Assembly (NCBI GenBank): GCA_001800315.1
Contig: MGVE01000006.1
Coordinates: forward strand, 1 to 64,000
Reading direction: 5' to 3'
DNA length: 64,000 nt
From: Elusimicrobia bacterium RIFOXYA2_FULL_47_53
Lineage (GTDB): Bacteria > Elusimicrobiota > Endomicrobiia > Endomicrobiales > XYA2-FULL-47-53
Shown: positions 1 to 64,000 of the stretch, in pieces
Numbering within the stretch: position 1 is the stretch's first letter
How the letters are laid out: each line of letters begins with the position of its first letter
Made by a program: the position numbers and the translations under genes
Notes under the pieces: generated by a model
Databases searched by the model: none
Told to the model about the DNA's origin: nothing
The model's input: the letters and a program-made list of their open reading frames with translations, nothing else

Positions 1-111
1 AAATAATAGAGTAATAATATAGGGATAAGGGGTAAGCGTTAAGGGTTAAGTGACAGAAAGAGTTTTTTGCCACTTACCGCAGACCGCTTACCGCTGAAAA
101 TAGGAGATACA

Positions 112-264
112 ATGGCAGACAGAGTAATACTTACTTTAGCGTGCAGCGTTTGCAAAAACAGGAACTATCATTTTCAGCGCGGAAAGAAAAAAGAAGGCAA
201 GCTTGAAATAAAAAAGTTTTGCCGCGCCTGCAATAAGCACACTTTGCATAAAGAAACGAAATAA
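112..264 (+). CDS. rpmG: 50S ribosomal protein L33
   Basis: A 50-residue protein of the large ribosomal subunit. It carries two CxxC pairs (CSVC near residue 11 and CRAC near residue 37), so it belongs to the zinc-binding form of L33. The ATG at 112 is chosen because AGGAG lies 8 bases upstream; an earlier in-frame codon at 67 has no such site. It is followed by tRNA-Trp, secE and nusG, a very common bacterial arrangement that supports the call. Confidence 0.95.
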
Positions 265-287
265 CAGAATAGCCCCATGAGACTTGT

Positions 288-358
288 GGGGGCATAAGCT
301 AACGGTAAACTTCCGGTCTCCAAAACCGGTCTTGAGGGTTCAAATCCTTCTGCCCCCG
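288..358 (+). tRNA. tRNA-Trp (CCA anticodon)
   Basis: A full cloverleaf can be drawn. The 7-bp acceptor stem pairs 288-294 with 351-357. The anticodon stem pairs 313-317 with 325-329 around a loop whose anticodon, at 320-322, is CCA. The T arm pairs 334-338 with 346-350 around TTCAAAT. The discriminator base is G358 and the 3' CCA end is not encoded. Its position between rpmG and secE is the usual one for tRNA-Trp. Confidence 0.95.
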
Positions 359-445
359 CTTGAGCTTTAGTCCTGATAAGTGATGTCGTAGAAGGGTTTT
401 ATAAGGCCATTGCGGCCCGGTTTAAATATTTCAGCGGAGTAATAA

Positions 446-640
446 ATGGAAACGCCCTGGTATCAAAAAGTTATTCAGTTCATTAAAGAAGCCATAGCCG
501 AGCTTAAAAAGGTTACCTGGCTTTCCAGAAAAGAGGCTGTTGCTTCAACGGTGGTTATAATTATACTTATCATTATAATCGCGATTTTCGTGGGCTTGGC
601 TGACTTTATCCTGTCCCTTGTAATGGGATCCATCCTTTAG
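446..640 (+). CDS. secE: Preprotein translocase subunit SecE
   Basis: A 64-residue protein of the short, single-spanning SecE type. The family signature ELKKVTWLSRKEA occupies about residues 19-31, followed by one transmembrane helix at about 33-57. With SecY and SecG it forms the inner-membrane protein-export channel and clamps SecY. AGCGGAG lies just before the ATG. nusG starts 11 bases after its stop, so the two are surely co-transcribed. Confidence 0.95.
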   Translation: METPWYQKVIQFIKEAIAELKKVTWLSRKEAVASTVVIIILIIIIAIFVGLADFILSLVMGSIL

Positions 641-651
641 TGAGGTAATAA

Positions 652-1185
652 ATGTCTAATCGCCTTTGGTATGTAGTTCACACATATTCCGGCCATGAAG
701 ACCGGGTAAGGACAAATCTTGAGAAGGCCGTAAACAATCTCGGCTTGACCGAAAAGATTTCCCAGATACTTGTCCCGACCGAAGAAGTGGTTGAAATAAA
801 ACGCAACAAAAAGCATGTCAAGAAAAGAAAATTTTTTCCGGGCTATGTTTTTATTGAGATGGAGATTGACAACGAAACATACTGGCTTGTCAGAAACACC
901 GCCGGCGTCACCGGTTTCCTGGGCGGCGTAAAACCCGTTCCGATGCCCGAGGACGAAGTTAAGAACCTCCTTGAGACAATGTCTTCCCCCACCGGCGCCA
1001 AGCCGAGGCCTGCGATTACATTTGAGAAAGAAGAGAATGTGCGCATTATTGAAGGCCCGTTCAAGCATTTCGTGGGCATAGTAGAGGAAGTCAACGAGGA
1101 ACGAGGCAAGCTGAAAGTAATGGTCACTATATTCGGCAGGCCCACCCCGGTTGAACTGGACTTTTTACAGGTTGAGAAATTATAA
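652..1185 (+). CDS. nusG: Transcription termination/antitermination protein NusG
   Basis: A 177-residue protein of normal family length. The N-terminal NGN domain begins with RLWYVVHTYSGHE and has the FPGYVFIEM stretch near residues 63-71, which contacts RNA polymerase. A C-terminal KOW domain starts near residue 125 (IIEGPFKHFVGIV). The protein travels with RNA polymerase and links it to Rho or to ribosomal protein S10. The ATG follows GAGGTAATAA. It sits between secE and rplK, the standard order. Confidence 0.96.
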   Translation: MSNRLWYVVHTYSGHEDRVRTNLEKAVNNLGLTEKISQILVPTEEVVEIKRNKKHVKKRKFFPGYVFIEMEIDNETYWLVRNTAGVTGFLGGVKPVPMPEDEVKNLLETMSSPTGAKPRPAITFEKEENVRIIEGPFKHFVGIVEEVNEERGKLKVMVTIFGRPTPVELDFLQVEKL

Positions 1186-1286
1186 AATATAGCGAGTAGT
1201 GACGGGCCGCGAGGGTCAAAGTGAACGGTTCTAAATACACTTACCCCTTAGCCTTAACACTTATCACTGAAACAAGGAGTTAACAA

Positions 1287-1718
1287 ATGCCGCCAAAGAA
1301 AGTAAAAACACAAATCAAGCTTCAAATCCCCGCCGGCAACGCCAACCCGGCTCCCCCGGTAGGCCCCGCGCTCGGACAGCAGGGCGTAAACATTATGGAT
1401 TTTTGCAAACAGTTTAACGCCAAGACAGCTTCCATGGAAGCCGGAATGACGATTCCCGTAGTTATCACGGTTTATGAAGACCGTTCCTTTACTTTCATAA
1501 CCAAAATGCCTCCGGTTTCGGCTCTTGTCAAGAAGGCCGCGGGGCTCGCGAAAGCCTCCGGAGTGCCAAACCGCAACAAAGCCGGAAAGATAACAATTAA
1601 GCAGGTTGAAGAAATCGCGAAACAGAAAATGCCGGATTTAAATGCCGCCTCTCTTGAAGCGGCCATGAACATGGTTGAAGGCACAGCGAAAAGCATGGGC
1701 GTTGAAGTAGTAAAATAA
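1287..1718 (+). CDS. rplK: 50S ribosomal protein L11
   Basis: A 143-residue protein, full length for L11. The N-terminal domain has [17 protein letters not shown] near residues 14-30, and the RNA-binding C-terminal domain follows from about residue 70. L11 organises the GTPase-associated centre of 23S rRNA. An AAGGAG site precedes the ATG. The 100-base gap after nusG holds a tract of TTAA/ACTTA-like words resembling those in other gaps of this window. Confidence 0.96.
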
Positions 1719-1781
1719 CATAATATTTGAGTGGGAGTCCGCCACTATAATATCGGCGAACGCAAACCACCGGAGGAATAA

Positions 1782-2465
1782 ATGAGCAAACGACTGGCAG
1801 AAACATCCAAATTAGTGGACAAGAACAAACTCTATTCTCTTGACGAGGCCATTAACCTTGTCAAACAGACCGCAAAGGCCAAGTTTGACGAGACCGTTGA
1901 AATTCACATCCGCCTCGGCGTTGACCCCAAACAGAGCGATCAGTCGGTGCGCGGCACCGTTACTCTTCCCAACGGCATAGGCAAAACCAGAAAAGTTGTC
2001 GTAATAGCCCGCGGCGAGAAACAGAAAGAAGCGCAGGCCAGCGGAGCCGATGAATTTGGAGCCGAAGACCTTATTGAAAAAATATCAAAAGGCTGGATAG
2101 ATTTTGATGTGCTTGTCGCTACCCCGGACACCATGAAAGACCTGAGCAAACTCGGAAAAGTGCTCGGTCCCAAGGGCCTGATGCCCAATCCCAAATCCGG
2201 CACGGTCACATTTGATATAGCCCAGGCTGTAAAAGAGTTAAAGCTCGGCCGCGTAGAATACAAGAACGATTCTTACGGCATAATCCACTGCCCGGTAGGA
2301 AAAGCTTCTTTCGCGCAGGACAAGCTTCTTGCCAACACAAAAACTCTACTTGAGGCTGTTATTAAAGCAAAACCGTCAACGACTAAGGGACAGTACCTGA
2401 AAAGTATTTCTATCTCCTCAACGATGGGGCCCGGCATTAAGCTTGACACCACTCAGAAGTTTTAG
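1782..2465 (+). CDS. rplA: 50S ribosomal protein L1
   Basis: A 227-residue protein, full length. The signature [16 protein letters not shown] lies near residues 127-142. L1 forms the L1 stalk that moves the deacylated E-site tRNA, and in many bacteria represses its own operon by binding the mRNA. The start follows a strong CGGAGGAATAA site. Here rplA is the last ribosomal gene of the cluster; rplJ and rplL, which usually follow, are absent. Confidence 0.96.
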
Positions 2466-2492
2466 TTTCGGGGCCTTTTGACATAAAAACTT

Positions 2493-2981
2493 ATGTCTAG
2501 CCTTACAAAATACAGAAAGCTTTCAGCCATAACAGTTTTTGCCGTAGCCTTCGGCTACATTGAATCTGCAGTAGTTGTTTATTTAAGGGAACTTTATTAC
2601 CCTAACGGGTTTATCGTTCCCTTTTCAATTGGATTCCCCTTCATCCGGTTCGGGGCAAGCCCGTTTCTGGCCGCGATACCGCAAAAAATAATGCTTATTG
2701 AGGTTTTCCGGGAAGCCGCAACCATAATACTCCTCGGCGCGGCGGCGTTTCTGGCGGGCAAATCTTTTAAAGAGCGGCTGGCGTTTTTTCTCTGGCCTTT
2801 CGCGGTCTGGGATATATTTTATTATGTGTTTCTGCGCCTTACCATTGGCTGGCCCCAAAGCCTCAACACGCCGGATGTGCTTTTCTTAATCCCCGTGCCG
2901 TGGATAGCGCCCGTCTGGATGCCGCTCGCCGGATCTGCCGCGATGATAGCGGCTTCGGCCACGCTTTTAAGAAAACTTTAG
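2493..2981 (+). CDS. Multi-pass membrane protein of unknown function
   Basis: A 162-residue protein I do not recognise as a named family. It has about four hydrophobic segments (near residues 11-30, 63-88, 98-115 and 132-158) and a short basic N-terminus, so it is probably an inner-membrane protein. It starts 27 bases after rplA and ends just before comEC, in the same reading frame as comEC. That placement suggests it is transcribed with its neighbours but says nothing about function. Confidence 0.6.
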   Translation: MSSLTKYRKLSAITVFAVAFGYIESAVVVYLRELYYPNGFIVPFSIGFPFIRFGASPFLAAIPQKIMLIEVFREAATIILLGAAAFLAGKSFKERLAFFLWPFAVWDIFYYVFLRLTIGWPQSLNTPDVLFLIPVPWIAPVWMPLAGSAAMIAASATLLRKL

Positions 2982-3008
2982 CGACAACTTCCCCGGGGGG
3001 ATACTTAT

Positions 3009-5042
3009 ATTATCAGTTTCGCGCCGCGCAGGCCGGTCCTTTTAATCACCATTTTATTTATTTTCTCTATAATCCTTCTGGAGCGCTTAGGGCATTATTC
3101 CTCGCCCGACAAGAACGATCCATTTTATTTTGCTTCAGGCAAAGCTTCTCTTATCACAGGCTCGGTGGCCGCGCCCGCTGAAATACAACAATACAGGCAC
3201 ACTTTCACGGTTAATGTTTCAAAAATAAACTCCGTTCCGGCCGGCGGGAAACTTCTTGTTAACTCTTACCTGAAAACTCCCCCTCCGGGCCCCGGCGCCG
3301 TATTAGAAATCAAGGCGAAAATAAAAAAGCCTCCCTCTGCCAAAAATGCCTCGGGCTTTGACTACGCCGCCTACCTGAGGCGTCAAAACATTTTTGCCAC
3401 TGCCAACGCGCTTGAAGTCAGGCAGATCGGAGCGATAAAACTTCCTTTCTATCTGCGGGCGGCCTATTCGGTTAAAGACGATATTATTGATACGGTTTAC
3501 CACTATCTGCCGGGAGAGGCCGCAAGAATACTCGTACCCATGCTTGTGGGCGATAAAAGCTCGCTGACCTCCCGGGACAAAAGAGTATTTACCGACGCGG
3601 GCATAATGCACATACTGGTTGTCAGCGGGCTTAATGTTGCGTATTTTACGGCTCTTTTTGTTTTTATATTCAGAATTTCCGGGCTGACCAGAAGGCAATC
3701 CTATCTTTTATCCATTCCGTTTATTTTTCTTTTTGCCGTCATAACCGGAGCCAACCCTCCCGTGCTAAGAGCCTCCGTAATGGCGGCGTTTGTAATACTT
3801 TCAATGAGCTTGAGGCGCGATCCGGATATAATTCACTCTATAGCTCTCTCGGCGCTGATAATCCTGATAATTAATCCTCAATCGGTTTTTGACGCCAGCT
3901 TTCAGCTCTCCTTTGCCGCGACACTGGGCATTGTCAGCCTTTACCCCAGGATAAACCGCCTGTTTGAAAGTTCGCCATACTTAATAAGAAAATTGCCCGG
4001 AAGCCTTTTTTCCGTGTCGCTCGCGGCCCAGCTTGCGGTCCTGCCGCTTATCGCCTATTACTTCAACAGGGTTCAGGTTATCGGCCTTATCAGCAATATC
4101 GTTATCGTTCCGCTGACCGGCGTTATAACAATATCGGGCATGGCCCTCTACCTTCTGCATTTTGTGCCGGGCCCGCTGGCGGGCCTTGCCTCGCTGATAT
4201 GCTCAAAAACAATATTTCTCATGCTTTCTTTAGGCAACTTTTTTGCTTCCCTGGATATATCCTCATTTAATATTCCGTCGCCTTCAATCTTCCAGATCTG
4301 CCTGTATTATGCGCTGCTCTGGGCGTCCTTTACTTTCAAAAAGTATTATATTCTTCCCGCCGCGGCGCTTATATCGCTCTCGGCTTCGCTGGCCTATTCC
4401 TTTTCTGTTTCCGGCCCCGCATTTGAGGGGTTAAGGATTAATTTACTGGAGGCAGGACCGGCCGTATTTGCCCACATAGCCGAGGGTAACGGCGAGAACT
4501 GGGTTTTTGCCATGAATAATCCGCAAAGCATCAAGCGAAACGAATATTACTCAGATTTTCTTCAGAGATACTTTTCAAAAGCCGGCATAAATACTATTGA
4601 CGGGCTGATAGCAGGAAACGGCGGTGAAACTCTTGGCGCTCAATTAAAAACTGAGAAGCTGGTCGGCGGGGACGAGATATTTTCCGTGGCGGCTTCAAGC
4701 GCGCAGTTTATCCGCGGCGAATCTGGAAGCGCGTTATATATGGAGTACGGCGCTTATAAGCTGATATTTCTTTCACGCCCGGATAAACCTCTCTGGAAAA
4801 AAACAGCCCCTCTTTTCTCCGGAAGCGCTAAAAAGGTTGTTGTTTTGTGCGGAAGACAAAATCCCACGGTCACAAACAATATTGCCGGCCGTATTGGCGC
4901 GGCAGATATCGCTATATACTCTTCAAAGAGCGGAAAAACAGGGACTCTCCTGTCCCGCGGCGGAAACCAAACGGTCAATCTGTCCGGAACAGGCGCCCTG
5001 GCATTTGAAATCAGCGATGATATAATCAATATATGTCCTTAG
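3009..5042 (+). CDS. comEC: ComEC/Rec2-type DNA-uptake channel protein
   Basis: ComEC carries single-stranded DNA across the inner membrane during natural transformation. The competence domain is clear: AGIMHILVVSGLNVAYF, then many helices with PPVLRASVMAAF and FDASFQLSFAATLG. No ATG exists at the 5' end. The first conventional start, GTG at 3165, would drop the first transmembrane helix, which is encoded in frame just upstream (PRRPVLLITILFIFSIILLE). The frame is open back to 2982. I place the start at ATT 3009, 8 bases after a G6 run; this is uncertain. The C-terminal part has the position of the family's metallo-beta-lactamase-like domain (INLLEAGPAVFAHI) but lacks the HxHxDH metal motif. 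Confidence 0.85.
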   Translation: MISFAPRRPVLLITILFIFSIILLERLGHYSSPDKNDPFYFASGKASLITGSVAAPAEIQQYRHTFTVNVSKINSVPAGGKLLVNSYLKTPPPGPGAVLEIKAKIKKPPSAKNASGFDYAAYLRRQNIFATANALEVRQIGAIKLPFYLRAAYSVKDDIIDTVYHYLPGEAARILVPMLVGDKSSLTSRDKRVFTDAGIMHILVVSGLNVAYFTALFVFIFRISGLTRRQSYLLSIPFIFLFAVITGANPPVLRASVMAAFVILSMSLRRDPDIIHSIALSALIILIINPQSVFDASFQLSFAATLGIVSLYPRINRLFESSPYLIRKLPGSLFSVSLAAQLAVLPLIAYYFNRVQVIGLISNIVIVPLTGVITISGMALYLLHFVPGPLAGLASLICSKTIFLMLSLGNFFASLDISSFNIPSPSIFQICLYYALLWASFTFKKYYILPAAALISLSASLAYSFSVSGPAFEGLRINLLEAGPAVFAHIAEGNGENWVFAMNNPQSIKRNEYYSDFLQRYFSKAGINTIDGLIAGNGGETLGAQLKTEKLVGGDEIFSVAASSAQFIRGESGSALYMEYGAYKLIFLSRPDKPLWKKTAPLFSGSAKKVVVLCGRQNPTVTNNIAGRIGAADIAIYSSKSGKTGTLLSRGGNQTVNLSGTGALAFEISDDIINICP

Positions 5043-5073
5043 GGCAAAATTCAGCGCGATATTATTATCGTCT

Positions 5074-5102
5074 TTTTAAACCGTTCCTGATTTTGCTATA
5101 AT
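5074..5102 (+). promoter_or_regulatory. Possible promoter of nadK
   Basis: A perfect TATAAT at 5097-5102 lies 34 bases before the nadK ATG. The matching -35 position (TTTTAA at 5074-5079, 17-base spacer) is poor, so only the -10 element is convincing. Confidence 0.4.
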
Positions 5103-5135
5103 GCTTTTATAATCGCGGCTTCCAAGGAGAAATAA

Positions 5136-5960
5136 ATGAAGACTGTCGGAATAATTTATAATCCCGATAAAATCAGAGCGAAAGCTGAAGTTTCAACGCT
5201 TGCCAAATGGCTTAAGTCAAAGAAGTGCAGAGTTGAAGCTATACCGTCTTCCGCGTCTCACGCTCCTTTTATGGATTTTGCCGTTATCCTGGGCGGCGAC
5301 GGAACCATGCTTAAGGCCGGAAGGCTGCTTTCCCCCAAGGGCATTCCGCTGCTCGGTGTAAACTTAGGGTCTCTCGGATTTCTCGCCGACACCAACCCCT
5401 CGGAGTCGCGCGCTCTAATCTCGCAGGTTTTGTCCGGCCTCTATGAAACCGAAGAGAGAATGATGCTTTCGGTCGTATTAAAATCCAAAACAAAAACTAT
5501 CAGGCATCTGGCTTTAAATGACGCCGTCATACTCTCCGGCACGACCGGCAGAATACTAAACATCTCGGCAAATATTGGAACAGAATTTCTCGCCGACTAT
5601 GTCGGAGACGGGCTGATAGTATCCACGCCCACCGGTTCAACGGCATATTCGCTGGCGGCCGACGGGCCTATAGTGCACCCGAACCTTTCACTTTTTGTGA
5701 TAACCCCCATCTGCCCGCATACCCTTGCCGAAAGGCCCATGATTGTTTCAACAAGGCACCCGCTGAGTTTCCAGGCCGCGACAAAAGACGGCAAGGTCAA
5801 GCCTGTTCTTTCTATTGACGGACAGCTGCGCTACAGCATAGCCCCGCAGGACTGGATATTCGTAAGCAGGGCCGAACATTCCCTGCGCCTTATCGTTAAC
5901 CCAAAAAAAAGATACCTGCAGGTTTTAAGAACCAAGCTGAAATGGAACGAGCGCGGATAG
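5136..5960 (+). CDS. nadK: NAD kinase
   Basis: A 274-residue enzyme that phosphorylates NAD to NADP with ATP or polyphosphate, in the cytosol. The phosphate-binding GGDGT motif is at residues 53-57. The second conserved block, GDGLIVSTPTGSTAYSLA, is also present, as is the LNDAVI segment, which usually reads NEhhh in this family. The start follows CAAGGAGAAATAA. In many bacteria nadK stands next to recN; here a NYN-domain gene with its own promoter lies between them. Confidence 0.95.
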   Translation: MKTVGIIYNPDKIRAKAEVSTLAKWLKSKKCRVEAIPSSASHAPFMDFAVILGGDGTMLKAGRLLSPKGIPLLGVNLGSLGFLADTNPSESRALISQVLSGLYETEERMMLSVVLKSKTKTIRHLALNDAVILSGTTGRILNISANIGTEFLADYVGDGLIVSTPTGSTAYSLAADGPIVHPNLSLFVITPICPHTLAERPMIVSTRHPLSFQAATKDGKVKPVLSIDGQLRYSIAPQDWIFVSRAEHSLRLIVNPKKRYLQVLRTKLKWNERG

Positions 5961-6043
5961 ATTTAGTTTGGCAATAATTGATGTTCAAATGACATTTTTT
6001 TGTTTCTGTACGGGAATTAACTAATTTATGTTAATGCAACAGA

Positions 6044-6072
6044 TTTCAATATACAATATCAGTTTCAATATA
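6044..6072 (+). promoter_or_regulatory. Paired 10-bp direct repeats upstream of a promoter (operator candidate)
   Basis: TTTCAATATA occurs at 6044-6053 and again at 6063-6072, start to start 19 bases, with the second copy ending 3 bases before the -35 box of the NYN-gene promoter. Two identical sites nearly two helical turns apart are typical of activator or repressor binding, but no regulator is identified. Confidence 0.45.
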
Positions 6073-6075
6073 GCC

Positions 6076-6104
6076 TTGACAATTTTACGCAAACTTGTTA
6101 GACT
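6076..6104 (+). promoter_or_regulatory. Sigma70-type promoter of the NYN gene
   Basis: A perfect -35 TTGACA (6076-6081), a 17-base spacer and a -10 TAGACT (6099-6104). Transcription should start near 6111, about 78 bases before the ATG at 6189. Confidence 0.7.
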
Positions 6105-6129
6105 ATCGGTAGCAGGAAATGAATTTACT

Positions 6130-6174
6130 CCCCATCCGACTTCTGAATAAGGACTCGGATGGGGTTATTTTTTT
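6130..6174 (+). terminator. Terminator-like hairpin in the leader of the NYN gene
   Basis: CCCCATCCGA at 6130-6139 pairs fully with TCGGATGGGG at 6155-6164, with a 15-base loop. A TTATTTTTTT run follows at 6165-6174. This is the form of an intrinsic terminator, yet it lies between a good promoter and the start codon. It could be an attenuator, or terminate a small RNA of about 60 bases. It could also end nadK transcription. Confidence 0.65.
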
Positions 6175-6188
6175 GGGGGAACGCAAAA

Positions 6189-6818
6189 ATGACTATTGAA
6201 CCGAACAACAAGCGCGTATATGTATTTGTGGATGGGCAAAACTTATTTTATGCCATTAAGGATGCTTTTGGTTATCCCTACCCAAATTATGACATACAAA
6301 AACTTGTTCACTTAATTTGTGTTCAAAGAAACTGGCAAATAAGCAAAATTCGTTTTTATACCGGCATCCCGGATGCACTTGACAATGAAAGGTGGAATTC
6401 ATTCTGGGTATCCAAACTTGCCTCAATGGGGCGATCCGGAGTAGAAATATTTACGCGGCCACTGCGTTACCGCGATCAAACGGTGAATCTAAATAATGGC
6501 AAAACCCAGACAATCAGAGTTGGCCGGGAAAAAGGTATAGATGTAAGAATCGCGGTCGATATTATTCGCTCCGTTCTTCGTAATGAATGCGATGTTGCCA
6601 TAATCTTTAGTCAAGACCAAGATTTATCTGAGGTTGCTGATGAAATTCGCATGATAGCGCGCGAACATAACCGATGGATAAAGATGATAAGCGCCTTTCC
6701 GTCAAGCCCCACCGCGAAAAACACCAGAGGAATAAATAGAACTGATTGGATAAAAATTGACAGGAATACTTATGACAAATGCATTGATCCAAATAATTAT
6801 AGACCTATTACCAAATAA
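6189..6818 (+). CDS. NYN-domain (PIN-like) ribonuclease, LabA/DUF88 type
   Basis: A 209-residue protein. NYN domains are PIN-fold, metal-dependent RNases. Acidic motifs fit: YVFVDGQNLF at residues 11-20 with Asp15, GIDVRIAVDI near residue 117, and an SQDQDL block near residue 140 matching the family's SGDxD(F/L). The start at 6189 follows GGGGGA; an in-frame ATG at 6159 lies inside the hairpin and has no ribosome site. The gene is visibly more AT-rich than nadK and recN and has its own promoter, so it looks like an insertion into a nadK-recN pair. Its RNA target is unknown. Confidence 0.8.
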   Translation: MTIEPNNKRVYVFVDGQNLFYAIKDAFGYPYPNYDIQKLVHLICVQRNWQISKIRFYTGIPDALDNERWNSFWVSKLASMGRSGVEIFTRPLRYRDQTVNLNNGKTQTIRVGREKGIDVRIAVDIIRSVLRNECDVAIIFSQDQDLSEVADEIRMIAREHNRWIKMISAFPSSPTAKNTRGINRTDWIKIDRNTYDKCIDPNNYRPITK

Positions 6819-6823
6819 TAAAT

Positions 6824-8488
6824 ATGCTTTTAAACCTTAACATCAAAAACTACGCGCTGATAGACGAACTGGGCCTGGAGTTTTCCGAAGGGCTCAATAT
6901 TTTTACGGGCGAAACCGGCGCGGGCAAATCCATAATAATAGAATCGCTCGGCCTTATTCTCGGCGAGCGGGCCTCGGCCGATGTCGTGCGAAAAGGCGCG
7001 CCGCGCTGTTCCATAACCGCGGAATTTGACACGGCAAACTTAAGCGGCGCCGAAAAATATCTTGCCTCCCTGGGTTTTGAGAACGAAGGTCAGCTTATAA
7101 TCCGGCGCGAAATTGACCCTGCCGGAAAAAGCCGCGCTTTTATAAACGACCGCCCCTCAAGCGCTGAAACCTTAAAAAATCTCGGCGAGTTTCTCGTGGA
7201 TGTCCACGGCCAGCACGAGCATCAGGCGCTGTTTAAAACGCGGCTCCAGCTTAATCTTCTTGACAGCTTCGCGGAAAACGAGCAACTCCTCTCTGAAATT
7301 GAATCCAAATACCAGGATTACAGGAAACTGCTCGCCCTAAAGGACGCCAGGCAGATGTCCGAGCAGGAAAGAGAGCGTTTCATTGAGCTTTACACCTTCC
7401 AGTTAAAAGAGATTGAGGCCGCCAGACTTTCCGAGGGCGAAGAAGAAAAAATTGAGCAGGCTCTGCCCAGGCTCAAGAACGCCGACAAGCTTATGTCCAC
7501 GAGCGAACAGGCTTTCGGGCTTTTGTATTCTTCGGAGGGTTCGGCCATTGAAAATTTAGGCAAAGCCGTAAAGCTTCTGGAGAATATAAATTCTTCGGTG
7601 GAGGACCTGGCCCAGACCTCGGAGAACATGAACAAGGCCTACTACCTGCTTGAAGAGTGCTCCAGGGAACTTGAGGCTTTCAAGGACGGACTGAGAGCCG
7701 ATCCGGAAGAGCTTAACAGGCTTCTGGAAAGGCAGAGCCTTATAGCCAAACTTAAGAAAAAATACGGGCAGAGCGTGGCAGAAATTATCGCCTACCGCGA
7801 AAAAATATCAGCGGAGCTTGAGGCGCTTTCCAGGCACGAGCAGGACAAGCTTGAGCTTGATTCAAAGCTTTCCAAGTCGCTTGGCCTGCTTGAATCCAAA
7901 TGCGCGCTTTTAAGCGCGGAGCGAGGGAAGGCCGCCAAAAAGCTTTCCTCCGGAGTTGAAAAAGAACTCTCCGACCTGGGCATGAAAAAGGCCTCCTTTA
8001 AAATAAAAATCAGCAAACGCGGCGAGCCGTCCTCAAACGGCTGGGATGACATTGAGTTTCTGTTTTCCGCGAACCCCGGCGAAGAGATTAAACCGCTGAA
8101 AGATATCGCCTCAGGTGGCGAAATATCGCGAGTTATGCTGGCAATTAAAACCGTGCTTGCCAAGGCAGACAGCATACCGGTAATGGTCTTTGACGAGATT
8201 GACTCCGGCATCGGCGGCCCCATGGGCCAGACCATTGGGAGAAAGCTTTCCCAGCTTTCAAAGCACCACCAGGTGCTATGCATTACGCACCTGCCGCAGA
8301 TAGCGGCTTTCGCGAAAATCCACATGTCTGTATCAAAGCAAACCGTTAAAAATATAACTAAAACCAGCGTAGTCCGGCTCTCGGCCGAGGATTCGGTTGA
8401 GGAGATCTCCCGCATGCTTTCAGGCCATGAAATCACCCCCGCCGCGAGAAAACACGCCGCCGAACTAATTGAAAACGCATTGAAATAA
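6824..8488 (+). CDS. recN: DNA repair protein RecN
   Basis: A 554-residue SMC-like ATPase acting early in double-strand-break repair. The Walker A GETGAGKS is at residues 29-36. A long coiled-coil middle follows (about 150-380), with the ABC signature SGGEISRVM near 430 and Walker B VMVFDEIDSGIGG near 453-465, all in the family's order. The length is normal. It starts 6 bases after the NYN gene. Confidence 0.95.
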   Translation: MLLNLNIKNYALIDELGLEFSEGLNIFTGETGAGKSIIIESLGLILGERASADVVRKGAPRCSITAEFDTANLSGAEKYLASLGFENEGQLIIRREIDPAGKSRAFINDRPSSAETLKNLGEFLVDVHGQHEHQALFKTRLQLNLLDSFAENEQLLSEIESKYQDYRKLLALKDARQMSEQERERFIELYTFQLKEIEAARLSEGEEEKIEQALPRLKNADKLMSTSEQAFGLLYSSEGSAIENLGKAVKLLENINSSVEDLAQTSENMNKAYYLLEECSRELEAFKDGLRADPEELNRLLERQSLIAKLKKKYGQSVAEIIAYREKISAELEALSRHEQDKLELDSKLSKSLGLLESKCALLSAERGKAAKKLSSGVEKELSDLGMKKASFKIKISKRGEPSSNGWDDIEFLFSANPGEEIKPLKDIASGGEISRVMLAIKTVLAKADSIPVMVFDEIDSGIGGPMGQTIGRKLSQLSKHHQVLCITHLPQIAAFAKIHMSVSKQTVKNITKTSVVRLSAEDSVEEISRMLSGHEITPAARKHAAELIENALK

Positions 8489-8514
8489 CCGCCTTTTGCT
8501 TCCCTGCCTCAAAT

Positions 8515-8544
8515 TTGACTTTTCGCCTTAAAAAGAGGTAAAAT
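8515..8544 (+). promoter_or_regulatory. Promoter of the 2-oxoacid:ferredoxin oxidoreductase operon
   Basis: -35 TTGACT (8515-8520), 18-base spacer, -10 TAAAAT (8539-8544). The expected transcription start falls almost on the GTG start codon at 8551, so the transcript may have no leader. An AGAGG lies 11 bases before the GTG, but it overlaps the -10 region and would not be transcribed from this promoter. Confidence 0.55.
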
Positions 8545-8550
8545 ATTTTC

Positions 8551-8760
8551 GTGAGCAAAATAGAAATAATCACAGAAAAATGCAAAGGCTGCGGCCTTTG
8601 CATAATTGTCTGCCCCAAAAAAAGCATACAATTATCCAAAAACTTCAACAAAGCCGGGTATCATCCGGCTGTTTTTGTTGAGGGCGCCGATTGCACCGCC
8701 TGCGGGCTGTGTTTTCAGGTTTGCCCGGATGTCTGCATAGAAGTATATAAAGATAAATAA
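8551..8760 (+). CDS. Ferredoxin-type delta subunit of a 2-oxoacid:ferredoxin oxidoreductase
   Basis: A 69-residue protein with two complete [4Fe-4S] motifs, CKGCGLCIIVCPK near residue 11 and CTACGLCFQVCPD near residue 49. It is the small electron-transfer subunit of the complex encoded by the next three genes and passes electrons from the TPP subunit to soluble ferredoxin. The start is GTG. It lies 27 bases before the alpha-subunit gene, in the delta-alpha-beta-gamma order seen in many anaerobes. Confidence 0.88.
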   Translation: MSKIEIITEKCKGCGLCIIVCPKKSIQLSKNFNKAGYHPAVFVEGADCTACGLCFQVCPDVCIEVYKDK

Positions 8761-8787
8761 CTGTTCCTGCCGCTCAGGTTAACTACT

Positions 8788-9831
8788 ATGAAAAAAACTC
8801 TTATGAAGGGCAATATCGCCCTCTGCGAAGGCGCGATAGCCGCGGGCTGCAAAGCTTACTTCGGCTATCCCATAACCCCGCAGAATGAAGTTCCCGCGCA
8901 TATGTCCAAAAGAATGCCCGAACTCGGCCTGGTTTTTCTGCAGGCGGAGTCCGAGGTTGCCGCTATTAATATGGTTTTAGGCGCCAGCGCGACCGGAGTT
9001 CGGGTAATGACCTCTTCATCCTCTCCCGGAGTCTCCTTAAAACAGGAAGGCATTTCTTATCTCGTGGGCTGTGAGCTCCCGGCCGTTATTGTAAATGTTC
9101 AGCGCGGCGGGCCGGGGCTTGGGAATATATCCGGCTCCCAGGCGGATTATTTTCAGGCGACTAAAGGCGGAGGCCACGGCGATTACCGCATGATTGTGCT
9201 TGCCCCCTCCTCGGTGCAGGATATGTATGACCATACCATGCTTGCCTTTGACCTTGCCGATAAATATAGAACCCCGGTTATGCTGCTGGCCGACGGCGTA
9301 GTGGGCCAGATGATGGAGCCGTTGATGCTGAACAAATATATTCCAGCCGCTACCGGCGACAGAAGCTGGGTGCTTGACGGCGCCAGGGGTAGGGAGCCAA
9401 GATCGGTGAAGTCACTTTTAATGGCCGAGGGCGCGCTGGAACGCCACAACCTGGAGCTTAGGAAAAAATTTGATCTTATTGAGGCCAATGAAACCAGGAT
9501 AGAAACAAAAAATACGGATGACGCCGAGATAATTATCGTGGCTTTCGGCATATCGGCCAGGGTCGCTTATTCAACAATGCGCGCCCTGCGCGCCGCCGGA
9601 AAGAAAATCGGCGTGGCAAGGCCCGTAACCCTGTGGCCTTTCCCGCAGAAAACCATTTCCGAACTTGCCAAACCCGGCAGGAAATTCCTTGTGGCCGAGA
9701 TGAATATGGGCCAGATGGTTGAGGATGTGCGCCTGGCGGTAAACGGCAAATGCCCTGTTGAGTTCTACGGAAGGCCCGGAGGCGGGCTGGTCAACCAGGA
9801 AGAGATGATAGAACGCATAAATAAAATGTAA
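8788..9831 (+). CDS. vorB: 2-oxoacid:ferredoxin oxidoreductase alpha subunit, VorB type
   Basis: A 347-residue subunit of a CoA-acylating 2-oxoacid oxidoreductase. [10 protein letters not shown] near residue 26, the [11 protein letters not shown] block, [16 protein letters not shown] and RGGPGLGNI match the VorB (2-ketoisovalerate) branch most closely by recall. A 2-oxoglutarate specificity cannot be excluded. It is the pyrimidine-binding half of the TPP site, the beta subunit being the other half. The beta gene follows after 14 bases. Confidence 0.88.
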
Positions 9832-9845
9832 CCGCAGGAAAAAAT

Positions 9846-10583
9846 ATGAAGAAAATTCTCTCAAAAACCGAAAGTTTAAAAGCTACCCCGCACCTTTACT
9901 GTCCGGGCTGCGGCCACGGCATAATCCACAGGCTTGTGGCTGAATCAATTGACGAGCTGGGCCTGCGCGAGAAGACCATAGGCATCGCTCCCGTCGGCTG
10001 CGCTGTCTTCGCGTATGATTATTTCAATTTTGATGTCTCCGAAGCCCCTCACGGCAGGCCGCCCGCTGTCGCCACCGGCATAAAAAGGGTACGGCCCGAT
10101 AAGATAGTATTTACTTACCAGGGCGACGGGGACCTTGCCGCGATAGGCACCGCCGAAACCATTCACGCGGCAAACCGCGGAGAGAATATAACGGTTATTT
10201 TTGTTAATAACGCCAATTACGGAATGACCGGCGGCCAGATGGCGCCTACCACCCTTATCGGACAGAAAACAGCCACAAGCCCCTATGGCCGCGACCCGAA
10301 GCGTGAAGGCTATCCCATGAAGGTCTGCGAACTGCTCTCCTCCCTGGAAGGCGTGGCCTATCTTGAACGGGTCTCGGTTTCAAACCCTAAAAATATTATC
10401 AGCGCCAAAAGAGCTATAAAGAAAGCGTTTCAGAACCAGGTAGACGGCAAGGGTTTCTCGCTTGTTGAAGTGCTTTCACAATGCCCGGTTGACTGGGGCA
10501 TGACGCCTCAGAACTCTATAAAATGGGTTGAGGATGTTTTTGTCAAAGCTTTCCCTCTCGGCGTTTACAAGGATAAAAAATAA
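9846..10583 (+). CDS. 2-oxoacid:ferredoxin oxidoreductase beta subunit (TPP-binding)
   Basis: A 245-residue thiamine-diphosphate-binding subunit. [10 protein letters not shown] near residue 17 and the GDGD...N25-30...NN motif ([11 protein letters not shown], then [13 protein letters not shown]) are diagnostic. It catalyses oxidative decarboxylation of a branched-chain 2-oxoacid or 2-oxoglutarate to the acyl-CoA, with ferredoxin reduced. GCAGGAAAAAAT precedes the ATG. The gamma-subunit gene starts 1 base after its stop, so the two are translationally coupled. Confidence 0.9.
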
Positions 10584-10584
10584 T

Positions 10585-11127
10585 ATGCAGACAGAACTGA
10601 TAATCGCGGGCTCCGGCGGCCAGGGCGTTCTCTTCGCGGGAACACTGCTCGCTCAGGCGGCAGTTGAGGAAAACAAGGAAACCACCTGGTTCCCGTCGTA
10701 CGGAGCCGAGATAAGGGGCGGCACGGCTAACTCCACCGTAGTCGTTTCAGACGAGGAAATCGGCTCTCCCGTAGTAAACAGTTTTTCCGCTCTTATAGCC
10801 TTAAACGAGCAGTCGCTTGACAAGTTCCTGCCCAAAGCGAAACCGGGCGCCGTAATAATAGTCAATTCATCGCTCGTAAATAAAAAAGTTGACAGAAGCG
10901 ATGTGAAAGCTTATTATGTGCCGGCTTCTGAAATTGCCGATAAACAGATAAATGATATCAGAGCCGCCAATCTTGTGGCGCTGGGAGCCTACCTGAAAGC
11001 GAGCGGCATACTGAAACTTTCAAGTGCGAAACAGGCCTGCGATATACTTTTCGCGGAAAGGGCAAAGCTTATCCCGCTTAACCAGCAGGCTCTGGAGCTG
11101 GGATACAATTCATGCCGGCAGGGCTGA
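10585..11127 (+). CDS. 2-oxoacid:ferredoxin oxidoreductase gamma subunit
   Basis: A 180-residue protein. The ATG at 10585 is preferred because the family begins just before the glycine-rich AGSGGQGVLFAGTLLA, here at residues 8-23; an earlier in-frame codon at 10528 lies inside the beta-subunit gene. WFPSYGAEIRGGTANSTV is the typical family block. It completes the four-subunit complex. Confidence 0.9.
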   Translation: MQTELIIAGSGGQGVLFAGTLLAQAAVEENKETTWFPSYGAEIRGGTANSTVVVSDEEIGSPVVNSFSALIALNEQSLDKFLPKAKPGAVIIVNSSLVNKKVDRSDVKAYYVPASEIADKQINDIRAANLVALGAYLKASGILKLSSAKQACDILFAERAKLIPLNQQALELGYNSCRQG

Positions 11128-11154
11128 TATTTTAACCGAATCAAAAGGCGAACT

Positions 11155-11625
11155 ATGAAAATCAGGCACGCAAGAATTCCGGATGTAAAGCTAATTCACT
11201 CATTAATAGGCTTTTACGCGGACCGCAAGGAAATGCTTCACAGGCCGCTTAACGATATTTACGAAAATATACAGGAGTTCATGGTAGCCGAAGATAAAAA
11301 TAAGGTTGTCGGCTGTTGCGCTCTGCATGTTTCCTGGGAAGACCTTGCCGAGATAAAGGCTCTGGCCGTTTCAGCCGATTACCAGAAAAAAGGCATTGGC
11401 AAAAAGCTCGTGGCCCAATGCGAGAAAAACGCAAAAACCCTGGGAATTAAAAAGACTTTCGCTCTCTCCTTTAAACCGGAGTTTTTTTATAAATTCGGCT
11501 ACTACAAAATCGCCCGCGAAAAACTTCCCCACAAAATATGGGGAGAGTGCGTCAAGTGCCCTCTTTTTCCGGACTGCGGCGAAACTCCGCTTATGAAAGA
11601 TCTTGTCAAACCTTCAAAGAAATAG
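11155..11625 (+). CDS. GNAT-family N-acetyltransferase (N-acetylglutamate-synthase-like)
   Basis: A 156-residue single-domain acetyltransferase. The acetyl-CoA loop is the QKKGIGKKLV segment near residues 78-87. The preceding WEDLAEIKALAV strand and the FYKFGYY segment near 117-123 resemble the short stand-alone N-acetylglutamate synthases of arginine synthesis. Two C-terminal CxxC-like cysteines (CVKCPLFPDC) are also seen in that group. No arginine genes are adjacent, so the substrate is inferred. Confidence 0.75.
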   Translation: MKIRHARIPDVKLIHSLIGFYADRKEMLHRPLNDIYENIQEFMVAEDKNKVVGCCALHVSWEDLAEIKALAVSADYQKKGIGKKLVAQCEKNAKTLGIKKTFALSFKPEFFYKFGYYKIAREKLPHKIWGECVKCPLFPDCGETPLMKDLVKPSKK

Positions 11626-11737
11626 CCCCACAGCTAAGGCGCTCAGTTTAAAAGGCAAAAATGCCTGTTAACTCAAGTACCTATCCTGCCGTCCCTTCCG
11701 CGGTTAACCGCGCTTTATTCCGAGCGGAGATCTTTCT

Positions 11738-12571
11738 ATGAATATTAAATTCTGGGGCACCAGGGGATCTATTCCCGTTCCCGACAAACGAATGATCCGT
11801 TTTGGCGGAAATACCACCTGTGTGGAAGTGGAAATAGGAAAAAAAACCCTTATAATTGACGCCGGCACGGGTATTCACCGGCTCGGCGAGCACTTAAGCA
11901 GGAAAAATATTCATGATATCAGTTTGTTTATCACTCACTCGCACTGGGACCACATTCAGGGTTTCCCGTTCTTCATGCCTATTTATTCAAAGAAAACAAA
12001 GATAAATATTCTCGGCTGCACCAGTTCCTACAGTAAACTCAGCGATATACTCTCCAACCAGATGTCATCGGAGTATTTCCCCGTTCCTTTCTCCGAGCTG
12101 ACCTCAAAAATAATTTTTACCGACGCCTGCGCCCTTTATTACGAAATAGAAGGCCATAAAATAAGTTTCATTCGCGCCAATCACCCGGCGTTTACCATGG
12201 GCATTAAAATTGAAAACGGTTCCGGCGCTTTTGTATTTATTACCGACAACGAGCTTGAGGCCGAAACACAGCATACAAAATACGGCCGCTTTGTGGAATT
12301 CTGCGCCGGAGCGGAATATCTTGTTCACGACGCGCAGTTTACCGACAGGGAGTATAAACACAGGAAAGGCTGGGGCCATTCAACCTACGAACAGGTTGTT
12401 AAACTCGCCTCCGACGCGAAAGTAAAATCCGTGGGTTTTACCCATCACGATCCGAACAGAACCGACCGGGAGCTTGATGAGATTCAAAGTGCTTACCGCA
12501 GGTTCTGCCGGACAGCGAAATATGAATGCAAGCCCCATGTAGTCCGTGAGGGCATGGAAAAAAGGATATAA
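11738..12571 (+). CDS. MBL-fold metal-dependent hydrolase
   Basis: A 277-residue metallo-beta-lactamase-fold protein. The metal motif THSHWDHIQG near residues 66-75 is intact, with later ligands His157-like (RANHP), an Asp in HDAQF and a His in THHD. The N-terminus (KFWGTRGSIPVPD) is typical of a group related to tRNA 3'-processing and cyclic-nucleotide phosphodiesterases. In this group the enzyme is often fused to, or lies near, regulatory modules. Substrate unknown; a PII-like gene follows 17 bases downstream. Confidence 0.82.
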   Translation: MNIKFWGTRGSIPVPDKRMIRFGGNTTCVEVEIGKKTLIIDAGTGIHRLGEHLSRKNIHDISLFITHSHWDHIQGFPFFMPIYSKKTKINILGCTSSYSKLSDILSNQMSSEYFPVPFSELTSKIIFTDACALYYEIEGHKISFIRANHPAFTMGIKIENGSGAFVFITDNELEAETQHTKYGRFVEFCAGAEYLVHDAQFTDREYKHRKGWGHSTYEQVVKLASDAKVKSVGFTHHDPNRTDRELDEIQSAYRRFCRTAKYECKPHVVREGMEKRI

Positions 12572-12588
12572 CACCCGGGAGGCGGAAA

Positions 12589-12894
12589 ATGGATTTACAG
12601 CTTATCACTTGTATTGTTGAGCGCGGGAAAGCGGATAGAATAATTGACGCGGCACTCAAAAGCGGTGCCCAGGCCGCCACAACCTTTTTCGGGCGGGGGC
12701 GCGGTATTCGCGAAAAGCTCGGTGTTTTCGGGATGTTTATTAAGCCCGAAAAAGAAATAGTGCTGATAGTGGCGAAAGCGGATTCCACGCTTCAAATTTT
12801 TGAAAATATTGTTACGGCCGGCGGACTCAGAGAACCCGGAAAAGGATTTGCCTATATCCAGCCCGTAAACAACGCCGTGGGTTTCATTGAATAA
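12589..12894 (+). CDS. Short PII-like protein
   Basis: A 101-residue protein of the PII (GlnB-like) superfamily. It has the beta-alpha-beta start (LQLITCIVERGKADRIIDAAL) and a C-terminal REPGKGFAYIQPV similar to the B/C-loop region. The long T-loop with its modifiable Tyr is essentially missing: only a GRGRGIREKLG stretch is present. It is thus a PII-like sensor, not a classical GlnB or GlnK, and no amtB or glnA lies near. A GGGAGG site precedes the ATG. Confidence 0.75.
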   Translation: MDLQLITCIVERGKADRIIDAALKSGAQAATTFFGRGRGIREKLGVFGMFIKPEKEIVLIVAKADSTLQIFENIVTAGGLREPGKGFAYIQPVNNAVGFIE

Positions 12895-12905
12895 AAGCCG
12901 GCAAG

Positions 12906-13589
12906 ATGAGAATAATACTGATTTTTACCGTAATTACAATAATACTTGTTTCTTTTGATTTAAAAAAAAACGGGCAGGCCGCGCCTGAGCCTTCGGCTCC
13001 TGCCTTTGCGCCGCTGAATTTAGATTCTGTTCAATCCTATCCGGCGCTGGCGCCTGAACATAAAAAAATGTTTGAAGAAATCGGCGTTTCTCCGGATATA
13101 ATACAAAAAGAATATTATTCCCCGATGGTTGAGCTGGAGAAAAAAACAAAAAAGGGAACCGACACGTTTATAAAAACCGCGGCATGGACGGCCGGCTTCG
13201 TAAAATTTGTTATTTCAAGTAAAAACCGGATGAGGCAAACCGCCGCCTGGCTCACGGCGGCTTTTATTGCCGCGGCTCTCTTATTGTGGCATTACAGGTT
13301 ATGGAATAAATTGGCTATTTTTTCTAACTTCCTGTGCGCGGGAGGCATGCTTCTATATATGGCGGCCTCTATATGCTCGCTGTGGGCGCTATATATTTTC
13401 AAGTCTAACCTTTGGGAATTTAACAGCTACCTGATGATTTGGTTTCCCGGAATTATGATAATCCTCGGAAATACGGGACTCAAGCTTACCGACAACAACT
13501 ACCCTATAGCAAATTCACTCGTAGATGAAATGACAGCGCCCCTGGCGCAGATGCTGATGATAGCGCTGGCCGTAAAATATATTCTGTAA
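12906..13589 (+). CDS. Membrane protein of unknown function
   Basis: A 227-residue protein not recognised. A hydrophobic N-terminal segment (residues 2-17) is followed by a periplasm-like polar stretch rich in Pro and Ala, then about four transmembrane segments between residues 110 and 227. It begins 11 bases after the PII-like gene, so it is likely co-transcribed. It ends 19 bases from the convergent glyS gene. Confidence 0.55.
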   Translation: MRIILIFTVITIILVSFDLKKNGQAAPEPSAPAFAPLNLDSVQSYPALAPEHKKMFEEIGVSPDIIQKEYYSPMVELEKKTKKGTDTFIKTAAWTAGFVKFVISSKNRMRQTAAWLTAAFIAAALLLWHYRLWNKLAIFSNFLCAGGMLLYMAASICSLWALYIFKSNLWEFNSYLMIWFPGIMIILGNTGLKLTDNNYPIANSLVDEMTAPLAQMLMIALAVKYIL

Positions 13590-13608
13590 ATTGCCCGGCA
13601 CGGAAGGT

Positions 13609-15714
13609 TTACTGCTGAAGAAGAGAGAAATCCAGAAGATTTGAGAACAGCCCAACCGTAAACTGTAAAATCGCCAGCCTGTTGGCCTTTAAATCCGCGT
13701 CATCCGCCATAACCATAACTTTATCAAAGAATTTATCAACATCGGGCTTGAGCGAAACCATTTTCTGCATGACCGCGGCGTACTCTTTATTTTCAATCAG
13801 CGATATTATTTCCTCTCTGATGCGCACCACGGATGAATACAGGGCAGACTCGGCCTCTTCTTTCATTAATTCCCGGCTTACTTCCGAAGGTACGGCAATG
13901 GACATCTTTTGAGCCTGTTTGAGTATGTTTGAAGCTCTTTTGAAAGCCGCCGCGAGAGCCGCGAAGTCAGCCTCCTGCCTCATCTTTTTCAAAGCTTCCA
14001 GCCTTCTCTGCACATCATTAATATCGTCAAACCCCGTAGCAAGGACAGAGCGCACTTCATCAAACTTAAAACCCTGAGCCTCAAGCATATTCTCCAGCCT
14101 TTGCTTCATAAACTCCAGGAGCTGGGCCTTGGCTGAAACCGAATTTCTTATATTCTCCGGCAAAACGCCGAAAGCCTTTTCAACAAGCTCTCCAAGCGAA
14201 ATATTAAGTTTCTTTTTAACAATTATCCTCAATACACCCGTCGCCATTCTTCTTAACCCGTAGGGGTCCTGAGAACCGCTGGGCACAAGCCCGATGGAAA
14301 AATCCGCCGCGAGAGTGTCAATTTTATCGGCTATTGAAACTATGCACCCTGCGTCAGACACGGGAAGCTTTGAGTCGCCGCTTATCGGCCAGTAGTGCTC
14401 CTCTATGCCGCGCGAGACCTCTTTTGAAAGCTCGTCCTGCGCCGCGTAAATCCTGCCCATTATGCCCTGAAGTTCGGGATATTCAAAAACCATCTCAGTC
14501 ACAAGGTCGGCTTTGGAAAGGTTCACCGCTTCTTTCAGCTCGGCGTCGGAAATCTCAAAAACCCCGGCTGTTCCGGCCTTTATGAAACCCGCCAGCTCGC
14601 CGATCCGCAGAATTTTATCATGTACCGTTCCCAGTTTCGCGTGCAGAACGACTCCCTTTAATTTTTCCACTTTCTCGGCGAGAGGTTTCTGGGTATCCTT
14701 GTGGAAGAAAAATTCAGCGTCGGAAAGCCTGGCTTCCAGCACTCGTTCGTAGCCTTCTTTTACCACTTCCTGATTTTCTGAAATACCGTTCCTTATGCCG
14801 ATGAAATAATTCATAAGCTTTCCCTTATCGTCTTCCAGAGGGAAATATTTCTGTTTCTTCTTCATGCAGGTTATAAGCACTTCGGAAGGGATCTTGAGGT
14901 AATTTTCGCTGAATTTGCCCAGCACGGCCACCGGGTGTTCCACAAGGCAGACAACCTCGTCAAGCAGCTGCTCGTCCTCAATAACCGCGCCTTTTGCCCG
15001 TTTTGCGGCGCCCTCAATAATTTTATTTAGAATGTCCCTGCGTTCTTCCCGGGCCGCGATAATGCAGTTGTTTTTAAGAGTTCCGTAATATTTCTCGGCT
15101 GAGGGTATGATAATTTTTCTTTTTGAAGCGGTATGCAGGCCGCCGCACCAGTTGGAGGATTTTACCCCGGCGGCGGAGATTTTAAGAACCTTGTCTCCGT
15201 AAAAAGCAGTAATAGATCTTATAGGCCGGGCAAACTTAAATGCCGTCTCCTCCCAGATCATCGTTTTGGGAAAATATATTTTGCCTATCATGCCCTGGAA
15301 AAGCTCTTTTAAAATTATTTCGGCTTTCTCGCCCGCGATTTTTTTCGTGACGCAGAGATATTCTCCCTTTTCAGTTTTTTTAACGGCAAGCTTTGCCGGA
15401 TCCATACCGAATTTTGCCGCGAATCCTCTGGCGGCCTGGGTAAAATTGCCGTCAGCGTCTTTCCCGACTTTAAGCGAAGGCCCCATAAATTCTTCGTGGC
15501 GTTCCCGGGTTTTATCGCAGACTTCCTTTAGATGGACTGTAAGCCGTCTGGGCGTGGCGTAGGTGGCTATCTGGCCGCAGGCCAGGCCGCGGGCCGAGAG
15601 AAATTTGGCCGTTAGCTCCGCCATTTGTGCCGTGGCAGGCCCGATATAAGAAGCCGGTATTTCCTCGGTTCCAATTTCTAAAAGCGCGTCTCTCGCAATA
15701 TTTTTATCGCTCAT
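13609..15714 (-). CDS. glyS: Glycine-tRNA ligase beta subunit
   Basis: A 701-residue subunit of the bacterial alpha2-beta2 glycyl-tRNA synthetase. The N-terminal [18 protein letters not shown] and the block [13 protein letters not shown] with [12 protein letters not shown] are diagnostic. The beta subunit binds tRNA-Gly, while alpha carries the class II catalytic core. Its ATG overlaps the glyQ stop by 4 bases, giving tight coupling. Confidence 0.95.
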
Positions 15715-16571
15715 TTTTTATTCTCTTCGGCGGCGGCAAGCTGCAGATACTGCTCGGCAACTCGGCGCGCTATGTTTCTGACTTTCGCTATGTAAGAAGT
15801 CCTCTCCGTTACCGAAATCGCGCCCCTCGCGTCCAGCAGGTTGAAAAGATGCGAGCATTTCATGACGCCGTCATAGGCCGGCAGGACAAGCTTATTTTCC
15901 AAAAGCCTCAGGGTATCGGCTTCCCAGTCGCGGAAATGCCGTTTGAGCAGTTCCACATCGGCCTGCTCAAAATTATATTTGGACCACTGACGCTCGTCTT
16001 CAAGGTGTACCTGGCCGTAAAGAGTATCGTGGGTCCACTTTAAGTCATAAACATTGTCAATTTTCTGTGAATACATGGCAAGCCGCTCAAGGCCGTAGGT
16101 TATCTCAACGGAGATCGGGTTTAAGTCAATACCTCCGACCTGCTGAAAATAGGTGAACTGCGTAATCTCCATTCCGTCCAGCCAGACTTCCCAGCCCAGG
16201 CCCCAGGCTCCGAGCGTCGGGGACTCCCAGTCGTCTTCAACGAAACGGATATCGTGTTTTTTCGGGTCAAGCCCGATGGCCTTTAAACTTGAGAGATAGG
16301 TGGCCTGTATGTCCTTAGGAGCGGGTTTTATAATTACCTGATACTGATAGTAATGCTGAAGCCTGTTGGGGTTTTCGCCGTAACGGCCGTCGGTAGGCCT
16401 GCGGGACGGCTCCACATACGCCGCGGCCCAGGGCTTAGGCCCCAGGGAACGCAGGAATGTAGCCGGGTTAAAAGTTCCCGCGCCTTTTTCCAGGTCGTAG
16501 GGCTGCCACAACAGGCATCCCTGGTTTGACCAGAATTTATGGAGAGTGAGAATAATTTCCTGAAATGTCAT
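15711..16571 (-). CDS. glyQ: Glycine-tRNA ligase alpha subunit
   Basis: A 286-residue catalytic subunit, full length. The N-terminal [17 protein letters not shown], the [19 protein letters not shown] block and [18 protein letters not shown] are family-specific. It forms glycyl-AMP and charges tRNA-Gly in complex with GlyS. It lies in a recO-glyQ-glyS run on the minus strand; recO ends 3 bases upstream. Confidence 0.96.
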
Positions 16572-16574
16572 AAT

Positions 16575-17264
16575 TTAATTTGCCGCCGCGAGCTGTTTTT
16601 CCATAACCGCTATTTTGCTCATGAATTTTTTTGAATGAAGCGGCCTGGTCAGATAAAGATTTAAATACCCTTCCAGGCAACTTTCAACTTCGCTCAGTAT
16701 TGAATCGTCCATCCCTTCGTCCGCGTCCAGCGCTTCACCGGACATGGTGGAAATCTTTAACAACACATCGTAGACGGAGCGTGTCGTCTGCAGATTTCCT
16801 CTTTTGATGTAATCCAAAAAACTATATCCGGAAAGCTTAAGAAACCTCATAGTAAACGCCAGCACTATTCTTTTTGGGTTTTCGGCTTTTTCCAGAAGCT
16901 CCCAGGTGCGCCCGAGCAGGTCGTATTTCATGGCGTTTTCGGAATTATACATTGTCAGCGCGTCGCAGATCTCGGAGCAGTGCTGGGCCATGCAAAAACG
17001 CCGCCAATCGCTTCTTAAAGACGAAAAACCGTTCAAAATCCTGACGCCGGTGACTCTGGACCTGGCATTGGGGGTCTTCAGATACACCGAGAAATCGCAT
17101 TCCAAAACCGGCTCCGCGGCCGCCGAAAGCTTGGCCTTTATTTTCTTTGCTCCCGGAACCACCGCCGAAACCTTGCCCCACTCGCGGGTGAATAAAAGCA
17201 CCGTTTTATCGGCCTCCGCCGAGACTCCGGTTTTTAAAACCAATGCCTGCAGGCGATGATACAT
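16575..17264 (-). CDS. recO: DNA repair protein RecO
   Basis: A 229-residue protein. The N-terminal OB-fold opens with the typical YHRLQALVLKTG and has the GAKKIKAKLSAAAEP stretch near residues 38-52. An alpha-helical region follows. Unlike many RecO proteins there is no obvious CxxC zinc finger in the second half. RecO loads RecA with RecR at gaps. It starts 3 bases after the CNNM gene on the same strand. Confidence 0.85.
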   Translation of the reverse strand: MYHRLQALVLKTGVSAEADKTVLLFTREWGKVSAVVPGAKKIKAKLSAAAEPVLECDFSVYLKTPNARSRVTGVRILNGFSSLRSDWRRFCMAQHCSEICDALTMYNSENAMKYDLLGRTWELLEKAENPKRIVLAFTMRFLKLSGYSFLDYIKRGNLQTTRSVYDVLLKISTMSGEALDADEGMDDSILSEVESCLEGYLNLYLTRPLHSKKFMSKIAVMEKQLAAAN

Positions 17265-17267
17265 TTT

Positions 17268-18563
17268 TTATTGCACCTGTTTCCCAGCCCCCGTGACTTT
17301 TTTAATTTTTACTCTCTGAACTTTTCTTTTATCGGCGTCCACCACTTCTATCTCAAGGTCTCCCCACTTTACGGTGTCGCCGACCCTGGGGATTCTTCCG
17401 AACAAATCCAGTATCCAGCCGCTTATGCTGTTAAACTCGCCCGCGGGAAGGTTAAACCCGAGTTCCCGGTTGGCCTGCTCAAGATTTTCAGAGGCCATGA
17501 GCATGAAAGAGCCGTCAGGAAAAGGTATTATCGTCTTTTCCTGAATGTCATATTCGTCCCAGATATCGCCGACAATTTCCTCAACCAGGTCTTCTATGGT
17601 CGCAAGGCCCACCGTTGAACCGAACTCGTCAACGACTATGGCCATGTGCTGGTGGCCGGTCTTAAATTCTCTTAAGACCTTGTCTATCCTGGCCGAGGCC
17701 GGCACAAAGTACGCGGGCCTTACAAGATCGTCAATAACAAAGAGCGAACCGCCTCTCCAGGCGAGCGCAAGGTCCTTACTATAAATAATTCCCACGATGT
17801 TGTCAAGATTTGAACGGTAAACCGGAACGCGGGAATAGCCTTTTTCTATTATCTGGTCTATTATTTTATCCAGGTTCTGGTCTAAACTCACCGCCTGAAT
17901 TTCGCTTCTCGGTACCATAACGCGGCTGACTCTTGTTTTACCAAAATCAAAAATATTTTCCATTATCCGCTTTGCCGGATCCGGCAGAGAAAGGGTCTCG
18001 TCTGAAAGCAGGAGAATCTTAAGCTCGTCGGGATTTAAGGAAGGTTTCTCGCCGGCCGTGTATTTTCTGGAAAACAGCCTGATGACATTTTCCGAAAGTT
18101 TCAAAAGGAATTTGGTGAGCGGCGCGATAAGAGAATTTACAAAATTCATGGGCCCGAGAGCGCGCACCGCCACCTGCTCGGCGAAATAGCGCGACAATAT
18201 TTTCGGTATTATCTCGCCGAACACAAGCGTAATAACAGCGGCCGCGGCGGGGAGTATGGAAAGCATTATATGTTTTGGGATAGCAAAATTTTTTGAAAAG
18301 TCCAGAGCCAGGGAAGTGGCGAGCACACCGCTTCCTATGATAGAAAGGGTCGTCCACACTATTATGGCGGCAAGTATCTGCCCGGGGTTTTTCTCCCAGG
18401 CCGCCACATGGCCGCGCAGAGACGGGTGTTTCTCTTTTATGGAAGAAAGAGTTATCGTAGACAGGCTGGTAAGCGCCGTCTCGGTGCCGGAAAAAAACGC
18501 CACCAGCGCCAGCGAAACCGCGTAGAGCGATATTTTTATTATTATTGCCGTTTCCATTATCAT
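17268..18563 (-). CDS. CNNM/CorC-family membrane protein with CBS pair and CorC domain
   Basis: A 431-residue protein in the standard order: an N-terminal DUF21/CNNM membrane domain (about residues 1-190, with FSGTETALTSLS and FGEIIPKILS), a CBS pair (about 205-335, with VMVPRSEI and VVDEFGSTVGLATIEDLVEEIVGDIWDE), and a C-terminal CorC_HlyC domain. The family is linked to Mg2+ and other cation efflux. A shorter paralogue ends directly before its start codon. Confidence 0.88.
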   Translation of the reverse strand: MIMETAIIIKISLYAVSLALVAFFSGTETALTSLSTITLSSIKEKHPSLRGHVAAWEKNPGQILAAIIVWTTLSIIGSGVLATSLALDFSKNFAIPKHIMLSILPAAAAVITLVFGEIIPKILSRYFAEQVAVRALGPMNFVNSLIAPLTKFLLKLSENVIRLFSRKYTAGEKPSLNPDELKILLLSDETLSLPDPAKRIMENIFDFGKTRVSRVMVPRSEIQAVSLDQNLDKIIDQIIEKGYSRVPVYRSNLDNIVGIIYSKDLALAWRGGSLFVIDDLVRPAYFVPASARIDKVLREFKTGHQHMAIVVDEFGSTVGLATIEDLVEEIVGDIWDEYDIQEKTIIPFPDGSFMLMASENLEQANRELGFNLPAGEFNSISGWILDLFGRIPRVGDTVKWGDLEIEVVDADKRKVQRVKIKKVTGAGKQVQ

Positions 18564-19580
18564 TTAAACTTTTTTCCTTAAATCATATTCGTCAAGAATC
18601 TCGCCGACAATTTCCTCAAGCACATCCTCAAGCGTGACAATGCCCTTAACATCCCCGAAAGCGTCGGCGACAAACGCCATGTGCGTCTGCCCGGACTGGA
18701 AATCCCTGAGCACATCGCATATTTTTTTATCCGGCGGCACGAAATACGCGGGCCTTATCATTGAGGACGAGAAAACTCCGTTATGCTTTCTCCAGGAATT
18801 TAAAAGGTCCTTTGTGTAGACAAACCCCACCATTTTATTCAGAGAGCCCCTGTATACCGGCACCCGGCTTCTCCCGGTTTCAACCGCCATATCAAGAAAC
18901 TTCTCTTCTTCATGTTCTATATTGACAGCTTCAAGCTTTTCAACGGGCGTCATAATCTGGCTGGCGCTGATCTCGCTTAAGCGAAGCACCCTTTCAAGCA
19001 TCTGGCCCGCTTCCTTGCCGAGCATGCCGGAAGTCCTGGCCTCGGAAATAAGCCCCTTTATCTCTTCCATGCTGACATAAGTCAGCCTGCTGACAGGCAC
19101 GAGGTTTTTCTTCGGGAAAACCAGCTTGACCAGCATGACAAAGGGCCAGGCCAGCGGCGATATTATTCTTGTCAGGCTGGATAAAACCGGAAGGCTTATT
19201 ATCGTGGCTTTCTCGGGGTTAAACCTGCCGAATATCTTGGGGGCTATCTCTCCGAATATGACGGCGACAAGCGTCACCGCGAGCCAGGTTCCTATTTCAA
19301 CAGCCTCCCTCGGCGCGAAATGAAATACCCTTAAAGCCACTATCATGCTCAGGAAACTGATGCCGAAATTCGTAATCGTGTCAACGACAAGAACGGTCGT
19401 GAGAATATTGTAGGGGTATTTAAGCCAGGCCTTCAGGTCTTCGGAGAGCGACTTGTTGAGAGCGATGATTTTCTTTATGCGGTATTTTGAAAGGCTGGTC
19501 ATGCCGGTTTCCGCGACAGACCAGAACGCGGAAAGCGCGAACAATATGATAATCGCCGTGAGGCTTAGGAAAATAAACAT
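18564..19580 (-). CDS. CNNM-family membrane protein with CBS pair, no CorC domain
   Basis: A 338-residue paralogue of the next gene. The DUF21 membrane domain has SVAETGMTSLSKYR and FGEIAPKIFGR, and a CBS pair with ADAFGDVKGIVTLEDVLEEIVGE follows. It stops right after that helix, so the C-terminal CorC_HlyC domain is absent. Its stop abuts the downstream paralogue and its start overlaps ybeY by 16 bases. A tandem duplication followed by loss of the last domain, with possible heterodimer formation, is inferred. Confidence 0.87.
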   Translation of the reverse strand: MFIFLSLTAIIILFALSAFWSVAETGMTSLSKYRIKKIIALNKSLSEDLKAWLKYPYNILTTVLVVDTITNFGISFLSMIVALRVFHFAPREAVEIGTWLAVTLVAVIFGEIAPKIFGRFNPEKATIISLPVLSSLTRIISPLAWPFVMLVKLVFPKKNLVPVSRLTYVSMEEIKGLISEARTSGMLGKEAGQMLERVLRLSEISASQIMTPVEKLEAVNIEHEEEKFLDMAVETGRSRVPVYRGSLNKMVGFVYTKDLLNSWRKHNGVFSSSMIRPAYFVPPDKKICDVLRDFQSGQTHMAFVADAFGDVKGIVTLEDVLEEIVGEILDEYDLRKKV

Positions 19581-19978
19581 TGCCAGATTTTATCCTGTAA
19601 TTTAAACATTTTGGCTTTATTTTTTGCGTCGTAGTCGGTATAGCCGAAAAGATGCAGGACGCCGTGCACCGCCAGGTATGATATCTCTTTTCCCCAGGAA
19701 TGCCCCACGGCCGCGGCCTGCCTGCGCGAACGCCCGCCGGAAATATATATATCTCCGCGAAGCGGATTTCTTTCGTAAAGAAAAGAAATTACATCCGTGA
19801 TTCTTCTCACCCGCCTGAATTTAATGTTTAGTTTCCTGATCTCCGGGTCGCTTACAAGAATGAAGCTGATATCGCAGCCTTTTACCGCGCGGGGCCCGCT
19901 TTTAAGAGCCGCGAGAGCCGACCTGCGCACAAGGAGAGCGGTTTTCTTCGGAAATCCGTATATGCTTATTTTATTCAA
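19565..19978 (-). CDS. ybeY: Endoribonuclease YbeY (rRNA maturation factor)
   Basis: About 137 residues. The start is set at TTG 19978, which shares TTGA with the stop of the upstream gene. The protein then begins LNKISIYGFPKK, as YbeY proteins do, instead of running upstream through the HD-gene region. YbeY matures 16S rRNA 3' ends and takes part in ribosome quality control. The zinc motif reads HGVLHLFGYTD: the usual HGxLHLxGYDH has a third His where this protein has Asp. The genomic neighbourhood (phoH and CNNM genes) is typical. Confidence 0.88.
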   Translation of the reverse strand: MNKISIYGFPKKTALLVRRSALAALKSGPRAVKGCDISFILVSDPEIRKLNIKFRRVRRITDVISFLYERNPLRGDIYISGGRSRRQAAAVGHSWGKEISYLAVHGVLHLFGYTDYDAKNKAKMFKLQDKIWQCLFS

Positions 19979-21435
19979 GACTGCCCGTCGCCTTTCACCG
20001 ACTCCTGGTATTCTATCCGCGCGTGATAAAGGTTGCTCAGCGAAGCTATCAGGCTCTCCGCTATGCTCCCGAGGTCGTGAAGCGTGATATCGCATTCCGT
20101 AAACTGTCCGTCGGTAAATTTATTGTTTACTATTTTCTCAACCATGTCGCGTATCCTGCCAGGCGTCGGATCCTCAATAGTCCTGGAGGCGGCCTCGGCG
20201 GAATCGGCGAGCATAAGGATCGCCGCTACGGGAGTGCGCGGCTTGGGGCCCGGATAGCGGAAAATTTCCTGCTTAATCTCTTCATTCTGTTCAAGCGCCC
20301 TGTGGTAGAAATAATGTATAAGGGAAGTCCCGTGGTGCTGTTCAATGCAGTCAATAATCACCTTGTCAAGTTTATGCTGTTTGGCGAGAGCGACTCCGTC
20401 TTTGATGTGCGAAATAACCACCAGGCTTGACATGGTGGGCGCGAGCGGGTCGTGAGGATTTCCCGAGGCCTGCTGGTTCTCTATGAAATATTCCGGGTGC
20501 GAGAGTTTTCCGATATCGTGGTAATACGCGCCTACCCGCGCGAGCAGCGAATTGGCTCCTATGGCCTCGGCGGCCTGCTCTGCTATTGAAGCCATTATAA
20601 GCGAGTGGTGGTAAGTCCCCGGCGCCTCCAGAGTCAGCCTTTTTAGAAGCGGCTGCGTGAAATCGGCAAGTTCAAGAAGTTTTATGTTTGTGGTGCGGGA
20701 AAAAAAGTTTTCAAGATAAGGCAGAAGACCCAGCACTATCAGCGCCGAACCAAAACCTGAAAGCGCCCCGAAAATGAGATTTATTTTCAATACATGCAAA
20801 GACCAGAGGCCGAACATATGAATAATAAGAATGGCGCCGACATTCGCGGCGGCAATCTTAAGGCCAAGCCGTGTGAGGTCGGCCCTGTTTCTGATGCCGC
20901 TTAAAAAAGTCACTCCGGTAAACGATCCGGCGATATGCACAAAGAAATACTCCAGCCCGAAATCGTTGAGTATCCCGAGCACCAGGCTCAGCACTATAGC
21001 TGAAATTATAGCCAGCCGTTTTGAAAGCAGAAGCCCCGTCAAAACCACGAAAGCAGCTATCGGCACGGCAAGAGGCCAGCCTTTCATAACCTGCATTGTA
21101 AGAACCGAGCTCGTCAGCAGAAGCCCGAGCAGCATCATGGCTTCGCCGTCAGCCAGAAGCTCCGGGATGTCATATTTTAGATAGACCACGAAAAACGCGA
21201 AAACCATGGTTATAAACAACACCAGGCCCGCGACTTTTACCCAGACAAAACCCACTTCCAGCAGAAGTATAACGAAAAATGCCGCCACGCTCAGCGCCGC
21301 GACAACCGGCGACGGAATAAAAATCTCTTTTTCCCAGGCGTTCTCTCCGCCCCGCTTTACGGCGGATCCGCGCGGCTCGGTTTCAACCCACTTAAGCAGC
21401 TTCAGCAGCACGGTTTTTGATATTTTTTTAAACAT
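19975..21435 (-). CDS. 7TM-HD family phosphodiesterase (PgpH/YqfF-like)
   Basis: A 486-residue membrane protein. About seven helices lie between residues 41 and 242. A cytoplasmic HD domain follows, with HH near 276-277, the HD pair at 306-307 (YYHDIGK) and EQHHGT near 370. In characterised members this domain hydrolyses cyclic di-AMP. The protein lacks the large extracellular sensor domain found before the helices in the longer PgpH form; its N-terminus is a short cytoplasmic tail. It sits between phoH and ybeY, its usual position. Confidence 0.87.
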   Translation of the reverse strand: MFKKISKTVLLKLLKWVETEPRGSAVKRGGENAWEKEIFIPSPVVAALSVAAFFVILLLEVGFVWVKVAGLVLFITMVFAFFVVYLKYDIPELLADGEAMMLLGLLLTSSVLTMQVMKGWPLAVPIAAFVVLTGLLLSKRLAIISAIVLSLVLGILNDFGLEYFFVHIAGSFTGVTFLSGIRNRADLTRLGLKIAAANVGAILIIHMFGLWSLHVLKINLIFGALSGFGSALIVLGLLPYLENFFSRTTNIKLLELADFTQPLLKRLTLEAPGTYHHSLIMASIAEQAAEAIGANSLLARVGAYYHDIGKLSHPEYFIENQQASGNPHDPLAPTMSSLVVISHIKDGVALAKQHKLDKVIIDCIEQHHGTSLIHYFYHRALEQNEEIKQEIFRYPGPKPRTPVAAILMLADSAEAASRTIEDPTPGRIRDMVEKIVNNKFTDGQFTECDITLHDLGSIAESLIASLSNLYHARIEYQESVKGDGQS

Positions 21436-22393
21436 TTTTTACCTCTGGTTTTGCTTTTTTGTCCCAGGCGCCGTAGGCCTTGATTATCTTTTTCACCAGC
21501 GGATGGCGCACCACATCATCTTCCGAGAAACGCACAATTTTTATACCTTCAACATCAGCGAGAATTTTTTCTGCGGCCACAAGACCGGATTTCCTCTTGT
21601 CGTCAAGGTCAATCTGGGAAGTGTCGCCGGTTATTACTATCTGGCTGTCCTGCCCTATGCGTGTTAAAAACATCTTCATCTGCTCTTCGGTGGAATTCTG
21701 CGCCTCGTCCAGGATTACAAAAGCGTCGTCTATGGTCCGGCCGCGCATATAGGCCAGCGGCACTATTTCTATTGTTTCTTCCTCGCGCATGAAACGGAAT
21801 TTTTCGGTGCCAAGCATCGCGAAAAAAGCGTCGTAAAGCGGTTTAAGGTACGGATTGATTTTCTCGTACAGATCGCCCGGCAAAAACCCAAGTTTCTCTC
21901 CGGCCTCAACGACGGGTCTTGTCAGAACTATCCTGCTGACCCTGCCTTCGCTGAGCGCCTTCAGCGCGCAGGCTACGGCAAGAAATGTTTTGCCCGTGCC
22001 AGCCGGCCCCGTAGCTATAACGAGGTCGTAGTGCGGGATAAAGTCCACATATTTTTTCTGCTGTTCGGAACGCGGCTTTATATGCCTGCCGTGAAAAGTA
22101 ACATAGATAGCGCCCGGATCGGTCGCGCCGGAAGATTTGGCCGCCTGCGGAACCGATTTTTCCGGAAGCTTAATATTTTTAGCCTGTCTTATGGCCTCTA
22201 TATCGTCAAGCGCCCGCTCCACTTTCCCGGCCGCGCCCCTTACCACAAGAGTGAAATCGCCCGACTGGCTGGACTGGCGCACAAAAATCTGCACCCCGAA
22301 GGACTGCTCCAGGCGGCGCAGGTTATCATCGTGCTGGCCCAGGATATCCAGCGCTTCCGCTGTGCTTTTAAGATATATTTTTCTTGTAACCAT
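21428..22393 (-). CDS. phoH: PhoH-like ATPase
   Basis: A 321-residue protein. A short KH-like N-terminal region precedes a P-loop ATPase domain with GPAGTGKT at residues 129-136 and the Walker B FVILDEAQNS near 220. It is of the YbeZ type, which works with YbeY in RNA metabolism, and ybeY lies two genes downstream here. The next gene overlaps it by 8 bases. Confidence 0.92.
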   Translation of the reverse strand: MVTRKIYLKSTAEALDILGQHDDNLRRLEQSFGVQIFVRQSSQSGDFTLVVRGAAGKVERALDDIEAIRQAKNIKLPEKSVPQAAKSSGATDPGAIYVTFHGRHIKPRSEQQKKYVDFIPHYDLVIATGPAGTGKTFLAVACALKALSEGRVSRIVLTRPVVEAGEKLGFLPGDLYEKINPYLKPLYDAFFAMLGTEKFRFMREEETIEIVPLAYMRGRTIDDAFVILDEAQNSTEEQMKMFLTRIGQDSQIVITGDTSQIDLDDKRKSGLVAAEKILADVEGIKIVRFSEDDVVRHPLVKKIIKAYGAWDKKAKPEVKNV

Positions 22394-22540
22394 ATTACGA
22401 AAAAATCCGCGCGCATGGGTAAAAACAGCGCCGCGGCCTTATACTAAAACCCGAAAGGTTTTATATTCATAGTTCTTGACTCAATTTAACCAAATATTGA
22501 GCAAAAAGGCAAACCGAAAGGACGACATGAACGCTGGTGT

Positions 22541-24310
22541 TTATTTGCCGGTTTTTATGCCGAGCTCTCTGAGCTGGCGGGGCGAGACCTGGCCGGGAGC
22601 GCCAGACAGCGGGCAGGTGGCCTTCTGGGTTTTGGGGAACGCTATTACCTCGCGGATAGACTCCTCGCCAAGCAGCAGGGCGCAGAACCTGTCAAAACCG
22701 AGAGCTATGCCGCCGTGCGGCGGAGCCCCGTAGGTGAGGGCGTCAAGGAGAAAACCGAATTTTTCCCTGGCATCTTCCTTGCCGATGTTAAGCGTTGAGA
22801 ATATTTTTTCCTGCACTTCCTCGCGGTGAATCCTTATGGATCCTCCGCCGAGTTCGGTGCCGTTTAATATTATGTCGTAGGCGCGGGCACGGATCCTGGA
22901 GCCGGCGGCCCTGTCGGAAACCGAGTCTAAAAGAGGTATATCCTCAAGTTTTGGCGAGGTGAACGGATGATGCATGGCGTTCCACCTGTTTTCTTCGTTA
23001 TCCCACTCAAGAAGCGGAAAATCCACGACCCAGAGGAATTCAAATTTGTCTTTTGGTATAAGGCCGAGCTGTTTGGCAATTTTAAGGCGGAGAGCTCCGA
23101 GCCCCTGAGCCGCTACATCGGCAGAATCGGCCAAAAACAGCAGAAGGTCGCCGGGTTTTGAGCCGAGTTTGTTCTGTATCGCAGCAAGTTCGTCGGCCGA
23201 GAAGAATTTTACAATGTTTGATTCGGGGCCTTTGTCGGTTACTTTCATCCAGGCAAGCCCCTTGGCGCCGTACTGCGCCACAAACTGGGTCAAATCCTCT
23301 ATTTCGGAACGGGAAAACTTGTCGCCGTAAGGGGCGCATATAGCCCTTATGACACCGCCCGAAGAAGCGACTGAGTTAAAAACTTTAAATCCGCAGTTTT
23401 TGAGCTCCTGCGTCAGATCGGATATCTCAAGAGCGAACCTCGTGTCGGGCTTGTCGCTGCCGAAACGAAGCATGGCTTCCGAATAGGGCATCCTTAAAAA
23501 CGGCGTTTTAATTTCTTTGCCGAGCGCTTCTTTAAAAACAACCGCCAGCAACCCCTCTATAACTCCCATTACATCGTTCTCGTCCACAAATGACATCTCA
23601 AGGTCTACCTGGGTAAACTCGGGCTGGCGGTCCGCGCGCAGGTCCTCGTCGCGGAAACAGCGGACTATCTGGAAATATTTATCAAATCCCGAAACCATGA
23701 GGATCTGCTTGAAAAGCTGGGGCGACTGGGGCAGAGCAAAATAGTTTCCCTGGTTCATGCGGGAGGGCACAAGAAAATCGCGCGCCCCTTCGGGGGTTGA
23801 TTTGGTTAGGAAAGGCGTTTCTATCTCAAGAAAACCCGTGTCGGAAAGGTGCTGGCGGATCTTCTGAAGCATTTTATGGCGAAGAATAAAATTTTTCTGT
23901 ACGGCCGGCCTTCTTAAGTCCAGGTAGCGGTATTTTAGGCGCATCTCTTCGGAGGTCTCGGTATAGTCGGATATCTCAAAGGGCAGGCCGGGGGCCTGGT
24001 TGATTATCACAAGCTCTTCGGCGACCACTTCCACCTCACCGCTGAAAAGGTTTGGGTTAACGGTTCCTTCCGGCCTTTTTCGGACGGTTCCCGAAACCTT
24101 CAAAACGAACTCGCTGCGAAGTTTCTCTGCGGTAGAGAAAACCTCTTTATTCTCGGGCTGAAAGACTACCTGCAGAACGCCCTCGCGGTCGCGCAAATCT
24201 ATAAAAACCACGCCTCCGTGGTCGCGGCGCGAATGCACCCAGCCAAAAGCCGTTATTTTCTTGCCGATGTATGATGAATTGATTAAACCGCAGTAATTTG
24301 TTCTTTCCAA
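22541..24310 (-). CDS. aspS: Aspartate-tRNA ligase
   Basis: A 589-residue class II synthetase of the long bacterial type. The N-terminal anticodon-binding OB-fold has GWVHSRRDHGGVVFIDLRD. The catalytic domain has motif 2 (RCFRDEDLRADRQPEFTQ) and motif 3 (GIALGFDRFCALL), with a GAD insertion between. Whether it charges only tRNA-Asp or also tRNA-Asn cannot be told from this window. A promoter lies about 110 bases upstream. Confidence 0.96.
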   Translation of the reverse strand: MERTNYCGLINSSYIGKKITAFGWVHSRRDHGGVVFIDLRDREGVLQVVFQPENKEVFSTAEKLRSEFVLKVSGTVRKRPEGTVNPNLFSGEVEVVAEELVIINQAPGLPFEISDYTETSEEMRLKYRYLDLRRPAVQKNFILRHKMLQKIRQHLSDTGFLEIETPFLTKSTPEGARDFLVPSRMNQGNYFALPQSPQLFKQILMVSGFDKYFQIVRCFRDEDLRADRQPEFTQVDLEMSFVDENDVMGVIEGLLAVVFKEALGKEIKTPFLRMPYSEAMLRFGSDKPDTRFALEISDLTQELKNCGFKVFNSVASSGGVIRAICAPYGDKFSRSEIEDLTQFVAQYGAKGLAWMKVTDKGPESNIVKFFSADELAAIQNKLGSKPGDLLLFLADSADVAAQGLGALRLKIAKQLGLIPKDKFEFLWVVDFPLLEWDNEENRWNAMHHPFTSPKLEDIPLLDSVSDRAAGSRIRARAYDIILNGTELGGGSIRIHREEVQEKIFSTLNIGKEDAREKFGFLLDALTYGAPPHGGIALGFDRFCALLLGEESIREVIAFPKTQKATCPLSGAPGQVSPRQLRELGIKTGK

Positions 24311-24422
24311 CTTAAGACTCCTATGAATATATTTTAATTGAGCGGCTCGGATCGTCTATGACCTGACAAATACCCGCTATCGCGGTCAACCCCGCGTATA
24401 AGGCATATGCTTCGCCTGGACA

Positions 24423-24451
24423 TTTATAGCAAAATTGGCTGTTTTAGTCAA
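24423..24451 (-). promoter_or_regulatory. Promoter of aspS
   Basis: On the minus strand, -35 TTGACT (24446-24451), a 17-base spacer and -10 TATAAA (24423-24428). The leader to the ATG at 24310 is about 105 bases; I see no known riboswitch in it. Confidence 0.6.
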
Positions 24452-24492
24452 AAAAACCGGCGAATCGGTAGTGTACGCTGACTGGATGATTC

Positions 24493-24545
24493 CAAAAAAA
24501 ACACCTCCGAGCCGGCCCGCTATGGGCATGGACTGCGAAGGTGTT
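24493..24545 (-). terminator. Intrinsic terminator of the surface-protein operon
   Basis: Read on the minus strand, AACACCTTCG (24545-24536) pairs with CGGAGGTGTT (24509-24500) with one mismatch. A GC-rich inner part follows, then a run of eight T. It lies 31 bases after the stop of the PorV-like gene. Confidence 0.85.
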
Positions 24546-24576
24546 AATAATAGTTTTTAAACTGTCCCGGATTATA

Positions 24577-25512
24577 TTAAAATTTTGTGCTCAGGGTAAT
24601 TCTGTGCGTATCGGATAACTCGCCGTATGGCACAAAAGCATAGTCTAACTGAATGCTCCAGACATTTACTCCAAACCCGGCCGAAAACCCGGCCAAACCG
24701 CCAAGCGATTGCGAATCCATGCCAAGTTTGTATCCTGCCCTTGCCGACAGCGCTTTGTTTATAGAATATTCAAGGCCCAGCGACTCGGTTATTCTTTCGT
24801 CATAAATATAGTCGTCAACATCAAGCGCGACGACAAGCGCGTCGTTCATAAGCCGGTACGCGCCGCTTAGACGGATATTCAGCGGAAGAGGATCGGCGTC
24901 ATTGATAAATTTCACGGAAGTGCCCAGATTGTAAATGCCCAGCGCGGCGGTCAGATTCTTTAACGGTGTTTTGTAAAGGCCCGCGACATCAAGAGCAAAC
25001 GACTGCGCCACCTTGTCGTCAAGGGTCTGCCGCAGAACTTTAAGGTTGGCTCCCAGCCTCAGCCCCGGCAGTTTAATAAATCTGGTGTCGGCGTAAGAAA
25101 GATAAAGCGCCATATCGTTCGCGCCAAAGGTTCCTTCCGCAGTATCAACATCAGTTGTCCTGCGTTCAATGCCTCCTATAGTAAGATAATTTAAACCTAC
25201 GCCCAGGGCGCCGAGCTTGCCTATCGGCTGAGAATATCCCAGAAAACCGATATTAATCCCCTGGAAATACTGGATGTAGGAGGCCGTAACCTGCTTATTT
25301 TTCTGGTCGGCAAGGCCGGCCGGGTTCCAGTAAATGGCGTCAATGTTATCCGCTACCGCCGAGAAAGCGCCGCCCATTGCGACGGCTCTGGCGCCAACGC
25401 CGATTTTCAGGAACTGCGCCGCCGTAGTCCCTACGCCCGCGGCGTACAGACTTGTTGCTGACGCAAGGCCGGCAAACACTAACAAGAGAATTTTTCTTTT
25501 AATGTTCATCAT
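24577..25512 (-). CDS. PorV/PorQ-family outer-membrane beta-barrel protein (UPF0164-like)
   Basis: A 311-residue protein with a signal peptide (cleavage near SLYA-AGVG). GARAVAMGGAFSAVADNIDAIYWNPAGL is the family's signature after the signal sequence; alternating strands follow, and the last residue is Phe, as in BAM-folded outer-membrane proteins. The start at 25512 has GGGAGG 8 bases upstream. PorV proteins of Bacteroidota shuttle type IX secretion cargo. Here the partner in the operon is a giant secreted protein, but no other type IX gene is visible. Confidence 0.82.
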   Translation of the reverse strand: MMNIKRKILLLVFAGLASATSLYAAGVGTTAAQFLKIGVGARAVAMGGAFSAVADNIDAIYWNPAGLADQKNKQVTASYIQYFQGINIGFLGYSQPIGKLGALGVGLNYLTIGGIERRTTDVDTAEGTFGANDMALYLSYADTRFIKLPGLRLGANLKVLRQTLDDKVAQSFALDVAGLYKTPLKNLTAALGIYNLGTSVKFINDADPLPLNIRLSGAYRLMNDALVVALDVDDYIYDERITESLGLEYSINKALSARAGYKLGMDSQSLGGLAGFSAGFGVNVWSIQLDYAFVPYGELSDTHRITLSTKF

Positions 25513-25547
25513 AATGAAAACCTCCCGAAACATGCCTAACGGCATTG

Positions 25548-28500
25548 TTATTTTATCAGCGCCATTTTAATAGTCTTCTTCTCAGTTCCTACTTCGGCCA
25601 CGCAGAGATAAACTCCGCTGGCGCATTTTGAACCGCTCTTGTTTTTTCCGTCCCAGTCCAGATAGTAGTAGTAGCCGCCGTCAATATTCCCGACGAGCAT
25701 ATCATTCGCGTTAAGCTCGCGGACAAGTTCGGCAGCGATATTGTATATCCTGAACCTCGTCCTGACATTGGTTCCGAACGAAGCGGGAATCGCGAACCGG
25801 ATTACCGTTCCCTCCGTGGTTATCTGGGCTATGCTGCCGCCGCGGTTAAGCGTTACGGCTTTCTGCGTGAGGTCAAACGGGTTGGGCACATTGAATACCT
25901 CAAGGGAACTGCCCGCGTAAGGCATACGGGCCGGAACCCTTGAAACCATAAATATACCCTTCTGGTTAGAGGAGGCCGCGCCCTTTCCGTTTGAAGGGCT
26001 GAGCTTGTACTCCTTGCCGTTAAATTTCGCGAGAGAAGGCTTCCTGCGGGGGCTCGCGCTCGCGGCCGCGGCCGTGGCAATATTTTCAACTTCTACGGAC
26101 ACCGTGCCGCTTATGGGGTCAACCATGGTCGCGCCCAAAATCGGGTCCCAGGTCTTGGTTGTCTCGTTGTACTGCCGGACACTCAATGAATCGGTTTTCT
26201 CGCCGACCAGCGTTGAGTCGTACCCGAGGGTCAGTGTCATGGTTTTATTATCGTTCTGCTGAGAACCGTCCATATCAAGGGTGATATTATAGACATCTCC
26301 GCCGATTTCGTCGGTCGGAACACCGGTGACAAACGGTGAAGACTCCTGCATTTCTTTTTCTATGCTTAGCTCGGGGTCAGAGTCATCGCCGAGAGTTATT
26401 GAACCGGGGCTTATGTAGAGGCCAGAGGTGTCGTTGCCCTGGCTGTCAAGAGTAACATCGCCGCTGGCGACCGACTGCTGGTCAATGTTTTCTCTTGCCT
26501 GGGCGCTGTTGCCGGGATTGTACACAAAATCCGCTTCCTGCAAGGTCGCGCCGTCATCAACCGTTAAACGCACCGTGTAAAACTTGGTTTTGTCCGGCAG
26601 GGTAATCGTATAGGACTTCATGCCGACGGGGCTCACGGTTAAATTAGCGGCCGCGGAGGCATTGTATGCCGAACCTTCATTATACTTCGCGGTCAGATTA
26701 TTAAGCTTTCTGGGGACCTCGCCCTGAAGCGTGACCGAATTCCCCGACGAGTCGGCGCGCGCCTTAAGCTTTACCTGAGGCGGCTTTGAAATATAAGTGA
26801 AATCAACTCCGGAAACAGCCGAGCCTGCCGCCGCGGGAAGCTCCGGCGACGGAGTGTATATCTGGACTTTCTTGCCAGGCACCGCCAGCGCCACTTTATA
26901 TGTGTGCCCTTCTATTACAGGAGATATTTTATAAGCTCCGTTATTATCCGTTATGGTTTCATAAATAGCAATTTCTTTCGTCGGGTCAAGGCCGTTGGCC
27001 GTATCGTCATAGGCGACAATCTGCGCGCCGGCCGCAACGAGCTGGTACGGGAATTTCTGCGAATAGACTTTGCCTGAAATAACTCCGGCGCAGGGGGTAA
27101 GCAGGAAGTTCACTATCTGGTCCTTGTTGTAAGTTATCACTTTCTGCGCGTCAAGCGCGTAACCCTCAGCCGTGACCAGCATCCTGTAAACTCCCGCGGC
27201 AAGGCCCAGCATGGAGTAAGAACCGTCGGTTCCGGTTTTTACGGTGCGTTCAGAAAGCCTGCCCTTGAGCGTGACTATCGCGCCGGAGACCGCTTTGCCG
27301 GTTGTATCATAAACCGTGCCTGAAATTTTCGCTCCCGGCCCTACATCGGCATCCAAATCAATATTTTGTGTGCCGGGGATCTTAACTATTTTAACAAGCG
27401 GAGGATAATTTAAGGTCGTGACAACCATTTTCACATTTTCCTGCGCGGGAATATAGGGAATGCTGTACGACATTTTGGGCATCCAGTTTTCCCCGTCATT
27501 TGGCCCGTCCCCGGGTGCTTTCTTCGGCTCGCCGCCGTCGCCCGGACCCGGTTCGTTGGTGCACATTCCGGTTCCAAGAATGTTACCGTCTTTGTCTAAA
27601 AGCGTGACTCGCGGCGAATAGGCCAGGAACACATTGAAATTATTGGTTGCCTTGTCCATATCCGCGCCGCGGAAAGTATTTTTGCCGGCGTAACTTCCCG
27701 ACAGAGAGCCATCGCCGATATTTAAGTCTATGGGAACAAAAAGCGCGCTTACCATATTCATCGTTGAACCGTTCATGGCGTAAGAACTTTTGGCTTTTGA
27801 TTCATCCACCACAAAGTTTTTCGCGCGGCCGATTATGGTCTTCGCGTAATTCTTAGAGTTCATCGGGTAGTTTTTTTCGTAGAGCAGATAAAAATTATAG
27901 GCGCCGGGCTCAAGCGATACATCCTGGAAGCTGCCTCCCCAGTAACCCATTGTGTTTTCCTGATCTCCGCCTTGCATCATTTTAAATATTTGGTCAATAT
28001 TTTTTGCCGAGAGCGCTACCGATGCCGGAGTATAAACAACAGACATATTTGCCTTCTGGCCGAAATTCCCGCTCTGCGCTAAATCGGCCTGCAGCTCGGC
28101 AGGCAAAGCCGCGGAAAGGACAGGATGAACCTTCACGCCCTTCCTCAGCGGTATCTCCACCGTCGTGGTTTTGCTGGCTTCAACTATGATATTTTTCATA
28201 TATGCCGTGGCATAGGCGTAGGAATTTCCCCAGCCTTCGGCCCTTAGACTGTACTTGCCCGGCAAAAGCCCTTCTATCCTGAAACTGCCGTCTTTTTCAA
28301 CCTGGGCCCAACCCCAGCAGCCCTGTTCGTTGTTGTTGGCGTTGACGCTGATGCTTGAATTGTCCGGACCGTCAAATTTTGGGACATAAATGGTGCCTTT
28401 AGGGGTGCGCAGGCTGCCGCCTATGACGCCCGCAACCGCCATTCTTAAATCAACCGCTTTTGTAGTGGCTGAAGCGTTCAGAGTTATTCCCTCGTTTGTT

Positions 28501-30251
28501 CTTGGTCCCTGGTTGTCAAATTTCATTCCGAAACCGCTGGCTTTAACTTCAACCCGGTAAACCGCGTCGCCAAGCCCGGTTATTGAATAGTTATAGACAT
28601 AGTCGGATACTTTATCGGCCGCCTTCAAAACTGTAAAACCAGATTTTGGCTGGACTCCGTTATTGTTCCAGTTTTCACGGGCAACTATCAGGACGGTTGA
28701 GGGGTCAATGGGTGTTGTCGCGCCCTCAAAAGTTATCTGGCCAGTTATGGAATTGGTCCCGTCAGGGGTTTTTAATATTGTGATCAGTATATTCCCTTCC
28801 GAGTCCCGCGCCGTCGTAACCTCGTCGTGCGGGGTTGTAGCTTTTAAAACCTTAGCGTAATTATTTATGTCATTCGCGTCTGCCTGAGTTGTAACCTGCA
28901 CTATATAGTCATCGCCCCAGGCGGTATTGGCAGTATTCCAGTTGTTGGAGTCAACAGCGCCGATACCGTCAGGCCCGTTGTTAAAGATTATCGGCTGATT
29001 GTTGAACTCGCTCCAAATGTTGAGCGTGTAGCGGCCGGACGGCAGGCCCGTCAACTCAAAATTGCCTTTCTGTACCGGGCTTGACGCATTACCCATGCCC
29101 TGGACGCGGTCTGAATCAGTGCTGCCCCAGACATCTGAAGTTCCGTAGTTGCGGTTGTCACTCCAGGCGTTAACCCAGGCCTGCGGAATAGGAACGGGGG
29201 GTTCATTGCCGACTTTTATGCTGATTATGCCCTTAATTTTGCCGTTGACTGGCGTCATGGAGACGGTCATGGTGGATTTCTTTCCCGCCGAGTATGTTAT
29301 CTGGCTCCAGGAATCCGAGACATAACCGTTTTTCATGAAGTTAACGCCTATATCATGGCCGTTTTTAAATATTCTGGCTGCTTCTGTGGTCGCGTCGGCA
29401 TTTTCATAAAACGCGTAATAGCCGTTGGCGTCGGTCTGGGTATTCATATTCAGGGAATGATCGGACTGGTCATGAATATTTACATTAACTCCCTCTATGC
29501 CTCTGTTGGTCGCGGCATCGCTAACCACGCCTTCAATGGCAACCTCTCCCAGCTTTTCATCGGTTTCCAACTGCCTGGAGGGAGGCGCCATAGCTCCGCT
29601 GTTCGCGCTGATATCCAAAGAGGTCGCGTCGGCTTCAACGGTAGTATCTGGCTTGTTGTTAACAGCAACGCGGCTTCCGCGCTGGTTATCGGGGTCGTAA
29701 ACATCCAGCTGGAAAGGCAGGTCCTGAGTGTTGGTAGGCGCGCTGTAAATGTAGCATGGCGTAACAGCAGAACCCGTGCTGACCAAAAACCCCATGCCCG
29801 CCTGCTCGTAGGTTCCCTTGTTCATAAGGTTAAGGAACAGCAGTTTACCGGCAGGCACATTGTGGGTCACTGTAACCATAATGTCTTTAACGCTGTCAGC
29901 GGAAGTTACGGGACGGATTTGTATAGGTTTTGAAGTATCGGCAGAGGCGTAAATTGACGAGTTCCAGTTAAACATCTGATCCCTGGCTGAAGGCAGGTAA
30001 CCTGACTTTACCGCGACAAGCTGGTAGTGCAGTCCGTTTGTCAGCGCCAGTACGGCAGAACCGTTGGAATCACTTTTAACCAGTGGAGAACAAACCGGCC
30101 CGCTGGTGCTGTAAGTTATCGCAAGCACATCGGCGCCGCTGACCGCGGCTCCATTTGGATCGGTAACTGTAACCGTCACATTGGCTGACCAAGCCAGGCA
30201 CGGCAAAAGAAGGGACAAGGCAGCTGCTTTAAACAACAGGCTTAATCTCAT
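25548..30251 (-). CDS. Giant secreted protein with carboxypeptidase-regulatory-like repeats and a FlgD-Ig-like C-terminus
   Basis: A 1567-residue protein. The signal peptide ends near residue 22 (LPCLAWSA). Beta-sandwich modules of the carboxypeptidase-regulatory/CnaB-like kind recur: residues about 23-75, 236-290, 1010-1080 and others, each with a GxV.D..G..ISGA pattern and a GxY segment. The last 100 residues (NVPNPFDL, FRIYNIAAELVRELN, YYLDWDGKNKSG and ASGVYLCVAEV) form the FlgD-Ig-like domain that often serves as a secretion or sorting domain. A PorV-like gene follows by 35 bases. I infer a surface-exposed adhesin or matrix protein; no enzymatic motif is seen. Confidence 0.8.
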   Translation of the reverse strand: MRLSLLFKAAALSLLLPCLAWSANVTVTVTDPNGAAVSGADVLAITYSTSGPVCSPLVKSDSNGSAVLALTNGLHYQLVAVKSGYLPSARDQMFNWNSSIYASADTSKPIQIRPVTSADSVKDIMVTVTHNVPAGKLLFLNLMNKGTYEQAGMGFLVSTGSAVTPCYIYSAPTNTQDLPFQLDVYDPDNQRGSRVAVNNKPDTTVEADATSLDISANSGAMAPPSRQLETDEKLGEVAIEGVVSDAATNRGIEGVNVNIHDQSDHSLNMNTQTDANGYYAFYENADATTEAARIFKNGHDIGVNFMKNGYVSDSWSQITYSAGKKSTMTVSMTPVNGKIKGIISIKVGNEPPVPIPQAWVNAWSDNRNYGTSDVWGSTDSDRVQGMGNASSPVQKGNFELTGLPSGRYTLNIWSEFNNQPIIFNNGPDGIGAVDSNNWNTANTAWGDDYIVQVTTQADANDINNYAKVLKATTPHDEVTTARDSEGNILITILKTPDGTNSITGQITFEGATTPIDPSTVLIVARENWNNNGVQPKSGFTVLKAADKVSDYVYNYSITGLGDAVYRVEVKASGFGMKFDNQGPRTNEGITLNASATTKAVDLRMAVAGVIGGSLRTPKGTIYVPKFDGPDNSSISVNANNNEQGCWGWAQVEKDGSFRIEGLLPGKYSLRAEGWGNSYAYATAYMKNIIVEASKTTTVEIPLRKGVKVHPVLSAALPAELQADLAQSGNFGQKANMSVVYTPASVALSAKNIDQIFKMMQGGDQENTMGYWGGSFQDVSLEPGAYNFYLLYEKNYPMNSKNYAKTIIGRAKNFVVDESKAKSSYAMNGSTMNMVSALFVPIDLNIGDGSLSGSYAGKNTFRGADMDKATNNFNVFLAYSPRVTLLDKDGNILGTGMCTNEPGPGDGGEPKKAPGDGPNDGENWMPKMSYSIPYIPAQENVKMVVTTLNYPPLVKIVKIPGTQNIDLDADVGPGAKISGTVYDTTGKAVSGAIVTLKGRLSERTVKTGTDGSYSMLGLAAGVYRMLVTAEGYALDAQKVITYNKDQIVNFLLTPCAGVISGKVYSQKFPYQLVAAGAQIVAYDDTANGLDPTKEIAIYETITDNNGAYKISPVIEGHTYKVALAVPGKKVQIYTPSPELPAAAGSAVSGVDFTYISKPPQVKLKARADSSGNSVTLQGEVPRKLNNLTAKYNEGSAYNASAAANLTVSPVGMKSYTITLPDKTKFYTVRLTVDDGATLQEADFVYNPGNSAQARENIDQQSVASGDVTLDSQGNDTSGLYISPGSITLGDDSDPELSIEKEMQESSPFVTGVPTDEIGGDVYNITLDMDGSQQNDNKTMTLTLGYDSTLVGEKTDSLSVRQYNETTKTWDPILGATMVDPISGTVSVEVENIATAAAASASPRRKPSLAKFNGKEYKLSPSNGKGAASSNQKGIFMVSRVPARMPYAGSSLEVFNVPNPFDLTQKAVTLNRGGSIAQITTEGTVIRFAIPASFGTNVRTRFRIYNIAAELVRELNANDMLVGNIDGGYYYYLDWDGKNKSGSKCASGVYLCVAEVGTEKKTIKMALIK

Positions 30252-30315
30252 TTGATCCTCCCGCTTACCGATACGATGGATAGTTTAGTGATTGGACCCC
30301 CAACCCCACGCGCAT

Positions 30316-30344
30316 AGTATAGCGTTGGAGCCTGAAAGCCGCAA
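30316..30344 (-). promoter_or_regulatory. Promoter of the surface-protein operon
   Basis: Minus strand: -35 TTGCGG (30339-30344), 17-base spacer, -10 TATACT (30316-30321). The transcription start should lie near 30309, giving a leader of about 58 bases that contains a GGGAGGATC ribosome site next to the start codon. Confidence 0.6.
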
Positions 30345-30504
30345 GATATATTTTCAAAATATTTTACAGGATATAAGTGTGCCTTTTGACACAGTGGGTA
30401 TAAAGAGAACAAGCGCGAAAAACGGGACAAGTAGCGGCGCCGATGGGCACCAGATAGCGGGGAAATGGAACAGGACATAGAATGCAGCAAAAGAGGCTGC
30501 CTGA

Positions 30505-30533
30505 CCGCATTACACCCCGGGGGTGTAATGCGG
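30505..30533. repeat. REP-like palindrome flanking the transposase gene (3' side)
   Basis: CCGCATTACACCCC pairs perfectly with GGGGTGTAATGCGG around a single G (30519). It directly abuts the stop codon of the transposase gene at 30534. The 19-base core 30510-30528 is the exact reverse complement of 31213-31231 on the other side of the gene. Confidence 0.9.
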
Positions 30534-31190
30534 TTATTCAAGTAATAGGGTTTTTATCTTATGCAATTCCTGCTGATAGCCTATTCTATCTTCTACAAAT
30601 ACTTTATATTCCTTTGGTTTAATTTCAATTAAATCGTCAAAGCGGCAAATCGGATCACTAATATCAGTGCTGCCAAGAAATTCTTTGTATGATGAAGCGA
30701 GCCATTCTTCGGGCCTTTCAACCAACGCTGCGGTTGTCGGGTTTAAGTGAATATAGCGTGTAAGATGTAAAAGATATTCATCGTTTTCAACGCGGATACT
30801 TTTAAATCTGTCTTCCCAGAGCGGACCTTTTCTCCCATGCTTTGTGTTAAAATATTTCGTATAACTATTCAAAATATTTCCGACATACTTTGAAATCCCA
30901 TTTTCCTTTTTCTGCCTTAAAATCAGATGCAGATGGGTTGGCATAAAACAGTAAGATATTATTTCTACTATATGTTCCCTACCCTGATGCTTGTTGTCAA
31001 TACTCAACTTATCTTCCTGACTAAGCTTAAGGTATCTTGCAAATCTAACCTCAGGTTTTTCTTTTTTGTAGTATCTAATAACATCCTTTAATCGCTGGTA
31101 CTCATCTTCATTATTTAAAACCCGATAGCCAGCTATACTTCTCGAAAACACATGGTAAACACTCTCGTTTACCAATGCCTCTCTTTTCAT
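30534..31190 (-). CDS. REP-associated tyrosine transposase (RAYT, Y1_Tnp family)
   Basis: A 218-residue HUH endonuclease of the IS200-like superfamily. The metal-binding HLHLILR (His-x-His, near residue 96) sits in CFMPTHLHLILRQKK. The catalytic Tyr is probably in the NSYTKYFNTKHGRKGPLWEDRFKS segment, typical of RAYTs with its GPLWEDRFK block. RAYT proteins cut and move REP palindromes. Matching palindromes stand on both sides of this gene. An intact reading frame suggests recent activity or domestication. Confidence 0.88.
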   Translation of the reverse strand: MKREALVNESVYHVFSRSIAGYRVLNNEDEYQRLKDVIRYYKKEKPEVRFARYLKLSQEDKLSIDNKHQGREHIVEIISYCFMPTHLHLILRQKKENGISKYVGNILNSYTKYFNTKHGRKGPLWEDRFKSIRVENDEYLLHLTRYIHLNPTTAALVERPEEWLASSYKEFLGSTDISDPICRFDDLIEIKPKEYKVFVEDRIGYQQELHKIKTLLLE

Positions 31191-31204
31191 ACCGCCCCCA
31201 TTGC

Positions 31205-31239
31205 TTAACCTGTTACACCCCCGGGGTGTAATAGGTTAA
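31205..31239. repeat. REP-like palindrome flanking the transposase gene (5' side)
   Basis: A 17-bp stem (31205-31221 with 31223-31239, one G-T pair) around a single C. Its core TTACACCCCCGGGGTGTAA is the mirror copy of the palindrome at 30510-30528. The pair therefore brackets the RAYT gene in inverted orientation. Confidence 0.9.
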
Positions 31240-31408
31240 AGATTAGAAATTTGAAAAAAATGTCTCTGCTACTCTCACCCACTATCAACATGTTTAATTA
31301 GTTCGTGTTAAACAGGATAATCAATTTCAACGCGGAAGACAGCGGGCATGGATCCGGGGATTTGTTTTGTTTATTTGGTTGAAATTATAAATGTCGGCAG
31401 ATGTTCCA

Positions 31409-32158
31409 TTATTTGCTAAAACAAATAATTTGCCTGTAACTGTATCTGTTGAAAAACGGCAAATACTTATAGAACACTCTATCAAGGAAACCGCAAACCG
31501 AAATAAAGAATTTGTTGTTTCTAAAAATATGCGAAACAAGCAATTGAAAGAAAACAAATTCCGCATAATGCGTCTTTACATAAGAAAAATTCTTTTTAAT
31601 CATATCTAATTCTCTGGGTTCAAATGGAAATTCGCTGTCATCACTGAATTTAGCTACCCCAAGTTTACCTACGACAAACTTCTTGGCAAACCACAATAGC
31701 GGACTGCGTAAATTGTTTTCCAAAAACACACATTTTCCACCTTTGTTTATAACACCGCTCAAGAGGCGCGCAAAATCATTAAACGGCTCAATGTGATGCA
31801 GGATAAATGACCCTGTAGCAATATCAAACTTTTCATCTATCTGCCCGATCATTATCGCGTCAATATTTAACGCCTTCACATTACTGTCAACACCATTGTA
31901 TTCCGCTAAACGCATAGTATTCTGAATTGAGACATTGGAAGTATCTATGCAAGTAACCTTGGCCCCCAGTTTGGCTAAAAAGACCGTTAAATTTCCGTTT
32001 CCACAACCAATTTCCAGGACACTCTTACCTCTTATGTCCCCAAGCAAATCTATCAGATATCTTTCACTTGGGGAAAAATTATTGTCTAAAATACTGCCAT
32101 CAATCTTCTTTATTTCAAAACTTTGACCGAGTGTTTTATTCCAAAATTCTTTAGACAT
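31409..32158 (-). CDS. Class I SAM-dependent methyltransferase
   Basis: A 249-residue protein. The SAM-binding motif I is VLEIGCGNGNL near residues 46-56, followed by acidic motif II ending CIDTSN near 70-75 and a FILHH motif near 117-121. The C-terminal third is rich in Phe and may contact a membrane or lipid substrate. The gene is clearly more AT-rich than the surrounding genes, which suggests recent transfer. Its substrate cannot be told. An SD-like site is weak (AGGGGATTTGT before ATG). Confidence 0.8.
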   Translation of the reverse strand: MSKEFWNKTLGQSFEIKKIDGSILDNNFSPSERYLIDLLGDIRGKSVLEIGCGNGNLTVFLAKLGAKVTCIDTSNVSIQNTMRLAEYNGVDSNVKALNIDAIMIGQIDEKFDIATGSFILHHIEPFNDFARLLSGVINKGGKCVFLENNLRSPLLWFAKKFVVGKLGVAKFSDDSEFPFEPRELDMIKKNFSYVKTHYAEFVFFQLLVSHIFRNNKFFISVCGFLDRVFYKYLPFFNRYSYRQIICFSK

Positions 32159-32167
32159 ACAAATCCC

Positions 32168-32983
32168 CTATTGCCATCTTCCGATCGCAAACCATTGAAC
32201 TATAATTCTTCCCCACCCAACAATACTTGGAACTCTCAAAGTAAAAGCCGTTTTGTCGGCACCCTCAACATATGCTGAATTAGTTTGCTGATAATCTCCG
32301 TAAGCCCCTATCGAAAACTGAGTAAAGATATTAGGAGTATCAACAAATGCTATTGGAAAAGTGACATTCCTTGAATAGTTTGACCCGTCAGTTGGACCGT
32401 TAATCTGTTCTCCGCCCCAACAGATCTGCATATTGCCTATCCTGACATACGAGTTGGCGGACTGGTCCCACGCGCCGGCAAGAGCCGTGGCAGTCATGGT
32501 GCCGTTGACTATCTCAAGTTTCGTGGTCGGGCTGGCCGTGCCTATGCCGACATTCCCGGACTCAGTGATGACAACCTGAGTGCTTGCGCCAATTGAGAAG
32601 TGCATGGCGCCTCCGGATTTTTCCAGATCTTCGCTTGTCCGCGAATGCAGAGAGAAGGCCTGCGAAGTAATCTTTTCTCTTGGGGAAAGAATTTTTCCGG
32701 ATATCACGGTTTCCAACCAGAAGTCCCCGCCCCTCCAGTCAACATTCGGCCTCAGAACATGGCTGAATACCCCGTTTTTCACACTGACAGCCACATCGCC
32801 CGAAGACCACATCTGGCCGCCGCCGCTCAGGGCGTCAAAAATTTTAAAAGACATGGTTCTATCGGCTGTGACGGGCTGGCCGTATTCCTGAAGACGGCCT
32901 TGGTAGGTGATTTCAACCGGAACATCGGCAAGAACCGGTTTAGACAATAATAACAACAAAAAGCAAAAAACAATCTTCCGCAT
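32168..32983 (-). CDS. Secreted protein with tail-fibre-like C-terminal domain
   Basis: About 271 residues from the ATG at 32983, which precedes a good signal peptide (RKIVFCFLLLLLSKPVLA-DVP) and follows a GAGGGGGGGG stretch; upstream in-frame residues come from a repeat. The N-terminal VEITYQGRLQEYG motif is typical of a secreted family. In the middle is VTESGNVGIGTASPTTKLEI, as in phage tail-fibre and intramolecular-chaperone proteins. The C-terminal ICWGGEQI...VTFPIAFVDTPNIF resembles gp53-like/H-type lectin folds. A carbohydrate-binding surface protein is inferred. Confidence 0.7.
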   Translation of the reverse strand: MRKIVFCFLLLLLSKPVLADVPVEITYQGRLQEYGQPVTADRTMSFKIFDALSGGGQMWSSGDVAVSVKNGVFSHVLRPNVDWRGGDFWLETVISGKILSPREKITSQAFSLHSRTSEDLEKSGGAMHFSIGASTQVVITESGNVGIGTASPTTKLEIVNGTMTATALAGAWDQSANSYVRIGNMQICWGGEQINGPTDGSNYSRNVTFPIAFVDTPNIFTQFSIGAYGDYQQTNSAYVEGADKTAFTLRVPSIVGWGRIIVQWFAIGRWQ

Positions 32984-33287
32984 ACGCCCCCCCCTCGCAT
33001 TTATGATAAAATTCAGGTTATTATTACCTAATATTTTGTTTATTGTCAATATTAACCGGAGCCCAGCATCCTCAGATAGCGCCCAGGGCTTCGCCAGAAA
33101 GGTAAAGTCACCCTGAACGAAGTGAAGGGGCTCGTTTTTCATCCGACGACGAGATTCTTCGTCCGCCACAGCGGACCCAGAATGACCACACCACGGGGCG
33201 CGGGGTTGAGTTCGCAACCGCCGAAAATCACACCGGCAATTGCATCACCGGCGGCAAGGCGAAAAGCTATCAAGGAATTCAGCTTGC
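32984..33287. repeat. Intergenic stretch holding a dispersed repeat
   Basis: No real gene. Positions about 33068-33185 match, in inverted orientation and with scattered changes, positions about 46434-46561 (shared words include CACCCTGAACGAAGTGAAGG, CTCGTTTTTCATCC and ACGAGATTCTTCGTCCGC). Short reading frames here are by-products of the repeat. Confidence 0.75.
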
Positions 33288-33318
33288 TAAATGTTAAATG
33301 TAAAGACCTGACCCCATT
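33288..33318 (+). repeat. 31-bp direct repeat, left copy
   Basis: This 31-base sequence (it includes AAAGACCTGACCCCATT) recurs exactly at 33756-33786 in the same orientation. The pair encloses the RusA-like gene. Confidence 0.92.
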
Positions 33319-33337
33319 CCACTGACCCCTCAAAAAT

Positions 33338-33718
33338 TTATCGCTTATATTTACGTACTATCAAATGCCCTAAGCGAATTGTGTAATTTCTTGGAGGTTG
33401 TTTTTCAATTGTTACTTTATATACCTGATTGTCATTTAATATATATTTTCTGTATTTATGCACATTTTTGGGTCCGCCTATCCTGCCTTGCAGTGCATCC
33501 ATAATGTCTTTTAGGCGGTTATCAACGTCATGAGCTTCCAGTCTGCCTTTATCCAAATACAACTTGATAATAAGTTCAAGCTTGTCCGCTTTGGAATAAG
33601 TTATATTGCTTGTTTCCCACTTTGTTGCGAATACTCTATGAATCTCTTTGCGCCAATCATTGCGCGGAGTTACATATTCCGGCAAACGTATTTTTATGCT
33701 CTTTTTAGCTTTTGACAT
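33338..33718 (-). CDS. RusA-family crossover junction endodeoxyribonuclease (Holliday junction resolvase)
   Basis: A 126-residue protein. DVDNRLKDIMDALQG near residues 64-78 matches the RusA catalytic pattern D.DN..K...D.L, with three acidic residues. RusA enzymes cut four-way DNA junctions and are mostly phage-borne. The N-terminus is strongly basic. The gene stands alone between two identical 31-bp direct repeats, is AT-rich, and has AGG before the ATG (GGAGGTTATTCA). It looks like a solitary accessory gene, not part of a prophage. Confidence 0.8.
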   Translation of the reverse strand: MSKAKKSIKIRLPEYVTPRNDWRKEIHRVFATKWETSNITYSKADKLELIIKLYLDKGRLEAHDVDNRLKDIMDALQGRIGGPKNVHKYRKYILNDNQVYKVTIEKQPPRNYTIRLGHLIVRKYKR

Positions 33719-33755
33719 TGAATAACCTCCGCCAAGGAAATTCTGAAGTATGTAT

Positions 33756-33786
33756 TAAATGTTAAATGTAAAGACCTGACCCCATT
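33756..33786 (+). repeat. 31-bp direct repeat, right copy
   Basis: Exact copy of 33288-33318, 468 bases downstream start to start. It lies just beyond the start codon of the RusA-like gene and 6 bases from the stop of the DtxR gene. Confidence 0.92.
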
Positions 33787-33792
33787 ACTTCA

Positions 33793-34449
33793 TTAGATTT
33801 TCGCGACATAGATTTTTCCGGCGACCTCGGAATCAAGAGCTATCTGCGTGTGCCCGGCGTTGATTACATAAGAAGGATATTTCTGATGGAGCACGAATTC
33901 AGACCCCGGAACAATGCCCAGCGAAAGAAGCTTGTGCAGCTGCGGATGGTCGCTTGTAACTATATATGATATCCTGCCCTTATCGCCGGCTTCAAGCTGA
34001 GTGAGCGGCATTACTATTGCTTTTATCTTTTCTCCGGCCTTAAGACAGCAGGGGCCGGGCGGTATCTTTGAACCATGCGGACAGATTTTAGGGTGGCCCA
34101 GGAGAGTGCAAATGGCGTCTGTCACCTCCGGCGTTATAACATGCTCAAACTCGCAGGCGTTTTTGTCCAGCTCGCCTTTGCTTATCACAAGCACATCGGC
34201 GAGCAGGCGCTCGGCGAGGCGGTGGCGGCGCGTGATATCCACGGCCAGCTGCTCCCCTTTAGGGGTAAGCTCAATGGCGTTTCCGGAAATTTTTACATAG
34301 CCGCCTTCCGAGAGCTCACCGGCTATGCCCTTGTATGTGCCTTTATCCAGAATTTCATTTATCGCCTTAAAATCGTTGTTCCCCCGCTCGCGGAAATGCC
34401 ATATTACCCCGAGCGCCTCTTCAATGTCATTCATTTTTTTTGTTTTCAT
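33793..34449 (-). CDS. DtxR/MntR-family metal-dependent transcriptional repressor
   Basis: A 218-residue regulator in standard order: winged-helix DNA-binding domain (1-65), dimerisation and metal-binding domain with ITRRHRLAERLLADVL, ACEFEHVITPE and HPKICPHGSKIP carrying the metal ligands, then a C-terminal FeoA/SH3-like domain (about 142-218). It senses Fe(II) or Mn(II). It follows feoB with 51 bases between, so probably both are co-transcribed and it controls iron uptake. A CCGGAGGTCTT site precedes the ATG. Confidence 0.88.
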   Translation of the reverse strand: MKTKKMNDIEEALGVIWHFRERGNNDFKAINEILDKGTYKGIAGELSEGGYVKISGNAIELTPKGEQLAVDITRRHRLAERLLADVLVISKGELDKNACEFEHVITPEVTDAICTLLGHPKICPHGSKIPPGPCCLKAGEKIKAIVMPLTQLEAGDKGRISYIVTSDHPQLHKLLSLGIVPGSEFVLHQKYPSYVINAGHTQIALDSEVAGKIYVAKI

Positions 34450-34500
34450 AAGACCTCCGGTTGCATGACTGGGTTCACCGCAAAACCAACAACGATACCG

Positions 34501-36435
34501 CTATAAAATACTGAATGTCCGCAAAATAAAATTCACCAGGCCCGCGAAAAGCAGGGCGTAAACCGAGACAAACGCGAAAATCATAAAAGCTATTTTGTAG
34601 CCCTGCTCTTTTATTACCATAAAACTCTGCGCTATGCAGGGCACGAACAGGGTTATGGCAATTATGCTTACCACCACCTGCCGAGGATCCATAAAACCGT
34701 CTTTTGTCAGCATAAAAAGCCCCGCGGCGCCGTAATCGCGCCTGAGAAATCCGAGGATAAAACTCTCGGTGGCCATTGCCGGCAATCCCAGAAGGCCTGA
34801 GATAACGGGGCTGGCGATCCGCTCGGCCGCTTTGATGAGGTTTAGTTTGTCAGCGGCGAAAAGAATTAAAGTGCCGAGAATAAAAAGAGGGACGGCCTCC
34901 TTGAAATACCAGGCCACCCTCATTTTGACTTTCAGCAGTATGTTTGAAAGCTCGGGTTTTCTAAGCGGAGGTATCTCCATTACAAAGCACGACGCGGTTC
35001 CGGGTATTATTTTGGAAGCGAGGTAGCCAACAAAAGTCAGCGAAAGAGTTATTGAGAGCAGCCATATCAGCGTAGCCTTGTAGGACAATCCGCTCAAGAG
35101 CCCGAGTATGACGCCAATCTGCGCCGAACAGGGAATTGTAAGAGATAAAAGCAGTACCGCTATGAGACGCTCTTTTTTTGACTCAAGAATCCTTGAACCC
35201 ATCGCGGCCATGGTGCCGCAGCCGAGCCCTAAAACCATGGGCAGGACGGCTTTGCCGTTGAGTCCGAATTTTCTAAACGCGCGGTCAAGCATTACCGAGA
35301 GCCGCGGCAGGTAACCCGAGTCTTCCATGAAACCAAAAACTATAAAAAAGGCCCCCACGATAGGCAGGACTATGGCTAAAGCGTAGGTCAGCGCCATGGA
35401 AATAAGGCCGTACTTGCCCACGAGAAAATCGGTGATAACAGGCTGGGCGAATATCCTGTCTATCCAAAACTCAAGGAAAGGCAATATTTGCCGTTTAAAA
35501 AGAAAATCCTCAAGAAAATCCACGACCGTGCCGGCGGCAAACACGCCTACGAACTCATAAGTGACGAAAAGGGCGAGCGCGGCGATAAGGTAGCCCGGGA
35601 ACGGCCTCATGGAAATCATGCCCAGCCGCGAGAGCCACGAAACGCTATTTTCGTCTCCGGAAAACGAAAAAACCTCGGCGCTGGCCTCGCCGGCGAACCT
35701 GTCGCGCGCGTCGTGTATAAGGAAATGCGGGCTCCGCATAAAGGTCGCTATAATGCCCTCCACGCGTTTTGAAAGTTTTTCGGCGGCATCCTTTCCGGCG
35801 AAACGCCACGCGCTTTTATCCCCGAGCAGAAGCATTAGCGACAGGGCTCTTTTGAAAGCAAAATCCGCGGGAAGCTCTTTTTCTATCTCTGAAATAAGGC
35901 TTTCAACATCATTATTTAAATTAAGCGGCTGAGGCCGCGAGGGAACGGCGGAAATTATTTTTTTAAGCTCGCTTATGCCTTCGCCGGTGATAACGACCGT
36001 CTTGACCACGGGAATTCCGAGAAGCTTCTCCAGCCTGCGGGCATCAATTTTTATGCCCCTGGAACGCGCCTCGTCGTACATGTTAAGCACCAGAATCATC
36101 GGTATTCCGAGGTCGGCGAGTTCGCTCGTCAGCACAAGCGACCTTTTCAGGTTCTTGGAATCAACGACATGGATTAATATATCGGGGCGGGCCGAGAATA
36201 TAATGCTTCTTGTCACCTGCTCGTCTTCGGAGAACGGCAACAGCGAGTTGGTGCCAGGAGTGTCTATTACGCGGTAATTGACTCCGGCGATGACGGCCTG
36301 GCCCTCCGTGATGTCAACCGTAGTGCCGGGGTAATTTGAGACCACGGCGTACTGGCCCGTCAGCCTTCCAAACACCACGGATTTGCCTACATTCGGGTTG
36401 CCCGCCAAAACAATGGTTTTCTGTGATTTTTCCAT
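34501..36435 (-). CDS. feoB: Ferrous iron transport protein B
   Basis: A 644-residue inner-membrane transporter. The N-terminal G domain has GNPNVGKS (residues 12-19), the DTPGTNSLLPFSEDE G3/switch II region, and NMYDEA (G4). A helical GDI region and a Gate/core membrane domain with LGLGCGTMA follow. It imports Fe(II) under anaerobic conditions. It is shorter than E. coli FeoB and there is no separate feoA in the window; the FeoA-like domain is instead on the DtxR protein. No Shine-Dalgarno precedes its ATG. Confidence 0.93.
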   Translation of the reverse strand: MEKSQKTIVLAGNPNVGKSVVFGRLTGQYAVVSNYPGTTVDITEGQAVIAGVNYRVIDTPGTNSLLPFSEDEQVTRSIIFSARPDILIHVVDSKNLKRSLVLTSELADLGIPMILVLNMYDEARSRGIKIDARRLEKLLGIPVVKTVVITGEGISELKKIISAVPSRPQPLNLNNDVESLISEIEKELPADFAFKRALSLMLLLGDKSAWRFAGKDAAEKLSKRVEGIIATFMRSPHFLIHDARDRFAGEASAEVFSFSGDENSVSWLSRLGMISMRPFPGYLIAALALFVTYEFVGVFAAGTVVDFLEDFLFKRQILPFLEFWIDRIFAQPVITDFLVGKYGLISMALTYALAIVLPIVGAFFIVFGFMEDSGYLPRLSVMLDRAFRKFGLNGKAVLPMVLGLGCGTMAAMGSRILESKKERLIAVLLLSLTIPCSAQIGVILGLLSGLSYKATLIWLLSITLSLTFVGYLASKIIPGTASCFVMEIPPLRKPELSNILLKVKMRVAWYFKEAVPLFILGTLILFAADKLNLIKAAERIASPVISGLLGLPAMATESFILGFLRRDYGAAGLFMLTKDGFMDPRQVVVSIIAITLFVPCIAQSFMVIKEQGYKIAFMIFAFVSVYALLFAGLVNFILRTFSIL

Positions 36436-36449
36436 GTGATTTAGACAGA

Positions 36450-36478
36450 ATTATACCATTTTGTTTGCTTGACAACAA
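36450..36478 (-). promoter_or_regulatory. Promoter of feoB
   Basis: Minus strand: -35 TTGTTG (36473-36478), 17-base spacer, -10 TATAAT (36450-36455). The expected start near 36443 leaves a leader of only about 8 bases. Its -35 overlaps that of the divergent HNH-gene promoter by two bases. Confidence 0.65.
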
Positions 36479-36497
36479 GTTTGGAAAGCACTATAAT
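36469..36497 (+). promoter_or_regulatory. Consensus sigma70 promoter of the HNH gene
   Basis: TTGACA (36469-36474), 17-base spacer, TATAAT (36492-36497): a perfect consensus. The expected transcription start near 36504 is only about 4 bases before the ATG at 36508, so the mRNA should be almost leaderless. Confidence 0.8.
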
Positions 36498-36507
36498 AGG
36501 CGCTATT

Positions 36508-37110
36508 ATGGGAAGCGATGTCCTTGTTCTAAACAGAAGTTTTTACGCTGTTCAGATAACATCGTGGCAGAGAGCGCTGACGCTGGTCTATACCGACCAC
36601 GCCTCGGTGGTTGACCAGGATTACAAAACTTATTCTTTTGAAGACTGGCAGCAGCTCTCGTCCATGATAAAAACCCACCCCTCCGGTTTTGTTACAACAC
36701 CTAATTTTAAAATAGCCATACCCGAAGTAATAGCGCTCAAATTTTACGACCGCCTGCCTACAAGCGAAGTGAAATTTACCAGAAGAAACATCTATGAACA
36801 CTACAATTACCGCTGCTGCTACTGCGGAAATAAATTTTCCTCTTCGGAACTCAATCTGGAACATGTCATTCCCAAAAGCCGCGGCGGGAAAACCAACTGG
36901 TCAAATATTGTAACCTCCTGCATACCCTGCAACCTCAGAAAAGGCAACAAAATGCCCGACGAAGCCGGCATGAAAATGCTTATCACGCCGAATAAACCCA
37001 AATGGCGCGGAATCCTGAGCCTTACCTTCGGCTCGGCCATAAAAATGAAAACCTCGTGGCAGAGATTCGTGGACACGGTTTACTGGAACGGCGAACTGGA
37101 AAAGGAGTAG
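36508..37110 (+). CDS. HNH endonuclease domain protein
   Basis: A 200-residue protein from the ATG at 36508, chosen because homologues begin like GSDVLVLNRSFYAV and the promoter ends just before it. The HNH domain spans about residues 95-150: zinc-type CxxC at 103/106, LEHVIPKSRGG with His119, and NIVTSCIPCNLRK with a second cysteine pair. This small family is very widespread in chromosomes and not tied to restriction modules; its role is not settled. No Shine-Dalgarno is visible. Confidence 0.85.
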   Translation: MGSDVLVLNRSFYAVQITSWQRALTLVYTDHASVVDQDYKTYSFEDWQQLSSMIKTHPSGFVTTPNFKIAIPEVIALKFYDRLPTSEVKFTRRNIYEHYNYRCCYCGNKFSSSELNLEHVIPKSRGGKTNWSNIVTSCIPCNLRKGNKMPDEAGMKMLITPNKPKWRGILSLTFGSAIKMKTSWQRFVDTVYWNGELEKE

Positions 37111-37144
37111 TATAATAATGTCGGTGAATAGAGGGAGTACTGTT

Positions 37145-39199
37145 ATGAAGCGCATGCCCGCAAAGTTGTTTGCGATACTTTCAATGTGTATTTGCCTGAG
37201 CTCCTTTGTTTTTGCCGCGCAGTCAGCGGAGGAACAGCTAACACTTGAAGAAATTATGTCCTTGGATTTGGAATCCAATATCGCGACCAAAACAAAGCTG
37301 AGAATCTCAGAGTCTCCTGCTATCGTAACCGTGGTAACTGCCGAAGAGATTAAAGCGATGGGGGCAAGAAATATAAGCGATGTCATTAATACCCTCCCGG
37401 GGATGTATTTTTCCCTGCCCGGGTCCGGCATTTTGGGCGTTATGTGGGCTGATTATATGCGCGGCATTTACGCGAACCAAACATTGCATCCGATGATAAT
37501 ACTTATGATTAATGGAAACAACATCAATGATGCCGCTGAAGATTCCTGGGGAGCACTTAACGCCTACGGTTCTGCGTTTCTGAACTTCGTTGAAAGAATA
37601 GAAATAATCCGCGGCCCGGGATCTGTAATATATGGGGGCGGCGCGATCGCGGGTGTTATTAATATCGTTACCAAAAAGGGGCCGGCGAATGAAGCGGTAC
37701 TAACCTGGGGTACCAACGGTTTAAAAAGAGGTTTCGTTAAAGTAACAAAAAGTTCGGGAGACTCAAAAATTAATCTTATGGCGAGCCTCGGCGATTCATA
37801 TATCAGTGACGGAAGCGTGGCAACGCGGGCGACGGGAACTCTTGAAAGGAGCGAGAACAGGAGCTTGTATGATTTTGTCAGCAGGCAGGTAGTGTTAGAC
37901 CTGTCGCATAAGGGTTTTCAACTGCAGAATATATTTTTATGGGAGAGAATGTCCTCTCCTATCACGATGTTACACATGATTGCGGATAAGGATTTGCAAA
38001 CGAGAATAGAGCCGTTTATCATATTATCAAGTTTGAAAAAAAGCTTTCTTCTTGAAAACGCCTCGCTTAACTCAAAGATTTTTTACAGAAAAGTCGCCTA
38101 TTCGTTCCCCCTGCTGCCCTTGACGCCGCCCAATATACCTTCGCCGCTATGGACGGCGGGGATTTATGGAAACGCGGAATTTGGAACCGACGCATATAGC
38201 GGACAGGTGGAGTACATGTATAATGGGATGGAAAACCAGGACATAATGCTCGGGTATGAAACTTCCTATGAGCATGCGGCAGACGCGCTGATATCATACA
38301 ATCCGGTTGACCCCAATGTATTCACATCGTATGTATATGTCAGCTCAAAAAAACGGAATGTAAACTCTCTTTATGCTCAGGATACGCTCTACAACAACAG
38401 CAGGGATCTGAGTTTAAACCTCGGCCTGCGCTATGACAATTACTCGGATTTTATTAATGGAACCGCGTTGAGCCCCCGTGTCGCGGTGGTATATAAGACT
38501 GCCGAAGACTATGTGTTTAAGGCGATTTATGGAACAGCGTTTCGTCCGCCAAGTTTCGCTGAGACGAATGTCAGCCCCGATTATCCCGCGATAAAAAATG
38601 ATCCGGATATAAGGCCGGAAACAATGAAAACTTTTGAGCTGGCGCTTGATTGCAGTCCGCTCGCCAGAACTAATCTGAGGCTTAATTACTATAACAATGT
38701 CGTAAATGACCTGATCGCCAGCGTGACAAGCGATGATCCGACAAAAACATGGAATACCAATGTTTCAAATCAGAAAAGCTGGGGACTGGAAAGCGAAGTA
38801 AAATATTTGCTTGACACAAAGAGCTATGTCTTTGCCAATGCTTCATACCTGGGAGAATCAAAGGACATTGATACCGGCCTTCCCGCCGAATTTGTTCCTG
38901 AACTGCTGTTAAACGCAGGGGTAAATTATGCTTTTACAAAGAATATCAGCGCTATGACAAAAGGTTTTTACCGTTCAACGCTTAAGCAGGGCTATGGGGA
39001 TACCAGGGGCGACATAGACCCCGTCTTGTTGTTTTCCACTTCGGTTAACCTTACGGTGAAGTCGTATGATGTTTTTGTAAATATCTATAATATGTTTGAC
39101 CAGGAATGGAAAGACCCGTCCATATCATCAAATAACCTGATTGAGCCGCTTCAGGGATATGGCAGGAGATTTGATGTCGGGCTCAGGTATATGTTTTAA
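37145..39199 (+). CDS. TonB-dependent outer-membrane receptor
   Basis: About 684 residues from the ATG at 37145, which precedes a signal peptide ([22 protein letters not shown]). A plug domain follows with [40 protein letters not shown] and [23 protein letters not shown], then a long beta-barrel ending in Phe. Such receptors import siderophores, cobalamin, sugars or metals with TonB energy. A TonB-box-like [13 protein letters not shown] region follows the signal peptide. The substrate cannot be read from sequence; feoB and dtxR nearby make a metal chelate one option. Confidence 0.92.
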
Positions 39200-39267
39200 C
39201 CCCGAAACGCGCGCAGAGTTATTTTCCCAAAGGAATTTTTTTTAGGGAGCCGCGAAACCAGGAAAAA

Positions 39268-39296
39268 TTGACACGATACGCCGCATTGCAAGTAAT
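39268..39296 (+). promoter_or_regulatory. Possible promoter of trpB
   Basis: A perfect -35 TTGACA (39268-39273) with a weak -10 AGTAAT (39291-39296) after 17 bases. The expected start is about 10 bases before the ATG at 39313. Confidence 0.4.
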
Positions 39297-39312
39297 TGTA
39301 AAGGGAGCTGCC

Positions 39313-40674
39313 ATGACCGACGAGACAAAGATTCTGCTAAGCGAGAAAGACATCCCGACCCACTGGTACAACATTCAGGCCGACCTGCCCAAACCGCTTG
39401 CGCCGTCCATTCACCCGGGAACAAAAAAACCCATAGGGCCCGCGGATCTGGCCCCCATTTTTCCCATGGCCATAATCCAGCAGGAAGTATCCACGGAAAG
39501 ATGGATTGAAATTCCGGATGAAGTGCGCGACATCTACAGGCTCTGGAGGCCCTCGCCGCTGTACCGCGCCAGAAGGCTTGAGAAACTGCTTGATACCCCC
39601 GCGAAAATTTACTACAAATACGAGGGCGTAAGCCCTTCGGGAAGCCACAAAACCAACACTTCCATCGCCCAGGCCTACTATAATAAGCAGGAAGGAGTAA
39701 AAAGAATTGCAACCGAAACCGGTGCCGGCCAGTGGGGCTGCGCTCTCTCTCTTGCCTGCAATATTTTCGGCCTGCAGTGCACCGTATACATGGTAAAGGT
39801 TTCCTTCCACCAGAAACCTTACCGTAAATCTCTCATGCATGTATGGGGCGCCGAGGTTTTCCCCAGCCCGACCGACAGGACAGCCGCCGGCCGGAAAGTT
39901 CTTGAGGAAACCCCGGAATCGCTCGGCTCGCTCGGCATAGCCATTTCCGAGGCCGTTGAGGACGCCGCGACCCACGACGACACAAAATATTCGCTCGGCA
40001 GCGTATTAAACCATGTGCTTTTGCATCAGAGCGTTATAGGCCTTGAAACAAAAAAACAGCTTGAGCTTGCCGGCGATTACCCCGATGTAGTTATAGCCTG
40101 CAACGGCGGCGGCTCCAATTTCGGAGGAGTGGCTTTTCCGTTCCTCATGGACAAACTCCAGGGCAGAAGGAAAGATTTAAGGGCTATCGCCGTAGAGCCG
40201 GCGGCCTGTCCCACTCTTACCAAGGGCCCCTACACCTACGATTTCGGTGATACGGCCGGCATGACCCCTCTTATGAAAATGTACACTCTTGGCCACACAT
40301 TTATGCCCGCCGGAATTCACGCCGGCGGCTTGCGCTACCACGGAGATTCCCCGCTGGTTTCGCTTTTATACAACGAGAAGGTGATAGAGGCTATATCATA
40401 TCCGCAGAACCCGGTTTTTGAAGCGGCCGTCATGTTCGCCAAAAGCGAAGGCATTCTGCCGGCTCCCGAATCGGCTCACGCCATACGAGCCGCGATAGAC
40501 GAAGCTCTAAAAGCCAAAAAAAGCGGCGAGAAAAAAACTATTCTTTGCAACCTCTCGGGCCACGGGCATTTTGACCTGGCGGCTTACGACGATTATCTCG
40601 CGGGCAAATTAGTGGACTACGAATACCCGGCGGACAAGGTCAAAGAAGCGCTCTCTCATATCCCTAAAATATAA
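39313..40674 (+). CDS. trpB: Tryptophan synthase beta chain, TrpB2 type
   Basis: A 453-residue PLP enzyme. The PLP lysine is Lys113 in SGSHKTNT, and [12 protein letters not shown] and NGGGSNFGG bind the cofactor phosphate. The length and the N-terminal extension ([11 protein letters not shown]) mark TrpB2, the variant that works without a tightly bound TrpA and makes Trp from indole and serine. No trpA or other trp gene is present. The ATG at 39313 follows AAGGGAG. Its stop overlaps the next start by one base. Confidence 0.9.
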
Positions 40675-41513
40675 TGTTTAAAATACTGTCAAAACAAATT
40701 CTTGCCAAGGGCATAACCCGCCTGGAAATTCTCGCGCCTGAAATTGCCGCTCGCGCGCGAGCCGGCCAGTTTGTGGTCGTGCGTATAAACGAGACCGGCG
40801 AGCGCATTCCGCTCACCATTGCCGGACAAAATGCCGCTGCCGGCTCTATCTCGGTAATTTTCCTGGAAATCGGCAAAACGACAGCCCAATTAGCCTCGCT
40901 GTCCCCGGGAGATTTTATTTTGGATCTGCTCGGCCCGCTCGGCAGGCCTACTGAAACCGGAAAACACGGAGCAGCCGTTATCGTAGCCGGCGGAGTCGGG
41001 GCGGCGGAAGCGCTTCCCGTCGCGAAAGCTTTCAGAAACGCGGGCAATGCCGTCGTTGGCATAATCGGGGCCAGAAACAAGGACATGGTTATCCTTGAAA
41101 AGGAAATGCGCTCCGCGGTCAACAGGCTTTTTATCACTACCGACGACGGTTCCTACGGGATGAAAGGTTTTGTTTCAGACATGCTCAAAGAACTTATTGA
41201 AAAAAAAGAAGAAATAGGCATTGTTTACGCTATCGGCCCCGTACCCATGATGAAAGCTGTTTCCGCGCTGACAAAACAACACTCCATAAAAACTATTGTC
41301 TCGCTTAACCCCCTAATGCTGGACGCCACCGGCATGTGCGGCGTCTGCAGGGTAACCATAGCGGGCAAAACCCGCTTTGCCTGCGTTGACGGCCCGGAGT
41401 TTGACGCGCACGAAGTAAACTGGGACGAGCTCATCAACAGGCTTGCGACCTTTAAGAACGAAGAGAAACTGTCGCTGGAAAAATATAAAGCGGAGTGCAA
41501 ATGCCCAGAATGA
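40674..41513 (+). CDS. FAD/NAD(P)-binding, [2Fe-2S] electron-transfer subunit (PyrK/Nfn small-subunit type)
   Basis: A 279-residue ferredoxin-reductase-like protein. An N-terminal FAD domain contains ERIPLTIAG, and the nucleotide-binding part has VIVAGGVGAAEALPVAKAF. C-terminal cysteines GMCGVC (Cys222, Cys225) plus RFACVDGPEFD bind a [2Fe-2S] cluster. With the overlapping next gene it forms the pair found in Nfn, the electron-bifurcating NADH-dependent reduced ferredoxin:NADP oxidoreductase. A sulfide dehydrogenase or GltAB-like role is the alternative. Confidence 0.85.
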   Translation: MFKILSKQILAKGITRLEILAPEIAARARAGQFVVVRINETGERIPLTIAGQNAAAGSISVIFLEIGKTTAQLASLSPGDFILDLLGPLGRPTETGKHGAAVIVAGGVGAAEALPVAKAFRNAGNAVVGIIGARNKDMVILEKEMRSAVNRLFITTDDGSYGMKGFVSDMLKELIEKKEEIGIVYAIGPVPMMKAVSALTKQHSIKTIVSLNPLMLDATGMCGVCRVTIAGKTRFACVDGPEFDAHEVNWDELINRLATFKNEEKLSLEKYKAECKCPE

Positions 41514-42901
41514 AAATGCCCGAGCGCTCTCCGTCGCAGAGAGCGGCGGATTTCGGACAGGTCAACTTAGGCTACGACTCGGAGCAGGCTCTCAGCGAGG
41601 CGAAACGCTGCCTTCAGTGCAAGAAACCGCTTTGTGTTGAAGGCTGCCCCGTAGGAATAAACATCCCCGGATTTGTAAAAGCCATCGCCGAGGGAAACCC
41701 GGCCGGGGCCGTTGATATTTTAAAAGATAAAAACAACCTTCCGGCGGTATGCGGAAGAGTATGCCCGCAGGAAGAGCAGTGCGAACTTCGCTGCGTTCTT
41801 AAAAGCAAAAATGACCCAATAGCTATCGGAAATCTTGAGCGTTATTCAGCCGACTGGGAAAAAAACAACCGCCCGGTTCCTCAAGCTCCCGCGCAATCCG
41901 CGAAGGGAACCAAAAAAATAGCTGTTATCGGCTCCGGCCCCGCGGGCCTGACCTGTGCCGCGGTTCTTGCCAAGAAGGGCTTTGATATTACCGTTTTTGA
42001 GTCTCTGCACAAACCTGGCGGCGTTTTGAGTTACGGAATACCCGAGTTCAGGCTTCCTCATGATATTCTTCAATACGAACTGAAATACCTTGAGAGCATA
42101 GGCGTTAAATTCACGCTCAACTGCCTTGTGGGAAGAACAAAATCCCTTGACGATTTAAGAAACGAGGGCTTTAAGGCGATTTTTATCGGCACCGGGGCCG
42201 GACTTCCGGCAATGCTCAACATACCCGGCGAGAACTTAAATCACATCTATTCCGCCAATGAATTCCTTGTCAGGGTAAACATGATGAAGGCTAATGTTTT
42301 TCCTGAATACGATACCCCGGTATTTGTCGGCAAACGGGTGGTTGTCATAGGCGGCGGCAACACCGCGATGGACGCGGCGCGCACGGCTCTGCGCCTGGGC
42401 GCCAAAGAAGTGTTTCTCTCGTACCGCCGCTCCGAAACCGAGATGCCGGCCAGGGCGGAAGAAATACGCCACGCCAGGGAAGAGGGCGTACAGCTTATGC
42501 TGCTTACCAACCCGGCGAAATTTATCGGCACCGAAAACGGTTTTGTGAAAGCCGTTGAACTTGTAAACATGGAACTGGGCGAGCCTGACGCCAAAGGGCG
42601 CAGAAAACCGGTTGAGAAAGAAGGCTCTAATTTTAATTTTGAGTGCGATATGGCCGTTATCGCCGTGGGGCTTAACCCCAACCCGGTTCTCGCGTCGCTT
42701 ACGCCCGGCCTGGAAACAGACGCGCGCGGAAGATTGAAAATTGACGAAAATTCCATGACTACCCTGCCCGGCGTCTTTGCCGGAGGCGACATAGTCGGCG
42801 GCGAAACCGTAATACAAGCCATGGGCATGGGCAAAAAAGCAGCGGCTGAAATTGAAAGATACCTGGCCTCGGATACCTCTCAGAGCTGCAAAAAAACCTG
42901 A
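41501..42901 (+). CDS. Glutamate-synthase-small-subunit-like NADPH oxidoreductase (Nfn large-subunit type)
   Basis: A 466-residue flavoprotein. The N-terminal Fer4 domain has CLQCKKPLCVEGCPVGINIPGF and CGRVCPQEEQCE, giving two iron-sulfur sites. An FAD fold (IGSGPAGLTCAAVLAKKG) and an NADPH fold (VIGGGNTAMDAARTALRLG) follow. No GltB large subunit is near, and the gene overlaps the PyrK-like gene by 13 bases, so an Nfn-type complex that balances ferredoxin, NADH and NADPH is most likely. The ATG at 41501 is chosen for its GGAG site 5 bases upstream; GTG 41495 is an alternative. Confidence 0.87.
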   Translation: MPRMKMPERSPSQRAADFGQVNLGYDSEQALSEAKRCLQCKKPLCVEGCPVGINIPGFVKAIAEGNPAGAVDILKDKNNLPAVCGRVCPQEEQCELRCVLKSKNDPIAIGNLERYSADWEKNNRPVPQAPAQSAKGTKKIAVIGSGPAGLTCAAVLAKKGFDITVFESLHKPGGVLSYGIPEFRLPHDILQYELKYLESIGVKFTLNCLVGRTKSLDDLRNEGFKAIFIGTGAGLPAMLNIPGENLNHIYSANEFLVRVNMMKANVFPEYDTPVFVGKRVVVIGGGNTAMDAARTALRLGAKEVFLSYRRSETEMPARAEEIRHAREEGVQLMLLTNPAKFIGTENGFVKAVELVNMELGEPDAKGRRKPVEKEGSNFNFECDMAVIAVGLNPNPVLASLTPGLETDARGRLKIDENSMTTLPGVFAGGDIVGGETVIQAMGMGKKAAAEIERYLASDTSQSCKKT

Positions 42902-42945
42902 CCTCGGTTTGGCAAAATAAAACTATTTGTTTCAGGGGAAATTGT

Positions 42946-43833
42946 ACGGACAACCATACTCATTCAAGCGAAAAAAAGCTGCTCCTGATACTTCTTTTTA
43001 ACGGCTCGCTGATGCTGCTGGAGCTCTTCGGCGGCATTTTCACCAGAAGCCTCGCGCTTCTTGGCGACGCGGGCCACATGCTTACCGATTCCATGGCGCT
43101 GGCTTTGAGCTACCTTGCCATGCAGTGGAGCAAGAAACCCGCGACTTCAAAAAAAACTTTCGGCTACCACCGCTTTGAAATACTCGCCGCGCTTATAAAC
43201 GGGCTTTCGCTTTTGGCGATCTCCGGGTATATCGCCTACGAGGCCGTTCAGCGGTTCTTTCATCCGGTTGAGGTAAAAAGCATATCGCTGATTATTATCG
43301 CGTCCGCCGGGTTTATAGGCAATCTTGCCGGAGTTCTGCTTTTAAGGCATGAGAACCATGACAACCTGAATATCCGCGGCGCTTTTCTGCACCTCTTAGG
43401 GGACATGCTCTCCTCAATAGGCGTCATAGCCGGCGGGCTGATAATTTATTTAACGGGATGGAATGCAGTAGACTCCATTATAGGGGTAATGATAGCCGGT
43501 GTGGTTTTAAGAAGCGCGATAGGTCTTATTATTGAATCCTCCGATGTTCTGCTGGAGGCTGTTCCCCGCGACATTGATATAGCCCAGCTTAAGAAATCCG
43601 CCGAAGCCGTCGCGGGCGTAAGGGAGTTTCACGACATTCACATCTGGTCCATTAAATCGGGCTTAAGGGCCTTGAGCGCGCATGTTCTTGTGGGAGACAT
43701 TTCCGCGAGGGAAAGCCAGAGCATAGTGTCAAGCGTAAGAATAATGCTCAAAGAACGCTACAATATTAGCCACACGACAATTGAAGTTGAGTGCGACGCC
43801 TGCAAAGACGACAGCTGCGATTATAAAAATTAA
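42946..43833 (+). CDS. Cation diffusion facilitator (zinc/cobalt efflux) transporter
   Basis: About 295 residues if read from ACG at 42946. No ATG, GTG or TTG lies in frame before 43012, and starting there would cut the first helix. From ACG the protein reads TDNHTHSSEKKLLLILLFNG, exactly how CDF proteins begin with M in place of T, and AGGGGA lies 6 bases upstream. The LGDAGHMLTDSMAL motif (metal Asp and His in helix 2) and HLLGDMLSSIGVI (helix 5) are intact. A C-terminal cytoplasmic domain ends in a Cys/Asp-rich tail. It exports Zn(II) or similar metals. Confidence 0.85.
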   Translation, partial: TDNHTHSSEKKLLLILLFNGSLMLLELFGGIFTRSLALLGDAGHMLTDSMALALSYLAMQWSKKPATSKKTFGYHRFEILAALINGLSLLAISGYIAYEAVQRFFHPVEVKSISLIIIASAGFIGNLAGVLLLRHENHDNLNIRGAFLHLLGDMLSSIGVIAGGLIIYLTGWNAVDSIIGVMIAGVVLRSAIGLIIESSDVLLEAVPRDIDIAQLKKSAEAVAGVREFHDIHIWSIKSGLRALSAHVLVGDISARESQSIVSSVRIMLKERYNISHTTIEVECDACKDDSCDYKN

Positions 43834-43848
43834 CTATGGGAGAAAAAC

Positions 43849-44574
43849 ATGGGCCTTAATGAAATTATTATTTTTTCCGCGGTTTCGGGGTTTGCGATGT
43901 TTATGGGAAGCGCGCTGATATTTTATTTTGATTCCTGGGTCAGCAAAAATTCAATTTTTCTTATAAGTTTCGCGGCTGGGGTCATGCTCACGATAGCTTT
44001 CATGAACCTTATTCCGGAGGCGCTTTCTATAGCCCCGGGGTCCTGGACAATGGTTTTCGCGGGCTTCCTGGCGCTCTACGCGCTGCAAAATATCGTAATG
44101 TTTCACCCCTGCCACGACGAAGTCTGCGAAACCCACAAGCTGGGGCTTTTTTCGTTCGCCGGCCTGGTGGTGCATTCGCTGCTTGACGGGGTTATCGTAG
44201 CGGTCGGGTTTGAGGCGGGTTTTGAAATCGGCTTGCTTACCACAACAGCCGTCATTCTGCACAAATTGCCGGACGGCATTACAATAACAAGCATTCTGAT
44301 ACATTCCAAAATGAAGAAAAAAACCACGGTTATGTATTCCTCGCTGGTAGCGCTCGCGACCCCGGTAGGCGCTGTTATCGCTTACTTTTTTTTCAGAAAC
44401 ATCGCTCCGGGCCTGGTCGGATCGCTGCTGGCCCTCACGGCAGGCTCCTTTATTTATCTGGCCGCGGCCGACCTGCTGCCCGAGACCCACAAACGGCGCA
44501 ACAGGGCCAACGCTCTGTTCTTTTTTCTGGGTATTGGAGCCGTCGCGCTTATCGGAAAGATATTTGCCGCCTGA
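43849..44574 (+). CDS. ZIP-family metal transporter
   Basis: A 241-residue membrane protein with about eight helices. Helix 4 has HSLLDGVIVAVGF and helix 5 has HKLPDGITITSIL, the His-rich metal path of ZIP proteins. A short Cys/His loop (HPCHDEVCETH near residue 85) precedes helix 4. ZIPs usually bring Zn(II) or Fe(II) into the cytosol. It begins 15 bases after the CDF efflux gene, so importer and exporter are in one unit, possibly reflecting zinc homeostasis; both could also act in the same direction. Confidence 0.88.
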   Translation: MGLNEIIIFSAVSGFAMFMGSALIFYFDSWVSKNSIFLISFAAGVMLTIAFMNLIPEALSIAPGSWTMVFAGFLALYALQNIVMFHPCHDEVCETHKLGLFSFAGLVVHSLLDGVIVAVGFEAGFEIGLLTTTAVILHKLPDGITITSILIHSKMKKKTTVMYSSLVALATPVGAVIAYFFFRNIAPGLVGSLLALTAGSFIYLAAADLLPETHKRRNRANALFFFLGIGAVALIGKIFAA

Positions 44575-44626
44575 GTTTTGGAGCACGAAAAGTAAACTTA
44601 ACTGAGAAACACACCTGTTTTTCGCC

Positions 44627-44655
44627 TTGTAAATTCACGGACAAATTGATAAAAT
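44627..44655 (+). promoter_or_regulatory. Promoter of cysE
   Basis: -35 TTGTAA (44627-44632), 17-base spacer, -10 TAAAAT (44650-44655). The start should lie near 44662, leaving a 29-base leader with AGAGGTTAATAA before the ATG. Confidence 0.6.
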
Positions 44656-44690
44656 GCCCTGTATATCCGCTTTAAAAGAGGTTAATAAAT

Positions 44691-45431
44691 ATGTTTAGAA
44701 GAATACAGCTGTTAAAAGAAGATATTTCATCGGTTTTTAAGCGCGACCCTGCGGCCAGGTCTATTCTTGAGGTGCTCATCTGCTATCCGGGCCTTCACGC
44801 GATCTGGGTCCACAGGATCGCCCATTTCCTATGGAAACGCGGCTTTAAGCTATGCGCCCGAATTATTTCCCATGTGGGGCGCCATTATACCGGCATAGAG
44901 ATCCATCCGGGCGCGACTATCGGACGGAGGTTTTTTATTGACCACGGCATGGGCGTCGTAATAGGCGAAACGGCCGAGATAGGCGATGATGTTTTGCTTT
45001 ATCAGGGCGTGGTGCTCGGCGGAACTTCTCTTGAAAAGAAGAAACGCCACCCTACGCTTAAAAACAATGTCGTTGTCGGGGCTGGCGCGATAGTCCTTGG
45101 GGCCATAACGCTTGGCGAAAACAGCCGTGTCGGCGCCGGATCGGTGCTTTTGCGCGATATTCCGGATAACTCAACTGCCGTCGGCGTGCCGGCCCGCGTG
45201 GGCCTGGGCTTTTCTCAGACGGAAATGATTAACCTTGAGCACGGAAGATTGCCCGACCCCATTGCGGACGCTATCCGTTTTGTCATGAAAGACATTGAAA
45301 AACTTGAGGAAAGAATTGTAAAAGTTGAATCCAAGGAAGGCCTTGTCGCGCATATAGACAAATATCTTGAGGAAAAGAAGAAGGAAATAGAAAAAGAATT
45401 CCAGGACTGGACAAAAGATCTAAAAAAATAG
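44691..45431 (+). CDS. cysE: Serine O-acetyltransferase
   Basis: A 246-residue enzyme that acetylates serine for cysteine synthesis. The N-terminal helical part includes [17 protein letters not shown], then a left-handed hexapeptide-repeat helix with [28 protein letters not shown] and the catalytic His/Asp pair in FIDHG. The C-terminal 50 residues are a Lys/Glu-rich coiled coil, longer than in E. coli CysE. No cysK is next to it. A hemerythrin gene follows. Confidence 0.93.
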
Positions 45432-45462
45432 AATTGACGGTTAATTTTTGAGGAGGAGTGCG

Positions 45463-45873
45463 ATGGCTTTTATTGAATGGAACTCAACCCTGAGCGTTGA
45501 TGTAAATCAGTTTGACGAACAGCACAAGAAACTTATTAGCCTAATAAATGAACTGCTTTCGGCGATGTCCAAAGGCGAAGGAGCCAGAATGATTAACGAA
45601 GTCCTCAAAGGCCTGATAGAATATACCATAACCCACTTCTCGGCCGAAGAAGAAGCTATGAAAAAATATCAGTATCCGGGCCTCGGCCTTCATCACATTG
45701 AGCATAAAAACCTGACGACTAAAGTAATTGAACTGCAGAATAAACTGGATAAGGGCGAAGCGGTTTTGAGCATGGAGGTTTTTCAGTTTCTTAAAGACTG
45801 GCTCGTTAACCATATAATGAAAACTGATAAATCGTACGGAGTTTTTTTTAAGTCAAAAGGCATTGTCGTATAA
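45463..45873 (+). CDS. Bacteriohemerythrin
   Basis: A 136-residue non-heme di-iron, oxygen-binding protein. Ligand motifs are in order: FDEQHKKL near residue 19, HFSAEEEAM near 60, HHIEHKNL near 80 and NHIMKTDKSY near 117. In anaerobes and microaerophiles it binds or delivers oxygen, or protects from it. The ATG at 45463 follows a strong GAGGAG. It ends before a large repeat-filled gap. Confidence 0.93.
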   Translation: MAFIEWNSTLSVDVNQFDEQHKKLISLINELLSAMSKGEGARMINEVLKGLIEYTITHFSAEEEAMKKYQYPGLGLHHIEHKNLTTKVIELQNKLDKGEAVLSMEVFQFLKDWLVNHIMKTDKSYGVFFKSKGIVV

Positions 45874-46773
45874 ATTTTCCTCTTTTCCTCTTCTAATTCT
45901 CCTGCCAGGCGGCGCTGTCATTACGATTTTAACTTTCTTTGGATGCGCAAAGAACGATAATAAAGAAGGGTGACGCCTCACCATCTCGGCCCAGGCCGCC
46001 ATCCCAGAACCGTTCTGTCGGGAATCCAGAACAATGACATTTTGTTAATGACTCAAAGAAGTGGATCCCAGACTACTGCCTCTGGGCTGACGACACAGAA
46101 AAAGTCTGTCATTGCGAGGAATGAAGCAATCTCGCAGTTAAATGGTTTTGTAGCTGCGCAGCTTGCTGCGCGTTCCGTAAAGCGTCGTCATTCCAGAGAG
46201 TTTCTGCCTGGAATCCATCAAGGCCTGTCATCCCTGTAGTTGCAGTGCGGCGAATAAGCCGCACAAGCTTGCAACGGGTGCGAGATGTGAGCACACACAG
46301 GGATCCAGTAAAACCACTGGATACCAGCTTCCGCTGGTATGACGACACGAAGAAGTTCGCCGTTCACTTAAAACTTAATACTTACAACTTATAACTTAAA
46401 ATATTCTGTCTGGAATCCGCAAACGCCGTCGTTCTGAGTCCGCTGTTGCGGACGAAGAATCTCGTCGTTGGATGAAAAACGAGACCCTTCACTTCGTTCA
46501 GGGTGACCTTAAATGTCTGGAAAAATCTTTCACAGTCAGGTCCGGGCTCTATCTGAGGATTTATCTCCACCCACGCAAGCGAGCAAAAGTTTTCGCAACC
46601 GGTCTTGATGCTGCGACATAATATAATATGTTAACCTTCTGCCTTCCACCCGGCGAAGGAATGTTTTCTGCGCAGACCTTGAGACCGCGACTTACGCTTC
46701 AGGGAGCGGTCTCACGGAGCCGGCAGCAAGTCTATGCCGGCGTTCTGCAAGAAAACAATTCCGGAGCGACATC
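45874..46773. repeat. Gene-free region packed with dispersed palindromic repeats
   Basis: No real gene in 900 bases. It is a mosaic of repeat units: a CTTTGGATGCGCAAAG hairpin word at about 45937-45952 (also at 54365-54380, inverted); a CATTGCGAGG-GAAGCAATCTCGC unit near 46109-46136 (related to units inside batD); an ATACCAGC/GCTGGTAT hairpin at 46321-46340 followed by an ACTTA-rich tail to 46400 (repeated at 61877-61955); and a unit at about 46434-46561 repeated inverted near 33068-33185. Two more hairpins, GAGACCGC/GCGGTCTC (46681-46713) and GCCGGC/GCCGGC (46719-46741), stand just before the clpB promoter. Confidence 0.8.
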
Positions 46774-46802
46774 TTGACAAAACAAAATCGCCTTGCTATA
46801 AT
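46774..46802 (+). promoter_or_regulatory. Consensus sigma70 promoter of clpB
   Basis: TTGACA (46774-46779), 17-base spacer, TATAAT (46797-46802): a perfect match to consensus, with transcription expected to start near 46809, inside the CIRCE element. Confidence 0.85.
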
Positions 46803-46828
46803 TGGCACTCATGGTAGTTGAGTGCCAT
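46802..46828 (+). promoter_or_regulatory. CIRCE operator (HrcA binding site)
   Basis: TTGGCACTC, 9 bases, GAGTGCCAT. This matches the CIRCE consensus TTAGCACTC-N9-GAGTGCTAA with one compensated change in each arm, and the 8-bp arms TGGCACTC/GAGTGCCA (46803-46810, 46820-46827) are perfectly complementary. It overlaps the -10 box and start site of clpB, so HrcA should repress clpB until heat or protein-folding stress. hrcA itself is not in the window. Confidence 0.9.
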
Positions 46829-46856
46829 TTTAGACTTATTTTCTCTGGAGGCCACG

Positions 46857-49463
46857 ATGAATCCGAATAAGTTTACTAATAAAGCTCAGGAAGCCCTTGT
46901 TGAAATGCAGAATATCGCGGGCGAATACCAGCACCAGGAACTGGCCGCGGAACATCTGCTGTTGGCCCTTCTCAAACAGCAGGAAGGCGTAGTTTCCGCG
47001 ATAATAAAGAAAATCATACCTCAGAGCCAGTCGGGACAAGAACCCCAAAAACATCTTCAGCGGCAGATTGAAAGCGACCTGGCCAAAAGGCCCAAAATCT
47101 CTGGCGGCAGTTTTTATCTTTCCCCCTCGGTAAATAAAATATTTTCGCTTTCAGAAAAAGAAGCAAAAAACCTCAAGGACGAATTCGTCTCAACCGAGCA
47201 TATTCTCCTGGGCATTGTTGAAGAGGCTTCCTCCGCGGCCGCGGCCCTGCTTGTTAAATCCGGCGTTACAAAAGATAAAATCCTTCAGAGCCTTGTGGAA
47301 ATAAGGGGCTCTCACAGGATCACCGACCAGAACCCCGAAGACAAATATCAGGCTCTAGAAAAATATTCCAGGGACTTAACCGACCTGGCGCGCAAGGGCA
47401 AGCTGGACCCCGTTATAGGAAGGGACGAAGAAATAAGGCGGACGGTCCAGGTGCTCTCCCGCAGGACAAAAAACAATCCGGTACTCATAGGCGAACCGGG
47501 AGTCGGCAAAACAGCCATTGTTGAGGGCCTGGCCCAGCGCATAGTTTCCGGCGACATACCTGAAACCCTGAAAGATAAAAAGGTCATAGCGCTTGACTTA
47601 GGCTCGCTTATAGCGGGCGCCAAATACCGCGGCGAATTTGAAGACCGCCTCAAAGCCGTGCTGAAAGAAATTAATTCCTCCTCAGGCAAAATAATTCTGT
47701 TTATTGACGAACTGCACACCATTGTAGGGGCCGGAGCCGCCGAAGGCGCTGTTGACGCAGCCAATATGCTTAAGCCCATGCTTGCCCGCGGAGAACTTAG
47801 AATGGTCGGGGCGACCACGCTTGATGAATACCGCAAGCACATTGAAAAAGACGCCGCTCTTGAGCGCAGGTTCCAGACCATATATATAGGTGAACCTTCT
47901 GTTGAAGACACCATAGCTATTTTGCGCGGTTTGAAAGAAAAATACGAGGTTCATCACGGAGTAAAAATACGCGATACCGCCCTGGTAGCCGCGGCGACCC
48001 TGAGCTACCGCTACATATCCGACCGATTTCTCCCCGACAAGGCGATTGACCTCATTGACGAGGCCGCCAGCAAACTGCGGATTGAAATTGATTCCATGCC
48101 GGCCGAGCTTGACGAAGTTGAACGCCGCTTAAGACAGCTGGAGATTGAAAGGCAGGCCGTTAAAAAGGAAACAGACTCCGCTTCCAAAACCAGGCTGGCG
48201 GCGATGGAAAAAGAAATAGAAAACTTAAAAGAGTCTTCCTCTCATATGAAGGCCCAGTGGCAGGAACAGAAAGGGGCGATCTCAGAAATAAGGAAACTCA
48301 AAGAGAAACTGGAAGAATATAAAATAGAGGAACAGCACGCCGAGCGCCGCGGAAGCCTTGACCGGGCCGCCGAGATTCGCTACGGCAAAATACCCGAAAC
48401 CCAGAAAGGCATAGACGAGGCCGGCAAACAACTCGCCAAACTTCAAAAAGAAAAACAGATACTCAAGGAAGAGGTAGAGGAAGAGGATATCGCCCGCGTA
48501 GTCAGCAAGTGGACCGGCATTCCCGTTTCCAAAATGCTTGAAGGCGAGATGGCAAAACTGCTCAAAATGGAGGAGCGCCTGCACGACCGGGTTGTAGGGC
48601 AGGAAGAAGCCATTTCAGCGGTTGCCAACGCGGTGCGCCGTTCCCGTTCCGGGCTCTCCGATCCCAACAGGCCCATCGGCTCGTTTATTTTCCTGGGCCC
48701 CACGGGCGTCGGCAAGACCGAGCTGGCCAAAGCGCTGGCGGAATTTCTTTTTGACAACGAAAAAAACTTAGTGCGCATTGATATGTCGGAGTATATGGAA
48801 AAACACTCGGTTTCAAGGCTGCTTGGAGCGCCTCCGGGATATATTGGTTTTGAAGAGGGCGGCCAGCTTACGGAATCGGTAAGAAGAAGGCCCTATTCCG
48901 TGGTCTTGTTTGACGAGATAGAAAAAGCGCACCCGGAAGTTTTCAATGTAATGCTCCAGATACTTGACGACGGCAGGCTGACCGACGGGCAGGGGCGCAC
49001 GGTAGATTTCAAGAATACTGTTATAATAATGACTTCAAATGTGGGATCAAACTTTATTCAGGAAAGCACTCAGTACGAGGAAATGAAAAAGAGGGTAAGC
49101 GAGGCCCTGCAAGCCCACTTCCGCCCGGAATTCCTTAACCGCATAGATGAAATTATTATTTTCCAAAGGCTTTCCGCCGGCGAACTGCAGGGCATAATTG
49201 ACATTCAGCTTGAACAGCTTGAAAAACGGCTCTCGGACAAAAAGATTGTCATAGAGCTGTCCAAAAACGCCAGAAACCATCTCGCGAAAACCGGTTATGA
49301 CCCGGCGTTCGGAGCCAGGCCGCTTAAGCGCACGATTCAGAACCTGGTGCTTAACCCGCTATCCAGCAGGATAATCGCGGGAGAGTTTAAAGAGGGCGAC
49401 AAAGTGGTGATAGATTTTTCGCGCAGCGACAACAAGGAAGAATTGGTCTTTAAGAAAGCCTGA
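46857..49463 (+). CDS. clpB: ATP-dependent disaggregase ClpB
   Basis: An 868-residue Hsp100 chaperone. The order is standard: N-terminal Clp_N repeats (to about 145), NBD1 with Walker A GEPGVGKT at 212-219, a long coiled-coil middle domain (about 395-525) that separates ClpB from ClpA/C, and NBD2 with GPTGVGKT at 614-621. It rescues aggregated proteins with DnaK. The start at 46857 follows CTGGAGGC; an in-frame ATG at 46818 lies within the operator region and is unlikely. Confidence 0.96.
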
Positions 49464-49470
49464 AAGCGGG

Positions 49471-49508
49471 CAAAAAAATAACAGCCCTTTGAATAAAGAG
49501 CTGTTATT
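49471..49508 (-). terminator. Intrinsic terminator of the small basic-protein gene
   Basis: On the minus strand AATAACAGC (49508-49500) pairs perfectly with GCTGTTATT (49485-49477), with an inner 4-bp stem, and runs into seven T. It begins 21 bases after the small gene's stop codon. On the plus strand the same hairpin is followed by A, not T, so it is aimed at the minus strand. Confidence 0.8.
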
Positions 49509-49529
49509 AAAAAATATATAAGAGATTAA

Positions 49530-49625
49530 TTAGGATTTGCGCCCGGCCGCTTTTTTGTTTGTAAGCTGCCTCTTGTTTCTGTTTCTGATCTGGCGCCTGC
49601 GCCTTTTTTGTTTGGACTTGCTCAT
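49530..49625 (-). CDS. 31-residue highly basic protein, unknown (possibly ribosome-associated)
   Basis: ATG at 49625, stop TAA at 49530. The product has 31 residues, about half Lys or Arg (it opens MSKSKQKRRRRQIRNRNKRQ), and no hydrophobic core. Support is positional: GGGAGGTGA lies 5 bases before the ATG, a promoter with 17-base spacing lies just upstream, and a terminator with a T run lies just downstream. The composition recalls tiny rRNA-binding proteins such as bTHX, but I do not recognise the sequence. Confidence 0.75.
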   Translation of the reverse strand: MSKSKQKRRRRQIRNRNKRQLTNKKAAGRKS

Positions 49626-49648
49626 CGGTTTCACCTCCCGTTAACAGG

Positions 49649-49677
49649 AGTTTATCAAAAAATACCGGAAACGGCAA
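49649..49677 (-). promoter_or_regulatory. Promoter of the small basic-protein gene
   Basis: Minus strand: -35 TTGCCG (49672-49677), 17-base spacer, -10 TAAACT (49649-49654). The start near 49642 gives a 17-base leader that just contains the ribosome site. Confidence 0.55.
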
Positions 49678-49718
49678 GTGAGCGAGTGAAAAGTAATTCG
49701 CCGCGCCGCGATAAATAC

Positions 49719-49747
49719 TTGAGTAGTTGAGCGCAATTTTGTAAAAT
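49719..49747 (+). promoter_or_regulatory. Promoter of the aconitase gene
   Basis: -35 TTGAGT (49719-49724), 17-base spacer, -10 TAAAAT (49742-49747). The start near 49754 is about 14 bases before the ATG; a GAGGTATAT lies at 49754-49762 as a ribosome site. Confidence 0.5.
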
Positions 49748-49767
49748 CGTTTTGAGGTATATAACCA

Positions 49768-51717
49768 ATGAATATAACAAGAAAGATTATTTCAAGCCAC
49801 ATGGTATCAGGATCAATGAAGGCCGGCAGCGAGGTCGGGCTTAGGATTGACCAGACTCTGACCCAGGACGCGACCGGCACCATGGCCTACCTGCAGTTTG
49901 AAGCCATGGGAGTTAAAAAAGTCCGCACAAAACTTTCCGTAAGCTATGTGGACCACAACACTCTTCAAACCGGGTTTGAAAACGCCGATGACCACCGTTT
50001 TCTTCAGTCAATAGCCGAAAAATACGGCATATATTTTTCTCCGGCCGGCAACGGCATTTGCCACCAGCTGCACCTGGAACGCTTCGGCGTGCCCGGCCAG
50101 ACTCTTATAGGCTCGGATTCCCACACCCCCACGGCCGGAGGCCTCGGGATGCTTTCTTTCGGGGCGGGCGGGCTTGATGTGGCCTGCGCGATGGCTGGAG
50201 AACCGTTTTATATAACGATGCCGAAAGTCGTTAAGGTCAACCTAACGGGCAGGCTGCGCCCCTGGGTAAGCGCCAAGGATATAATCCTGGAACTGCTCAG
50301 GCGCCTGAGCGTAAAAGGCGGCAGAGGCAAAGTCTTTGAATTCGCCGGCCCCGGCGTGCTGACGCTGTCGGTTCCGGAACGGGCGACCATAACAAATATG
50401 GGCACCGAACTTGGAGCGACCACCTCAATTTTTCCGTCCGATAATATTACCAAAGCTTTTTTGAAACAGCAGAAGCGCGAAAAATCCTGGAAAGAAATAG
50501 TTCCCTCTAAAGACGCGGAATACGACGAGGTAATTGAAATAGATTTAAACGCTCTGGAGCCTCTTATAGCGCTTCCTCACAGCCCGGACAATGTAAGAAC
50601 CGTTAAAGCCGTAGAGGATACGCCCGTCAACCAGGTCGCGATAGGCTCCTGCACAAATTCCTCGCTCGCGGACCTGCTTCTTGTGTCAAAAACTTTGAAA
50701 AATAAAAAAATAAATAAAAATGTCAGCCTGGTTATTTCCCCGGGCTCGCGGCAGGTTGTTACCATGCTCGCGAAATCAGGGGCTCTTTCGGACCTGATAG
50801 CCTCGGGAGCGAGAATCCTTGAGAATTCCTGCGGCCCCTGCATAGGCATGGGCCAGTCGCCTTCCAGCGGAGCTGTTTCGCTCAGGACTTTTAACAGAAA
50901 CTTTGAAGGAAGGAGCGGCACAAAGGACGCGAAAGTCTACCTCTGTTCGCCCGAAGTCGCGGTCGCGGCCGCTCTTTTCGGAAAGATCACCCTTCCGTCT
51001 AAAATCGGGGCAAAACCAAAAGTCAAACTTCCGGCAAAACTTGATATTGACGAGAAAATGTTTTTTGCGCCATCAAAGAATCCCGGGAAGACGGAGATAC
51101 TCCGCGGCCCCAACATTAAACCGCTCCCCGTTTTTGAACCGCTTCCGGAAAAATTTTCAGCCGGGGTTGTATTAATGGTCGGAGACAACATTACGACGGA
51201 TCATATTATGCCGGCAGGGTCAAAAATTCTTCCGCTGCGTTCAAATCTGCCGGCCATATCGGAATACGCGTTTTCGGCGGTTGACAGGGAATTCGTAAGC
51301 CGGGCAAAGGCTTCCGGCTCGGGAGTCATAGCCGCCGGCGAAAATTACGGTCAGGGTTCATCGCGCGAACACGCGGCCCTGGCTCCCAGGTATCTCGGGG
51401 TACGCGCCGTTATCGCGAAATCCTTCGCGAGAATACATCTCGCGAACCTGATAAATTTCGGCATAATACCGTTCACATTTAAAACGGCTTCCGATTACGA
51501 CAAGCTTTCTTTGGGCGACAGGATTGAAATAAACTCCGCGGCCAAAGCTTTAGGCGGCGGCTCAAACGAACTCTCGGCGCTGGTCCGCTCGGCCGACGGC
51601 TCGCTGAAATACGAGATGGCTCTCAACTTTGACCTTACTCAAAGGCAAAAGTCTATTATTTTCGCCGGCGGACTGCTAAACTGGATAAAATCCGGTTCAA
51701 AAAACGCCTCCGAATAA
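49768..51717 (+). CDS. acnA: Aconitate hydratase
   Basis: A 649-residue enzyme that isomerises citrate to isocitrate. The [4Fe-4S] ligands are Cys295 (GSCTNSS), Cys355 and Cys358 (NSCGPCIGMG). Substrate-binding blocks SDSHTPTAGGLGMLSFG and the C-terminal swivel-domain GENYGQGSSREHAALAPR are present. At about 650 residues it is of the short mitochondrial-like or LeuC-like branch common in anaerobes, so homoaconitase-type activity cannot be excluded. proA follows by 23 bases. The symbol is by function, not subfamily. Confidence 0.92.
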   Translation: MNITRKIISSHMVSGSMKAGSEVGLRIDQTLTQDATGTMAYLQFEAMGVKKVRTKLSVSYVDHNTLQTGFENADDHRFLQSIAEKYGIYFSPAGNGICHQLHLERFGVPGQTLIGSDSHTPTAGGLGMLSFGAGGLDVACAMAGEPFYITMPKVVKVNLTGRLRPWVSAKDIILELLRRLSVKGGRGKVFEFAGPGVLTLSVPERATITNMGTELGATTSIFPSDNITKAFLKQQKREKSWKEIVPSKDAEYDEVIEIDLNALEPLIALPHSPDNVRTVKAVEDTPVNQVAIGSCTNSSLADLLLVSKTLKNKKINKNVSLVISPGSRQVVTMLAKSGALSDLIASGARILENSCGPCIGMGQSPSSGAVSLRTFNRNFEGRSGTKDAKVYLCSPEVAVAAALFGKITLPSKIGAKPKVKLPAKLDIDEKMFFAPSKNPGKTEILRGPNIKPLPVFEPLPEKFSAGVVLMVGDNITTDHIMPAGSKILPLRSNLPAISEYAFSAVDREFVSRAKASGSGVIAAGENYGQGSSREHAALAPRYLGVRAVIAKSFARIHLANLINFGIIPFTFKTASDYDKLSLGDRIEINSAAKALGGGSNELSALVRSADGSLKYEMALNFDLTQRQKSIIFAGGLLNWIKSGSKNASE

Positions 51718-51740
51718 CTTTCTATTAAAAGGGTAATTTT

Positions 51741-53003
51741 ATGGCTGATGGAAATGTAACCACTGTTCAGGCTCAGGCCGCCGCCGCAAGGAGCGCCTCG
51801 CGGAAGCTCGCCCTGCTTTCGGGCGAAATTAAAAATAAAGCGCTTTCCGCTATGGCCGAAGCAATTGAAGCCAACAAGAAAGAAATAATTTTTCATAACG
51901 AGATTGACATTCAGGCCGCCAGAGAAGCCGGGCTGAGCGCCGCCATGGTTGACAGGCTTACCCTTAACGAAAAAAGAATCCTTGATATGGCCCAGGGCTT
52001 AAGGCAGATAGCCGCCCTCAAAGATCCGGTCGGCGAAATAACCGAACAGTGGACGCCTCCGGCGGGAATAAATATTCAGAGGGTGCGCGTTCCGCTCGGA
52101 GTTATCGGAATGATTTACGAGTCCAGGCCGAATGTGACCGTTGACGCCGCGGGGCTTTGCCTTAAAGCGGGCAACGCGGTGGTTCTGCGGGGCGGCTCGG
52201 AAGCGCTGAACTCAAACCATATTCTTGTGAAAATAGTTTCCGAGGCCGCGTACAAAAACGGCCTGCCGGAAGGCTCTATACAGTTCATTGAAACCACCGA
52301 CAGGGAAATGATCACGATAATGATAAAGCTGGACTCGCTTATTGATCTTATCATTCCCAGGGGCAGCGAGGAAATGATAAAATTCATACGCCAGAACGCC
52401 ACTGTGCCGGTTCTTGCCCACGGCAAAGGCCTGTGCCATACCTATATAGATAAATCGGCCGACAGGGAAATGGCTCTTAAAATAGCTTTCAACGCCAAGT
52501 GCCAGCGCCCCGGCGTCTGCAACGCCATGGAAACGCTTCTTGTGCATAAAGACATTGCTCCGTCAATTATGGTTGAGCTCTGCGGCCTTTACCAGAAAGC
52601 CGGTGTTGAAATAAGAGGCTGTCCGATAACCAGGACTCTGGTTCCTCAGGTCGTGGCGGCCGGCGAGTCCGACTGGTCCACAGAATACTCGGATATGATT
52701 CTTTCAATTAAAGTCGTTGATTCTATTGACGACGCGATGAACCACATAACCAAATACGGATCCGGCCATTCGGAAGCCATAATTACCGGCGACAAAGATG
52801 CCGCGGAACGCTTTTTAAAAGAAGTGGACGCGGCGGCGGTATTTCACAACGCCTCCACCAGGCTTCACGACGGAAGCGTTTTCGGGCTCGGCGCCGAGAT
52901 CGGCATCTCAACCAACAAGCTGCATGCACGCGGCACTATGGGCGTCAAGGAACTGACAACCACAAAATTTGTGGTAAGAGGCCACGGAGAAGTCAGGCAA
53001 TAG
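51741..53003 (+). CDS. proA: Glutamate-5-semialdehyde dehydrogenase (gamma-glutamyl phosphate reductase)
   Basis: A 420-residue enzyme of proline synthesis that reduces gamma-glutamyl phosphate with NADPH. The catalytic Cys is in CQRPGVCNAMETLLVH near residues 255-270. PLGVIGMIYESRPNVTVDAAGLCLK and the C-terminal GLGAEIGISTNKLHARGTMG are diagnostic. No proB is adjacent. The preceding gene encodes aconitase; both lie on the route from citrate to glutamate and proline, which may explain the pairing. Confidence 0.95.
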   Translation: MADGNVTTVQAQAAAARSASRKLALLSGEIKNKALSAMAEAIEANKKEIIFHNEIDIQAAREAGLSAAMVDRLTLNEKRILDMAQGLRQIAALKDPVGEITEQWTPPAGINIQRVRVPLGVIGMIYESRPNVTVDAAGLCLKAGNAVVLRGGSEALNSNHILVKIVSEAAYKNGLPEGSIQFIETTDREMITIMIKLDSLIDLIIPRGSEEMIKFIRQNATVPVLAHGKGLCHTYIDKSADREMALKIAFNAKCQRPGVCNAMETLLVHKDIAPSIMVELCGLYQKAGVEIRGCPITRTLVPQVVAAGESDWSTEYSDMILSIKVVDSIDDAMNHITKYGSGHSEAIITGDKDAAERFLKEVDAAAVFHNASTRLHDGSVFGLGAEIGISTNKLHARGTMGVKELTTTKFVVRGHGEVRQ

Positions 53004-53146
53004 CCGCGGTTGATACCGATATGATTTACGAATATTTTGACAAAGCCCCGCCACTTTAAATACGGAAGCTTCCGCGCCGCTGAGACCGTAAAAATACCTT
53101 ATTTTAACTTCATATACCAGGATAATAAATCAAAGGAGGTATCCCT

Positions 53147-54142
53147 ATGGATGGAAATGTGGATATCAAAGAAATTAACGAGCAGGTAAAAAAGGAAAGC
53201 GTTTTCGCTATTCAGCTTATCAACGAGATAAACAAGGTTATTGTCGGGCAGAGCTATATTATAGAGCGCATGCTTATCGGCCTGCTTTCTAACGGGCATA
53301 TACTGCTGGAGGGAGTCCCTGGGCTGGCGAAAACCCTGGCCGTAAAGACCCTTTCGTCCGCTATCAAAACAAAATTCCAGAGGATTCAGTTTACCCCCGA
53401 CCTTTTGCCGGCCGACCTCGTGGGAACTCTTGTCTACAACCCGCAGTCCGCGGCCTTCAGCGTCAAAAAGGGCCCCATATTTTCTAACCTCATTCTTGCC
53501 GACGAAATTAACCGCGCTCCCGCCAAGGTGCAAAGCGCCCTGCTTGAGGCGATGCAGGAGCGGCAGGTGACCATAGGCGACGAAACATTTAAACTGCCGG
53601 AGCCGTTTCTTGTGCTTGCCACCCAGAACCCCATTGAGCAGGAAGGCACCTACCCGCTGCCGGAGGCGCAGGTTGACCGCTTTATGCTCAAGCTTAAAAT
53701 CACATATCCTAAAAAAGAAGAAGAAAAGCTTATCCTTGAGCGCATGACTCACGGCGGCGAGATAAAAATTAATCCCGTGGTAACGCCCGAGGAAATAAAC
53801 AGGGCGCGGGAAACAGCCGCCAGGATTTATATAGACGAAAAAGTTAAGAACTATATTGTGGACATCGTCTTTGCTTCAAGGGAGCCCGAAAATCACAAGC
53901 TTGAGGGCCTTAAGAACCTCATAGCCTACGGCGCCTCGCCCCGCGCCACGATAAACCTCACCCTCGCGGCCAAGGCTTATGCCTTCCTGCAGGGGCGCGG
54001 TTTTGTGACGCCGGAGGATGTAAAAATTATCGGCCCGGATGTTTTAAGGCACAGGATTATTCTCACTTACGAAGCCGAGGCCGAAGAGCTGACTTCCGAC
54101 GATATCGTAAAGCAGATTTTTGACGGGGTGGAAGTTCCTTAA
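53147..54142 (+). CDS. MoxR-family AAA+ ATPase
   Basis: A 331-residue ATPase. Walker A is GVPGLAKT at residues 56-63, Walker B LADEINRAP near 117-125, sensor 1 ATQNPIEQEGTYPLPEAQVDRF near 153-174. MoxR proteins act as chaperones that mature partner proteins, commonly those with von Willebrand A domains. Such partners follow directly: a DUF58 protein and the two Bat VWA proteins. AAAGGAGG precedes the ATG. Confidence 0.93.
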   Translation: MDGNVDIKEINEQVKKESVFAIQLINEINKVIVGQSYIIERMLIGLLSNGHILLEGVPGLAKTLAVKTLSSAIKTKFQRIQFTPDLLPADLVGTLVYNPQSAAFSVKKGPIFSNLILADEINRAPAKVQSALLEAMQERQVTIGDETFKLPEPFLVLATQNPIEQEGTYPLPEAQVDRFMLKLKITYPKKEEEKLILERMTHGGEIKINPVVTPEEINRARETAARIYIDEKVKNYIVDIVFASREPENHKLEGLKNLIAYGASPRATINLTLAAKAYAFLQGRGFVTPEDVKIIGPDVLRHRIILTYEAEAEELTSDDIVKQIFDGVEVP

Positions 54143-54439
54143 AATAAACGACTCTCAAGTAAACTGCTATAGGCGCTCATTAGCTCATTGGTCAGCTGGC
54201 GCGCTTTTTGAAGTTAAGTCCCCATTATGGCTGGTAATGAGCGAGCGTATTTTTGGTGAAGTAAGCGAGGACTGTCTGAGCCCGTTTCATCAGGGCGAGT
54301 TCCGCAGCTTCCAAAAATTGCGAAGCGAAATAGCCATCGGGGTGCGTTTCTTAGTTAAGTTTTCTTTGCGCATCCAAAGAAAACTTAAACCGGTGGTTAA
54401 GGTGTTAAGCCTTACTTGAACGGGATTAAAGGCAATTAT
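54143..54439. repeat. Repeat-derived stretch inside the moxR-Bat operon
   Basis: No gene. It contains GAGCCCGTTTCATCAGGGCGAG, split here as an imperfect palindrome near 54278-54300, and a perfect 14-bp hairpin TTAAGTTTTCTTTG/CAAAGAAAACTTAA (54355-54368 and 54375-54388, 6-base loop). The hairpin's core is also found, inverted, near 45937. The stretch interrupts genes that are normally tightly spaced. Confidence 0.65.
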
Positions 54440-55321
54440 ATGATTCCAAAAGAGATACTTAATAGCATCAGGCGCATTGAGATCCGCTCCGGAAAACTGG
54501 TCAACGAGATTTTCGCGGGGCAGTATTCCAGCGTTTTTAAAGGGCGCGGAATGGAATTTTCCGAGGTGCGGGAGTACCTGCCGGGCGATGATATCAGAAG
54601 CATTGACTGGAATGTCACGGCGCGCTACGGCAAACCTTTTGTCAAAAAATTCGTGGAAGAGCGCGAATTGACGGTTATGCTGCTCGTGGACGCCTCCGGT
54701 TCGCAGGGCTTCGGCACGCGCTCAAAATTTAAATCCGAGCTGGCCGCCGAAATTGCGAGCGTTCTCGCTTTCTCGGCCATAAAAAATAATGACCGTGTGG
54801 GAATGATAATATTCACTGACCGCATTGAAAAAGTAATCAGGCCCAAAAAGGGCAGAAACCACATTTTAAGGCTCATTCGCGAGATACTCTATTTTAAACC
54901 CGAGGGCAAGTCCACCGATATTGAAGTCGCACTTGAATACTTAAACGAGCTCTGGAGAAGAAAATCCGTGGTTTTCCTGCTTTCGGATTTCAAAGGCAGA
55001 AACTTTGAAAGGGCGGTTAAAATTACCTCCCGCAAACACGACCTTATCGCGGTGCGCATAAGCGATCCCGCCGAACGGGAGCTGCCCCCGGCCGGCCTGC
55101 TCTCCCTTGAAGACGCCGAGTCCGGCAGAAGAATGCTCGCGGATACCTCCGACCCCGAGTTTAAAAAAGCTTATCTTCTGGAGCGGGATAATTTTGAAAA
55201 AAATATAAAAAACCTTTTCACGCGCTCGCGGGTGGACCAGATAGCGGTAAGCACCGACAAGCCCTATGTGATGCCGCTGATACAATTTTTTAGAAGGCGC
55301 GAGAAAAAAATGGCGTTTTAA
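54440..55321 (+). CDS. DUF58 domain protein
   Basis: About 293 residues. The family block GMEFSEVREYLPGDDIRSIDWN lies near residues 38-59, followed by a VWA-like fold with VDASGSQGF (Asp84 start). DUF58 proteins regularly lie between moxR and VWA genes. The function is unknown, but a role as MoxR client in envelope assembly or stress response is the common proposal. ATG 54440 is preferred over a TTG at 54416. Confidence 0.9.
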   Translation: MIPKEILNSIRRIEIRSGKLVNEIFAGQYSSVFKGRGMEFSEVREYLPGDDIRSIDWNVTARYGKPFVKKFVEERELTVMLLVDASGSQGFGTRSKFKSELAAEIASVLAFSAIKNNDRVGMIIFTDRIEKVIRPKKGRNHILRLIREILYFKPEGKSTDIEVALEYLNELWRRKSVVFLLSDFKGRNFERAVKITSRKHDLIAVRISDPAERELPPAGLLSLEDAESGRRMLADTSDPEFKKAYLLERDNFEKNIKNLFTRSRVDQIAVSTDKPYVMPLIQFFRRREKKMAF

Positions 55322-55332
55322 GGCGAACTATT

Positions 55333-56244
55333 ATGAGCAAAAGATTACCAGCGATTATTATTCTATTTACCATGTGCCTGCCGTCATATCCGCGCGCTGA
55401 GGCGCTTGAGGTAAACACCAAAATCAGTCGCGGCAGGGTAACCATCGCCGAGCCGCTTGACTGCAAAGTTTCCGTCAGGGCTCCCTTTGAGATAGAGGTC
55501 TCTACGCCTCAGGCGGACAGCTTCGGCCCGTGGGCGCTTACCGGCGCGAAAACAGAAGGCGGCGGGAAAGAGAGCTCCGTAACCCTGACGCTTCTGACCT
55601 ATACGACGGGCCAGGCCCTGCTCCCGCGGATACCGCTTAAAGTTACGGCAAAAGACGGCAGGGTTTTTACTATTCTTTCTTCCAGCGCCGAGATTACGGT
55701 TGAGAGCCTTCTGGACAAATACGGCGACGCGGGCGACATAAGAGACATAAAGAAACCGCTAAGCATTCCCCATTCCGCGCTGTTTTATGTTTTATGGCTG
55801 ATCGCGGCCCTGCTCGCGGCCGCGGGAGTTTACCTCTGGCGCAAAAAACGCCGTTCCCGTGGTTTACTGCCGGCACAGGAATCCGTCGCGCCCGAACACC
55901 CGCTTGAAAAAGCGCTCAGGGAACTTGAGGAGCTTAAGAATTCCGGCCTGTTGGATGAAAATAAAATTAAAGAATTCTACATAGCCCTTTTTGACATAGT
56001 CCGCGACTATTTCGCCGGTTCCTACGGCATTGAAACGAGGGACAGAACCTCCGCGGAAATATACGCCGACTTAAAAGCCGTTGAGGCCGACAAGAAACTT
56101 GTCGCGCTCTCAAGAGATTTTTTTGAGCGGTGCGACATGGTGAAATTCGCCAAATTAAGGCCTGAGCCCGCGTTGTGCCGCGAAGACTGGGACGGCGCGA
56201 AAACGATAGTGGAATATTCGTCGCGCCGGGGTACAATTTCATGA
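55333..56244 (+). CDS. Bat-operon membrane protein, DUF4381-like/BatD-like
   Basis: A 303-residue protein. A signal peptide (to about residue 24, YPRAEA), a beta-rich periplasmic region, one transmembrane helix near 149-169 followed by KKRRSR, and a cytoplasmic helical tail with FYIALFDIVRDYF. The helical tail resembles the C-terminal part of the batD product encoded further downstream. The ATG of batA overlaps its stop by 4 bases. Confidence 0.75.
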   Translation: MSKRLPAIIILFTMCLPSYPRAEALEVNTKISRGRVTIAEPLDCKVSVRAPFEIEVSTPQADSFGPWALTGAKTEGGGKESSVTLTLLTYTTGQALLPRIPLKVTAKDGRVFTILSSSAEITVESLLDKYGDAGDIRDIKKPLSIPHSALFYVLWLIAALLAAAGVYLWRKKRRSRGLLPAQESVAPEHPLEKALRELEELKNSGLLDENKIKEFYIALFDIVRDYFAGSYGIETRDRTSAEIYADLKAVEADKKLVALSRDFFERCDMVKFAKLRPEPALCREDWDGAKTIVEYSSRRGTIS

Positions 56245-57236
56245 GATTCGCAAACCCTATCTTTCTTTTACTGTTAGCCGCCCTGCCGCTCCTTTACTGG
56301 TATTTTAAAAGGCGCGCGAACCGCAGAGAACCGGCTTTGCTTTTTCCGGATTTCACCCAGATTGAAAATATCAGCCCCTCTGCCAGGGTAAAGCTGGCCT
56401 TCCTGCCGAAACTTCTGCGCTACGCGGCGCTGGCATTGTTTATAGCCGCGCTGGCGCGGCCGCAGGCCGGGCAGAAAAGCGAGGAGATTGAGAACCTCGG
56501 CATTGATATTATGCTTGTGCTGGACACATCCACGAGCATGAAAGCCATTGATTTCAGGCCCGCGAACAGGTTTGAGGCCGCCAAAAAAGTCTCCAGGGAA
56601 TTCGTAAAAGGCAGGGCGTACGATAAAATCGGCATAGTGGTATTCTCCGGTTTCGCCTATACCCAGTGTCCGCTTACGGCCGACCACGATTCGGTCTTAA
56701 ATTTTCTGGACAACACCGAAATAGGCATGACCACGGTGGACGGCACGGCTATCGGCTCCGCGATAGCCACAGCAGCCAACCGCCTTAAAACCAGTTCCGG
56801 CAAAAGCCGTGTCATGATTCTTGTCACCGACGGGCGCAACAACATGGGCGAGATAGACCCGCTCACGGCAAGCCAGGCCGCGGCGGCTCTCGGCATAAAA
56901 ATTTACACTATCGGGGCGGGACAGCCGGGCGGCGCGCTTTATCCGGTTGACGACCCGTTTTTCGGAAGGCGCTATGTGAAGATGCCGGAGCAGGAGCTTG
57001 ATGAGGACACCCTCGCCAAAATAGCCGAAACCACGGACGGCAGGTATTTCAGGGCCACCGACACAAAATCCCTTGAAAAGATTTTCCAGCGGATAAACAC
57101 AATGGAAAAAACGGAAATAAAAACCACCAAGTACACAAACTATAACGAGCTGTTCGGATTTTTTATCTGGCCGGCGTTTTTGCTGCTTGCCCTGGAGCTG
57201 CTCCTGTCAAAAACCTGGTTAAGGAGGCTCCCGTAA
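56241..57236 (+). CDS. batA: VWA-domain membrane protein BatA
   Basis: A 331-residue protein. Two N-terminal transmembrane segments (about 4-21 and 54-72), a VWA domain with the metal site DTSTSMK beginning at Asp95, and a C-terminal helix (about 305-325). FANPIFLLLLAALPLLYWYF opens the family. Its VWA domain should face the periplasm. In Bacteroides the Bat proteins affect aerotolerance, though the mechanism is unknown. The start at 56241 overlaps the previous stop as ATGA. Confidence 0.92.
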   Translation: MRFANPIFLLLLAALPLLYWYFKRRANRREPALLFPDFTQIENISPSARVKLAFLPKLLRYAALALFIAALARPQAGQKSEEIENLGIDIMLVLDTSTSMKAIDFRPANRFEAAKKVSREFVKGRAYDKIGIVVFSGFAYTQCPLTADHDSVLNFLDNTEIGMTTVDGTAIGSAIATAANRLKTSSGKSRVMILVTDGRNNMGEIDPLTASQAAAALGIKIYTIGAGQPGGALYPVDDPFFGRRYVKMPEQELDEDTLAKIAETTDGRYFRATDTKSLEKIFQRINTMEKTEIKTTKYTNYNELFGFFIWPAFLLLALELLLSKTWLRRLP

Positions 57237-57240
57237 GCTT

Positions 57241-58245
57241 ATGCATATAGTCCACCCTTACGCCCTCTTAATGCTTCTCCTGCTGGCTCCGGCGGCCTTT
57301 CTGCTGTTCTTTCTTTCTTCGGCGGCGCAAAACCCTCTGGCCAGGCTCGGAAACTTGGAAATCTTAGAGAGGATTTCATCGCTTCACCGCGGCCGCAGAA
57401 AAATTAAAAATATTCTGCTGATCGCTTCGCTTTTCTTCATAATACTGGCGCTCTCCAGGCCGCAGTTCGGAACGCGGCTTGTGGAAATAAATCAAAGCGG
57501 AGCCGACATTGTGATCGCGGTTGATGTTTCCTCCAGCATGCTTGCCGGCGACATCAGGCCCAACCGGCTGGAGCGGGCTAAAACCGCTCTCGCTGCTCTC
57601 GCCCAGTCGCTCGGAGGCAACAGGGTCGGGGTGATAGCTTTCGCGGGAACGGCCTTCTGGCAGTGTCCCTTAACGCTTGATATTTCGGGCGTCAGCCTAT
57701 TCCTTGACATTCTTGACGCCAACCTTATACCTCTGCCGGGCACATCGCTGGGAAGCGCCATAAGGCTTGCCTCCGCGGGCCTTTCAAAGACCGCGCCCAA
57801 ATCAAAGGCGATAGTTCTGTTGACCGACGGCGAGGACCACAACTCCGATCCGCTGGGCGCGGCCAGAGAGGCCGCGGCGCAGGGCATTAAGATTTACACC
57901 ATAGGTTTCGGAAACCCCGCGGGAGAACCCATTCCGCTATACGATGAAAAAAATAGTTTCTCCGGGTATAAGAAGAATAAAAAAGGCGAAGTGGTAATGT
58001 CGGTTCTGGACGAGGCAACCTTAAGCAAAATAGCGGCCGAAACCGGCGGGGAATATTTCCCGGCAAGAGACGGGAACATTGACCTGGGGCGGCTTATCGG
58101 CAGTATACAGGAGCTGGAAAAAAGCAGGCTCTCGTCAAACATAAACCGCCGTTACGAGGACCGGTTCCAGATTTTTCTTTTCATCGGGCTGGCCCTGCTT
58201 TTAGCCGAGTTCATTATCCCCGAAACAAAGAAGGCAAAAATATGA
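57241..58245 (+). CDS. batB: VWA-domain membrane protein BatB
   Basis: A 334-residue paralogue of BatA with the same layout: two N-terminal helices, a VWA domain whose metal motif DVSSSML begins at Asp95, and a C-terminal helix. A GEDHNS block in its second half (near residue 199) is shared with BatA's TDGRNN. BatA and BatB form hetero-complexes in studied species. Four bases separate it from batA, and its stop overlaps batC by 4 bases. Confidence 0.92.
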   Translation: MHIVHPYALLMLLLLAPAAFLLFFLSSAAQNPLARLGNLEILERISSLHRGRRKIKNILLIASLFFIILALSRPQFGTRLVEINQSGADIVIAVDVSSSMLAGDIRPNRLERAKTALAALAQSLGGNRVGVIAFAGTAFWQCPLTLDISGVSLFLDILDANLIPLPGTSLGSAIRLASAGLSKTAPKSKAIVLLTDGEDHNSDPLGAAREAAAQGIKIYTIGFGNPAGEPIPLYDEKNSFSGYKKNKKGEVVMSVLDEATLSKIAAETGGEYFPARDGNIDLGRLIGSIQELEKSRLSSNINRRYEDRFQIFLFIGLALLLAEFIIPETKKAKI

Positions 58246-58925
58246 AAAGGTTTTTTGCGGTTATTTTAGCGCTGTTGTGTTTGTACGGCACCGCTGGCGC
58301 CTCGGCGCGTTCCAAAGTGAACCGCGGCAATAAATTTTACAACAAGAACCAGTACGAGAAATCGCTGGATTCTTACAGGGAGGCGCAAGTAGAGGCGCCC
58401 GGCGAACCGGTGGTTCATTACAATATCGGCAATGCCCTGTACAAGAGCGATAATCTTGAGGAAGCCGCCAGGGAATTCACAGCCGCTTCCGCCGCCAAAA
58501 ACAAAATGATAAAATCTAAGGCGCTCTACAACCTCGGGAACGCGGCCTTTAAAATGGAAAAAACCGACGAGGCCGTGGAACACTACAAAAACGCGTTGAG
58601 GCTTAACCCGAAGGACGAGGACGCCAAGTATAACCTTGAATACCTTTTAACGCGGCAGTACAAGAAAAATGAGAAGCAAAAACAGGATAAAGACAAACAG
58701 CAGAAAGGCAAAGATAAGAACAAAGAAGACAAAGACAAGGGCAAACCCTCGGAACAAAACTCGGAACAAAAGCAGGAAAGCGGCGGGAACAAAAAGGACA
58801 AGCAGCAGATGAGCAAAGAGGACGCCCAGCGCCTTTTGAATGTGTTTGAGCAGTCTGACAGAGATTCCGCGAAAAAAAGAAAAATGGCGCTTCCTCAAAT
58901 ACCTGAAGTTGAAGAGGACTGGTAA
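58242..58925 (+). CDS. batC: TPR protein BatC with Lys/Gln-rich tail
   Basis: A 227-residue protein. A signal peptide (to about residue 22) precedes three tetratricopeptide repeats (about 30-135, with YNIGNALYK, YNLGNAAFK and EHYKNALRLNPKDEDA). A highly charged, low-complexity region rich in Lys, Gln, Asp and Glu follows (about 143-200), then a short folded end. TPRs serve protein binding, here probably to the VWA proteins. Its ATG overlaps the batB stop. Confidence 0.9.
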   Translation: MKRFFAVILALLCLYGTAGASARSKVNRGNKFYNKNQYEKSLDSYREAQVEAPGEPVVHYNIGNALYKSDNLEEAAREFTAASAAKNKMIKSKALYNLGNAAFKMEKTDEAVEHYKNALRLNPKDEDAKYNLEYLLTRQYKKNEKQKQDKDKQQKGKDKNKEDKDKGKPSEQNSEQKQESGGNKKDKQQMSKEDAQRLLNVFEQSDRDSAKKRKMALPQIPEVEEDW

Positions 58926-58930
58926 TAGAA

Positions 58931-60922
58931 ATGATAGCGGCAACAACGATGTTTAAACCATTAACAAAATACCTACTTAAGTCAGTTGAAAAAACTCTTT
59001 CGGGCCGTCTTTGCCTGTCCGCCAAAGCTTTTGTGGAGGGCGAGGAGTGCAATGACGAAGCAATCTCGCGGTTTATGACGGAGAGTCAAGATTGCTTCAC
59101 CCTGCGGGTTCGCAATGACAGGGCATTACTAAGGGTTTTTCATCTGACTCTTCTTTCATTATTGCTGCTGTTTGCCTGCGGCGGCGTTTTCGCCCAGGAT
59201 ATAGCAGTTACGGCAAGCGTTAACAGCAATGTCATTGCCATCAATGAACAGCTTGAGTTAAATATTATTATATCCGGTAACGCCTCCGATCTGCCAAACC
59301 TGGAACTGCCGCAGATAGCAAACTTCACGGCCTATTCGGCCGGCAGATCCCAGAACACTTCAATAATAAACGGGCAGGTCTCAAGCTCGGTTGCCTTCAG
59401 GTACGCTTTGGTTCCGCAAAACACCGGCAAATTCACCATCCCGGCCCTCAGCTTTCAATACAAAAACAATACCTACGCGACCCAGCCGGTAAATGTTGAG
59501 GTTGTGGCGGCATCGTCCTCCGGACCGCAGGCGGCCAACGCCGCTCCGGGCGCAGCCCGGAGAAACGGCAAAGATATATTTATAACGGCCTCCGTGGATA
59601 AAACTTCGGCCTATGTAAACGAGCAGATAACCTATACTTTCAAGTTTTTTCGCAGAATCCGCCTGCTTTCCAACCCCCAGTACTCTCCTCCGGATTTTTC
59701 AGGCTTCTGGACGGAAGATACTCCGCCAAAAAATTATTTCGCGGCATACGAAGGCTCACAGTACCAGATCTCGGAAATTAAAATATTTTTGTTCGCGACC
59801 AAACCGGGCAAATTCACTATTTCCCCAGCGACGCTTCAGTGCAGTGTGGAGGATTTCAGCCCTGCCGACATCTCAGCTGACAGCTTTTTTATGAATTTCT
59901 TCTCGGGCGGGAAGGCCCAGACGCTCCGCACCAACCCTGTCACGGTTTCCATAAAACCCCTTCCGGAAAACGGCAGGCCTGACGATTTTACCGGTTCCGT
60001 GGGCCGCTACGAGCTTTCGGCGGAGCTGGACAGAAAAACCGCGGCGGTGAACGACCCGGTAACGCTTTCTCTGAAAGTCTCGGGATCGGGCAATATTAAA
60101 ACCATTTCCGAACCGAAGCTTCCCTCGTGGCCGGATTTCAGAAAGTACGAAACCGTAAGCTCGCTTAACATCGCGAAGGATAAAGGAGAGGTGAGCGGAT
60201 CCAAAACATTCAAAACTGTTATTGTGCCCATGACTCCGGGCGACAAGAATCTCTCGGGACTTTCTTTTTCATTTTTTGACCCAGCAAAAAATAAGTATAT
60301 AAAACTCCGGCTCCCGGCGCTTTCGCTTTCCGTAAAACCGGGGGCTCCGGGCCAGGCCCCCCAGAACAGCCAGCCGGCGGAAAGCACGGTAAAACTCGTA
60401 AACCGTGATATACGCTACCTTAAAACTCCGGCTAAGTGGCATGAGTACTCAGGCCCGCTTTATAAAAATCCCTGGTTTATTATTTTAAATATTTTACCTC
60501 TGCTCGGCCTGGCGGCGGCATTTTTTACGGCTTCATACCGCGACAAGCTCAGCGGTGATACGGCGCTCGCCCGCCACCTGGGGGCTTCGGCGGCCGCGAG
60601 AAAATATTTAAAGCAGGCCGCGAGCCTGCTGTCGGAGGACAAATCGGGCGAGTTTTACTGCGCCATATCAAGGGCGCTCCTTGAATACATCGCCGACAAG
60701 ACAAACCTTTCGGCCGAAGGGCTTACAGGTGCCGCAATTACGGATATTCTTTCTAAAAGAAATATCAGCGCCGAAACTATAAATATTATTATCACCGTGC
60801 TTGGCGAATGCGATCTGGTCAGGTTTTCGCCGTCCAGGGTTTCATTGGAAACCATGAGCAAAACTTATGAATCCGCCGGCCGCCTTATAGACATGCTTGA
60901 AAAAGGATTAAAAAAGAAATGA
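58931..60922 (+). CDS. batD: BatD-like protein with a repeat-derived N-terminal extension
   Basis: A 663-residue reading frame. The conserved part begins with a signal peptide near residue 68 (LRVFHLTLLSLLLLFACGGVFAQ) and continues as several immunoglobulin-like beta domains, one transmembrane helix near 528-545, and a cytoplasmic helical tail. The 67 residues ahead of it come from dispersed-repeat DNA: GAAGCAATCT at 59057-59066 faces AGATTGCTTC at 59089-59098. No start codon lies close to the signal peptide and no good ribosome site precedes 58931, so the real start, or whether the gene still works, is open. Confidence 0.85.
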   Translation: MIAATTMFKPLTKYLLKSVEKTLSGRLCLSAKAFVEGEECNDEAISRFMTESQDCFTLRVRNDRALLRVFHLTLLSLLLLFACGGVFAQDIAVTASVNSNVIAINEQLELNIIISGNASDLPNLELPQIANFTAYSAGRSQNTSIINGQVSSSVAFRYALVPQNTGKFTIPALSFQYKNNTYATQPVNVEVVAASSSGPQAANAAPGAARRNGKDIFITASVDKTSAYVNEQITYTFKFFRRIRLLSNPQYSPPDFSGFWTEDTPPKNYFAAYEGSQYQISEIKIFLFATKPGKFTISPATLQCSVEDFSPADISADSFFMNFFSGGKAQTLRTNPVTVSIKPLPENGRPDDFTGSVGRYELSAELDRKTAAVNDPVTLSLKVSGSGNIKTISEPKLPSWPDFRKYETVSSLNIAKDKGEVSGSKTFKTVIVPMTPGDKNLSGLSFSFFDPAKNKYIKLRLPALSLSVKPGAPGQAPQNSQPAESTVKLVNRDIRYLKTPAKWHEYSGPLYKNPWFIILNILPLLGLAAAFFTASYRDKLSGDTALARHLGASAAARKYLKQAASLLSEDKSGEFYCAISRALLEYIADKTNLSAEGLTGAAITDILSKRNISAETINIIITVLGECDLVRFSPSRVSLETMSKTYESAGRLIDMLEKGLKKK

Positions 60923-61659
60923 AAACACTATTTCTCGCGTTTTTTATCGCGGCCTCAGCCTTCGCCTCGTTAAGCGCCCGGGAATCACCCCTTGAGCGCT
61001 TCAAAATGGCCGGCGACACTTACGCAAAAAATGATTTTGAGGCCGCTAAAACATTATACGAATCGCTGCTCGCCGAGAACAGAGTAAACGCTGAGCTTTT
61101 ATACAACCTCGGCAACACATATTTCCGGCTTGGCAGGCCCGGCAAAGCTCTTGTCTATTTTGAGAGGGCCTCGCGGCTGGCGCCCAATGATTCCGATATC
61201 AGGCAGAACATTTCTTTTCTCAGGCAGACCATAAGGGAGCCGGAAGAGCCTTTTGGATCGGTTGTAATAAACCTGTTATCTGGCGTAATGCCTCTTAACA
61301 CGCTGCTGCTTATAACCTCAGTGCTATTTTTTATCACATCCCTCACATTCGCTTTGTTTATGCTTAAAAAAAAGCGGGCGGCGCTTTACGGAGCGATTGG
61401 CGCAACCTCTCTGCTCATTTTGTCAGGCGGGCTGCTGGCTGTTAAAATTGAGCATGAAATCCTTTCCAGATGGGCCATAGTAATCTCAGGCCCCGCGGAA
61501 GTAAGAAACGGCCCCGGAGCTTTAAACTCCGTGGGATTCAGCCTTTCGGAGGGCCGCAAGGTTCAGATACTGAGTAAAAATAATGAGTGGTTCGCTATTT
61601 CCCTCAACACCGAAGGCTTCAAAGGCTGGCTGGAGAAAAAATACCTGGAGGAAATTTGA
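60919..61659 (+). CDS. batE: TPR and SH3-domain protein BatE
   Basis: A 246-residue protein. Signal peptide (to about 21), two or three TPRs (about 30-95, with YNLGNTYFRLGRPGKAL), two transmembrane helices (about 125-145 and 150-170), then a bacterial SH3 domain (about 185-246, with RNGPGALN and GFKGWLEKKYL). The SH3 domain may bind peptidoglycan or a partner. It overlaps batD as ATGA and closes the operon. Confidence 0.88.
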   Translation: MKTLFLAFFIAASAFASLSARESPLERFKMAGDTYAKNDFEAAKTLYESLLAENRVNAELLYNLGNTYFRLGRPGKALVYFERASRLAPNDSDIRQNISFLRQTIREPEEPFGSVVINLLSGVMPLNTLLLITSVLFFITSLTFALFMLKKKRAALYGAIGATSLLILSGGLLAVKIEHEILSRWAIVISGPAEVRNGPGALNSVGFSLSEGRKVQILSKNNEWFAISLNTEGFKGWLEKKYLEEI

Positions 61660-61977
61660 AGCTCCCTGGATTTACGCTTTTGGTATCTTCAGTTTCACAT
61701 ATTTTCTGCTATACAGCGAAATCTCATTCCTTGTCAGCCCAAACTTAAAACATTACCCTGTAAAGACTGCCGCTGCCGCGAGTCGGAATGCCAAGCGCCG
61801 TTCACTTACAACTTAAAATGTTCAGTATGAAGTCCATCAAGGCCCTGTGAAAACAGGAATCCAGAAAAACCTCTGGATACCAGCTTCCGCTGGTATGACG
61901 ACACGGAGAAGTCCGCCGTTCACTTACAACTTAAAACTTACAACTTATAACTTAATATTTAGAGAAATGCTTTGATA
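61660..61977. repeat. Intergenic repeat block, copy of a unit at 46.2-46.4 kb
   Basis: No gene. The CCATCAAGGCC word near 61832, the hairpin ATACCAGC-TTCC-GCTGGTAT at 61877-61896, TATGACGACAC and the ACTTA-rich tail (to about 61955) occur in the same order and orientation at about 46214-46400. Confidence 0.8.
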
Positions 61978-62006
61978 TTGATTTTATAGGGTGTTTTTGA
62001 TAGACT
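61978..62006 (+). promoter_or_regulatory. Promoter of nadD
   Basis: -35 TTGATT (61978-61983), 17-base spacer, -10 TAGACT (62001-62006). The start near 62013 leaves only about 11 bases before the ATG. Confidence 0.55.
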
Positions 62007-62023
62007 AACCGTAACCTTGAATT

Positions 62024-62611
62024 ATGAAAAAAATATTGAGAATAGGCATATTCGGCGGATCTTTTGACCCGGTTCATATTGGACACATCGGCCTGGCCAG
62101 GGCCGCGAAACTTCAGTATAAGCTTGATAAAGTAATTTTCGTTCCGGCAAAGTATCCTCCTCACAAAATATCCAAAAGGCTCTCGTCCCCGGCTGTCCGC
62201 CTTAAGATGCTGAGAGCCGCGCTAAACAATACCGCCGCTTTTTCCGTAAGCCGTTTTGAGCTGGTCCGGAGCGGAACAACTTATACTTACCAGACTCTTA
62301 AACACTTTAAAAAGGTTTATCCCGGGGCAGAACTTTTTTTTCTGCTCGGGAAAGATTCACTGCTTGATGTAAAAAACTGGAAGAACGCCGGCCTGCTGCC
62401 CCGCTTGTGCGGATTTATAGCGGCCGGCAGAGCGGGAGCTTTCGGGCATGCGCCGGCCTGGCTGACGGCAAACACTGAATTTATTTCCGGAAAACTGCCA
62501 ACCGTGTCCTCCTCCGGCATAAGAAAAGATATCTCGCTGGGAAAATCCGTTTCGCGGCTTCTGCCGCGCGGCGTGGCGGGGCTTATAAAAAAATATGCGC
62601 CATACAGATAA
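62024..62611 (+). CDS. nadD: Nicotinate-nucleotide adenylyltransferase
   Basis: A 195-residue enzyme that joins nicotinate mononucleotide and ATP to form deamido-NAD. The nucleotidyltransferase motif GGSFDPVHIGHIG is at residues 9-21 and the C-terminal SSSGIRKDI replaces the classical ISSTxIR. Later product NAD would be the substrate of NadK, encoded at the other end of the window. The next gene begins 17 bases before its stop, a common nadD-yqeK arrangement. Confidence 0.94.
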   Translation: MKKILRIGIFGGSFDPVHIGHIGLARAAKLQYKLDKVIFVPAKYPPHKISKRLSSPAVRLKMLRAALNNTAAFSVSRFELVRSGTTYTYQTLKHFKKVYPGAELFFLLGKDSLLDVKNWKNAGLLPRLCGFIAAGRAGAFGHAPAWLTANTEFISGKLPTVSSSGIRKDISLGKSVSRLLPRGVAGLIKKYAPYR

Positions 62612-63164
62612 AATACTGCCTTACCTTAAGAAAAAACTTGGCAGCGCCCGGTTTAAGCACACTCTCGGAACGACTAAGACGGCCGAGGCGCTGGCTCTCG
62701 CTCACGGAGAAAACGCCGAAAACGCGGTTCTCGCGGCTCTTTTGCACGACATGGCAAGATGGATGAGCGCCAGACAGATGATAGCCTATGTCAAAAAATA
62801 TAAAGTCCGCGTTCCCGACCTTGAAAATGTTGTAAAATATAATCCTTCACTGCTTCATGGATTTGTCGGCGCGGACATGGCGCGGCGAATATTTAAAGTC
62901 AAAGACCGTTCGGTCCTTGAAGCAATAGCTCTGCACACTCTCGGCGGGCCGAATATGTGCAGGCTGGCCAAGATACTATACCTGGCTGACATTACCTCTC
63001 CGGACAGAAGGCATAGCGGAGTAAAAACAATAAAACGCCTCGCCGAAAAAGACCTGGATAAAGCCATGACGGCCGCTTCGGCTTCAAAAATCGCCTTTGT
63101 GCTCAGAAAAAATGCCTGGCTCCATCCGGATGCCGCCAGAACATGGAACAGTCTTATAAAATGA
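62595..63164 (+). CDS. yqeK: YqeK-like HD-domain hydrolase
   Basis: A 189-residue HD-superfamily protein. Metal ligands are in FKHTLGTTKTAEALA (His18), LLHDMARW (His-Asp near 54-55), HGFVGADMA and YLADITSPDRR. Studied YqeK proteins hydrolyse symmetrical diadenosine tetraphosphate. The nadD-yqeK-lytR order is a common one. Its stop overlaps the LCP gene's ATG by 4 bases. Confidence 0.9.
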   Translation: MRHTDKILPYLKKKLGSARFKHTLGTTKTAEALALAHGENAENAVLAALLHDMARWMSARQMIAYVKKYKVRVPDLENVVKYNPSLLHGFVGADMARRIFKVKDRSVLEAIALHTLGGPNMCRLAKILYLADITSPDRRHSGVKTIKRLAEKDLDKAMTAASASKIAFVLRKNAWLHPDAARTWNSLIK

Positions 63165-64000
63165 ATAACTTTAAACTAAAACCCGCGCATATAATTCTTC
63201 TGGCGACCCTGGTCCTGGCCACGGCAGCCATTTTTCTTTCCTGGAGAAGCCCCCTCTCAAAAGCCATAAGGAACGGGGAGCGCATAAACGGCGTAATCAT
63301 AGGCACCGACTGGGTGGATTACGCGCGCCATTCGGATACGCTGATCTTCGTGAGCTATGACCCGTCAAAAAGATTTTTGGATGTAATCTCCATACCAAGA
63401 GACACGCATTTCAGCCCGGCCGGATACAATTTTCAGAAAATCAACGAAGTTTACGCGTACCATTACAGGACTAAAAAAAGCGACAAGGCCGCCTGCCACG
63501 AAGTTATGCTGGCGGTTGAACAGCTTTTCCAGGACAAAGCGGCAATTCCCTATTTTGTGAGGGTGGACTACTCAAGCTTTAAAAAATTCATAGACCTTGT
63601 GGGCGGCGTTGACCTGGATGTGGAAGAGCCCATGAACTATGACGATTCGTGGGGCAAACTGCACATTCATTTTGAACCCGGCCCGCAGCACATGAACGGC
63701 CAGAAAGCTTTGGAATATGTCCGTTACCGCGGCGCGGCCGGCGACATAGGCAGGGTTTACCGTCAGCAGAGATTTATGAAAGCCGTGGTTTCAAGATTCA
63801 AGAACCCGTACAACCTTTTCAAATTGCCAAAAATAACGGCGGTGCTCGCAAAAGAAATTGACACAAATGTCTCGCTCTGGGATATTTTTTCCGGCCTTAT
63901 TGAGCTGAAGGACCTTAAGGTCCGCAATATACGCTTCGCCCAGCTTCCGGGCGCCCCCAAAAGAAACTACTGGGAAGTTGATATTGAAAACTCGGCCGGA
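63161..64000 (+). CDS. LytR-CpsA-Psr (LCP) family phosphotransferase, cut by the window end
   Basis: The first 280 residues are visible and the frame is open at 64000. An N-terminal transmembrane helix (about residues 9-27) precedes the LCP domain: NGVIIGTDWVDYARHSDTLIF near 45-65, VISIPRDTHF near 80-89 with the conserved Arg-Asp, FKKFIDLVGGVDLDVEEPM near 140-160, and YVRYRGAAGDIGRVYRQQRF near 190-210. LCP enzymes attach polyprenyl-linked polymers to the wall or envelope. In a Gram-negative the acceptor is uncertain. Confidence 0.92.
   Translation, partial: MNNFKLKPAHIILLATLVLATAAIFLSWRSPLSKAIRNGERINGVIIGTDWVDYARHSDTLIFVSYDPSKRFLDVISIPRDTHFSPAGYNFQKINEVYAYHYRTKKSDKAACHEVMLAVEQLFQDKAAIPYFVRVDYSSFKKFIDLVGGVDLDVEEPMNYDDSWGKLHIHFEPGPQHMNGQKALEYVRYRGAAGDIGRVYRQQRFMKAVVSRFKNPYNLFKLPKITAVLAKEIDTNVSLWDIFSGLIELKDLKVRNIRFAQLPGAPKRNYWEVDIENSAG

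Follow-up and report, generated by a model that had tools for sequence, protein, structure and literature searches.

Sequence evidence for an uncatalogued family of small basic proteins in Elusimicrobiota, with a plausible role at the ribosome

Background

Between clpB and the aconitase gene, both on the plus strand, the window (the whole 64-kb stretch of DNA that was analysed) contains an open reading frame of 31 codons on the minus strand. Whether so short a frame is a gene and, if it is, what its product binds are the questions that this locus raises. In the first-pass annotation, made from the sequence of the window, the frame was described as a tiny lysine- and arginine-rich protein with a complete transcription unit, and RNA or ribosome binding was proposed from its composition.

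Methods

Homologues were sought in a search set of 341 genomes of the little-studied bacterial phylum Elusimicrobiota with the single sequence and, iteratively, with successive profiles of 8, 16 and 19 rows for the 31-residue family. A separate scan of named genomes used narrow peptide patterns from members of families f28 and f29, and its silence beyond the phylum is not informative. Likenesses to known small ribosomal proteins were controlled by comparing hhalign scores with those of column shuffles and by an independent ungapped test, with about eight target sets compared.

Results and discussion

Reading frame and its signals

The features of the locus are as follows.

49530 to 49625, minus strand: gene for the 31-residue basic protein, ATG to TAA, MSKSKQKRRRRQIRNRNKRQLTNKKAAGRKS, identified from sequence, homologues, selection and predicted helix
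49631 to 49639, minus strand: Shine-Dalgarno sequence GGGAGGTGA, 5 nt upstream of the ATG
49651 to 49677, minus strand: weak promoter-like TTGCCG-15 nt-GATAAA, 8 of 12 consensus matches, short spacer
49472 to 49508, minus strand: intrinsic terminator, 14-bp stem (49508-49477), 4-nt loop, then a T run

Most of the earlier description was borne out at this level. The ATG frame is present on the strand opposite to its neighbours (clpB ends at 49463 and aconitase starts at 49768), lysine and arginine account for 15 of the 31 residues of MSKSKQKRRRRQIRNRNKRQLTNKKAAGRKS (48%), and the Shine-Dalgarno sequence has the nine bases claimed for it. Within the window, GGAGGTGA precedes one ATG only, that of this frame, and is the strongest Shine-Dalgarno before any ATG there. 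The T-run terminator also stood: its hairpin, which lies less than 60 nt past the stop codon, has a predicted stability of -16.2 kcal/mol (z -6.4) that was equalled by 0 of 200 shuffles, and because a T run follows the stem in the minus direction only, it fits the 31-residue gene and not clpB. The claim of a promoter did not hold up, since the sole candidate, TTGCCG-15-GATAAA, is weak and was not reported by a consensus promoter scan of the locus. It is the homologues that place the frame beyond chance, the signals at the locus being insufficient to decide.

The leader could also form a pairing between CUCCUG and CGGGAG across UUAA (49635-49650, minus strand) that would mask part of the Shine-Dalgarno sequence; this hairpin is no stabler than shuffles and is not evident in other leaders of the family.

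Homologues and distribution

The single-sequence search of the 341 genomes gave matches in 12 genomes at E <= 0.5, and 7 genomes besides the window's own contributed short frames that share its core and have an evident Shine-Dalgarno sequence. Profile searches of the same set converged on 22 genomes at E <= 5e-9 with a gap-free core of 31 columns, below which the scores dropped sharply to one match at 1e-4, judged to be chance, and a remainder above 0.01. Because the searches were iterative, most of the 22 members had themselves gone into the final profile; independent support came from new members that kept turning up with a start codon and a Shine-Dalgarno sequence correctly placed, features that are invisible to the profile. 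The gene is single copy, and a Shine-Dalgarno-like site was found in 20 of the 21 members with a readable leader. The length of the core is constant, and the C-terminal tail is variable and often glutamine-rich, giving totals of 31 to 75 residues.

The exception, the homologue in G229 (L099/L122), has no Shine-Dalgarno sequence; a -10-like TTAGAAT lies immediately upstream of its ATG, which suggests a leaderless mRNA. Several candidate matches were rejected: L002, from the same order as the window, is a chance match within a glycosyltransferase-like frame, and the weak matches L076, L078, L079, L081, L133, L136 and L137, together with L116 of G169, were out of frame or unrelated.

The 22 carriers comprise all eight genomes of family f29 that were encountered (G333-G340), one of f28 (G332), five of f10, two each of f11 and f17, one each of f7, f12 and f19, and the window's own genome; the named genomes in which the peptide-pattern scan found counterparts are Elusimicrobia MAGs. 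The gene was not found in G001, which is the sole genome of the same taxonomic family, the nearest sequenced relative and 91% complete, and profile searches gave no convincing member in other families of the same order. When the clpB-aconitase interval of nearby relatives was searched, no such gene was found there, aconitase itself being present in the nearest relatives. The gene may be patchy in occurrence because many lineages lost it, because some acquired it horizontally, or because its sequence has diverged past the reach of the profile.

Coding selection

Among six independent close pairs of homologues, 27, 21 and 58 changes were counted at codon positions 1, 2 and 3, respectively (chi-square p 1.4e-5), and dN/dS was about 0.06-0.23 in the close pairs where dS could be estimated. 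The window gene itself differs from those of G334 and G295 by 22 third-position differences against 11-13 at first and second positions. The first-pass annotation had proposed a search of relatives and had named as contrary evidence a frame that is unconserved there, with changes that ignore codon position. The outcome was the reverse, because the core is conserved in 22 of 341 genomes, ribosome-binding sites accompany it, third-position changes are in excess and dN/dS is low. The shortness of the frame and the weakness of its promoter might have pointed to a frame that is open by chance or to a small non-coding RNA; both are refuted by homology and by the codon-position pattern across the phylum, and their joint probability is now negligible. 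That the frame is a real gene we regard as nearly certain.

On sequence evidence, the gene is real, free-standing and a member of an uncatalogued family of small basic proteins of Elusimicrobiota, which has an ungapped 31-column core, a free-standing short open reading frame, a ribosome-binding site and purifying selection. Searches of Pfam, NCBIfam, PHROGs and PDB sequences gave no convincing match for the window protein or its family; no Pfam or NCBIfam family reached E <= 10 with the window protein, and the PDB sequence search gave no match to any solved ribosomal protein. The earlier suspicion that automatic annotation could miss so short a frame was thus well founded, as it is conserved in 22 genomes yet lies outside present family models.

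Genomic neighbourhood

The window gene diverges from aconitase, on the 5' side of the latter, and in f28 and f29 the small gene and aconitase converge, the former lying on the 3' side of the latter. This adjacency in two lineages may be the ancestral position and is absent in the other lineages examined. It also suggests that the gene might be a local regulator of aconitase, acting in the window genome by way of the divergent leader, for instance, but the neighbours are different in members from f7, f10, f11, f12, f17 and f19, and the nearest relatives have aconitase without a detected copy of the gene, so that we consider such a regulator extremely improbable. The f10 copies are flanked by a HIT-type gene and a nucleoside phosphorylase gene and lie upstream of grpE and dnaK; the small gene follows a thioredoxin gene in G295 and a phosphate transporter-like gene in G221, and stands beside a ferrochelatase-like gene in G220. 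The variation of context between lineages indicates that the gene is free-standing. Translation genes are not among its neighbours.

Several f29 genomes have a large gene, which we take to resemble a MEMO/AMMECR1 fusion, whose end the small gene overlaps or adjoins (positions 4001-4004 of L139, and likewise L088, L091, L138 and L140). This arrangement suggests translational coupling of the two genes in f29.

Predicted structure and comparison with small ribosomal proteins

AlphaFold2, run with five sequences, gave one uninterrupted helix covering residues 3-30 with a mean pLDDT of 91, a value of limited meaning for a lone basic helix. The predicted helix would carry lysine and arginine on most faces and an apolar stripe near residues 13-17-21, and the conserved non-basic positions of the core include Q12, I13 and L21.

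A precedent for such a protein exists in Borrelia, in which bS22, a protein of about 30 residues and 61% lysine and arginine, was discovered unannotated as a cryo-EM density in a pocket formed by h2, h27, h44 and h45 (PMC10618245). The proteins bS22, mS38 and eL41 occupy a common ribosomal site (PMC10618245, PMC10085706, PMC6582356). The 31-residue protein could have been a fragment or derivative of one of these, or of bTHX or bS20, and each was compared in turn.

The bacterial bS22 proteins (the actinobacterial PF08213 type and that of Flavobacterium and Borrelia), which are grouped with mS38/AURKAIP1, share with the 31-residue protein a length of about 30 residues, a free-standing gene, richness in lysine and arginine and a helical form, but the bS22 helix is bent (PMC10618245) whereas the model obtained here is a single unbroken helix. 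PF08213 (COX24_C, bS22/mS38) scored above its cut-off in 0 of 12 genomes, the window's own included, while a Corynebacterium control matched, and a profile of five sequences of the Flavobacterium/Borrelia type (A5) gave no match in the window's genome. As many as 61 of 200 shuffles were as good as the hhalign likeness to bS22, and the fraction in the ungapped test was 0.70-0.78. A search of the 341 genomes gave no convincing bS22, and the idea that bS22 replaces the family in genomes without the 31-residue gene is therefore unsupported.

For eL41/eS32, of eukaryotes and archaea, the short straight basic helix and a partial likeness over 15 columns (RHQIRQRYLRRLKRK against eL41 RAKWRKKRMRRLKRK) are shared; to our knowledge, there are no bacterial members. 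In none of 20 genomes did PF05162 (eL41/eS32) match at the gene, in a search in which the M. jannaschii control itself was matched only below the cut-off. This is the best of the likenesses: with hhalign, 2 of 200 column shuffles were as good in one comparison and 4 of 120 in another, but the fraction in the ungapped test was 14% (0.136). The two controls thus differ, and the similarity is not robust to composition. The 30S protein bTHX is likewise short, basic and free-standing, and the first 13 residues align with it ungapped, but the 31-residue protein lacks the RGTYGKYRP part and a Pfam or NCBIfam match, and the ungapped fraction was 0.17. A by-eye likeness to the basic N-terminal helix of bS20 was rejected, as a separate bS20 is encoded in 12 of 12 genomes and the hhalign score was below the shuffle mean. 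None of the bS22, eL41 and bTHX likenesses is robust against composition controls, and despite the loose resemblances to eL41 and bTHX a derivation from any of these known proteins is improbable.

The mutual sequence resemblance of bS22 and eL41 is itself not beyond shuffles, so that dissimilarity to either is compatible with a shared role. Although the two share one site, a homology search with eL41 missed the bS22 of C. acnes (PMC10085706).

Proposed function

The family is most likely ribosomal or rRNA-binding, a reading that we hold with some confidence by analogy. It is favoured by the 31-residue length, the high content of basic residues, the single helix, the single copy, the varied neighbours, the conserved core and the very strong Shine-Dalgarno sequence. 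The RNA or ribosome binding put forward at the outset is plausible on composition, length, the prediction of a lone helix and the case of the unannotated Borrelia protein. Counting against a ribosomal role are the lack of a sequence match to any solved ribosomal protein, an eL41 likeness that is not robust, a patchy distribution of a kind seldom expected of a core ribosomal protein, and neighbours that are not translation genes. In the best joint reading, which we judge somewhat more probable than its competitors together, a real family gene encodes a basic helix that would insert into an rRNA groove and act as a small structural protein. The model for this is the small-subunit h27/h44/h45 pocket, with bS22 in bacteria, mS38 in mitochondria and eL41/eS32 in eukaryotes and archaea, and that pocket is our leading, and tentative, guess for the rRNA site. 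It is possible, although rather doubtful, that the protein is ribosomal, specific to the phylum and without sequence kinship to bS22, mS38 and eL41, and that in a subset of Elusimicrobiota lineages its single basic helix has independently come to fill the same pocket near the decoding centre, or else a novel site on the rRNA.

Composition cannot tell rRNA from DNA or other RNA, and the core helix is uniformly basic. A nucleic-acid-binding peptide acting off the ribosome, such as a protamine-like nucleoid compactor or an RNA chaperone, would therefore have the same appearance, and patchiness would be less surprising in an accessory protein than in a core component of the ribosome. The fixed ungapped core, the conserved non-basic positions and the low dN/dS point instead to a specific partner, and protamine-like peptides usually vary freely in order and length; we regard an off-ribosome binder as unlikely. 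A small cationic antimicrobial or toxin-antitoxin peptide is very improbable: a cationic helix and a patchy distribution would be in keeping with it, and C. acnes bS22 is antimicrobial in vitro (PMC10085706), but the protein has no apparent signal peptide, no recurring immunity or antitoxin partner alongside and no phage or PHROG match, and its sequence is strongly conserved.

As this case shows, a small protein can be conserved across a phylum and still have no entry in the curated family libraries, and the 22 sequences provide a ready model for annotation and proteomic searches. Should the protein be ribosomal, one more lineage would have to be accounted for in explaining why short basic helices have repeatedly come to lie on small-subunit rRNA in bacteria, mitochondria and eukaryotes, and why this is confined to some lineages.

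Other features of the window

Dispersed repeats, mostly intergenic or at the start of open reading frames, were observed elsewhere in the window and may constitute a repeat family of this genome. They include a direct pair of 106 nt with 92% identity (46297-46402 and 61853-61958) and an inverted pair of 93 nt with 90% identity (33094-33186 and 46428-46520). The start of the open reading frame at 58931-60922 (plus strand) runs through SQDCFTLRVRNDRALLRVFHL, which resembles a translated repeat more than a native N terminus, and its true start may lie further in.
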